Of a stretch of 35,339 nucleotides of DNA, positions 1 to 35,339 are shown in pieces. A model generated the notes under the pieces. That model saw nothing but the letters and a program-made list of their open reading frames with translations. It was not told the origin of the DNA and did not search any database. The DNA is from an uncultured Planctomycetaceae bacterium (GTDB lineage Bacteria; Planctomycetota; Planctomycetia; Planctomycetales; Planctomycetaceae), in assembly GCA_903896675.1 (NCBI GenBank), contig CAITYU010000051.1, positions 1 through 35,339 on the forward strand. The letters run 5' to 3'. Each line of letters begins with the position of its first letter. Within the stretch, counting starts at the first letter, position 1. The translations under genes were made by a program, and so were the position numbers.

Positions 1-1
1 A

Positions 2-925
2 CTGGCTGCCGATCCGGATGTCGATGCCGTCATCATCGCAACTCCGAACTTCGTGCATCGTGAACAGGCCATCGAGTGTGCCCGAAACGGCAAGCACATC
101 ATGTGCGAAAAACCGCTGGGACTGAATTTTCAGGAGTCTGCCGAAATGTATCGCGCAGCTCGGGATGCCGGCGTTCGCCACATGACCGCCTTCACCTACC
201 GATTTGCTCCTTCCATGCGTTACGTAAGACACCTCGTCACCAGCGGACTGCTGGGAACTCCACGACACTTCCGCAGTCAGCGATTTCTCGACCTGCCCGA
301 AACCAGCTGGGGCTGGCGACAGATCAGGAAGCTGGCAGGGGCAGGTGACCTGTTTGATATGACCATCCACCGGATTGACTTCGCCCAGGACCTGCTGGGA
401 CCGATTCGCACCATCTGTGGGGCCGTAGCACAGTTCGCTCCACGTGACCGCACCGCAGATGGACGCCCCTGCCCGCCCTCTGAAGTGGATGACTGGTCCA
501 GCCTGATTGGCTTCTTCGAAAACGGTGCAGTGGGAGTGTGGGAAGGCAGTACCCTGATGAAGGGTCACAACAATGGTGGCGTCGGATACGAATGGGCGGA
601 AGTCAACTGCAGCGAAGGCTCTGCCGCCTATCAGTTGACTGATCCGAACAACATCATTCTGGCCCGCAACGGACGTGATCTTGAAAAGCTGCCAGTGCCT
701 GAAGAATTCCTGAAGGCTCCCGGCAGCCCGCGCGATCCGTCACAGGGCAAGCCCAGCACAGTCTTCCGGTACGACCTCGTCTATGAACTGACCTCCGCCA
801 TTATCGAAGGTCGCGATGCGGTTCCCGGATTTCACGACGGTGCACTGGCACAGGCTGTCGCTGATTCCGTGCTTGTCTCATTCGATGAACGACGCTGGGT
901 GGACATTCAGGCTGATCTGGGCTGA
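2..925 (+). CDS. Gfo/Idh/MocA family oxidoreductase, 5' partial
   Basis: The frame is open from the left edge, so the start and the first part of the Rossmann fold (about 60-80 residues) lie outside the window. The visible part begins at the strand leading into ATPNFVHREQA, followed by the family hallmark EKP (in MCEKPLGLNF), which marks the active-site lysine of NAD(P)-dependent Gfo/Idh/MocA dehydrogenases. The rest is the C-terminal alpha/beta substrate-binding domain, with GDLFDMTIHRIDFAQDLLG carrying the usual His and Asp near the active site. These enzymes oxidise sugars, inositols or related compounds; planctomycetes have many paralogues and the substrate cannot be assigned. An internal GTG at 53 lies inside the conserved fold and is not the real start. 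A strong terminator follows directly. Confidence 0.9.
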   Translation: MAADPDVDAVIIATPNFVHREQAIECARNGKHIMCEKPLGLNFQESAEMYRAARDAGVRHMTAFTYRFAPSMRYVRHLVTSGLLGTPRHFRSQRFLDLPETSWGWRQIRKLAGAGDLFDMTIHRIDFAQDLLGPIRTICGAVAQFAPRDRTADGRPCPPSEVDDWSSLIGFFENGAVGVWEGSTLMKGHNNGGVGYEWAEVNCSEGSAAYQLTDPNNIILARNGRDLEKLPVPEEFLKAPGSPRDPSQGKPSTVFRYDLVYELTSAIIEGRDAVPGFHDGALAQAVADSVLVSFDERRWVDIQADLG

Positions 926-949
926 AAACTGCACGCCGGAGACAACAGA

Positions 950-989
950 AGACGCGTGTCGACACAGTCGACACGCGTCTCACTTTTTT
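950..989 (+). terminator. Rho-independent terminator of the oxidoreductase gene
   Basis: A perfect 13-bp stem (950-962 with 968-980) encloses a 5-nt loop and is followed by a run of six T (984-989). It begins 24 nt after the stop codon. The stem alone could also slow transcription from the convergent minus-strand gene ending at 1015, but that direction has no T-run. Confidence 0.92.
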
Positions 990-1014
990 GGCTCTGCACC
1001 CTGCCTCGACAGTC

Positions 1015-2010
1015 TTACGGCTTCGCTGGATTGAACCAGATGTTGCGGTAACGCACCTGATTGCCGTGATCCTGCAGGTACAGCGGACCAGCATCAGGGC
1101 CTTCCGGAACCGGGGCCGCCGTTGTCGCATGCGTCAGCTTAATCTGCTCATGTATCACCACACCGTTATGACGGACCGTGATCAGCCCGTCGGTTTTCTT
1201 CTTTCCATCGGTCCCGAATTCCGCTGCCTGAAACTGCACGTCATACGTCTGCCAGGTCAGTGGCGGAAAACACATATTCAGCAGGGGTTTGCTGATCGAG
1301 TAAATTCCGCCGCATTCATTCTGCTCACCGGTCAGCCCGAAGGAATCCAGCACCTGCACTTCGTAACGCCCCTGCAGGTATACCCCGCTGTTTCCTCGCC
1401 CCTGACCACGAGCATTCGGCATCCACGGCAGCAGAAATTCGACATGCAGTTCACCGGAACCCAGCTTTTTGCGACTGGTGCAGCCCTGCATCAGCAATTT
1501 GTCGTCTGACAGTTTCCCGCCTTCAAATTCGTCGGCAGATGTTCCATCAAACAGCACAAGTGCGCCCTCCGGTGGCTTGCGGCCAAGGGTTGGAGACGTC
1601 CGCTGCACTCGTGTCAGCTCGGCCACTCGGACATTTTCATTGTTGTAAACGCTGACGCTGCCCGCGCGAATCTCACCGCGGCCAGTGTCCGCCTTCAGCA
1701 CCACAGCATCACCCTCGCGCTCACCAGCACCCCGCAGTGGCGATTCCCCGTTCCAGCCAGCTCCGGGAAGCCCGCCAATCCACGCCACCCACGCGAACTT
1801 CCCCTGCCCCTCAGCAATTACCTGCAGCCCTAACTGCACCTCTGTGTCATTCGAACGAATCTTGCCGGTATATTCGCCCTGAAACCCGTAATCCGCACCA
1901 GCCCTGTCGGCCTGCAGTGCCGTAAAACCGGGTGCCTTCTCATCGGCAGTTGCTGACACCGCGACAGCTCCACCAAACAACAACACGCTCGCCAGAACAA
2001 TTCTTTTCAT
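1015..2010 (-). CDS. secreted DUF1080 (3-keto-disaccharide hydrolase-type) protein
   Basis: The protein has 331 residues from the ATG at 2010. It opens with a signal peptide (MKRIVLASVLLFGGAVAVSA, then TADE). A poorly recognised beta-rich region follows (about residues 25-140). The C-terminal DUF1080 concanavalin-like domain starts at GALVLFDGTSADEF and contains the family pattern RGNSGVYLQGRYEVQVLDS, then ECGGIYS and a final YLQDHGNQVRYRNIWF. DUF1080 proteins are abundant in planctomycetes and act on sugars or glycosides outside the cytoplasm; the substrate here is unknown. A GTG at 2037 in frame would add nine residues and overlap the stop of the upstream gene (GTGA), hinting at translational coupling. 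I prefer 2010 because AGGA lies about 10 nt upstream of it and the signal peptide then begins with MKR. Confidence 0.88.
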   Translation of the reverse strand: MKRIVLASVLLFGGAVAVSATADEKAPGFTALQADRAGADYGFQGEYTGKIRSNDTEVQLGLQVIAEGQGKFAWVAWIGGLPGAGWNGESPLRGAGEREGDAVVLKADTGRGEIRAGSVSVYNNENVRVAELTRVQRTSPTLGRKPPEGALVLFDGTSADEFEGGKLSDDKLLMQGCTSRKKLGSGELHVEFLLPWMPNARGQGRGNSGVYLQGRYEVQVLDSFGLTGEQNECGGIYSISKPLLNMCFPPLTWQTYDVQFQAAEFGTDGKKKTDGLITVRHNGVVIHEQIKLTHATTAAPVPEGPDAGPLYLQDHGNQVRYRNIWFNPAKP

Positions 2011-2033
2011 TGCCTCAGTTTCCTTTGAAATGC

Positions 2034-2711
2034 TCACTGCCCTGCCCGGCTTGCTGATTCACCCTCGACTGCCATCAGCAGATCCGCACCATGTCGGTAC
2101 ACCAGTTGACGCCCCTCAGCCAGAACCGCCAGAAAATGATCTTCCAGTGGTTCCAGTGTGACTCGCCGGAGGACCTGATTCAAGCGAACCAGCAGGCGAT
2201 CGTCATCGGCGTAGTCATGCATGACTCGCGCCTCAAGAAATCGACGAATAAAAGGCGCCAGCAGTTCGGTCTGTCGCGGAGACAGCAGATTGACCGCCGA
2301 CTGGATCTGCTGCGGACAAACAGTTTCCAGCGCCGCATACCATTGATCAAGAATGCCGGGATGCCGGACCGAGATGTACCAGTCCAGCAGCAACTCCACA
2401 ACAATGTGCCCCAGAAATGCCGGTCGGTGATCGAAGCGATCGGGCATCAATTGGCGAAATCCGGCAGACAACGCCGACTCCAGCTTCTGGAACACAGCAC
2501 TGCTGTGAAACAGATCGTCATCCGCAAGATGCTGCAGCGTTCCCTCTGCAATACTCCGAACTGCCCCGTCCAGCTGATCCAGTTGCGGACGAATGCGACG
2601 GCTGCGCATACGCACACTGCGATCCACAACACTCAGCCAGTCCGGCACAGCCGTCCCGGCCAGCATCAGTGGCGAGTCCAGAAAGCGGTAACCATGCGCA
2701 AGATAGTTCAT
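2034..2711 (-). CDS. AcpH-like (DUF479-type) protein, putative ACP phosphodiesterase relative
   Basis: The start chosen at 2711 gives MNYLAHGYRFLDSPLMLAGT, resembling the N terminus of acyl-carrier-protein phosphodiesterases (MN-LAH, then a small hydrophobic segment and an Asp, here VPDWL). Further recognisable segments are DDLFHSSAVFQKLES and a helix with LGHIVVELLLDWY, whose His, Glu and Asp would suit the metal-binding helical fold of that family. AcpH removes 4'-phosphopantetheine from holo-ACP. The match is by pattern only and the protein (225 residues) is divergent, so the activity is a guess. An upstream in-frame start at 2813 would add 34 residues with no family likeness. Its stop overlaps the alternative GTG start of the DUF1080 gene, suggesting one transcript. 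The gene is divergent from the amidohydrolase at 2881. Confidence 0.6.
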   Translation of the reverse strand: MNYLAHGYRFLDSPLMLAGTAVPDWLSVVDRSVRMRSRRIRPQLDQLDGAVRSIAEGTLQHLADDDLFHSSAVFQKLESALSAGFRQLMPDRFDHRPAFLGHIVVELLLDWYISVRHPGILDQWYAALETVCPQQIQSAVNLLSPRQTELLAPFIRRFLEARVMHDYADDDRLLVRLNQVLRRVTLEPLEDHFLAVLAEGRQLVYRHGADLLMAVEGESASRAGQ

Positions 2712-2880
2712 GAAGGTATTACAGCCTGTTTTTACGACGCCGTGAAGTCGCCCGACGAAATCGAATCCCCTCAAACCAAAATCCCGCCCACAAACTACGC
2801 CAGTCGCTCCCAATTGAGTATTATCACAGACTGAAGACTTTCCTCATTTTTCCCGCTGCGATTTTCCGCGAAGTAATTCC

Positions 2881-3756
2881 ATGGCCAGCCAACCGAAGAT
2901 TCGAACTGCCCTCTGCCAGATGACCTGTGTGCCCGAGCCGGACATCAATCTGCAGCGTTCCATCGACAGAATCCGGGATGCCGCCATGGCCGGAGCGCAG
3001 GTCGTCTGCCTGCAGGAAGTCTTCAATACCCAATACCCCTGCCAGGCCGAAGAACACGAGCGGTTTGAGCTGGCCGAACCAATTCCTGGCCCCACCACTG
3101 CAGCCCTGCAGAAAATCGCCAAAGAACACCAGATTGTCATTGTCGTACCACTGTTCGAACGTCGCACACACGGTCTGTACCATAACTCCGCCGTTGTCAT
3201 CGATGCCGACGGAAGTATCGCCGGACTGTACCGCAAAATGCACATTCCCGATGACCCGCTGTATCTTGAAAAATTCTACTTCACTCCCGGCGATCTCGGT
3301 TTCCTCGCGTTCCCCACACGCTACGCCCGCATTGGCGTCTGCATCTGCTGGGACCAGTGGTACCCCGAAGCGGCCCGCCTGACAGCGATGCAGGGCGCTG
3401 AACTGCTGTTCTACCCCACCGCTATTGGCTGGATTCCGGGCGAGCGAGACGTCTACGGAGCCAGCCAGTATTCCGCATGGCAGACCATGATGCGCAGCCA
3501 CGCCATCGCCAACGGACTCTTTGTCGGAGCTCCCAATCGAGTCGGCCCGGAAGGACAGATTCAGTTCTGGGGAGGCAGTTTTATGGCTGACCCCTACGGA
3601 AATGTGCTCGCACAGGCAGATCACGAAACAGAAGCCACACTGCACGTCCAATGTGATCTCAGCCTGATCAACACCGCTCGCACACACTGGCCCTTCTTCC
3701 GCGATCGTCGCGTCGACGCTTTCGCTGATCTGCAGAAACGCTGGTGCGAACGCTGA
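2881..3756 (+). CDS. aguB: carbon-nitrogen hydrolase, probable N-carbamoylputrescine amidase
   Basis: This is a full-length (291 aa) nitrilase-superfamily enzyme. The Glu-Lys-Cys triad is visible: E46 in CLQEVF, K119 in GLYRKMHIPDDP and C156 in GVCICWDQWYPE. The motifs YRKMHIPDDP, FTPGD and CWDQWYPEAARL, with the late segment ARTHWPFFRDRR, are typical of N-carbamoylputrescine amidases, which convert N-carbamoylputrescine to putrescine, CO2 and ammonia in the agmatine route of polyamine synthesis. The usual partner, agmatine deiminase, is not in this window. The start ATG at 2881 gives the normal N terminus (KIRTALCQM); only a weak purine stretch precedes it. An alternative is another C-N hydrolase of the same clade, but the substrate-loop motifs favour AguB. 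Confidence 0.9.
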   Translation: MASQPKIRTALCQMTCVPEPDINLQRSIDRIRDAAMAGAQVVCLQEVFNTQYPCQAEEHERFELAEPIPGPTTAALQKIAKEHQIVIVVPLFERRTHGLYHNSAVVIDADGSIAGLYRKMHIPDDPLYLEKFYFTPGDLGFLAFPTRYARIGVCICWDQWYPEAARLTAMQGAELLFYPTAIGWIPGERDVYGASQYSAWQTMMRSHAIANGLFVGAPNRVGPEGQIQFWGGSFMADPYGNVLAQADHETEATLHVQCDLSLINTARTHWPFFRDRRVDAFADLQKRWCER

Positions 3757-3781
3757 TCGGTCAAACGGAACTCACATGAAC

Positions 3782-4768
3782 TCATCGCAGACGACTGGCC
3801 GGCGTTGAACGGAAAATACGCACCAGCAGCAACAGCAGACAGTACAGAACAAATGCCCCCAGAATCAGCCCCACAAATGTGGGCCAGTGCCCAAAAATGA
3901 TCCGCAACCCCTGCTGCTCCCAGATCGCCTGCCACGCAAACAGGACTACCACTGCCCCGGCTGCCAGACAGGGACCAAATGCCATAAAACCTCGCCCCGT
4001 CACAACGAAGACCAACAGCCCCAGAACAATCCCCACAATGGGTGATACTGCCAGCACACACAACACAGGTTGCCAGCCCATGAAGGCACCAATCATGGCC
4101 ATCAGTGTGACATCGCCAAAGCCAATCGCCGGAAAGCCCAGAATCCCGTTCGCGGCAATCCGGCCCAGCCAGACCAGACCAGCGCCCACCACCAAACCTG
4201 ACACACTCCACACCAAACCATGCAGATGCTGATGATCCTTCATCCATTGGGGCAGGTATGGCCCATAAACCTGCACCAATTCATCACTCCAATCCACCCA
4301 GACATGGATCATCTGCAGATCACCGCTGAAAACAGCCAGCACCACCGCGGCCGCAGACCCCGTCAGCACAATCTGATCAGGAATCACATAGTCGATCAGG
4401 TCTGAAACGACCGCCGTCACAAGCAAGAACAAAAATAACAGATGAAAAGGCAGACGGGCCTGCCAGACGGGCTGCGAGGGCCGGACCTCCGAAACGGTCT
4501 GACAACCCCGCTCCAACCCCCACGCAAAAGCCAGGAATAATACTCCCGTACAAAACGCGGCCAGCCACGGAAACCTCGACAATCGCTTCCCACACGCCCC
4601 ACAATTCGCTCCAATCGAAAACATCACGCCACGCCAATTTGTCCGCCCCCCGCAACCTGGACACCACCTGATGCCCACGGGCCGAGCCTCTTCAGCGACC
4701 CCCGCGGCCCAGAACACGGCAACCCACCCGGCAAACACACCCAAAAGAAAAATGCTCATCAGCCACAT
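3782..4768 (-). CDS. prepilin peptidase (A24 family)
   Basis: A polytopic membrane aspartic protease that cleaves type IV prepilin or pseudopilin leaders. From the ATG at 4768 it has 328 residues. The two catalytic aspartates are D123 (in VSDLIDYVIPDQ, the D-x7-D spacing of the family) and D219 in the GxGD motif (GFGDVTLMAMIG). Between the first and second membrane segments is the tetracysteine zinc motif (C36/C39 and C56/C59) of bifunctional PilD-type enzymes. About seven or eight hydrophobic segments follow. A longer reading from 4846 adds 26 non-hydrophobic residues, less likely because the first membrane helix then starts late. It is alone, with no pilin or secretion genes adjacent. The loop after D126 is longer than usual, with a soluble insert around VDWSDELVQVYG. 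Confidence 0.87.
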   Translation of the reverse strand: MWLMSIFLLGVFAGWVAVFWAAGVAEEARPVGIRWCPGCGGRTNWRGVMFSIGANCGACGKRLSRFPWLAAFCTGVLFLAFAWGLERGCQTVSEVRPSQPVWQARLPFHLLFLFLLVTAVVSDLIDYVIPDQIVLTGSAAAVVLAVFSGDLQMIHVWVDWSDELVQVYGPYLPQWMKDHQHLHGLVWSVSGLVVGAGLVWLGRIAANGILGFPAIGFGDVTLMAMIGAFMGWQPVLCVLAVSPIVGIVLGLLVFVVTGRGFMAFGPCLAAGAVVVLFAWQAIWEQQGLRIIFGHWPTFVGLILGAFVLYCLLLLLVRIFRSTPASRLR

Positions 4769-4870
4769 GAACTGAGAATCCCCATTACTTGCAAATCGCC
4801 CGTTTTTTAGGCAACCAGCCGAGGCACATGCATTTTCCGCGTGCACAACCCGAGTAATTTCATGATTTTC

Positions 4871-4893
4871 CGAAACGAAAAAACATCGTTTCG
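4871..4893. repeat. 8-bp inverted repeat upstream of the prepilin peptidase gene
   Basis: CGAAACGA (4871-4878) and TCGTTTCG (4886-4893) form a perfect inverted repeat with a 7-nt A-rich spacer. It lies about 100 nt upstream of the chosen prepilin peptidase start and about 255 nt upstream of glnB, inside the divergent intergenic region. It could be an operator or a small hairpin; there is no T-run beside it. Confidence 0.45.
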
Positions 4894-4931
4894 CTCACAA
4901 ATTCAGCAACCAACATTTCCCATCCATTAGT

Positions 4932-4947
4932 CGGCATGAGTTTTGCT
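4932..4947 (+). promoter_or_regulatory. sigma54-like (-24/-12) promoter upstream of the PII gene
   Basis: The site reads cGGCATG-N4-TTGCT, against the sigma54 consensus TGGCACG-N4-TTGCW. GG is at 4933-4934 and GC at 4945-4946, exactly 12 nt apart as required, with two mismatches in the consensus positions. It would start transcription near 4958 and give a leader of about 190 nt before glnB. PII genes are commonly under NtrC/sigma54 control, which supports the reading, but no activator site was identified. Confidence 0.5.
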
Positions 4948-5139
4948 GCACAGATTACGCCGGTTGTAGGTGGTTTCCATGCTCAAACTGTCCTTCCAGC
5001 CCGCCTCGATCCGAAAATCAAGGCAGTGCTGTGATACAGTAGCGACACCGAAAACAGCCTACGATCGTGATGCCGGGACTGAGGAGCACCCTCAGACATT
5101 AATACTGTTGCGGGACTGTAACCAATCGACAGGGGTTAG

Positions 5140-5487
<348 letters not shown>

Positions 5488-5644
5488 CTGGTGCTGTCAT
5501 CCACCTGTGCATGCAGATCGTGGTCCCCGGTTTCCGGCGAGAAGCCATCCGGGGCATCATGGTCGTTGCCGCTTTTCCGGCCTGTCGTCCTCCTGTATGC
5601 TGCCGTTCCAGAACCGGCAACATCCTGACTCGGACAAGGCCAGC

Positions 5645-7639
5645 ATGAATCGTTCGTACACGTTGCAGAAACTGATTGCACTCACCATCCTGGTTCTGTT
5701 GCCTGCCTCCCTCGCGTCGGCTCAGGACGCAGGGCAGCAGATCCGTGCCGCTGTTGATATCGCAACCCCCTCCGTCGTGCGAATTCGAGTCATCGGGGGC
5801 GAGCAGACAGTCGATGGAAATACCGTGAGCTCGCTGACCACGTCCGGCATCGTGGTGACCCAGTCAGGCCGAATCCTGTCCAGCAGCTTCGCATTCCAGG
5901 GCCAGGCTGCTGCAATCAGCGTGGAAACCCCGTCCGGCGAACGTCGGGCCGCGAAACTGGTCGCTGTCGATCACGTCCGCCGACTGGTACTGCTGCAGGC
6001 AGAAGGCACTGATTGGCAACCGCCGGCCACGGTTCCGCGCTCACAGATTCAGGTGGGCCAGCACGCGATCGCCCTCGGACGCTTTTATGACTCCAAACAA
6101 CCCTCGGTATCCTCCGGGATCATCAGCGCCCTGAATCGCATTCACGGACGCGCTCTGCAGACGGACGCCAAAATCTCACCGGTAAACTACGGCGGCGCCC
6201 TCGTTGATCTCAGCGGTGCTGTCCTTGGAATCCTTGTCCCACTGTCCCCCCGTGGTCGCGGAAACCCATCAGCCGGTATCGAGTGGTATGATTCCGGAAT
6301 CGGCTTTGCCATCCCGATGAGTGACGCGATACTCATCGCCGAACGACTGCAGACCGGAAAGGACCTTCAGCCCGGACTTGCAGGACTGCAGCTGACAGCG
6401 CCGGGCCCGTTTTCTGACAGAGTTTCCATTCGTCGCGTCCAGCCAAAGTCTCCGGCAGACAAAGCCGGCATTCGTCCGGGTGACAGACTGCTTCAGGCCG
6501 GTGACCGGCCAATTACGCGACTCAGCAGCCTCGAAGAAGTGCTCGCTGCAAAATATGCCGGCGAAGTCGTGGAACTGACTCTGCAACGGGATGGCCAACC
6601 ACTGCAGGTTGCCCTCGAACTTGTTGATCGAATTCCCGCCGGTGAAGCCGGTTATGCCGGTGTGATCCTGCCCGCTGTTGCCACACCTGAAAAACGCGAC
6701 GGTCAGGCAGGTCCGGACCTCCAGCAAATGCTCAAACCACAATCCACCCCCGACACCCCTGTGCTGGTGCAGACAATTCCCGGCTCGCCGGCAGCCCTCG
6801 CAGGACTGCCCGCTGCTGCGGAACTGGTTGCCATTAATGAGAGGCCGCTGAAGGGCCTGAGATCGTTTCTCAGCCCCGATCTCCGGTTGCAGTCAGACAC
6901 CGAAATCTCGCTCAGTTGGCGAAACCTGCAGAACAATGAAGTGCAGACTCTGAAAATGACTGCCGGACCACTCCCCCAGGAAGTCCCCGATGTCGACCCT
7001 CAGATTCTGACGGAAAATAAAGCTCAGACTGCACAGAATGCCGCAAACACACCCTCGCGCGAAGAAGTCCCCATCGAGGGATTGGGCAGTTGCACTGTGA
7101 TTCTTCCCGCCCCGACGACAGGACGTCGCCCCGCCCCCCTCGTTCTGCTGTCAGCAGGTGCGGAATCCGAGGCCGAAATTCTGCAACGCTGGGGTTCGCT
7201 GCTTGCATCATATCAACTGATGCTGCTGATCCCCCGCACCTCCGGCCGAACTCCACTCACCGCCGATGACGCCCCTCTGGTCCTCGCCAGCCTGCAACTG
7301 GTCGCCTCGAAATACTCCGCAGACCGCTCCGCACTTGTAGTCATCGCCGCAGCTCCACAGACAGAACTGGCATGGCAGTTTGCCTCCGGAAACTCTCAGG
7401 TCTCGGCCGATCTGGTCCTGCAGTCCGGCTGGATTTCTGAATTCCTGCTCCAGGAAGTCAGTGGCTCAGGACGCTCCGTGATGCTGCTGGATCGTCCCGA
7501 AAAAACAGAAAACAAACTGCTCCTTGAACGCAGTCGCACCGCTCTGCAGAACGCCGGATTCTGGGTGCCAATGTCCGATACAGCACAACCCGCGGAACTC
7601 CGGATTGCCAAATGGTCTGTCCTCCTCAGAGCCTGGTAG
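5645..7639 (+). CDS. secreted HtrA-like pseudo-protease with two PDZ domains and a C-terminal hydrolase-like domain
   Basis: The ATG at 5645 gives 664 residues with a signal peptide (residues 1-26, ending LASA before QDAGQ). Residues about 30-230 resemble the trypsin-like domain of HtrA/DegP (ATPSVVRIRV, later GIGFAIPM), but the triad is gone. The His position is F82 (SSSFAF in place of the usual NNHV), the Asp position falls in HVRRLVLLQ with no Asp, and the Ser position is Y182 (NYGGALVD in place of NSGGPL). Two PDZ-like domains follow (about 240-330, with SPADKAGIRPGDRLL, and about 335-460, with SPAALAGLPAAAELV). Residues about 470-664 resemble an alpha/beta-hydrolase (esterase-type) but show AAAPQ where a G-x-S-x-G elbow is expected. 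An envelope scaffold or chaperone role is therefore more likely than catalysis. A longer frame from 5360 overlaps glnB and is not the gene. The stop lies 4 bp from the convergent gene. Confidence 0.82.
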   Translation: MNRSYTLQKLIALTILVLLPASLASAQDAGQQIRAAVDIATPSVVRIRVIGGEQTVDGNTVSSLTTSGIVVTQSGRILSSSFAFQGQAAAISVETPSGERRAAKLVAVDHVRRLVLLQAEGTDWQPPATVPRSQIQVGQHAIALGRFYDSKQPSVSSGIISALNRIHGRALQTDAKISPVNYGGALVDLSGAVLGILVPLSPRGRGNPSAGIEWYDSGIGFAIPMSDAILIAERLQTGKDLQPGLAGLQLTAPGPFSDRVSIRRVQPKSPADKAGIRPGDRLLQAGDRPITRLSSLEEVLAAKYAGEVVELTLQRDGQPLQVALELVDRIPAGEAGYAGVILPAVATPEKRDGQAGPDLQQMLKPQSTPDTPVLVQTIPGSPAALAGLPAAAELVAINERPLKGLRSFLSPDLRLQSDTEISLSWRNLQNNEVQTLKMTAGPLPQEVPDVDPQILTENKAQTAQNAANTPSREEVPIEGLGSCTVILPAPTTGRRPAPLVLLSAGAESEAEILQRWGSLLASYQLMLLIPRTSGRTPLTADDAPLVLASLQLVASKYSADRSALVVIAAAPQTELAWQFASGNSQVSADLVLQSGWISEFLLQEVSGSGRSVMLLDRPEKTENKLLLERSRTALQNAGFWVPMSDTAQPAELRIAKWSVLLRAW

Positions 7640-7643
7640 ACGA

Positions 7644-9401
7644 CTATTGCTCACTCCGCTGATCCACCAGTTCAAACACCGCCTCGAAACCATCCGCACT
7701 GCGCCACCGCTCCCGCAGCAAGGGCTGCTTCCGGGCCTGTCTGCCGGATTCCGCGTCGGTTACCACAATCCAGAACACTCGGCCCGACTGCAGACGTCGA
7801 ATCGCCGACGAATCCAGTCCCCCACCCCGCAGCTCCCGCTGCAACTGGAAATGCGATGCTGGAAAAAAGCCCGAGTATCCGTTGACGATGTTCAGCCCCG
7901 TCACCGCAGAGTCAATCATCCACCTGACCGTTGCCTGAAAATCATCCGGCGCGTGCCCCTGCACATAAGGCAGAATCAGCACTCCCTCACCCGCCAACAC
8001 CTCACTCTGCAGAAATTCTGCCCAGCCCTGCCGAGCACTCAGACGCTGGACTTCCACGTGGCCCGGAACAACCCACCACGATTCAAATGCCACCATCAGA
8101 CCCAGACTCACTGCGACCACACGCTGAATCCGGAAGGAGCTGCCGACGCACCGGGAAAAACAATCCTGCAATCGATCCAGACCAATCCCTGCCAGAAGAA
8201 TAATTGCTCCCTGAACAAAGAACGCAAATCTGAACGCACTTCGGACCTGCACCAGGCCCGGCAGCCAGTCACACAGAACAGACCAGATCTTCCACGACCC
8301 CAGTTGCAGATTCACACCCAGAGACAGCAGCGCCGCAGCCAGCGCCAGCAAACTCAGACTCAGGACCAGTCGCCGCATCAAAGGCAAATCCGTACTGACA
8401 AACACGAGGATCACTGCAGCGATCGCCAGCACCGTTCGCAGCCAGCCGACTCCCAGATTCCATGGCCGGCCCGCACGCTGTGACGGCACCGACAACAGGG
8501 ATTGCTCCGGCGCCCGCAGGTAGTCTGCAGGAACAGCCGACAGGACGGCGACCGTCTCCTCACGTCGCTCAAATCCCCGTTCCTGCAGCACCTGCTGCAC
8601 CGGCCAAAGCAGCAGCGCCACAGGTGGCAACGCCAGCAATGCAACTCCACACACCAGACTCAGCCACCGCGAAAGGAACCGCCACGATACCAGTACCCAT
8701 CCAGCAATCATCAGCAGCAGACCAAAGCACAGCGTATGATGCACACACGTCGCTGGCAGACAAACCGCCGCCAGCGCAGTCTCAAAGACCAGCCTTACAC
8801 TATGACTGGTACCCGCCCCACGATCTGCTGCCACGGTCGCAATACGCAACAGAGTCGACAGCAGCCAGAACGATGGCCACAGACAGGTCAACTGCAGTAC
8901 TTCCAGCTGCGTCAGCAGCAGCGGATGCAGCGTCATGGCACAGCCGGCCGCAGCAGCAGACCAGAAACCACAGCCACAGCCTCTCAGCAGCCAGCAGGCA
9001 GTCACGCCATTCAGAAACAGATTGCCCGCCAGCCAGCAGTTGTATGCCAGCGCCACAGAGCCGGAAATCCTGACCAGTGGCTGCAGACAGGCCGTCAGCG
9101 GCATCGGCTCGCTGAAGGCAAAACACCATCTCTCCGGAAAAAAAATTGGCGCATCCCACCACCCCTGAAATCCCCGCTCAATACTCGTGGCATTCCACAG
9201 AATCGTCCACGCATTGAACAATGGCACAGTCGCCGAACCACCGCGCGTGACAGGAATACGATCCAGCGGCGCAGTCACAACCGACAGCAGCGGCAGCAGC
9301 GACAGTACACCCAGTACGCTCAGCAGCAGCAGTTCGCGATACACAGCCCGGCCATTACGCGCGGCTGTCAATGATTGAGTCAGAGTCAAGGGCAGGCACA
9401 C
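7644..9401 (-). CDS. polytopic membrane protein, GT-C glycosyltransferase-like
   Basis: A 585-residue protein with about ten to twelve hydrophobic segments and a C-terminal soluble part of about 120 residues (from about WAEFLQSEV to the end). Features resembling GT-C and YfhO-type membrane glycosyltransferases are a first extracytoplasmic loop with aromatic and acidic residues (GFQGWWDAPIFFPER) and a late segment LPGLVQVRSAFRFAFFVQGA preceding a membrane helix. No catalytic residues can be assigned with confidence, so the family is tentative. The first start codon is GTG at 9401; there is no ATG before the first helix. It begins 9 nt after the stop of the M48 protease gene, so the two are probably co-transcribed and translationally coupled. 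Its 3' end is 4 bp from that of the convergent pseudo-protease gene. Confidence 0.72.
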   Translation of the reverse strand: MCLPLTLTQSLTAARNGRAVYRELLLLSVLGVLSLLPLLSVVTAPLDRIPVTRGGSATVPLFNAWTILWNATSIERGFQGWWDAPIFFPERWCFAFSEPMPLTACLQPLVRISGSVALAYNCWLAGNLFLNGVTACWLLRGCGCGFWSAAAAGCAMTLHPLLLTQLEVLQLTCLWPSFWLLSTLLRIATVAADRGAGTSHSVRLVFETALAAVCLPATCVHHTLCFGLLLMIAGWVLVSWRFLSRWLSLVCGVALLALPPVALLLWPVQQVLQERGFERREETVAVLSAVPADYLRAPEQSLLSVPSQRAGRPWNLGVGWLRTVLAIAAVILVFVSTDLPLMRRLVLSLSLLALAAALLSLGVNLQLGSWKIWSVLCDWLPGLVQVRSAFRFAFFVQGAIILLAGIGLDRLQDCFSRCVGSSFRIQRVVAVSLGLMVAFESWWVVPGHVEVQRLSARQGWAEFLQSEVLAGEGVLILPYVQGHAPDDFQATVRWMIDSAVTGLNIVNGYSGFFPASHFQLQRELRGGGLDSSAIRRLQSGRVFWIVVTDAESGRQARKQPLLRERWRSADGFEAVFELVDQRSEQ

Positions 9402-9410
9402 CGTTGGGGT

Positions 9411-11795
9411 TCAGTCATCATCGTCGTCATCCTCATCTTCGCTGGCGGGTGGCTCCGGCAGCAGTGGCATCCCGAAGAATCCTTCAACCGCCTCTGCCGC
9501 CTGACACAGTCGCCCGAAGACCAGAGTATGCAACTGCATGAATCGATCAGCCAGTTTGTCTGAGGCCTCATACATGGCCCCGGGATCATCCTCGTCCGGC
9601 TGCGACTCCACCAGAAAATCCGCCACCGAAATCTGCTTGCGAGCATGATCAAACGGATATGGGATGTCCGCAAAGGCCTTCTGAATTCCCTGCAGCTGCC
9701 GAAACATGCTGCCGATGAATCGCTTGATCTGCTGAACCAGCTTTTCGTTATTCTCAGAGGATTCAAGCTGGTGAATCAAACGCCCAAGCGCCAGTTTTGT
9801 GTCCCGCAGAATCAGCAACGGTTCTATCCAGTCATTGATCAGTCGAAACACATTCAGCAGTTTTCCAATCTCATCACCGGAAAAACGAGCCTCCTGCAGG
9901 ACACCCGTCAGTTCAGGTGACTGCGCCAGCCGCAACGCTGAATACAGCCGCGCTGCCGCTGCCTGCTCAAACGACAGTACTTTCGGCAGCACCTTCGACT
10001 GCTGATCCTCGGCCGCCGTCTTCAGAACTGCAACCTCCTCCTCCGTCGTCATCGGTACGGAAAACTCATCCTTCGGAATTCGAATCCCTGTTCGCAGCAG
10101 AAGTTCAGCAATCCGAACTTCAATCAGCCGCGTATCGCATTCATCAAACAAGCTCCAGGCCTCACGAAATGTCTCTACCTTCGCAACCATCGACTCACGT
10201 GATTTTCTCAGACGATCCAGTACCACGGCGGCATTCGTGACCGGTTTCTGAGCCTCCTCAGGTCCCTGGAATGGCCGGTACAGCGTCAGCTGCCCCTGAA
10301 AAAACCGATGCAGCGCCTTCCACGTCTCCTGCTTTTCCCTGAGATGCGCAGCCATCCTGCCAACCGGATGAATCTGCGATTTTTTCAGCTCAGCCCCCAG
10401 CATCTCCCGATAAAAATCCCACGTCACAGCCTTCGACAACTCTTCAAACCTGCGAAACAGATGCGTTGCCGGCCACTCCAGCTGAAAGATCCCCTCCGTC
10501 TTCTCGGCCGCCGCACTGGCAATCCGCTCACGATCGCAGGGGTGAGTATCGAAAACCGAAGTCTTCGACTCAATAATCTCCTCATCAATCGCTCGCTGAC
10601 CACGCTCCAGCATCTGCTCAGAATTCAGCAGAATCAGCGACGGAAAATTGTCCACCAGTCGCTCTTCCTGATACAGCAGGCTGAGATCCGACATGGCTCC
10701 GTTCCACGAAATCCCCAGCACATGCAGCTGCCTCGCTGTGCGGGCAAATGTCCGCGAACCCGCAAAACGCGCTTCGTAACGATCCGCATCAAACTCCATC
10801 TGCCGCATCAGAAATCCGCTGATCATGTTGCCCGCAACCATGAACACCCACAGCAGACGACGCACCAGCCAGACCGTGAATCGCGCGACCAGCAATACCC
10901 AACCAATGCGAAAATCCAGCCGCTGCGACCAGCGTTCCAGCCACTCATCCCATGAATCACGCTCATACACCAGACGCGCAAACCAGTAATTCATCGTTCG
11001 AATCAGCCACGAAAGCCGCATTCCGGCTCCCTGTGAAAAATGACCGAACTCGTGAGCCAGCACGCCGCCAAACTGACGCATCGACAATCCGGCAACCAGC
11101 GGCATCCCAATCGTCAGAACAAGATCGTTGCCAAAGAAACTGAGCAGACCACGACTGAAACCCGCACTGGCGTTGATCTGACAATCAATATCAATTCGTG
11201 AAGGTACAGGCGCATTCACTGCCCGGCAGATACGACCCACAAAATCAAATAGTATCGGCTCATCCGAACGCTTCAGAGTCCTTCTGCCCGTATGCTCAGA
11301 CTGCCGCGAAAAGAACGGCTTCAGCATAAAGACCAGCAGCAGAAAGCCGGTTATCAGCGGCGCCAAATACACCATCACTCCGAAGACCACAGCCCTGGCA
11401 GTGTTTCTGCCTGACAGGCCACTGCTGAACCACGCGATCAGACCCAGGTTCTCAACCGCATGCCGATAAACCAGCACACCCGTCAGGACAATCAGCAGAA
11501 TGTAGGCCAGAGGCAGCAGCACCATCAGCACTGATACCAGCACTATACCCAGGCGATACAGGCCCGGAATGCGAACCGACGGGATCGCAGTCGCCAGAAA
11601 GGACTGCTGTATTCTGCTGCGCAGGACCTCGATGTCATCCGGCGGCAGCGAAACATCACCCGCACCACTGACGGCTGTCCGCTGAGTCACCACAAACGGC
11701 TGCTGACAGCGCGGACAACGGACTTTCCGCCCCGCCAATTCGTCCTTCAGATTCAGCCCTGCCCCACAGGCAGGACACGTTTGTCGCATTGCCAC
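9411..11795 (-). CDS. M48 family zinc metalloprotease with N-terminal zinc ribbon
   Basis: 794 residues. The N terminus is a small zinc ribbon (CPACG ... CPRCQ, residues about 8-33) like the MJ0042/double-zinc-ribbon heads common in planctomycetes. Two or three hydrophobic segments follow (about 75-165), then the M48 core: H248-E-F-G-H252 in LAHEFGHFSQGAG and the third zinc ligand E334 in MEFDADRYEARF. Further membrane helices lie around 290-320. The C-terminal 400 residues are helical, probably coiled-coil in parts, and end in an acidic tail (SEDEDDDDDD). HtpX/Ste24-like enzymes degrade or mature membrane proteins. I keep the GTG start at 11795 because AGG lies 6 nt upstream; ATG at 11789 is the alternative. 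It is divergent from gluQ and followed 9 nt later by a membrane protein gene. Confidence 0.86.
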   Translation of the reverse strand: MAMRQTCPACGAGLNLKDELAGRKVRCPRCQQPFVVTQRTAVSGAGDVSLPPDDIEVLRSRIQQSFLATAIPSVRIPGLYRLGIVLVSVLMVLLPLAYILLIVLTGVLVYRHAVENLGLIAWFSSGLSGRNTARAVVFGVMVYLAPLITGFLLLVFMLKPFFSRQSEHTGRRTLKRSDEPILFDFVGRICRAVNAPVPSRIDIDCQINASAGFSRGLLSFFGNDLVLTIGMPLVAGLSMRQFGGVLAHEFGHFSQGAGMRLSWLIRTMNYWFARLVYERDSWDEWLERWSQRLDFRIGWVLLVARFTVWLVRRLLWVFMVAGNMISGFLMRQMEFDADRYEARFAGSRTFARTARQLHVLGISWNGAMSDLSLLYQEERLVDNFPSLILLNSEQMLERGQRAIDEEIIESKTSVFDTHPCDRERIASAAAEKTEGIFQLEWPATHLFRRFEELSKAVTWDFYREMLGAELKKSQIHPVGRMAAHLREKQETWKALHRFFQGQLTLYRPFQGPEEAQKPVTNAAVVLDRLRKSRESMVAKVETFREAWSLFDECDTRLIEVRIAELLLRTGIRIPKDEFSVPMTTEEEVAVLKTAAEDQQSKVLPKVLSFEQAAAARLYSALRLAQSPELTGVLQEARFSGDEIGKLLNVFRLINDWIEPLLILRDTKLALGRLIHQLESSENNEKLVQQIKRFIGSMFRQLQGIQKAFADIPYPFDHARKQISVADFLVESQPDEDDPGAMYEASDKLADRFMQLHTLVFGRLCQAAEAVEGFFGMPLLPEPPASEDEDDDDDD

Positions 11796-11922
11796 ATCAG
11801 ACCTTTTCAGCTATCGCCGGTGTCAACCTCACCACTCCTCGGAGAAATCTCGCAAAACAACGCCAACTTTGCCATACTGCAGCCACCGGAATCTGCCCCG
11901 GATTCGCCTGAACTTCGCCACT

Positions 11923-12768
11923 ATGAACAGCCACACCCTCAGCCGATTTGCCCCCAGCCCCACCGGTCGACTGCACTGCGGACACGCCTGCTCCGCTTTC
12001 CACGCCCGACAGCTGGCTATCGAAACAGGAGGCCACTTCATCCTCCGCATCGAAGACATCGATTTCACTCGCTGTCGGGAAGAATTCACAAACGGCATTT
12101 TCGAAGATCTGGCATGGCTGGGATTCCAGTGGCCAACTCCCGTACGCCGCCAGTCGCAGCACCTGCCCGACTACCAGCAGATCGCCAACGGACTGCTGCA
12201 GCGAGGTCTCCTGTACCCGTGCTTCTGCACACGACAGGAGATTCAGCGGGAAATCGCCGCGGCCGGAGGTGCCCCACACGGATCAGAAGGCCCCCTCTAT
12301 CCCGGTACATGCCGACGACTTTCCACAGATGAACGACAGTTCCGCATGCATCGCGGAGACCCCTTCGCCCTCCGACTCAACCTCAGCGCCGCACTCGAAT
12401 CCATCCGACTGCCACTCGAATGGACCGATCTGATCCGCGGCCCACAGCTGGCCACACCCGAACTCCTCGGCGACGTCATACTTGTTCGGCGCGATATCGG
12501 CTGCAGCTATCACCTGTGTGTCGTCCATGACGATGCGCTTCAGGGTATCACTCATGTCTCACGAGGCGTCGATCTGTTCGATGCCACACACCTGCACAGA
12601 CTGCTGCAGGAACTGCTGCAGCTACCCGTGCCCGTCTATCGCCACCACCCGCTGATACTTGATGCCGACGGCAGAAGACTGGCCAAACGAGACAAAGCCG
12701 AAACCATACTCTCCCTCCGCACACAGGGACTGACACCAGCCGATGTCATGAAACGGGCGGGATTCTGA
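11923..12768 (+). CDS. gluQ: glutamyl-Q tRNA(Asp) synthetase
   Basis: A 281-residue protein containing only the catalytic half of a glutamyl-tRNA synthetase, the mark of GluQ-RS (YadB). It has the opening RFAPSPTGRLHCGH with HCGH (18-21) as the HIGH motif, LRIEDID (41-47), the zinc site C100-x-C102 ... Y126-x3-C130, and LAKRDKA near the C terminus as the KMSKS equivalent. The anticodon-binding domain is absent. The enzyme attaches glutamate to queuosine at position 34 of tRNA-Asp without tRNA-dependent activation. The start at 11923 fits the family; earlier in-frame codons add no conserved sequence. Its last 23 bp overlap the convergent permease gene. Confidence 0.93.
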   Translation: MNSHTLSRFAPSPTGRLHCGHACSAFHARQLAIETGGHFILRIEDIDFTRCREEFTNGIFEDLAWLGFQWPTPVRRQSQHLPDYQQIANGLLQRGLLYPCFCTRQEIQREIAAAGGAPHGSEGPLYPGTCRRLSTDERQFRMHRGDPFALRLNLSAALESIRLPLEWTDLIRGPQLATPELLGDVILVRRDIGCSYHLCVVHDDALQGITHVSRGVDLFDATHLHRLLQELLQLPVPVYRHHPLILDADGRRLAKRDKAETILSLRTQGLTPADVMKRAGF

Positions 12769-14137
12769 AATCGTCCTCCCGCGGAATCCGACTGCCATGA
12801 GGATCCACCGCACCATCCGCCACACCGGTATCGAGGCGATTCCGCAAACCCTCGCTGGTGTAATGCTCAAGTGTCTCCGCCTGACGGTGAATTCGCCCCG
12901 GACCCACGCCCTCAGTCGCCAGATACGACTCCCAGAGGCGGTGCGAACGAACCAGCAGTGACGCCACACGACGCCCGGAATCCGTCAGTCGCCACGCCGG
13001 ACCCTCCCGAACCAGATTGCCCCGATACTGTTGAATCCAACCCGCCAGAATCAACAGACGACGACTGCAGAGCAGCTTTTTCGCCAAATACTCAAAACCA
13101 GCATCTCCGAATACGCCCGATTGCCCATTCGACACATCGGACCTGCCCGCACCCCCAGGCACCGAACCACGCTCCTCGATCCGATACAGCAGTGCCAGCA
13201 GGTCCTCACACAGAATCCTCAATGACAGTCGGACTCGACGCACCCAACCCGTCAGGACACCGGCAGAAGGAGAAAACAGCGCAGCGATCAGAAAACACAA
13301 TCCCGCGCACAGTGTCATCATGCCGGCAGTGGAAATACTGCGATAGCCCAGCCAGCGAGGCAGCACGATCGCACTGAAATGGCCGGCCACCGCCGAAATC
13401 GCCGCAATACCAGCACTCAGCCAGATCATTCGACTGAGCCGAGTCGTCAGCAGCAGCGCTGATGAAGGTGGCACAATAAACATCGCTACCACCAGAATAT
13501 TGCCCGCCGCTTCAAAACTGGCAACAGCAGTGATCGCCACAACAATCATCAGCAGATAATGCACCAGCCGCGCACTATATCCCCCCGTCGTCGCCAGTCC
13601 GGGATCAAATGAACTGATCAGCAACTCCTTGAAAAACAGAACCACAAACAACAGGTTCAGCAGCAGTACCCCGGCCAGCGTCAATGCCACGCGAGGAATC
13701 TCTGTGCCGACAATACGGACCGTCTGCAGTGGACTGTCCTCCAGAGCCCCGTACAGCACACACCCCGGATCCAGATCCACGGCATCCGCCGCCTGCACGA
13801 TCAGCACCAGGCCCGCAGCAAACAGCGTCGTGAACACAACACCCGTCGATGCCCCCTCATCCACTGACCCGATGTCCCGTATCAGTTCCGTCAATACTGC
13901 TGTCAGCAGCCCAGCCACCACCGCTCCGACAAACAGCACCGCACCCGTACGACTGTGAGTCAGCAGAAACGCCGCAGCAATCCCCGGCAGCACTGCGTGA
14001 CTCACTGCATCACCAAGCAGACTCGTTCGCCGCAGTACCAGGAAATTGCCCGGCAATGACGCCGCAACAGCACACAGAATCCCCGTCAGCAGAATCACCC
14101 CGTCATACTGCCACGTCCAGTCCAGCACATCTGTCAT
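12746..14137 (-). CDS. metal ABC transporter permease fused to a DtxR/MntR-like domain (second permease)
   Basis: 463 residues. Residues 1 to about 300 form an ABC-3 (ZnuB/TroC/MntB) permease with about eight membrane helices and the motifs LRRTSLLGDAVSHAVLPG and AAGNILVVAMFIVPPSSA. The C-terminal about 155 residues resemble a metalloregulator. A helix CEDLLALLYRIEERG matches MntR helix 1 and keeps the Asp equivalent to MntR D8. A winged-helix region follows (AKKLLCSRRLL to WRLTDSGRRVASLLVRSH). The dimerisation/metal helix has H399 (RSHRLWESYL) and E421, E424 and H425 (AETLEH), equivalent to MntR H77, E99, E102 and H103. The end VDPHGSRIP is typical of DtxR proteins. The start ATG overlaps the stop of the upstream permease (ATGA). 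Chlamydial YtgCR is the known precedent for such a fusion. Confidence 0.9.
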   Translation of the reverse strand: MTDVLDWTWQYDGVILLTGILCAVAASLPGNFLVLRRTSLLGDAVSHAVLPGIAAAFLLTHSRTGAVLFVGAVVAGLLTAVLTELIRDIGSVDEGASTGVVFTTLFAAGLVLIVQAADAVDLDPGCVLYGALEDSPLQTVRIVGTEIPRVALTLAGVLLLNLLFVVLFFKELLISSFDPGLATTGGYSARLVHYLLMIVVAITAVASFEAAGNILVVAMFIVPPSSALLLTTRLSRMIWLSAGIAAISAVAGHFSAIVLPRWLGYRSISTAGMMTLCAGLCFLIAALFSPSAGVLTGWVRRVRLSLRILCEDLLALLYRIEERGSVPGGAGRSDVSNGQSGVFGDAGFEYLAKKLLCSRRLLILAGWIQQYRGNLVREGPAWRLTDSGRRVASLLVRSHRLWESYLATEGVGPGRIHRQAETLEHYTSEGLRNRLDTGVADGAVDPHGSRIPREDDFRIPPVS

Positions 14138-15603
14138 GACTGACGACCCTCCGGTGAAGCCACAGACCCCACCTGCGACTGGAAACCGCCCATCTCATGC
14201 GGACTTGCCGGAATCTCACCACTCCGCTGCCGCTGCAGCAGCAACTGCTCCAGACGCGCTATCAGCTCCGGTTCCAGCACATGCTCTATCGCATCCGCCT
14301 CCCGGTCCACCCGTGACGCCGCAACATCTGCATGAGTAATGAGATACAGTTCCCACAACCGATGATGATGCACCAGTCGCTCCGCCTCCATCACACCCCG
14401 ACGCGTCAGCTCAATCGCCCCCTCTGAATTCAACCACACCAGCCCCTCCGCTGACGCCCGACGGATCTGAGCCCGCAGTCGGCCAATACTCCACGATCGC
14501 AGACTCAGCAGTTCCTCAAAACCGGCAGCCCGACGTTCCACCACCGAACCCGAAAACTCCACCGCCGACTCCCGCAACTCCCAGATTCCACGCAGCAGAT
14601 GCTCTCGATCAATCGCCGCTGACAGTTCACGCCTCCGCAGCGAACGCACCAGCACCCCACGCTCACGCCCCAGCAGCAAACTCAGAAAAAACAACAGACT
14701 GCACGTCAGAACAATCACCGCACCCGACGGCAAATCCGCAAACACAGCACTCAGCATCGCTCCCAAAAAACCCGACAGACCGCCAATCAGCCCGGAAATC
14801 AGCAGCATCACCCACAACCGATTCGTCCAGAATCTTGCCGCCGCCGCCGGAATCACCAGCAACGCAATCATCAGTATCAAACCCACTGCCTGCAGACCAA
14901 TCATCGTGATCAACACCACCAGAAACATCAGCAACAGATCCAGCAGCGGGATCGAATACCCCTGAGCCGCCGCATAACCCTCATCAAAACACAACAGCGT
15001 CAGTGATCGAAAATTGCAGGCAATCAACAGGGCTGCCAATGCCGCCGTCACGGCAATCAGACGAGCATCATCGGCCGTCATCGAAGCAGCCTGCCCGAAT
15101 ATATAACGATCCAGACCCGCTGCACGACCAGCCGAAGACTGCTGCACCACCGTCAGCAATGCCACACCCGCTCCAAAAAACACACTCAGTACAATCCCCA
15201 GAGCAGCGTCCTCCTTCAGACGCGGCAGACTGCGAATAAAAAGAATCGCCAATGCCCCCGCCGTACCACTGACAGCAGCACCCGCCAGCAGCACCAGACG
15301 ATTGCCACCGTCATACCCCGCCAGAGGCGCCAGCAGAAATGCCAGACCAACTCCCGGCAGCGTCGCATGACTCAATGCATCACCCACCAGCGCACGCCGA
15401 CGCAACAGCGTGAAACAACCCACCAGACCGGACGCCAGACCCAGCAGCATCGCACCCAGGACCACAACCCGAGTATTATAATGCTCAAACAACAGCAGAC
15501 TGCTGAGGCGATCACGAAAACTGCCAGCCACGCCCGGCGCCAGAGGCCGGAAATCGGCCACCACAGACACCAGAAAATCCGCCACCTGCCAGAAGCCACT
15601 CAC
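14134..15603 (-). CDS. metal ABC transporter permease fused to a DtxR/MntR-like domain (first permease, YtgCR-like)
   Basis: 489 residues. An ABC-3 family permease occupies residues about 40-315 (motifs LLRRRALVGDALSHATLPGV and AVGLILMIALLVIPAAAA). It is followed by a regulator-like region: a winged helix (FEELLSLRSWSIGRLRAQIR, then LVWLNSEGAIELTRRGVMEA) and a dimerisation helix with H414 (HHHRLWELYL), D437, E440 and H441 (ADAIEH). These align with MntR H77, E99 (here Asp), E102 and H103; the helix-1 ligands (MntR D8 and E11) are not conserved. The C-terminal 45 residues are low in conservation. The gene overlaps the ATPase gene by 4 bp upstream and the second permease by 4 bp downstream, so all are one transcript. 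A missing SH3-like domain fits MntR rather than DtxR. Confidence 0.9.
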   Translation of the reverse strand: MSGFWQVADFLVSVVADFRPLAPGVAGSFRDRLSSLLLFEHYNTRVVVLGAMLLGLASGLVGCFTLLRRRALVGDALSHATLPGVGLAFLLAPLAGYDGGNRLVLLAGAAVSGTAGALAILFIRSLPRLKEDAALGIVLSVFFGAGVALLTVVQQSSAGRAAGLDRYIFGQAASMTADDARLIAVTAALAALLIACNFRSLTLLCFDEGYAAAQGYSIPLLDLLLMFLVVLITMIGLQAVGLILMIALLVIPAAAARFWTNRLWVMLLISGLIGGLSGFLGAMLSAVFADLPSGAVIVLTCSLLFFLSLLLGRERGVLVRSLRRRELSAAIDREHLLRGIWELRESAVEFSGSVVERRAAGFEELLSLRSWSIGRLRAQIRRASAEGLVWLNSEGAIELTRRGVMEAERLVHHHRLWELYLITHADVAASRVDREADAIEHVLEPELIARLEQLLLQRQRSGEIPASPHEMGGFQSQVGSVASPEGRQS

Positions 15604-16373
15604 AGCCGCTGCTCCCGACGCCGCAATGCCTCCGTTGCCTCCTCCAGCAGCGTCAGACGACCACCATACGTACGCTCCAGATTCTCCCGAGTAAACACCT
15701 CATGCGTCGGACCCTCCGCCACCACACGCATGTTCAGCAAAACCACAGAATCAAAATAATCCGGAACCGTGTGCAGGTCATGATGGATCACAACCGCCGT
15801 CCGACCCGCAGCACGCATCGATCGCAGAATTCCCACAATCGCCTGCTCCGTCGCCGCATCCACCGCCGCAAACGGTTCGTCCATCAGGTACAAATCCGCT
15901 TCCTGAACCAGCGCTCGAGCCAGAAAAGTGCGCTGCTGCTGACCTCCCGACAACTGACTGATCTGACGGTCCGCCAGTTCCCCAATCCCCACCTGCTCCA
16001 GCGCTCGACGAGCCGCCTCACGATGGACACGACGAACACGACCAAACCAGCCAATCCTGCCATACAAACCCATCGTCACCACATCCAGTACACTCACCGG
16101 AAAATCCCAGTCCACTGACTCCCGCTGCGGCACATACCCCACACGCTGACGAGACTCCCGCCACGGACGCCCAAAAATCTCCACTCGACCAGACGCCTTC
16201 GGCACCAGATCCATCACCGCCTTCAACAACGTACTCTTTCCCGCACCGTTCGGCCCCACAATCCCCACCAGACGCCCCGGTGACACGTCAAACTCAACAT
16301 CCCAGATCACCGGCCTGCGATGCCACGCAACCGTCAGATCCTGAATCGATAACGGCAATGTCTGATCACTCAC
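15600..16373 (-). CDS. metal ABC transporter ATP-binding protein
   Basis: 257 residues from the GTG at 16373. It contains Walker A GPNGAGKST, Q-loop YVPQRESVDWDFP, signature LSGGQQQR, Walker B LYLMDEP and the H-loop IHHDLHTV. The segment VDWDFPVSVLDVVTMGLYGRIGWF is characteristic of manganese/zinc (ZnuC/TroB/MntB-type) importers. The frame is open back to 16430, but the GTG at 16373 is preceded at 6 nt by a perfect AGGAGG and gives an N terminus (VSDQTLPLSIQDLTV) of normal length, so I choose it. It overlaps the end of the binding-protein gene by 8 bp. It energises uptake through the two permeases encoded downstream. Confidence 0.95.
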   Translation of the reverse strand: MSDQTLPLSIQDLTVAWHRRPVIWDVEFDVSPGRLVGIVGPNGAGKSTLLKAVMDLVPKASGRVEIFGRPWRESRQRVGYVPQRESVDWDFPVSVLDVVTMGLYGRIGWFGRVRRVHREAARRALEQVGIGELADRQISQLSGGQQQRTFLARALVQEADLYLMDEPFAAVDAATEQAIVGILRSMRAAGRTAVVIHHDLHTVPDYFDSVVLLNMRVVAEGPTHEVFTRENLERTYGGRLTLLEEATEALRRREQRL

Positions 16374-17397
16374 GAATTGCCTCCTGAACTTTCTGCCACG
16401 CCGCAAATCCGCCCTCGGGCACCCGACCACCCAGGGCCCGAGTCACAGTTGTCAGGTTGTGCTCCAGCATCCCCGCATACGTCCCCGCCGATGTGCCTGA
16501 CTCACCCATCGCATCAGAAAACAACTCTCCACCCAACACCACCTGCCACCCCCGCGATCCCGCTCCCTCAATCAACGCCTGCATGTTCTTCTGCGATACA
16601 CTGGTCTCCGAAAACACTGCTGAAACTCCCCGACTCACCAGCAGATCCACCAACTCATTCACTCGCAGCAGACCAGCCTCCGACTCCGTCGATATCCCCT
16701 GCACACCCAGCACCTCCACTCCATACGCCCTGCCGAAATAACGAAACGCATCGTGCGATGTCACCAGCACCCGACGCTCCTCCGGCACCGACTGCAGACA
16801 CGCAACACCAAACTCATGCAGCGCGGACAACTCCGCCAACAAAGCAGCTCCACGCGCGGCAAACTCCCCCGCATACTCAGGCTGACCTTCAGATAACGCC
16901 GTCACAATCGCGGGTACACTGCGAGACCACAGGGAGGCATCCATCCACACGTGAGGATCCGGGTGACCACCAGACCCCTCCTCGTCAATCAGCAACATCC
17001 CCGGCGGGATCGAAGATCCCAGAACCAACACCCTCTGACGCTCAGACAGACGACTGATCGTCTCCTCCATCCGCCCCTCAAGCAGCAAACCCACACTCAC
17101 TATCAAATCTCCCGACATCAAATCACGTATGTCATCGCGAGTCGGCTTGTACAGATGCGGATCCACTCCACTCCCCATCAACTGCTGCACCTCCACTCGG
17201 CCACCACCCACACGACGCACCAGATCCGCTGCCATCCCAACCGTGGCCACCACCCGATACAATCTGCCACCACCCTCCGCCCCGCCAGCACCCGCCCCGG
17301 TACCGCTGCCGGAAGAACCCGAGTTTCCGCAACCAGCCAGCGCCAACAATGCCAGCGCCGGCAGCAATACCAGCCTGATCAGCCGACATACACCCAT
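16366..17397 (-). CDS. metal-binding lipoprotein of the ABC transporter (TroA/ZnuA family)
   Basis: 343 residues, first gene of the four-gene operon. The N terminus is a lipoprotein signal (LALLALAGC, lipidated C23), followed by a Gly/Ser/Ala linker (24-44). Cluster A-1 metal ligands are visible: H81 (GVDPHLYKP), H149 (PDPHVWMD), H215 (VTSHDAFRYFG) and D295 (GELFSDAMG). This His3-Asp set is like TroA, so zinc, manganese or iron are possible. There is no long His-rich loop of the ZnuA type, which slightly favours manganese or iron. An ATG at 17397 starts the protein. The promoter and candidate operator lie at 17522-17550. The protein should capture the metal outside the inner membrane and deliver it to the permeases. 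Confidence 0.94.
   Translation of the reverse strand: MGVCRLIRLVLLPALALLALAGCGNSGSSGSGTGAGAGGAEGGGRLYRVVATVGMAADLVRRVGGGRVEVQQLMGSGVDPHLYKPTRDDIRDLMSGDLIVSVGLLLEGRMEETISRLSERQRVLVLGSSIPPGMLLIDEEGSGGHPDPHVWMDASLWSRSVPAIVTALSEGQPEYAGEFAARGAALLAELSALHEFGVACLQSVPEERRVLVTSHDAFRYFGRAYGVEVLGVQGISTESEAGLLRVNELVDLLVSRGVSAVFSETSVSQKNMQALIEGAGSRGWQVVLGGELFSDAMGESGTSAGTYAGMLEHNLTTVTRALGGRVPEGGFAAWQKVQEAIRE
16380..16385 (-). promoter_or_regulatory. perfect Shine-Dalgarno AGGAGG deciding the ATPase start
   Basis: On the minus strand AGGAGG is followed by six bases and then the GTG at 16373. This is the strongest ribosome binding site noticed in the window and fixes the start of the ATPase gene inside the end of the binding-protein gene. 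Confidence 0.85.
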
Positions 17398-17521
17398 CGC
17401 TCACTCCCCCCACCCTCACACCCACACTCACTCACAACCTCAACCGTAACCCACATCGCAGATCCTCACCCAATACCGACAGCCAGATCCCGCCACCGCA
17501 AACACATCCTCGACCCTGTGA

Positions 17522-17550
17522 ATTGTAGCCTGTGCTACATTTTCTGCCAA
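17522..17550 (-). promoter_or_regulatory. sigma70-type promoter with overlapping inverted repeat (candidate metalloregulator operator)
   Basis: On the minus strand TTGGCA (17545-17550), a 17-bp spacer and TACAAT (17522-17527) match the -35 and -10 consensus at five of six positions each. The inverted repeat TGTAGC-N4-GCTACA (17524-17539) covers most of the -10 box and the adjoining spacer, the classic place for a repressor. Transcription would start near 17515 with a leader of about 118 nt before the binding-protein gene. I infer that the DtxR/MntR-like domains encoded in this operon, or another metalloregulator, bind here. Confidence 0.72.
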
Positions 17551-17580
17551 GTCACAAATTTCACGGGGCCTGCAGACATG

Positions 17581-17619
17581 AAAAATCCCGAGGAATTCCG
17601 GTGCCGGAACGCCTCGGGA
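17581..17619 (-). terminator. Rho-independent terminator of gnd
   Basis: On the minus strand an 8-bp stem (TCCCGAGG with CCTCGGGA) continues after a 2-nt internal mismatch into a further TTCCGG/CCGGAA stem with a short loop, followed by TTTTT. It lies about 40 nt after the gnd stop, so it separates gnd from the metal operon downstream. Confidence 0.88.
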
Positions 17620-17660
17620 CTTTCCCGTTCACGAATCGCAAATCTCGACCGCTGCTGACC

Positions 17661-19130
17661 CTACGACAAACGACGCTCGCGGATCCAGTCCGTGTGGAAC
17701 TTTTCACCACGCGGTTTGTCCACACGCTCGTAAGTATGCGCACCAAAGTAGTCGCGCTGAGCCTGCAGCAGATTCGCCGGCAAACGACCACGACGATAAC
17801 CGTCGTAGTACGTCAGTGCAGCCGAAAAGCCCGGTACCGGCAACCCCAGCTGAATCGCCGTCGAAACCACCCGACGCCAGGCCGGCTGAGCCTTCTCGAT
17901 CGCCGATCGAAAGAAGTCATCCAGCAGCAGATTTTCCAGAGTCGGATTCTTGTCAAAAGCCTTCTTGATGTCTTCCAGAAACCGCGATCGAATGATGCAG
18001 CCACCACGCCACAACAGGGCAATCGGACCGTTCTGCAGCTTCCAGCCGAATTCCTTTGCCGCAGCATCCAACTGCACATACCCCTGAGCATAACTGCATA
18101 ACTTCGACGCATACAGCGCCTGACGCACGTCACTGACAAACTGACTGCGATCACCCGTAAACGTCGCATCCGGCCCCGCCAGAACCGCCTCCGCACGCAC
18201 CCGAGCATCCTTCTGAGCAGACAGGCAGCGAGCAAACACGGCTTCCGTAATCAGCGTCGTCGGCACTCCCAGATCAAGAGCGTGCTGGCTCATCCACTTG
18301 CCAGTACCCTTCTGCCCGGCCGTATCCAGAATCAGATCCACCAGATCCGCTCCGGTCTCTTTGTCCTTCACAGTGAAGATATCCCGAGTAATCTCGATCA
18401 GGTAGCTCTCCAGCTCACCCTCGTTCCACTCGCGAAACACTTCGTACAACTCAGCATTCGACAGCCCCACGCCATACTTCAGAATGTAATAGGCTTCGCA
18501 GATCAACTGCATGTCGCCGTACTCAATTCCGTTGTGCACCATCTTCACATAATGCCCGGCCCCCGCTTCACCCACCCAGTCGCAGCAGGGAATGTCATTG
18601 TTCGGCCCCACCTTCGCACTGATCTTCTGAAACACGTCCCTGACAAAAGGCCACGCTTCCGGATGCCCGCCCGGCATGATGCTGGGCCCCTTCAGAGCGC
18701 CCTCCTCACCACCGGAAACACCAGTGCCGATGAAACGAAATCCCTCTGCCGCCAACTGCTTGTGACGGCGGTTCGTATCCACATAGTCGGCATTCCCGCC
18801 ATCTATGATGATGTCACCGGCAGCCAGCAGTGGCTTGAGCTGATCAATCACAGCGTCCACCGGACTGCCGGCTTTCACCATAATCATCACCCGACGCGGA
18901 GATGCCAGACTGCTGACAAAGTCCTGCAGCGTGTCATAGCCCTGAATACGATCCGCCGCACCCGGCTCAACCACACCCGCCGGACGACTGCCCAGCCCCT
19001 GCAGGAACTCATGAGTCGTTTCGGTGGTGCGATTGTAAACACCAACGGAAAAACCCTTGTTGGCCATGTTCATGACCAGATTCTGACCCATTACGGCCAG
19101 ACCAATCAGTCCAATATCGTGCTTTGACAT
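17661..19130 (-). CDS. gnd: 6-phosphogluconate dehydrogenase, decarboxylating
   Basis: 489 residues, normal for the long (dimeric) form. The NADP-binding Rossmann motif is GLIGLAVMGQNLVMNMANKG, followed by YNRTTE. Substrate and catalytic motifs are IIDGGNADYVDTNRR, GTGVSGGEEGALKGPSIMPGG and GHYVKMVHNGIEYGDMQ with the catalytic lysine. The C-terminal all-helical domain includes TAGQKGTGKW. It oxidises 6-phosphogluconate to ribulose 5-phosphate, CO2 and NADPH in the pentose phosphate pathway. ATG at 19130 is the obvious start. It lies 113 nt downstream of a PfkB-family kinase gene in the same direction, and a run of seven T on the minus strand (19151-19157) falls between them, so the two may be only partly co-transcribed. 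Confidence 0.97.
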   Translation of the reverse strand: MSKHDIGLIGLAVMGQNLVMNMANKGFSVGVYNRTTETTHEFLQGLGSRPAGVVEPGAADRIQGYDTLQDFVSSLASPRRVMIMVKAGSPVDAVIDQLKPLLAAGDIIIDGGNADYVDTNRRHKQLAAEGFRFIGTGVSGGEEGALKGPSIMPGGHPEAWPFVRDVFQKISAKVGPNNDIPCCDWVGEAGAGHYVKMVHNGIEYGDMQLICEAYYILKYGVGLSNAELYEVFREWNEGELESYLIEITRDIFTVKDKETGADLVDLILDTAGQKGTGKWMSQHALDLGVPTTLITEAVFARCLSAQKDARVRAEAVLAGPDATFTGDRSQFVSDVRQALYASKLCSYAQGYVQLDAAAKEFGWKLQNGPIALLWRGGCIIRSRFLEDIKKAFDKNPTLENLLLDDFFRSAIEKAQPAWRRVVSTAIQLGLPVPGFSAALTYYDGYRRGRLPANLLQAQRDYFGAHTYERVDKPRGEKFHTDWIRERRLS

Positions 19131-19243
19131 CGAGTCTTGCAGCCTCTGGCAAAAAAACCGCGTGAACGATGGGATGAGAACGTCGCCACGCAGAAAACAG
19201 AAAGTCCGGTGAATTCACATGCTGGTCAGCAGCAACGGAAGAC

Positions 19244-20317
19244 TCAGCGCTGAACGCGGGCAGACCCGCCCGAAGCGACCGCCTCCACCTCTTTGATCGT
19301 CGCCATCGTGGTGTCACCCGGATAGGTTGTCAGCAGGGCCCCGTGAGCCCAGCCCAGATTCAGTGCCGTCTGCGGATCCTTGCCCGCCAACAACCCGTAA
19401 ATCAGACCCGACGCAAAACCGTCACCACCACCAATCCGGTCGATCACGTCCAGTTCAATCGTCTTCGCCTGATACGTACGCCCCTCCAGCCACAGCACCG
19501 CGCTCCACGAATGCCGGTTGGTGGAATGCACCTCACGCAGCGTCGTGGCCACAGCCTTGACGTTCGGCAGCTTGCTGGCAACTTCCTCCATCATGCCGAA
19601 AAAGGCACCCGGGTCCAGCTTACTGTGAGACTCCACGTCCTGACCAGTCAGCCCGAGGCCCTTCTGCAGGTCTTCCTCATTGCCCACCAGCACGTCCACA
19701 TGCTCAACAATCCGGTTCAGTGTTTCCTGAGCTTTGTCCAGACCACCACTGACCTGCCACAGCTTGGCTCGATAATTCAGGTCAAACGACGTCACCGCAC
19801 CCGCGGCCTTCGCAGCCTTCATGCCCTCGATGATCAGCTCCGGAGTCGTCGGGGAAAGAGCCGCAAAAATGCCGCCACTGTGAAACCAGCGAACACCCCC
19901 CGCAAAGATCTCGGACCAGTTGAAGTCGCCGGGCTTCAGCATCCCAGCCGCTTCATTGCTGCGGTTGTAGAAAACAATCGGAGCCCTGACACCATGGCCC
20001 TGGTCGCTGTACACAGTCGCCATGTTCGGCCCGCGAACACCGTCGTGCGCAAATCGCTTGTAGAACGGCTGCACACCCATTGCACGCACACGCTCGCTGA
20101 TCAACTCGCCAATCGGATAGTCAACCATCGCCGTCGCGATACCCGTTTTCAGTCGAAAACAGTCCGCCAGATTCGCCGCACAGTTGAATTCACCACCGCT
20201 GACATGAATCGAACACTGGCTGGCCTTGCGAAACGGAATCACTCCCGGATCCAGCCGATGAATCAATGCACCCAGCGAAAGGAAATCCAGAGCTCCGGAA
20301 ACGGGAATCGTCAGCAT
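19244..20317 (-). CDS. PfkB-family carbohydrate kinase, KdgK-like
   Basis: 357 residues from the ATG at 20317. The N-terminal substrate region has SGGEFNCAANLADCFRLKTG, and the second PfkB signature is DRIGGGDGFASGLIYGLL, whose Asp is the catalytic base (the anion-hole motif reads GGGD rather than GAGD). NEEDLQKGLG and DLNYRAKLW are typical of 2-keto-3-deoxygluconate kinases, which phosphorylate KDG to KDPG. Location next to gnd fits sugar-acid metabolism, but fructokinase or another sugar specificity cannot be excluded. A TTG at 20347 in frame would add ten residues; I prefer ATG 20317, which has AGGA 10 nt upstream. A possible promoter with a palindrome is at 20399-20427. Confidence 0.83.
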   Translation of the reverse strand: MLTIPVSGALDFLSLGALIHRLDPGVIPFRKASQCSIHVSGGEFNCAANLADCFRLKTGIATAMVDYPIGELISERVRAMGVQPFYKRFAHDGVRGPNMATVYSDQGHGVRAPIVFYNRSNEAAGMLKPGDFNWSEIFAGGVRWFHSGGIFAALSPTTPELIIEGMKAAKAAGAVTSFDLNYRAKLWQVSGGLDKAQETLNRIVEHVDVLVGNEEDLQKGLGLTGQDVESHSKLDPGAFFGMMEEVASKLPNVKAVATTLREVHSTNRHSWSAVLWLEGRTYQAKTIELDVIDRIGGGDGFASGLIYGLLAGKDPQTALNLGWAHGALLTTYPGDTTMATIKEVEAVASGGSARVQR

Positions 20318-20398
20318 GAAATTGATGTCCTGATTGCCTGAGTACAAACAGAGCCGAAAACCATTACTGCACCCTGTAATCGACAGAGACGCAACCGT

Positions 20399-20427
20399 AT
20401 CCTAAACTTGCATTCCGCGGAATTCAA
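20399..20427 (-). promoter_or_regulatory. possible promoter with palindromic spacer upstream of the sugar kinase
   Basis: On the minus strand TTGAAT (20422-20427), a 17-bp spacer and TAGGAT (20399-20404) give four of six consensus matches each. The perfect 12-bp palindrome ATTCCGCGGAAT (20412-20423) fills most of the spacer and touches the -35 box. This is where a sugar-responsive repressor could bind. The start would be near 20392, about 75 nt before the kinase ATG. Confidence 0.4.
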
Positions 20428-20510
20428 AACATCCGACAACCAGGGCAGAACTGGCCAAAAGTCGAGAAATGCGGCGGTTTGAGACACCCGCAGCTTCAGC
20501 CAGCCAGTGC

Positions 20511-23500
20511 CTACGCCTTTCCGGATACCTCCGCTCGACCGCCCAATCCCCCACGCAGCCGACTTCGCACCGCCGCCAGAATCCGAGCTGCCTGGACCCG
20601 CGCATCCATCACCAGACTGAAACCCGCCGGAATCAGAATCAGCGTAAAGACCGTGGAAACCACCATCCCACCCAAAACCACAGCCCCCAGGCCCTGATAC
20701 AGCTCGCTGCCAGCGCCCACGCTCCAGACCCACGCTCCATCGGCATAAATCGGCAACGGTACCACCAGCGGCAGCATCCCCAGAACCGTGGATAATGTGC
20801 TCATCACAATCGGACGCATGCGAGTCCTCACGGTCTCACAGACCGCCTCCACCGGAGGCATCCCCTCCTCACGCATGTAATTCAACGCCTGATGCACAAT
20901 CAGAATCGCGTTGTTCGCCACCGTCCCGATCAGAATCACAAACCCCAGCATCGTCAGCATATCCAACGGCTGCATCTGAAAAATATTCATCACCCGCAGC
21001 CCGCCCAGTCCACCCACCAGAGCCAGTGCCACACTGATCATCACCACCAGCGGATACACAAACGACTCAAATAATGCCGCCATCAGAAGATAACTCAGCA
21101 GCAGCGCCAGCAGCAGATTCCACTTCAGGTCATACCACGTGTCCGCCAGCTTGTCCGCAGTGCCCGCCAGACGCATCTGATACAAACCACTCTGAAATCG
21201 CGGACTCTCCATCAGCACCTTCTGCACCCGCTCATTCATCTTCACCATCGCAGCTTCCAGCGGAATCCCCGGCGCCGGAGTCAGCTGGATCGTGATCGAA
21301 CGCTGACGCTCAGAATGATTCACCTGCTCCGGACCACGACTGAGCAGCACGTCCGCAACCGCCGACAACCGCACTGTCTGGCCATTCGGCGTTCTGATCG
21401 GCAGATTGTCCAGATCATGCGAATGCGCGGCAAAGTCTGCTGCACCGCAGATCACCAGATCAATATTCCGCCCCTCATGCCGGTACTCCCCGGCAAATGC
21501 CCCGTCCACCAGAGCATTCACGGCGTAGCCCAGCGATGCCGTCGTCACTCCCAGCTCCGCACACTCCTCCGCACGAGGTACCACATGCAGCTCAGGACTG
21601 GACAGATCCAGACCGGGAATCGGACGCAGCTGATTGCCCTCGGTCATCGGAAACGCCGCCATACTCAACCCAAATGCCTTCTGCGCCTCCTGCACCAGTT
21701 CCTCAAGATCCGGACCCGTGATCTCCAGATCAATCGAACGGCCGCCCGTCAATCCACTGTCAAACAGACTGGACTGACTGACAATCGGTATCACCCCAGG
21801 CTGCGATCCGGCCGCCCGAGCCAGAATCGGAATCAACTCCCCCGCTCGCAGCTCGTCAACAGCCTTCGCACCGAGAAACAGCATGCGACCGCGAGCCACA
21901 AAGAAGAAGTCGTTGATCCGCGGACTTCCCGGAACCGCCTCCCCCGTCCAGTAAGGCGCTAACTGACGCTCAATGTTGTCCCCCAGAGAAATCATCTGAT
22001 CAATGTTATACCCGGGCGGAGGCAACAGGATGGCAATCACCAGATTGCGGTTCCCGTTCGGCAGATACTCCGTGGCCGGCCACAACAGCAGACTCGCCCA
22101 CACACTGCCCGCACTGAATAACACCACCACCAGCAGTCGCCACAACCAGCTGCCGCGAGCCGACATCAGGCGCTTCATCCCGCCCGCCAGACGCTCGTTC
22201 AGCCAGTGACTGCTCCGCACCAGACCAAACAATCCCGTCGGACCAAAACTCATGTCATAATCCAGCGACTCCAGCTTCAGCCCACCCAGCAGCCAGACCG
22301 ATGCCGCCGGAATCACCGTAATACTGACAATCAGCGAAATCCCCACCGAACAGGCAATCGCCAGCGAAATGTCCTTGAACAACTGCCCCGCCTGCCCCTG
22401 CACAAAAATCACCGGCACAAACACCACAATCATCGTCAATGTCGCCGCCAGCACCGCACCCCAGACTTCCTGAGTCCCCTGGATCGCCGCCTCTCGAGGA
22501 GACTTGCCCATCTGATAGTGCCGAAAAATATTCTCCAGCACCGTGATCGCATTGTCCGCCACCATACCCACCGCAAACGCCATCCCCGCCAGACTGATCA
22601 CATTGATGCTGCGACCAAACAGCTTCATGAAAATAAACGTCGCGATCACACTGATCGGAATCGACAGACCAATAATCAGCACCGTCCGCAGACTCTTCAG
22701 AAACAGCAGCAGAATCACCACCGCCAGCGCTCCGCCCGAATACACGTTGCTTTCCACCAGCGCCGTCGCAGAATCCAGATAGATCGTCTCGTCATAGACC
22801 TGCTCCATGTACAGGCCCTTCGTCGCCAGAATCCCCTGATTCAGCTCCTCACACGCAATCCGCAGATTACGGCCGTAAATCCGAGTACACTCGGCAAGCT
22901 CCAGCGATGAAATCTCACCATCACGATTCAGATCCAGCTCTGCCCGAGGTGGCCCCATGATCTCCTTGACGTTCGTGTTGGGAGCCTGCTGAGCATTCAC
23001 TGCCAGCGCATTCAATCCCATCTGACGCACCACGCCGTCAGGCTTCCTGTAAGCCACACCAACCTCTGCCACATCGCGGACTCGCACAGGAGCATTATCG
23101 CGAGTCGTGATGATCGTCTCACCCACCTGCTCAGGACTGGTGAACTGCCCCAGAGTACGCACCACATTCCGCTGCTTGCCCTCCGGAATGTCGCCCGCCG
23201 AAACGTTCTGATTCTGCGCCGCCAGAGCAATTCGCAGATCGTCAATCGTAATCCCCAGTGCCGCCAGACGCGGAGGATGCACCTCCACTCGGAATTCCTG
23301 CTCCTGACCGCCAAACACATTCGCATTCGCGATCCCCGCAATCCGCTCAAACTCCGCCTCAATGTACTCCTCAGCAAACTTCCGCATCAGCGCCGGATTG
23401 TTCCGGCCCTCCGTAAACACTCGCAGCACCGGGTACTGCTCCGACAGCAGATTCACCTTCGGCAGACTGATCGGACCAGGCTCCGACATCAGGGCCTCCA

Positions 23501-23996
23501 GCGGCTGCTTCAGCGCTGGATCCTGAGCAATCAGGTTGCGCAGATCCTCGCGACCTGGAGGAATCGGCTTCAGAATAAACCACGCGATCGCCTTCGTCCC
23601 GGAATTCGCAGTCGAGATCACTGGCTCACGAGCATCCGGGGGATAATTCGGCACCTGATTCAGCTTCTCTGCAACTCGCGCTCGAGCATCCCCCAGGTCG
23701 GTCCCCACGCCGAACTTCAAAGTGATCATCCCCATCGAATCGGAACTCTCACTCCGAAATTCCTCCAGACCCTCCACACTCTTCAACTGCTCCTCCTGCT
23801 CGTCAACGATCTCCTTCTCAACCTCCTGAGCACTGGCACCCGGCCAGATTGTCGAAATCGTAATCTCCGGCTCAGTCACATCAGGTGTCAGTTGCACCGG
23901 AGTCGCAAGATAGGCAATCCCCCCAAACAGCAGTGCCAGAATGACACCCACCGTCAGCTTCACCGGATTCTCTATGGAAAATCGAATCAGATCCAT
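20511..23996 (-). CDS. RND family efflux permease (HAE-type) with an EF-hand insertion
   Basis: 1161 residues with the standard RND duplication: TM1 (about 10-30), a periplasmic porter domain, TM2-TM6, TM7, a second porter domain and TM8-TM12. Family motifs are GASAQEVEKEIVDEQEEQL near the N terminus and GMAFAVGMVADNAITVLENI in TM4. In TM4, D481 matches AcrB D407, while N482 replaces D408. TM10 has GTVANNAILIV, with Asn in place of AcrB K940, as seen in many non-proteobacterial members. Between the first porter domain and TM2 there is an extra stretch with a canonical EF-hand loop, D355-x-N357-x-D359-G-E-I-S-S-L-E366. The adaptor gene lies 110 nt upstream; no outer-membrane factor is nearby. 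The transported substrate is unknown. Confidence 0.93.
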   Translation of the reverse strand: MDLIRFSIENPVKLTVGVILALLFGGIAYLATPVQLTPDVTEPEITISTIWPGASAQEVEKEIVDEQEEQLKSVEGLEEFRSESSDSMGMITLKFGVGTDLGDARARVAEKLNQVPNYPPDAREPVISTANSGTKAIAWFILKPIPPGREDLRNLIAQDPALKQPLEALMSEPGPISLPKVNLLSEQYPVLRVFTEGRNNPALMRKFAEEYIEAEFERIAGIANANVFGGQEQEFRVEVHPPRLAALGITIDDLRIALAAQNQNVSAGDIPEGKQRNVVRTLGQFTSPEQVGETIITTRDNAPVRVRDVAEVGVAYRKPDGVVRQMGLNALAVNAQQAPNTNVKEIMGPPRAELDLNRDGEISSLELAECTRIYGRNLRIACEELNQGILATKGLYMEQVYDETIYLDSATALVESNVYSGGALAVVILLLFLKSLRTVLIIGLSIPISVIATFIFMKLFGRSINVISLAGMAFAVGMVADNAITVLENIFRHYQMGKSPREAAIQGTQEVWGAVLAATLTMIVVFVPVIFVQGQAGQLFKDISLAIACSVGISLIVSITVIPAASVWLLGGLKLESLDYDMSFGPTGLFGLVRSSHWLNERLAGGMKRLMSARGSWLWRLLVVVLFSAGSVWASLLLWPATEYLPNGNRNLVIAILLPPPGYNIDQMISLGDNIERQLAPYWTGEAVPGSPRINDFFFVARGRMLFLGAKAVDELRAGELIPILARAAGSQPGVIPIVSQSSLFDSGLTGGRSIDLEITGPDLEELVQEAQKAFGLSMAAFPMTEGNQLRPIPGLDLSSPELHVVPRAEECAELGVTTASLGYAVNALVDGAFAGEYRHEGRNIDLVICGAADFAAHSHDLDNLPIRTPNGQTVRLSAVADVLLSRGPEQVNHSERQRSITIQLTPAPGIPLEAAMVKMNERVQKVLMESPRFQSGLYQMRLAGTADKLADTWYDLKWNLLLALLLSYLLMAALFESFVYPLVVMISVALALVGGLGGLRVMNIFQMQPLDMLTMLGFVILIGTVANNAILIVHQALNYMREEGMPPVEAVCETVRTRMRPIVMSTLSTVLGMLPLVVPLPIYADGAWVWSVGAGSELYQGLGAVVLGGMVVSTVFTLILIPAGFSLVMDARVQAARILAAVRSRLRGGLGGRAEVSGKA

Positions 23997-24106
23997 GCCC
24001 CACCCAACCCGTCTGCTGCACTGAGATTACACGCTGTGTTACCACGCTGCCCGCACGCCCAACCGCTCAAATTCACCCCACGCCGGAACCTCACACGCGG
24101 TACAAA

Positions 24107-25516
24107 TCACCGCCCGGCAGCACCCCCGCCACTCGCTGCGGCCGCTCCCTCTGCAGCAGCCGCCAGCACTGTCACCGTCTGAAACGCTCGCAGTCGCTCG
24201 GCACCCTCGGTCACCACCTGCTGACCCGCCGCCAGTGACTCACCCTGCACCTGTATCCACAACCCAGTCCCCAGACCCAGCGTCACCATCACCTGCCGAA
24301 CACTCAGCGGCTTGCCCTCCTCCACAGGATTCACCACAAACACAAAGGCCCCCCGTGAAGTACGCACAACCGCATCCTTCGGTACCAGTAATGCCTTCAC
24401 TGAAACACCGCGAAATGCCGCCTCCGCCATCATCCCCTCACGCAGCGCCGGAGTCGGGGGGCTGGTGCTGAGATCTATCTGGTTGCGCACCCGAATGATC
24501 ACCGGAAAACTGCGCGAACCCTTCTCCCAGTTGCTCCGCGGTACCACCGCAGCCACCTGCCCCGTCCACTCCCGCACACCGTCCGCTGCACGCTCTCCCG
24601 CAGACACTCCACTGCCGCTGATCCGCAGACTCACCTCACGTCCCGGTGACACCTGATCGATGTACTGCTGATCGATCTGCACCTCCACCTCCACCTCGTC
24701 AAGACGAGCCAGAGTCAGCACCGGAGCCCCCCTGGAAAGCCACTGCCCCACATAGGTGTGCTCCTCCACTACAAAGCCGTCAAACGGAGCCTTCGTCAGA
24801 CGCTTCTCACGCTCAGCACGCAGATACTCCACATGCTTCTGCTGTGACTCAAGCATCGACTGCGCCTGCAGCTTCTGCTCCTCACGCGCACCTGACGCCG
24901 TCCGCTGACAGGCCGCTCGAGCCGCCAGCAGAGTCTGCTCGGCGGAATCAAACGCATCCTCAGCATCCCGCAGCTCAGACTGCGTCGCCGCACCACGGCG
25001 ACTCAACGCCCGCAACTCCTCCAGACGACGCTCCGCATTCGACAGTGTCACCTGCAATGCCTGCACTCGCGCCTGAGCCTCCTCGACGTCCTCCTTCCGA
25101 GGCGTCTGAAGCTCCGCCAGCTCTGCTGCACGCGCCGCCGTCAATGCCTCCTGCTCCTGCAACTCCAGATCCGTCGACTCCATCCGCAACTTCGAAAGCA
25201 AGGTCCCCGCTGGAACATACTCACCCACCTCAACAGGAAACTCTGCCACCACTCCGTCAGCACCCGATGCCACCACACTGAAATGACGAGGACGCACGTT
25301 GCCAGTCGCCCGAAATTCAGGAGCGACAGGCTCCTCACGAATCACCTCCGTGCGGACCAATGCCGGAGGTGCTGCAGCCGCAGACACATTCCCAGTCTCT
25401 ACCGCCGCCGGCCCACTGTCCCGACCACAACCTGCAGCACACAAAAGCACCAGCAGAGACCAACACGCCGTCTGAACAAATTGAGCTGAATTCATAGGTT
25501 TCTTCTTCAGAAACAT
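24107..25516 (-). CDS. RND efflux periplasmic adaptor (MFP/HlyD-type lipoprotein)
   Basis: 469 residues. A lipoprotein signal ends at LLVLLCAAGC, so it is probably anchored in the inner membrane. The barrel-sandwich hybrid is split in the usual way (SGADGVVAEFPVEVGEYVPAGTLL and LTKAPFDGFVVEEHTYVGQW) around a long alpha-helical hairpin (about residues 115-235, rich in Ala, Glu, Gln and Arg). A beta-barrel and membrane-proximal domain follow, then a C-terminal Ala/Gly-rich tail. It links the RND pump encoded next to an outer-membrane channel. The start is ATG 25516 (MFLKKKP); ATG 25495 is also possible. Confidence 0.92.
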   Translation of the reverse strand: MFLKKKPMNSAQFVQTACWSLLVLLCAAGCGRDSGPAAVETGNVSAAAAPPALVRTEVIREEPVAPEFRATGNVRPRHFSVVASGADGVVAEFPVEVGEYVPAGTLLSKLRMESTDLELQEQEALTAARAAELAELQTPRKEDVEEAQARVQALQVTLSNAERRLEELRALSRRGAATQSELRDAEDAFDSAEQTLLAARAACQRTASGAREEQKLQAQSMLESQQKHVEYLRAEREKRLTKAPFDGFVVEEHTYVGQWLSRGAPVLTLARLDEVEVEVQIDQQYIDQVSPGREVSLRISGSGVSAGERAADGVREWTGQVAAVVPRSNWEKGSRSFPVIIRVRNQIDLSTSPPTPALREGMMAEAAFRGVSVKALLVPKDAVVRTSRGAFVFVVNPVEEGKPLSVRQVMVTLGLGTGLWIQVQGESLAAGQQVVTEGAERLRAFQTVTVLAAAAEGAAAASGGGAAGR

Positions 25517-25623
25517 GCGGTTTTCCGGATTCGCCCCCAGCCTATCGCGAGACCGGAAAGAAGGCCACTGCGAAATTCGGGAAGTCAGACAGTTCTATGG
25601 CCCAATACACCACACCGCGCAAG

Positions 25624-25654
25624 AAAAAAGCGAGCCGCCCGAAAGACAGCTCGC
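25624..25654 (-). terminator. Rho-independent terminator downstream of rplU
   Basis: On the minus strand GCGAGC continues through two G-T wobbles to a 10-bp stem around a TTTCG loop, closes with GCTCGC and is followed by six T. It lies about 87 nt after the rplU stop and isolates rplU from the adaptor gene. Confidence 0.88.
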
Positions 25655-25740
25655 CCATCAGTCTACACCCAGCCCACACAGAACCGCAGACCACCGCGGT
25701 AACAGGCACAGGATGCAATAAGTCCAATCGCCCGACAGAG

Positions 25741-26094
25741 TCAGGCCGGCTCAGCCGGTGCCACAACCTGCAGCCCCGGAATCGAAATGCCAGTGATCTG
25801 CACACGAGTGTGCTTCTGTCGGTGACCCGTGTGCCGACGAGAATTCTTGCGACGTCGCAGTCGCTGAATCTCGAGCTTTGGGCCCTTCTCGGTCGCAATC
25901 TTCACCTGACCCGTCACAGTTGCACCTTCGATCAAAGGTGCACCAATCACGCTGGGACCACCACCGTTGGCCAGCAACACCCTGTCAAAAGTAATCTCTG
26001 AACCTTCTTCAACGCCCTCACGGTAGTCAATCGAAAGGAACGAGCCCCGCTCTACCCGATGCTGACGATTACCGTCTTCAATCACAGCAAACAT
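25741..26094 (-). CDS. rplU: 50S ribosomal protein L21
   Basis: 117 residues with the bL21 pattern: MFAVIEDGNRQHRVERGSFL at the start, FDRVLLANGGG, GAPLIEGATVTGQV, and the basic RRRKNSRRHTGHRQKHTRVQ stretch that contacts 23S rRNA, then ITGI. The start ATG at 26094 has GAAGGGTG about 10 nt upstream. L21 is usually followed by rpmA (L27), but here the next downstream element is a terminator and then the adaptor gene, so rpmA is elsewhere or was missed outside the window. Confidence 0.95.
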   Translation of the reverse strand: MFAVIEDGNRQHRVERGSFLSIDYREGVEEGSEITFDRVLLANGGGPSVIGAPLIEGATVTGQVKIATEKGPKLEIQRLRRRKNSRRHTGHRQKHTRVQITGISIPGLQVVAPAEPA

Positions 26095-26459
26095 GAGTCA
26101 AACACCCTTCAACCAGTCCACCTGACCGGGACACAACGTGCCAAGACAACATCACAAGCAAAATACCACCGCAACTTACCACATCTGTTCAGGTGAACAG
26201 CAGGCAGCGCCGCTGGAAATCGAACCGCGTAGTGTAGCGTTGATGTTCGGATTGTTCGAGCCGAAAACCGAAGAAGTTTCGTAGAAGGCTTGAGGAATTT
26301 GAGCAGTCACGGGGGTTTTCCACAGAAATTGAGCAGTTGCAGCACCCTGACGTCCCGGATCCGGGAATTTCCCCCGCAACCGTCATGCGTGAACACCAGC
26401 CCCCACTTCCCCCCCGCACCGTAGCTCACTTCCAACTGAAAACTGAAAACTGAAAACCA
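26095..26459. other. 365-bp intergenic region between the toroid protein and rplU
   Basis: No gene is supported here; two overlapping minus-strand frames of 67 and 76 codons have no protein-like features. It should contain the rplU promoter, which I cannot place. Two imperfect direct repeats (AATTTGAGCAGT at 26296-26307 and AAATTGAGCAGT at 26326-26337) are 30 bp apart, and a heptamer is repeated three times at 26434-26454. Confidence 0.5.
26434..26454. repeat. three tandem copies of AACTGAA
   Basis: Three exact 7-bp copies lie immediately beyond the stop of the toroid-protein gene, just downstream of it in its direction of reading. Function is unknown. Confidence 0.7.
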
Positions 26460-28682
26460 TCATTCAATCGTAATCACCAACTCCTCCGGTAACAGTGGCT
26501 GATACCGGTAATACACCTCCAGCGTTAATGTGGCCAGACACGTCGTCAGCAGCCGTCCTCCACTGACGCTGTAGTCCGATCGGTCACGCGGAGCCCAGCT
26601 GCCCGCACCATCCCCGGTTTGCTCCTGCCACGACACCAGATCGTCCCGCAGACGACCATTCCAGCGTTCCCAGGGCTCACCGCCCCAGTTCCGCAGCACC
26701 TGCGTCGCAAAATAACAGTAGTACAGATTGTCGTATGGCCCCTTCCTGTCCAGCAGCATCACACCCTTGCGCAGATCCTTGTCGTCACGCTGACAGCCGA
26801 GGTACATCCGACTGAGCAGTGCCATCGCCGTCACGGAACCCTCGTAGGTGCGTTTCTGCACCTCATACCCATACCGCCCCTCACCATCCACTGCCACACT
26901 GTCCAGATACAGACCGACCCCACGCCAGACCGTCTCGGGTATCGCAATCCCCGCCTTCTCCGCCGCTTTCAATGCCATCACCTGAATCGCCGTGCAGGAC
27001 GTTGAACCCGCCTGCTGAGGCACGTACCGCCAGCCACCACCTCGCGGATCCTGCGAATTCACAAGAAACCGCACAGCGGCCTCACACACCGGACGCAGTT
27101 GCCTGTCGCCTGTCATTCCGTATGCTTCACACAACGCCAGCACTGCGGCACCCTGCACATAATACGCATAATTCGGTTCCGGATCATCATCCCGCTGATT
27201 CAACACACCCCGCAGGTCGTAACCCGCCGGCACACTGATGCCTACTCGAGTCAGGTACTGCAGACCGGCCTGCACCTGCGGTTTCCATTGCCCGGTTTTG
27301 TGAGTATTCCCGGCGGCCATGAACGGCAACAGGGCATAAGCTGTGCCACCAATCGGATTGCTGATCCTGCCCGGACTGCTGCAGGGCCCCACATCAGCAA
27401 AATCCCAGCTGCCGTCCGCACGCTGCCGTCCCGCCAGCCACTCCAGCGCCCTGCTGACGGCCGATTCACTGCCGGCAGTACCGCCGTACTTCATCAGCAT
27501 CTGCTGCCGCGCAGCCCCCGAACGCGATTCCGCCAGCGCCGGCCCGGCGGATTTGCTGACCGCTGGTGCCGTACCCACCGGTGATTCCGGCAGTGCCGGA
27601 GCCTCAGCGACAGGCTCCGCCGCCGGCTCCGCAGGCTCCGCCGCCGGCTCCGCAGGCTCCTCCGGCTCCGACAGCTGCAGTTCCACCTCAGGCTCCGGCA
27701 ATGTCTCAGGCTCCGGCAGGGTTTCCGCGAGTTCCGGCGGAGGCGTTTCCACGGGCTGATCAGTCGGCTGCAACTGCTGCTCGCCCGGCATCTCCAAAGG
27801 CATGTCCAGCACCTGCGCCGGATCCTCCGCTTCCTCCACGCCACTGAAACTGGCCGATAGTGGCGGCAATGGAAGCTCTTCGGTGAACTCGATCCGCCCC
27901 AGAGCCATCAGGAGCACTGCCAGCGAAGTGATCACGGAACTGATCGACGCCGGACGACGCCCCTGCCGCAAACTCTCCACCAGCTCTTCGGACGCCTTCC
28001 GCAGTCTGGGACGCAGATCCGCCGCATGTGCCGTTACTTTCACTCGCCCCGCCTGTTCGGTGCCCGCCAGCCGCACACGTTCCAGAAATGACCGCAGCGA
28101 AAACCGCCTCTGCACTCGCCGTACTGCCGGCTGCGGCAGAGACTTTTCCCGCGGCTGCTGGCCGGGCTGCGTGACTGCCCCCCGCACCTGCTGCTCAGCC
28201 TTTGCAAGTTCCTGCAGCGGAACTCGCGCAGGCGGAGCATGGAATTCCGCAGGAACCGGCCGAGGCTTTACTGGCTGATTTGCTGATGGCTGATTTGCTG
28301 ATGGCGGAGATGTTGCTGGTTGAGATGTTGCGGGTTGAGCCTCTGCTGGTTCAGTTGATTGGGGAAAGATCTGCCGTGGCCCGGAAGCGGGCGGGGCTAA
28401 CTGCAGCGGCGGTGACTGCGGGGGCGGCCGTGGCACTGGAGGCAGGACTGCCGGGGCAGCCCCCGGGGCACAGGCCTCGCGCTCAAGCTGCACCGCCACA
28501 TGCTGCAGACCGTCCACACCTCCTGCCACATGCTCGGCAAGCGCGGTGAATTTCTGAGCCAGCGTGAGATACTGCTGGGCGAGTGCGGCGTGGTGAATGG
28601 AAGCCGAGACGGCTTCTTCGGAGCGTCTGCGGAGCAGATCGGGGCAGCAATCGGGGCGGGCAGCGATTGTCTCAGGAGACAT
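26460..28682 (-). CDS. membrane-anchored alpha/alpha-toroid (prenyltransferase/squalene-oxidase repeat) protein
   Basis: 740 residues in three parts. Residues 1 to about 240 are a Pro/Gln/Ala-rich region with a helical start (HHAALAQQYLTLAQKFTALA), probably cytoplasmic. A single hydrophobic segment (about 243-261, ISSVITSLAVLLMALG) follows, then a Pro/Glu/Ala stalk (about 265-395) with repeated PAEPA and LPEPE. Residues about 405-735 form a toroid of the terpenoid cyclase/protein prenyltransferase type. Its repeats include ALEWLAGRQRADGSWDF (a QW-like motif), GGTAYALLPFM, AVRFLVNSQDPRGGGWRY and TYEGSVTAMALLSRMYLG. Such proteins are numerous in planctomycetes and their function is not known; I see no DxDD cyclisation motif. 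The N-terminal and stalk regions carry expanding DNA repeats. The start ATG at 28682 is plausible but not proven. Confidence 0.85.
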   Translation of the reverse strand: MSPETIAARPDCCPDLLRRRSEEAVSASIHHAALAQQYLTLAQKFTALAEHVAGGVDGLQHVAVQLEREACAPGAAPAVLPPVPRPPPQSPPLQLAPPASGPRQIFPQSTEPAEAQPATSQPATSPPSANQPSANQPVKPRPVPAEFHAPPARVPLQELAKAEQQVRGAVTQPGQQPREKSLPQPAVRRVQRRFSLRSFLERVRLAGTEQAGRVKVTAHAADLRPRLRKASEELVESLRQGRRPASISSVITSLAVLLMALGRIEFTEELPLPPLSASFSGVEEAEDPAQVLDMPLEMPGEQQLQPTDQPVETPPPELAETLPEPETLPEPEVELQLSEPEEPAEPAAEPAEPAAEPVAEAPALPESPVGTAPAVSKSAGPALAESRSGAARQQMLMKYGGTAGSESAVSRALEWLAGRQRADGSWDFADVGPCSSPGRISNPIGGTAYALLPFMAAGNTHKTGQWKPQVQAGLQYLTRVGISVPAGYDLRGVLNQRDDDPEPNYAYYVQGAAVLALCEAYGMTGDRQLRPVCEAAVRFLVNSQDPRGGGWRYVPQQAGSTSCTAIQVMALKAAEKAGIAIPETVWRGVGLYLDSVAVDGEGRYGYEVQKRTYEGSVTAMALLSRMYLGCQRDDKDLRKGVMLLDRKGPYDNLYYCYFATQVLRNWGGEPWERWNGRLRDDLVSWQEQTGDGAGSWAPRDRSDYSVSGGRLLTTCLATLTLEVYYRYQPLLPEELVITIE
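27611..27660. repeat. 21-bp tandem repeat in the stalk-coding region
   Basis: Two exact copies of a 21-bp unit (27611-27631 and 27632-27652) and an 8-bp partial third encode the Ala-Glu-Pro stalk of the toroid protein. Unit length is a multiple of three, so copy-number change would keep the frame. Confidence 0.85.
28273..28302. repeat. 15-bp tandem duplication in the toroid-protein gene
   Basis: Two exact copies of a 15-bp unit (28273-28287, 28288-28302) encode SANQP twice in the N-terminal low-complexity region. It is in frame. Confidence 0.85.
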
Positions 28683-28862
28683 AACGTAAATGCACCAATT
28701 GTGGAAGGCAATGAAGCTTCACATGGGTTGTTCGATATCACCCCACAATAGTGCCGAAAAAATGCTGCTGACAGCACACAGGGCTGGAAACAGCAGCAAA
28801 AGTCAGAGAAACAGGGGATTGCGAGAACTCTGCGGATCGCAGCGATTGTGACGACAACAGTT

Positions 28863-29162
28863 TCAGTGGCCCCCGGCTTCCAGCACACCAAAGCCGGTTT
28901 CAAACAAGGCCGCAATCGCCGCCAACGCCGCCAACGCGTCCGCACCACTGGCCTCGACCGTCAGCCGAGCACCACATTCGGCGCCCAGTAACATCAGATC
29001 GAAAGCCGACTTCGCGTCGGCACGCTTCCCTTCGTGCAGAAATGTCACCGCGGCAGCAAATGACTGAGCGCAGCGGACAATCTGCGAAATCGGCTGCAAA
29101 TGCAGTCCGTTCTCAATCGTCAGCGTCACCTCACGGCGCACAGTCTGCACCAGCTCTGACAT
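28863..29162 (-). CDS. HPr-like phosphocarrier protein (PTS-Ntr type)
   Basis: 99 residues from the ATG at 29162. The HPr fold is recognisable: VTLTIENGLHLQP contains the phosphorylatable histidine (H21 in this numbering) in the GLHxxP motif, and DAKSAFDLMLLGAECG matches the KS-x-x-x-V-M-x-L region with its regulatory-site Ser kept. The conserved Arg two residues after the His (GLHARP in classic HPr) is Gln here. Lying behind ptsN and hpf, it corresponds to NPr of the nitrogen PTS, which passes phosphate to PtsN. A TTG one codon upstream is a less likely start. It ends 180 nt before the toroid gene; a weak hairpin with a T-run (around 28757-28776) may terminate it. Confidence 0.86.
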   Translation of the reverse strand: MSELVQTVRREVTLTIENGLHLQPISQIVRCAQSFAAAVTFLHEGKRADAKSAFDLMLLGAECGARLTVEASGADALAALAAIAALFETGFGVLEAGGH

Positions 29163-29218
29163 CAATGACTCACATGCAAATCAAAAGTCACACAGCAAAC
29201 AGCCGCACGCTCTTCCGA

Positions 29219-29695
29219 TCAGGATTCGCGCTCAGACTCGTCACGCTCAACCAACAGATCCCAGATGTCGACCGTGTTTGACGACTGCCGCAGAAACTTG
29301 CAGAAGTCCGGACTGCGCAAATGACGCGAAATGTTCTCCAGTCCACGCAGATGATCGCCCGGACGATCCGGCGGCGACACCACCATAAACAGAATGAACA
29401 CGTCCTCGCCGTCCAGACTGGCAAAGTCCACGCCAGCCTGAGAAATTGCGACTGTCGCCGACAGCTTCTCTACCGAAGCATGCTTTGTGTGCGGCACCGC
29501 AACCCCATTGCCAATCCCGGTCGATCCCAGCTCTTCACGCTTCAGAATCGCTGCAATCACCGCCTCTTCATGCTCGGCACTGATCGTTCCCGAAGCCTTC
29601 AGACTGGCCACCATCTCGCGAATGACCGCCTCTTTGCTGGTCGCCTTCAGAGTTGGCAGGATCGCTTCCTTAATGACAAACTCAGTCAGTTTCAT
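29219..29695 (-). CDS. ptsN: PTS IIA-like nitrogen regulatory protein
   Basis: 158 residues, the normal length of a fructose/mannitol-type EIIA domain. The phosphorylation site is H69 in [14 protein letters not shown], preceded by ILKREELGS and followed by [20 protein letters not shown] and a C-terminal helical part ([16 protein letters not shown]). Without an EIIB or EIIC domain, and set between hpf and an HPr gene, it is best read as PtsN (EIIA-Ntr), a regulator of potassium and nitrogen/carbon balance, not a sugar transporter part. ATG at 29695 is the start. It lies 121 nt after hpf and 56 nt before the HPr gene. Confidence 0.93.
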
Positions 29696-29816
29696 GATCG
29701 TTGTGTTCCAGAGATAAACGCAGACCCCACCAGTGACCCGGCAGAGAAATTAGACCACACGGCAGAACTCCCGGCCTGACTCAACACTCTTTCGTCAGAC
29801 CACTGCCGGTTAGATT

Positions 29817-30170
29817 TCAGCCAGCCGATTCGCCCTTCTCTTCCGCCGCACGAGCAGCGTCAGAGACCGATGTTGCATGACGACGATCCCGGTGCTTCTC
29901 CTTGTACTTGTGCACCTGATGCTCCATCTTGTGCAAAGCCTTGTCAAAGGTCACTCGAGAATCCTCGCCCTCCACATGCGTCACAATACTGTGATATCCC
30001 TCAATCTCCACAAGCATCTCAACGTCAACACGAGACCCCTCAAACTCCAGTGTCACATCAATCTCGCTGACAGTATCCAGATACCGCAGCAGCTTTTCTG
30101 ACTTCTGAGTAATGTACTCGCGAAGATCCTGACGGATCTGGCCGTGTCGACAGGTGATGGAAACCTGCAT
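29817..30170 (-). CDS. hpf: ribosome hibernation promoting factor (short form)
   Basis: 117 residues in the HPF/RaiA family. It has MQVSITCRHGQIRQDLREYI, then KLLRYLD, the beta strand IDVTLEFEG and the helix TFDKALHKMEHQVHKYKEKHRDR with the basic residues that sit in the 30S decoding channel. The C-terminal dimerisation domain of long HPF is absent. HPF stalls 70S ribosomes in stationary phase. It is first of the hpf-ptsN-HPr cluster, a layout known from rpoN loci, although rpoN is not here. ATG at 30170. Confidence 0.94.
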   Translation of the reverse strand: MQVSITCRHGQIRQDLREYITQKSEKLLRYLDTVSEIDVTLEFEGSRVDVEMLVEIEGYHSIVTHVEGEDSRVTFDKALHKMEHQVHKYKEKHRDRRHATSVSDAARAAEEKGESAG

Positions 30171-30197
30171 TGCTGATTCCTTGTTTGCCGGTGAAAG

Positions 30198-30217
30198 TCC
30201 GGGACCGAAGCCCCGGA
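30198..30217 (-). other. stable UUCG-loop hairpin between the SGNH gene and hpf
   Basis: On the minus strand TCCGGG-GC-TTCG-GT-CCCGGA forms an 8-bp stem with a UUCG tetraloop, followed only by CTTTC. It lies after the SGNH gene stop (30280) and about 28 nt before the hpf ATG. It may be a terminator with a poor T-run or a leader structure of hpf. Confidence 0.5.
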
Positions 30218-30279
30218 TTCTACTGCCCGGAGCCTGTCAGGAAAAGGCTGCGTTTGCCCGTATGCTGAATTCGGAACGA

Positions 30280-31281
30280 CTACTCCACCGTCCAGTAGTC
30301 GAAAACAAACGGCTCTTCCAGCTTCCCACCGAGCATTTCCACGAATTTCCTGTGCGCCGGGTGCGGCAAATACGCATCACGGTCCGCCTCAGACCCGAAT
30401 GTGATCAGATAACCGTGAGTAAACCCCTTCGCCAAACCCTCCGGACTGTTGTTGATTCCACGCTCAAAATCCCGCACTTCCGGAATCTGCCGCTGCAGAT
30501 CCTGAAACGCCCGGTTGATCTCGTCCAACTGCGCCGCTGTCACCTCCGGCTTGTACCGAAACAACACCACATGCCGCAAAACTCGCTTTTTCGCAGCAAT
30601 CTCACCAACACCCTCCAGCATCCGCACCGAAACAAAACGATTACCCGACTCGTTCAGATGCACGCCGTCCGTCGTCAGCACACCCTGCTCAGCATTCGCT
30701 GTGTTGTACTCACGCAGATACCCCAGAAACGCTGCCCGCAAATCCACCAGCGTCGACTCCGTCTCCGCAGCCACCTTCCGGCTGATCCCGCAATACTGAT
30801 CCAATAACCCGTCCAGCTCGTTCTTCCCGTCGGTCTTCTCGCCGATCACACTGGGAGTACACAACACCACGCGCGCACCACCAGCACGACAACGCTGCAC
30901 CAGCTCCCGCAGGCCCGCTTCATACACGTCTGCCGACGTCCCCCGGCCACTCTTCGTATGCCACACATCGTTGATACCAATGTAAATCACCACCACCGAT
31001 GGCTTGTGCGACAACACATCCCGGTCCAGTCGCTGCTGCAGATCCGGCACACGATTGCCACTGATCCCGGCACCAATCACACGAATCCCGGAATCCGGTC
31101 GAGTCACCTCGAGCGTCCGCCGAAACAGCGTCACATACCCCGTCTCACCTGCTCCCGCCTGAGTAATCGAATCACCCAGAAAAACCACCGTCTCACCGTT
31201 CTTCAACTCAGCCCCCACCGAACCACCACACAACAATCCTGCAATCGCCGCCATAAACGCACTTGCCACGCGAAATTTCAT
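30280..31281 (-). CDS. secreted SGNH/GDSL hydrolase fused to a Dabb domain
   Basis: 333 residues from the ATG at 31281, which has a GGGGGGA ribosome site about 4 nt upstream. A signal peptide (MKFRVASAFMAAIAGLLCGG, ending VGA) precedes an SGNH domain with block I FLGDSITQAG (nucleophile S38), block II GISGNR, block III YIGINDVW and block V DGVHLNESG. Such enzymes remove acyl or acetyl groups from polysaccharides or other esters. From about residue 235 the sequence is a separate stress-responsive A/B-barrel (Dabb) domain: VLRHVVLFRYKPEVTAAQLD, then ATP-free barrel residues ending DYWTVE, with the HPAHRKFVE motif of the family. Dabb domains are normally stand-alone dimers of unknown or varied function. 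A longer frame from 31353 puts a Cys-rich stretch before the signal peptide and is not preferred. Confidence 0.88.
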   Translation of the reverse strand: MKFRVASAFMAAIAGLLCGGSVGAELKNGETVVFLGDSITQAGAGETGYVTLFRRTLEVTRPDSGIRVIGAGISGNRVPDLQQRLDRDVLSHKPSVVVIYIGINDVWHTKSGRGTSADVYEAGLRELVQRCRAGGARVVLCTPSVIGEKTDGKNELDGLLDQYCGISRKVAAETESTLVDLRAAFLGYLREYNTANAEQGVLTTDGVHLNESGNRFVSVRMLEGVGEIAAKKRVLRHVVLFRYKPEVTAAQLDEINRAFQDLQRQIPEVRDFERGINNSPEGLAKGFTHGYLITFGSEADRDAYLPHPAHRKFVEMLGGKLEEPFVFDYWTVE

Positions 31282-31555
31282 CGAATCCCCCCAAAAACAC
31301 ACTTCGCAGCCCGGACAACACTGACGCTCTGGACAAAAGGCCGTCGCCCGCACTCATCACCACCCGCAGCCTTGCAAACCACCGCCGGACAGTCAACCCA
31401 CGCGATTTCCACCAACCCGGAATTTCTGCACAATAACCGACACACCACGAATTCTCAGGAAAACATGCACACAGCCGCAAAACGGACATTGCAATCCGCT
31501 ATTGTTTTGCCGATGCTGATGCGTCAGTCACCGTACTTTCCCGCGGAGCATGCTC

Positions 31556-32851
31556 ATGACCCGTCGCAGAACACTGCTGCTGCTCTGTCTGCTCTGCCCC
31601 ACCCTTGGCCCACTGCAGGGTCAGGATGACTTCGAAGATCCGCCGATCGAATACAGTCGCTCTACTCCCGACAACCCCGTCAGTCGCCTGCAACAGCGAT
31701 TGCAAAACCAGCAGTCACAGCTTTCATGGGACCCCGAATTCGGTTACCTGAAATCCCTGCTGCACGAACTGCAGATACCCGTTCAGTCACAGTCACTCGT
31801 ATTCTCCAAAACCAGCCTGCAACTGCGACGCATCTCTCCACGCACCCCCCGCGCACTCTACTTCAACGATGACGTCTACGTGGGATTCTGCCAGCAGGGT
31901 GATGTGCTGGAACTCTCAGCGGTTGACCCGCTGCTGGGAACCGTGTTCTACACACTCAGCCAGCAGGATTCCGGACCGACCCCCGCATTCGTCCGGCACA
32001 CCGACAACTGCCTCGTCTGCCACAGCTCGTCCCGCACCGACGGTGTCCCAGGACACCTCGCACGCTCTCTGCTCACCGATCGCAACGGCCAGCCACTGCT
32101 GTCCGCCGGCAGTCGCAACGTCAACCACACCACCCCCGTCCCCGACCGCTGGGGCGGCTGGTACGTGACCGGAACACACGGCAACCAGAAACATCTGGGC
32201 AATCTGATCGTCACGGAAGCCGAAGCCAACGGCCCACTGGACAATACCAAAGGCCTGAATCGCACATCACTGACCGATCTGTTTCCCACCACTCGCTATC
32301 TCAGCGGTCACAGCGACATCGCAGCACTGATGGTCCTCGAACATCAGATTCTGGTGCACAACCGCATCACTCGAGCCAGCTTTGCGGTGCGTGAAGCTCT
32401 GCACTACGAAACCACCATGAACGCTGCCCTGCAGAACCCTGCCGGCACACGCCTTGAAAGCACCACGCGTCGCATCAGCAGCGCCGCCGACAAACTGCTG
32501 GAAGCACTGCTGCTGTGTGACGAAGCCCCCCTCACCGCCACAATTACCGGAACCTCAGGTTTCGCTGAACACTTTGCTGCCACCGGCCCCCGTGACAGCC
32601 ACGGACGCTCGCTCCGCGATCTCGACATGCAGACCCGCATGTTTCGCTACCCCTGCAGCTATCTGATCCTGTCACCGGCATTCGAGGCCCTGCACCCGGA
32701 AATGAAATCCGCAGTGCTGACCAGGCTGCAGAACGTCCTGACCGAACCCACTCCCGCCCCCCGCTACTCACACCTGTCCGCCGCAGACCGTCAGAACATC
32801 CGCGAAATCCTCAGCGAACTGCTGCCGGAATTCGCGGCCACGACCAGGTGA
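31556..32851 (+). CDS. exported protein with a single CxxCH heme-binding motif
   Basis: 431 residues. The signal peptide MTRRRTLLLLCLLCPTLGPL is followed by QGQDDFEDPP. A CxxCH site, C152-L-V-C155-H156 (DNCLVCHSS), would bind heme c; no other canonical site is visible. The flanking sequence (FVRHTDNCLVCHSSSRTDGVPGHLARSL) and the later helical part are typical of cytochrome-c-like proteins found widely in planctomycetes, some near DUF1549/DUF1553 genes, but their role is unknown. I chose ATG 31556 over ATG 31550 because GGAG lies 7 nt upstream of the former. It is divergent from the SGNH gene; the 274 bp between them contain no gene that I can support. Confidence 0.75.
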   Translation: MTRRRTLLLLCLLCPTLGPLQGQDDFEDPPIEYSRSTPDNPVSRLQQRLQNQQSQLSWDPEFGYLKSLLHELQIPVQSQSLVFSKTSLQLRRISPRTPRALYFNDDVYVGFCQQGDVLELSAVDPLLGTVFYTLSQQDSGPTPAFVRHTDNCLVCHSSSRTDGVPGHLARSLLTDRNGQPLLSAGSRNVNHTTPVPDRWGGWYVTGTHGNQKHLGNLIVTEAEANGPLDNTKGLNRTSLTDLFPTTRYLSGHSDIAALMVLEHQILVHNRITRASFAVREALHYETTMNAALQNPAGTRLESTTRRISSAADKLLEALLLCDEAPLTATITGTSGFAEHFAATGPRDSHGRSLRDLDMQTRMFRYPCSYLILSPAFEALHPEMKSAVLTRLQNVLTEPTPAPRYSHLSAADRQNIREILSELLPEFAATTR

Positions 32852-32864
32852 TCATTACGGTCAT

Positions 32865-33314
32865 CTAGGGCTCACCCGCACCATCCTGATTCGGTTCAGC
32901 ATCCTCAGGCTCGCCCACATCCACGGGCCAGTCCAGCTCGCCCACGTCGACAAACGCAAGGCAGGCTGAACACTGCTGAGTCGTACCGTTGAGTTCCGGA
33001 GCGAACGTGCTGACCGCACCGCACGCCTCACACGTCACCTCAATCGGGTCCCCTGCCACCACAGCCTGTCTCTGCCGCTGCCTCTGCGTTTCATATTCCC
33101 GCAGCAGCTCCCGAGCAGCCTCGGCATGCTGACGATCCACAAAAATCGCCGGATGATGAATCATCGGCAGACTGCCACCCCACCAGGTTCCCACAGCGGA
33201 TACATCGTCCACAGCCACGGCGGCAATGTTGTGGCTGCGCAGCAAATCCTCGATCAGGTGTGCTTCAATATTGGAGGCCGGTACATAAACCTCAACCGGG
33301 TCTGGCAATTCCAT
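32865..33314 (-). CDS. DUF2007-like putative signal-transducing protein with zinc ribbon
   Basis: 149 residues. The N-terminal 70-75 residues resemble DUF2007: EVYVPASNIEAHLIEDLLRS, an exposed loop with GTWWGGSLP, and IFVDRQHAEAARELL, the helix that closes the fold. A zinc ribbon follows (CEACG, about residues 95-99, and CSAC, about 115-118), then an acidic tail (EPEDAEPNQDGAGEP). The family is predicted to be involved in signalling but no function is proven. The start ATG at 33314 fits the family. Its 3' end lies 13 bp from that of the convergent CxxCH gene. Confidence 0.78.
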   Translation of the reverse strand: MELPDPVEVYVPASNIEAHLIEDLLRSHNIAAVAVDDVSAVGTWWGGSLPMIHHPAIFVDRQHAEAARELLREYETQRQRQRQAVVAGDPIEVTCEACGAVSTFAPELNGTTQQCSACLAFVDVGELDWPVDVGEPEDAEPNQDGAGEP

Positions 33315-33435
33315 TCAAAGTCCCCTTGCAGGTGCAGCATTCGATCACAGGTTCCGAGGAATTATCCCAGCTTCAGTTGCCGTTGTCACGCCCGACACAC
33401 TCCGCAACTTGCACGCAACCATCAAAGCGGTAGGA

Positions 33436-33463
33436 TGCCACAGTGCCCCGCTGCACTGTGGCA
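33436..33463. repeat. 11-bp inverted repeat upstream of the DUF1559-type gene
   Basis: TGCCACAGTGC (33436-33446) and GCACTGTGGCA (33453-33463) are perfect complements around a 6-nt spacer. There is no T-run, so it is not an ordinary terminator. A weak promoter (TTGCAC, 16 bp, TAGGAT ending at 33436) would place the transcription start inside it, so it may be an operator or a leader hairpin. Confidence 0.6.
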
Positions 33464-33518
33464 ACAAAGGCAGAATGTTGCCGTCGTCCCCTCTGCCCCC
33501 CCCTGCAAGGTACTCACC

Positions 33519-35339
33519 ATGATTCGCCTGCTCCTTCGGCTGCACCTGCTGATGACCGCGTGCTGCTGCAGCACAATTTTCGGGGCTCAGCAGCCAGATT
33601 CCTCCGGTTCATCAAATCAGCCAGCCACTGCCGACGCTGCAACACTCGGGCGATACGTTCCAGACCAGATCCAGCTGGCCATCGCTGTCCGCCCTCATCA
33701 ATTGCTCACCACAGAAGCTCTGCAGACCACTCTCAAAACCATCGATGCCGAAGACCTGCCGCAGCAGATCAGCAGGGCCATGACAAAAGCAGCAGGACTC
33801 GATCCGCTGAAAATTGAACAACTGCTGGTCCTGCTCGATCAACCCACGCTCAGTCTGATCCAGCAGCAGAATTCCCGGCACAGCACCCGCCAGGAAGAAT
33901 TCATCGGCAAACAGTCCGTCGGACAGGCCATGATCTCGTTTTATGAGGAACATGGCTACTTTCCGGATGAAGACGGCTGCGGCAAATCCAAAGGCAAACT
34001 CAGCTGGCGAGTGCACCTGCTGCCGTATCTGGAACGGCAGGAACTGTACGAACAGTTCCGCCTTGAAGAGCCTTGGGACAGCGATCACAATAAAACTCTG
34101 ATTGAAAAGATGCCGGAAGTATTCCAGGTCACCGGCATCAATGAACCCGGTCGAACCAGCGTTCACATCCCTGTGGGTGAAGGCACCCTGTTCAGCGGAA
34201 CAGAACCTCCAACACTGGACTCCATCACTGACAGCCCGGAATCCACCGTTCTGGCCGTGGTGGCTGACCCCGGAACTGCTGATATCTGGACGAAACCGGG
34301 AGGACTGCAAACAGACATGAACGATCCGGTCCGCTCCTTCGCCGGAGATGCGCTGGCAATCACAGTCTGCATGGCCAGTGGCAACACGCTCACCGTGAAC
34401 CGAAGCGAGACACCGGAATACTGGCGCTGGCTGCTCCGGCATACCGACGGGCACTGGACACTGCCCCTCCGCTGGCTTCCCCACGGATCTCAGATTCCAC
34501 CGGGACTGCTGATCCGATTCACCGAAGACATCGATCCACAGAAAACTCTGACCGGAATTCTGGGCAGTCTGCAGGCCACCCAGCAGCCAGTTGCCGGTCT
34601 CACCGGTTATCGCATCAATGCTCACAGCACAGCGGTGTTCCCGGACAATCGCACTCTGCTGATCTCCAACGCAGACAGTCTGCAACTGATGCTGGCACCT
34701 CGAGCAAAACCATCGACGCTGCGACAGCAACTGGAAAAACTGCTGACCACCGGGGAGCTTGCTGCCGTTGGAGATGTCTCAGGCATCGAGGCAGTACTCA
34801 GACAACCCGCCAGTGATGACCAGCCGGCAACGCCCCATGTCATCCAGCAGAAGCAATTCACCCTGCTGCTGGATGCCACCGGAAACAGTCCCAACCTGCT
34901 GGAACTGAAAGTTACCTTCGACGACATCGGTCAGGCCGATCGCTTCAACCAGTTCATCAGCCAAACCTCGGAGCTCCTGCAGCAAACACCTGACGAGATC
35001 GACTCGCATGGTGCCTCGCTCAGATCAGGAATGCTGGCAGCAACTCTGCTGAAGCTCCTCGAGGCTCCAGCTTTTGCCCGGCAGGATGGAGTTGTCAGCC
35101 TGACGGTCCCCCGCCCCGTCAGCATCAATACCCTGTTGGCCAAACTTCAGCCAGACCTCAAAAATCTCGCCAGTGAATTCCGCAGCCCCGAAACACCATC
35201 GCCTCAGTCTCACCAGCAGGCCGTGGCAGATTTGGCGGAAGCCTTCTCAACCTTTCACGACATGAACGGCTGTTTTCCGAACTGGAAACAGTTCAAGGGA
35301 TCAAAAGCGGGGTTAAGCTGGCGAGTCCATCTGCTGCAG
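33519..35339 (+). CDS. secreted DUF1559-type protein with repeated domain, 3' partial
   Basis: The frame is open for 607 codons from the ATG at 33519 to the right edge with no stop; I translated it by hand. A signal peptide (MIRLLLRLHLLMTACCC, then STIFGAQ) is followed by a region of unknown fold. A first DUF1559-type segment has HGYFP, then S162-W-R-V-H-L-L-P-Y-L-E and LEEPWDSDHNKTLIEKMPEVF. A middle region of about 350 residues (about 215-560) follows, and a second copy begins with NGCFP and S600-W-R-V-H-L-L, cut by the window edge. DUF1559 domains (PF07596) are planctomycete-rich and usually sit on pilin-like N termini, but here the N terminus is a plain signal peptide. Minus-strand frames over this region are antisense shadows. 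Confidence 0.85.
   Translation, partial: MIRLLLRLHLLMTACCCSTIFGAQQPDSSGSSNQPATADAATLGRYVPDQIQLAIAVRPHQLLTTEALQTTLKTIDAEDLPQQISRAMTKAAGLDPLKIEQLLVLLDQPTLSLIQQQNSRHSTRQEEFIGKQSVGQAMISFYEEHGYFPDEDGCGKSKGKLSWRVHLLPYLERQELYEQFRLEEPWDSDHNKTLIEKMPEVFQVTGINEPGRTSVHIPVGEGTLFSGTEPPTLDSITDSPESTVLAVVADPGTADIWTKPGGLQTDMNDPVRSFAGDALAITVCMASGNTLTVNRSETPEYWRWLLRHTDGHWTLPLRWLPHGSQIPPGLLIRFTEDIDPQKTLTGILGSLQATQQPVAGLTGYRINAHSTAVFPDNRTLLISNADSLQLMLAPRAKPSTLRQQLEKLLTTGELAAVGDVSGIEAVLRQPASDDQPATPHVIQQKQFTLLLDATGNSPNLLELKVTFDDIGQADRFNQFISQTSELLQQTPDEIDSHGASLRSGMLAATLLKLLEAPAFARQDGVVSLTVPRPVSINTLLAKLQPDLKNLASEFRSPETPSPQSHQQAVADLAEAFSTFHDMNGCFPNWKQFKGSKAGLSWRVHLLQ

Follow-up and report, generated by a model that had tools for sequence, protein, structure and literature searches.

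A 28-residue insertion bearing an EF-hand-type calcium loop in the PN2 subdomain of a planctomycete RND efflux pump

Within a 35,339-nucleotide stretch of DNA from an uncultured Planctomycetaceae bacterium, hereafter the window, we find an RND permease of the AcrB fold whose PN2 subdomain carries a 28-residue insertion built around a canonical EF-hand loop (Table 1). The insertion, its conservation, its single origin, its EF-hand profile and its location in PN2 are drawn from sequence comparison and a predicted structure. On balance, and with moderate confidence, we favour the reading that this EF-hand graft was gained once and serves as a Ca2+-held structural staple, giving PN2 its shape for docking the adaptor or for coupling between protomers. 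Pumps that carry it probably need or use calcium.

Table 1. Coordinates of the pump, its adaptor and the features of the insertion in the window
Feature	Position	Strand	Basis or remark
RND (AcrB/AcrD-fold) permease, 1161 aa	20511..23996	minus	ACR_tran E 1.2e-186; Foldseek AcrB 8ffk_A E 1.5e-60
Adaptor (membrane fusion protein, HlyD/CusB type)	24107..25516	minus	HlyD_D23 E 1.7e-15
Lineage-specific 28-residue insertion, residues about 350-377	22866..22949	minus	edges known to within 1-2 residues
Canonical EF-hand calcium loop D355-x-N357-x-D359-G-x-I-S363-x-x-E366	22899..22934	minus	translation; orthologue conservation; EF-hand profile matches
Exit (F) helix of the EF-hand, residues 364-374	22875..22907	minus	AlphaFold secondary structure
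K393, equivalent of AcrB S319/MexB Q319, where adaptor contact is reported	22818..22820	minus	phmmer

The permease is homologous to AcrB-type permeases over the length of the protein, which places it in the ACR_tran/AcrB-fold family. Its AlphaFold model (mean pLDDT 84.8) matches AcrB and AcrD along the whole chain, and VIA-align superposes it on AcrD with a Z of 49.9 and an rmsd of 2.7 over 978 aligned residues. The gene directly upstream encodes the adaptor and runs in the same orientation. An adaptor gene also precedes the pump in the named loci with enough flanking sequence; it is thus the conserved partner gene of the pump and supplies the adaptor component of a tripartite efflux system. 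No outer-membrane channel gene was identified beside the adaptor, and a comparison of the named neighbourhoods found no regulator or signalling gene conserved near the pump, only the adaptor. In two of these loci (L107 and L101) the pump is followed downstream by homologues, 64-84% identical, of two small window ORFs without assigned function (29222-29749 and 29820-30236, both minus), so that the neighbourhood is loosely kept. The window also encodes a ZnuA-type zinc-binding protein (16366-17397, minus, E 1.5e-67).

Residues 355 to 366 of the permease read DLNRDGEISSLE, a textbook EF-hand loop (D355-LNRDGEISSL-E366) exactly where the initial annotation had placed it, with codons at 22899-22934; the slightly wider range given there, 22896-22934, contains the loop plus one flanking Leu. 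Shuffles of the permease produced the strict loop with a probability of 5e-5 and a laxer form with 7.5e-4, and a search across the whole pump chain found no second EF-hand loop. On the full protein from the window, the match to Pfam EF-hand_5 is sub-threshold (E 0.018; 14.9 bits against a curated cut-off of 25.9). When orthologous segments were searched, 18 of 20 matched EF-hand_5, with a best E of 1.8e-4, and five of the 20 also matched Dockerin_1 weakly. A profile of ten segments compared with all PDB sequences returned CaBP1 at E 5e-7, a value summed over CaBP1's EF-hands, followed by calmodulins and polcalcins; this match is the strongest evidence that the insert is an EF-hand rather than a merely acidic stretch.

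To place the loop among related pumps, we assembled 41 orthologues carrying it (EF-positive; 55-97% identity, from 41 genomes that span 16 genera of the window's family) and 29 of that family's more distant pumps, which lack it (EF-negative). The segment equivalent to residues 325-412 is 88 amino acids long in every one of the 41 EF-positive pumps and 60 in every one of the 29 EF-negative pumps, which refines the extra stretch of about 30 residues reported initially to an insertion of 28. The acidic ligands, whose loss from homologues would have counted against the calcium-loop assignment, are retained in all 41, and each orthologue has the full pattern of ligands at loop positions 1, 3, 5, 9 and 12, Gly at 6 and a hydrophobic residue at 8. 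Position 1 is D355 throughout, encoded by both GAC and GAT; positions 3 and 5 (residues 357 and 359) are always Asp or Asn, with Asn at position 3 in 15 of 41; G360 at position 6 is invariant; position 8 is Ile, Leu or Phe; position 9 (363) is Ser or Thr in all; and position 12 (366) is Glu in 36 and Asp in five. By contrast, the non-ligand positions 4, 7 and 10 (358, 361 and 364) accommodate 8 to 11 residue types. Among 16 closer sequences, the ligand codons with Gly6 had a pN/pS of 0.084, as against 0.38 elsewhere in the insert and 0.21 over the remainder of the protein; these are simple pairwise counts with synonymous sites near saturation and non-independent pairs, so that the contrast alone is meaningful. 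The codon comparison thus indicates that purifying selection acts on the metal ligands of the loop while the rest of the insert has changed.

This pattern bears on several other accounts of the motif. That it arose by chance or as an artefact (a frameshift, an assembly error or a random match) is negligibly probable and can be ruled out by the open frame in 41 genomes, the fixed length, the purifying selection and the shuffle probability of 5e-5. A decorative, metal-free insertion, in which the acidic residues provide surface charge or a docking motif, would fit a short, single insert that has no long entering helix and leaves the full protein under the Pfam cut-off; we nevertheless judge it very unlikely, since surface charge alone would not impose the retention of positions 1, 3, 5, 6, 9 and 12 in 41 of 41 sequences while their neighbours vary. 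It is also improbable, if somewhat less so, that the loop mainly binds Mg2+, another divalent ion or a lanthanide, or that it contributes to the route taken by an exported cation. EF-hand loops do bind other ions, and the Asp at position 12 in five of 41 sequences favours Mg2+, but the Glu found there in the other 36 is the residue that selects for Ca2+, the fold of the pump is that of AcrB/AcrD, and the insert, to judge by its position in the sequence, sits away from the AcrB drug path, on the last helix of PN2.

The insertion is confined to one clade: all 41 orthologues have it and none of the 29 sister pumps does. Among the 80 GTDB relatives listed, only the nearest planctomycetes carry it, and these carriers largely repeat the 41-orthologue set under public names. 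When the class was scanned with a profile of the segment, the window's family alone gave full-length matches (E about 1e-42 to 1e-47), and those elsewhere were partial, covering about 53-87 of the 88 positions; of 392 genomes sampled across the phylum, only eight matched at E 1e-20 or better, all from that family. In a tree built without the insert columns, the EF-positive pumps form one side of a branch with an SH-aLRT of 100, and a single change accounts for the distribution. Because the insertion is absent from all outgroups, a single gain is the simple reading (the root of the tree was not inferred), and the sequences are consistent with one acquisition in an ancestor within one planctomycete family. 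Both kinds of pump coexist in six genomes (G016, G017, G018, G044, G070 and G081). An earlier suggestion that the loop relates to marine calcium levels is not supported, since the nearest relative that bears a name, a MAG, comes from the freshwater lake Lac Pavin.

The genome from which the window derives (G000) is itself rich in EF-hand matches, with 29 EF-hand_5 hits at E <= 0.1, several of them close together in one frame, on contigs C5, C55, C117, C282, C455, C576 and others. Judged by contig in the profile search, the pump described here is the only RND protein among them. Such a genome is a possible source of the inserted module.

Closer examination of the AlphaFold model indicates that the insert splits the last PN2 helix (about 298-316 in AcrB) on the periplasmic side. 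The initial annotation had correctly called the location periplasmic and had set it between a porter domain and TM2; the model puts it inside the PN2 helix instead, and not in the membrane, where burial would have spoken against a calcium loop. The chain runs from a helix at 343-347 through an invariant G348-P349 and a single turn at 351-354 into the loop, and G375, immediately after the exit helix, is invariant in 41 of 41 orthologues. Helices at 378-387 and 389-392 and a strand at 395-402 then lead to TM2. The block-mean pLDDT is 87 or more from residue 341 to 400 and about 87-92 in the insert. As modelled, the insert therefore comprises a calcium loop with an exit helix rather than a full helix-loop-helix. 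Folded alone, the segment reached a pLDDT of 70 and its Foldseek matches, mostly to the calmodulin family, were insignificant (E above 4). The segment 136-221, considered as a second insertion that packs on the EF-hand, was rejected, as it has a similar length in the EF-negative sisters.

Cryo-EM of MexAB-OprM showed the membrane-proximal domain of MexA-II pressing on PN2 at Q319 and shifting it, a movement that in MexB frees PC2 of the adjoining protomer and so lets the exit open; the corresponding AcrB substitution S319C abolishes novobiocin resistance (PMC7532149). A separate analysis likewise assigned adaptor recognition mainly to DN/PN2 (PMC6975555). In our pump, phmmer pairs residue 394 with residue 320 of both AcrB and MexB, so K393 corresponds to MexB Q319 and AcrB S319. 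The split helix ends at this equivalent point, and the insertion is therefore well placed to alter adaptor-PN2 coupling, which is why we favour a structural Ca2+ staple, one that would belong to the adaptor or PC2' interface. The insert lies about 16 residues before K393 in sequence and could face elsewhere.

Ca2+ binding, occupancy and a role in docking are the inferred part of this reading, as follows. A periplasmic Ca2+ ion would fill the loop most of the time and act as a staple, and the filled loop would fix the direction of the split PN2 helix. The insert would thereby form a rigid knob on PN2 beside the site at which PN2 is pressed by the membrane-proximal domain of the adaptor and holds up the neighbouring protomer's PC2; this placement comes from sequence alignment. 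Without Ca2+, then, the adaptor would not dock correctly, nor would PN2 make the movement that opens the exit. Given that the entering helix is one turn only and the chain holds no paired EF-hand, affinity for Ca2+ could be low. A bolder version, in which adaptor docking or the rotary cycle is calcium-gated through the PN2 EF-hand, which each trimer would hold in three copies where PN2 meets the adaptor or PC2', seems doubtful to us.

The initial annotation had proposed a calcium-dependent structural lock or sensor. The lock agrees with the reading that we favour, and our analysis yielded no evidence for the sensor. As a regulatory sensor, the loop would fill and empty with periplasmic Ca2+ and so switch the pump or its adaptor contact, a possibility that we hold only tentatively. 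Single unpaired EF-hands can bind weakly, so occupancy could track millimolar Ca2+; the Asp at position 12 and the Asn at position 3 seen in some orthologues would allow affinity to be tuned. However, a high-affinity site would seldom be empty in a periplasm that faces about 0.1-10 mM Ca2+, and periplasmic Ca2+ is expected to be fairly steady and near external levels. Such levels usually fill a normal EF-hand, which makes a sensor less likely than a structural staple. The insert does lie within PN2, which is allosterically important (PMC7532149), but the sole conserved neighbour is the adaptor, with no signalling partner or regulatory gene conserved nearby.

The adaptors of EF-positive pumps (24107-25516 in the window, and those of L100-L103 and L105-L107) share a loop that is two residues longer and reads PRSxWxxGSRxFPV-like. 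They also share a longer loop before the LxEGM motif. Both features are absent from the adaptors of EF-negative pumps, a comparison that covers only two adaptors from closely related EF-negative planctomycete pumps. Set against the AcrA sequence, the PRSxWxxGSRxFPV-like loop probably lies near binding box 4. That box has been placed against DN/DC (PMC6975555). The comparison shows that the adaptor face has also changed in the EF-positive lineage; because many features differ between the clades and only two EF-negative adaptors were compared, this does not prove coupling to the EF-hand.

The transmembrane proton relay also departs from that of AcrB. Residues 481-482 in TM4 read D-N at the positions of AcrB D407-D408, and TM10 has Asn at AcrB K940 (residues 1028-1029). 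D481 (AcrB D407) and the TM11 Arg are kept, and the replacements of D408 and K940 by Asn are common to EF-positive and EF-negative pumps and to distant relatives. Given these altered residues, the whole RND branch may couple ions differently from AcrB.

A conserved 28-residue module in PN2, where the adaptor reportedly controls opening of MexB, amounts to a natural experiment. Because EF-positive and EF-negative sister pumps coexist in the same genomes, what PN2 does in coupling adaptor to pump, and how metal might control efflux, can both be tested directly. No RND pump is known to carry an EF-hand or to be calcium-dependent, and our literature search on EF-hands or calcium dependence in RND pumps, AcrB and planctomycetes, incomplete in coverage, found nothing relevant. 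The closest well-studied systems are AcrB, AcrD and MexB, HAE-type RND multidrug permeases with HlyD-type adaptors, which share with the planctomycete pump a common fold over about 1000 aligned residues, an adjoining adaptor gene and the periplasmic PN1/PN2/DN and PC1/PC2/DC layout, but have no counterpart to its insertion in the last PN2 helix. The EF-negative sisters (L088 and L078 in the same family, for example, and Bythopirellula L140) are about 45-50% identical, with the same transmembrane relay residues and, where checked, the adaptor upstream; they lack the insertion, and their PN2 helix is, by sequence, continuous through the 60-residue segment. Canonical EF-hand proteins such as CaBP1, calmodulin and polcalcin have an identical ligand pattern in the 12-residue loop and an exit helix, whereas the pump has a single loop with a one-turn entering helix, embedded in a transporter subdomain. 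The calcium loops of type I dockerins likewise combine a loop and exit helix with a short entering part, but dockerins have two repeats and bind cohesin, while the pump has one loop and is matched better by EF-hand_5.
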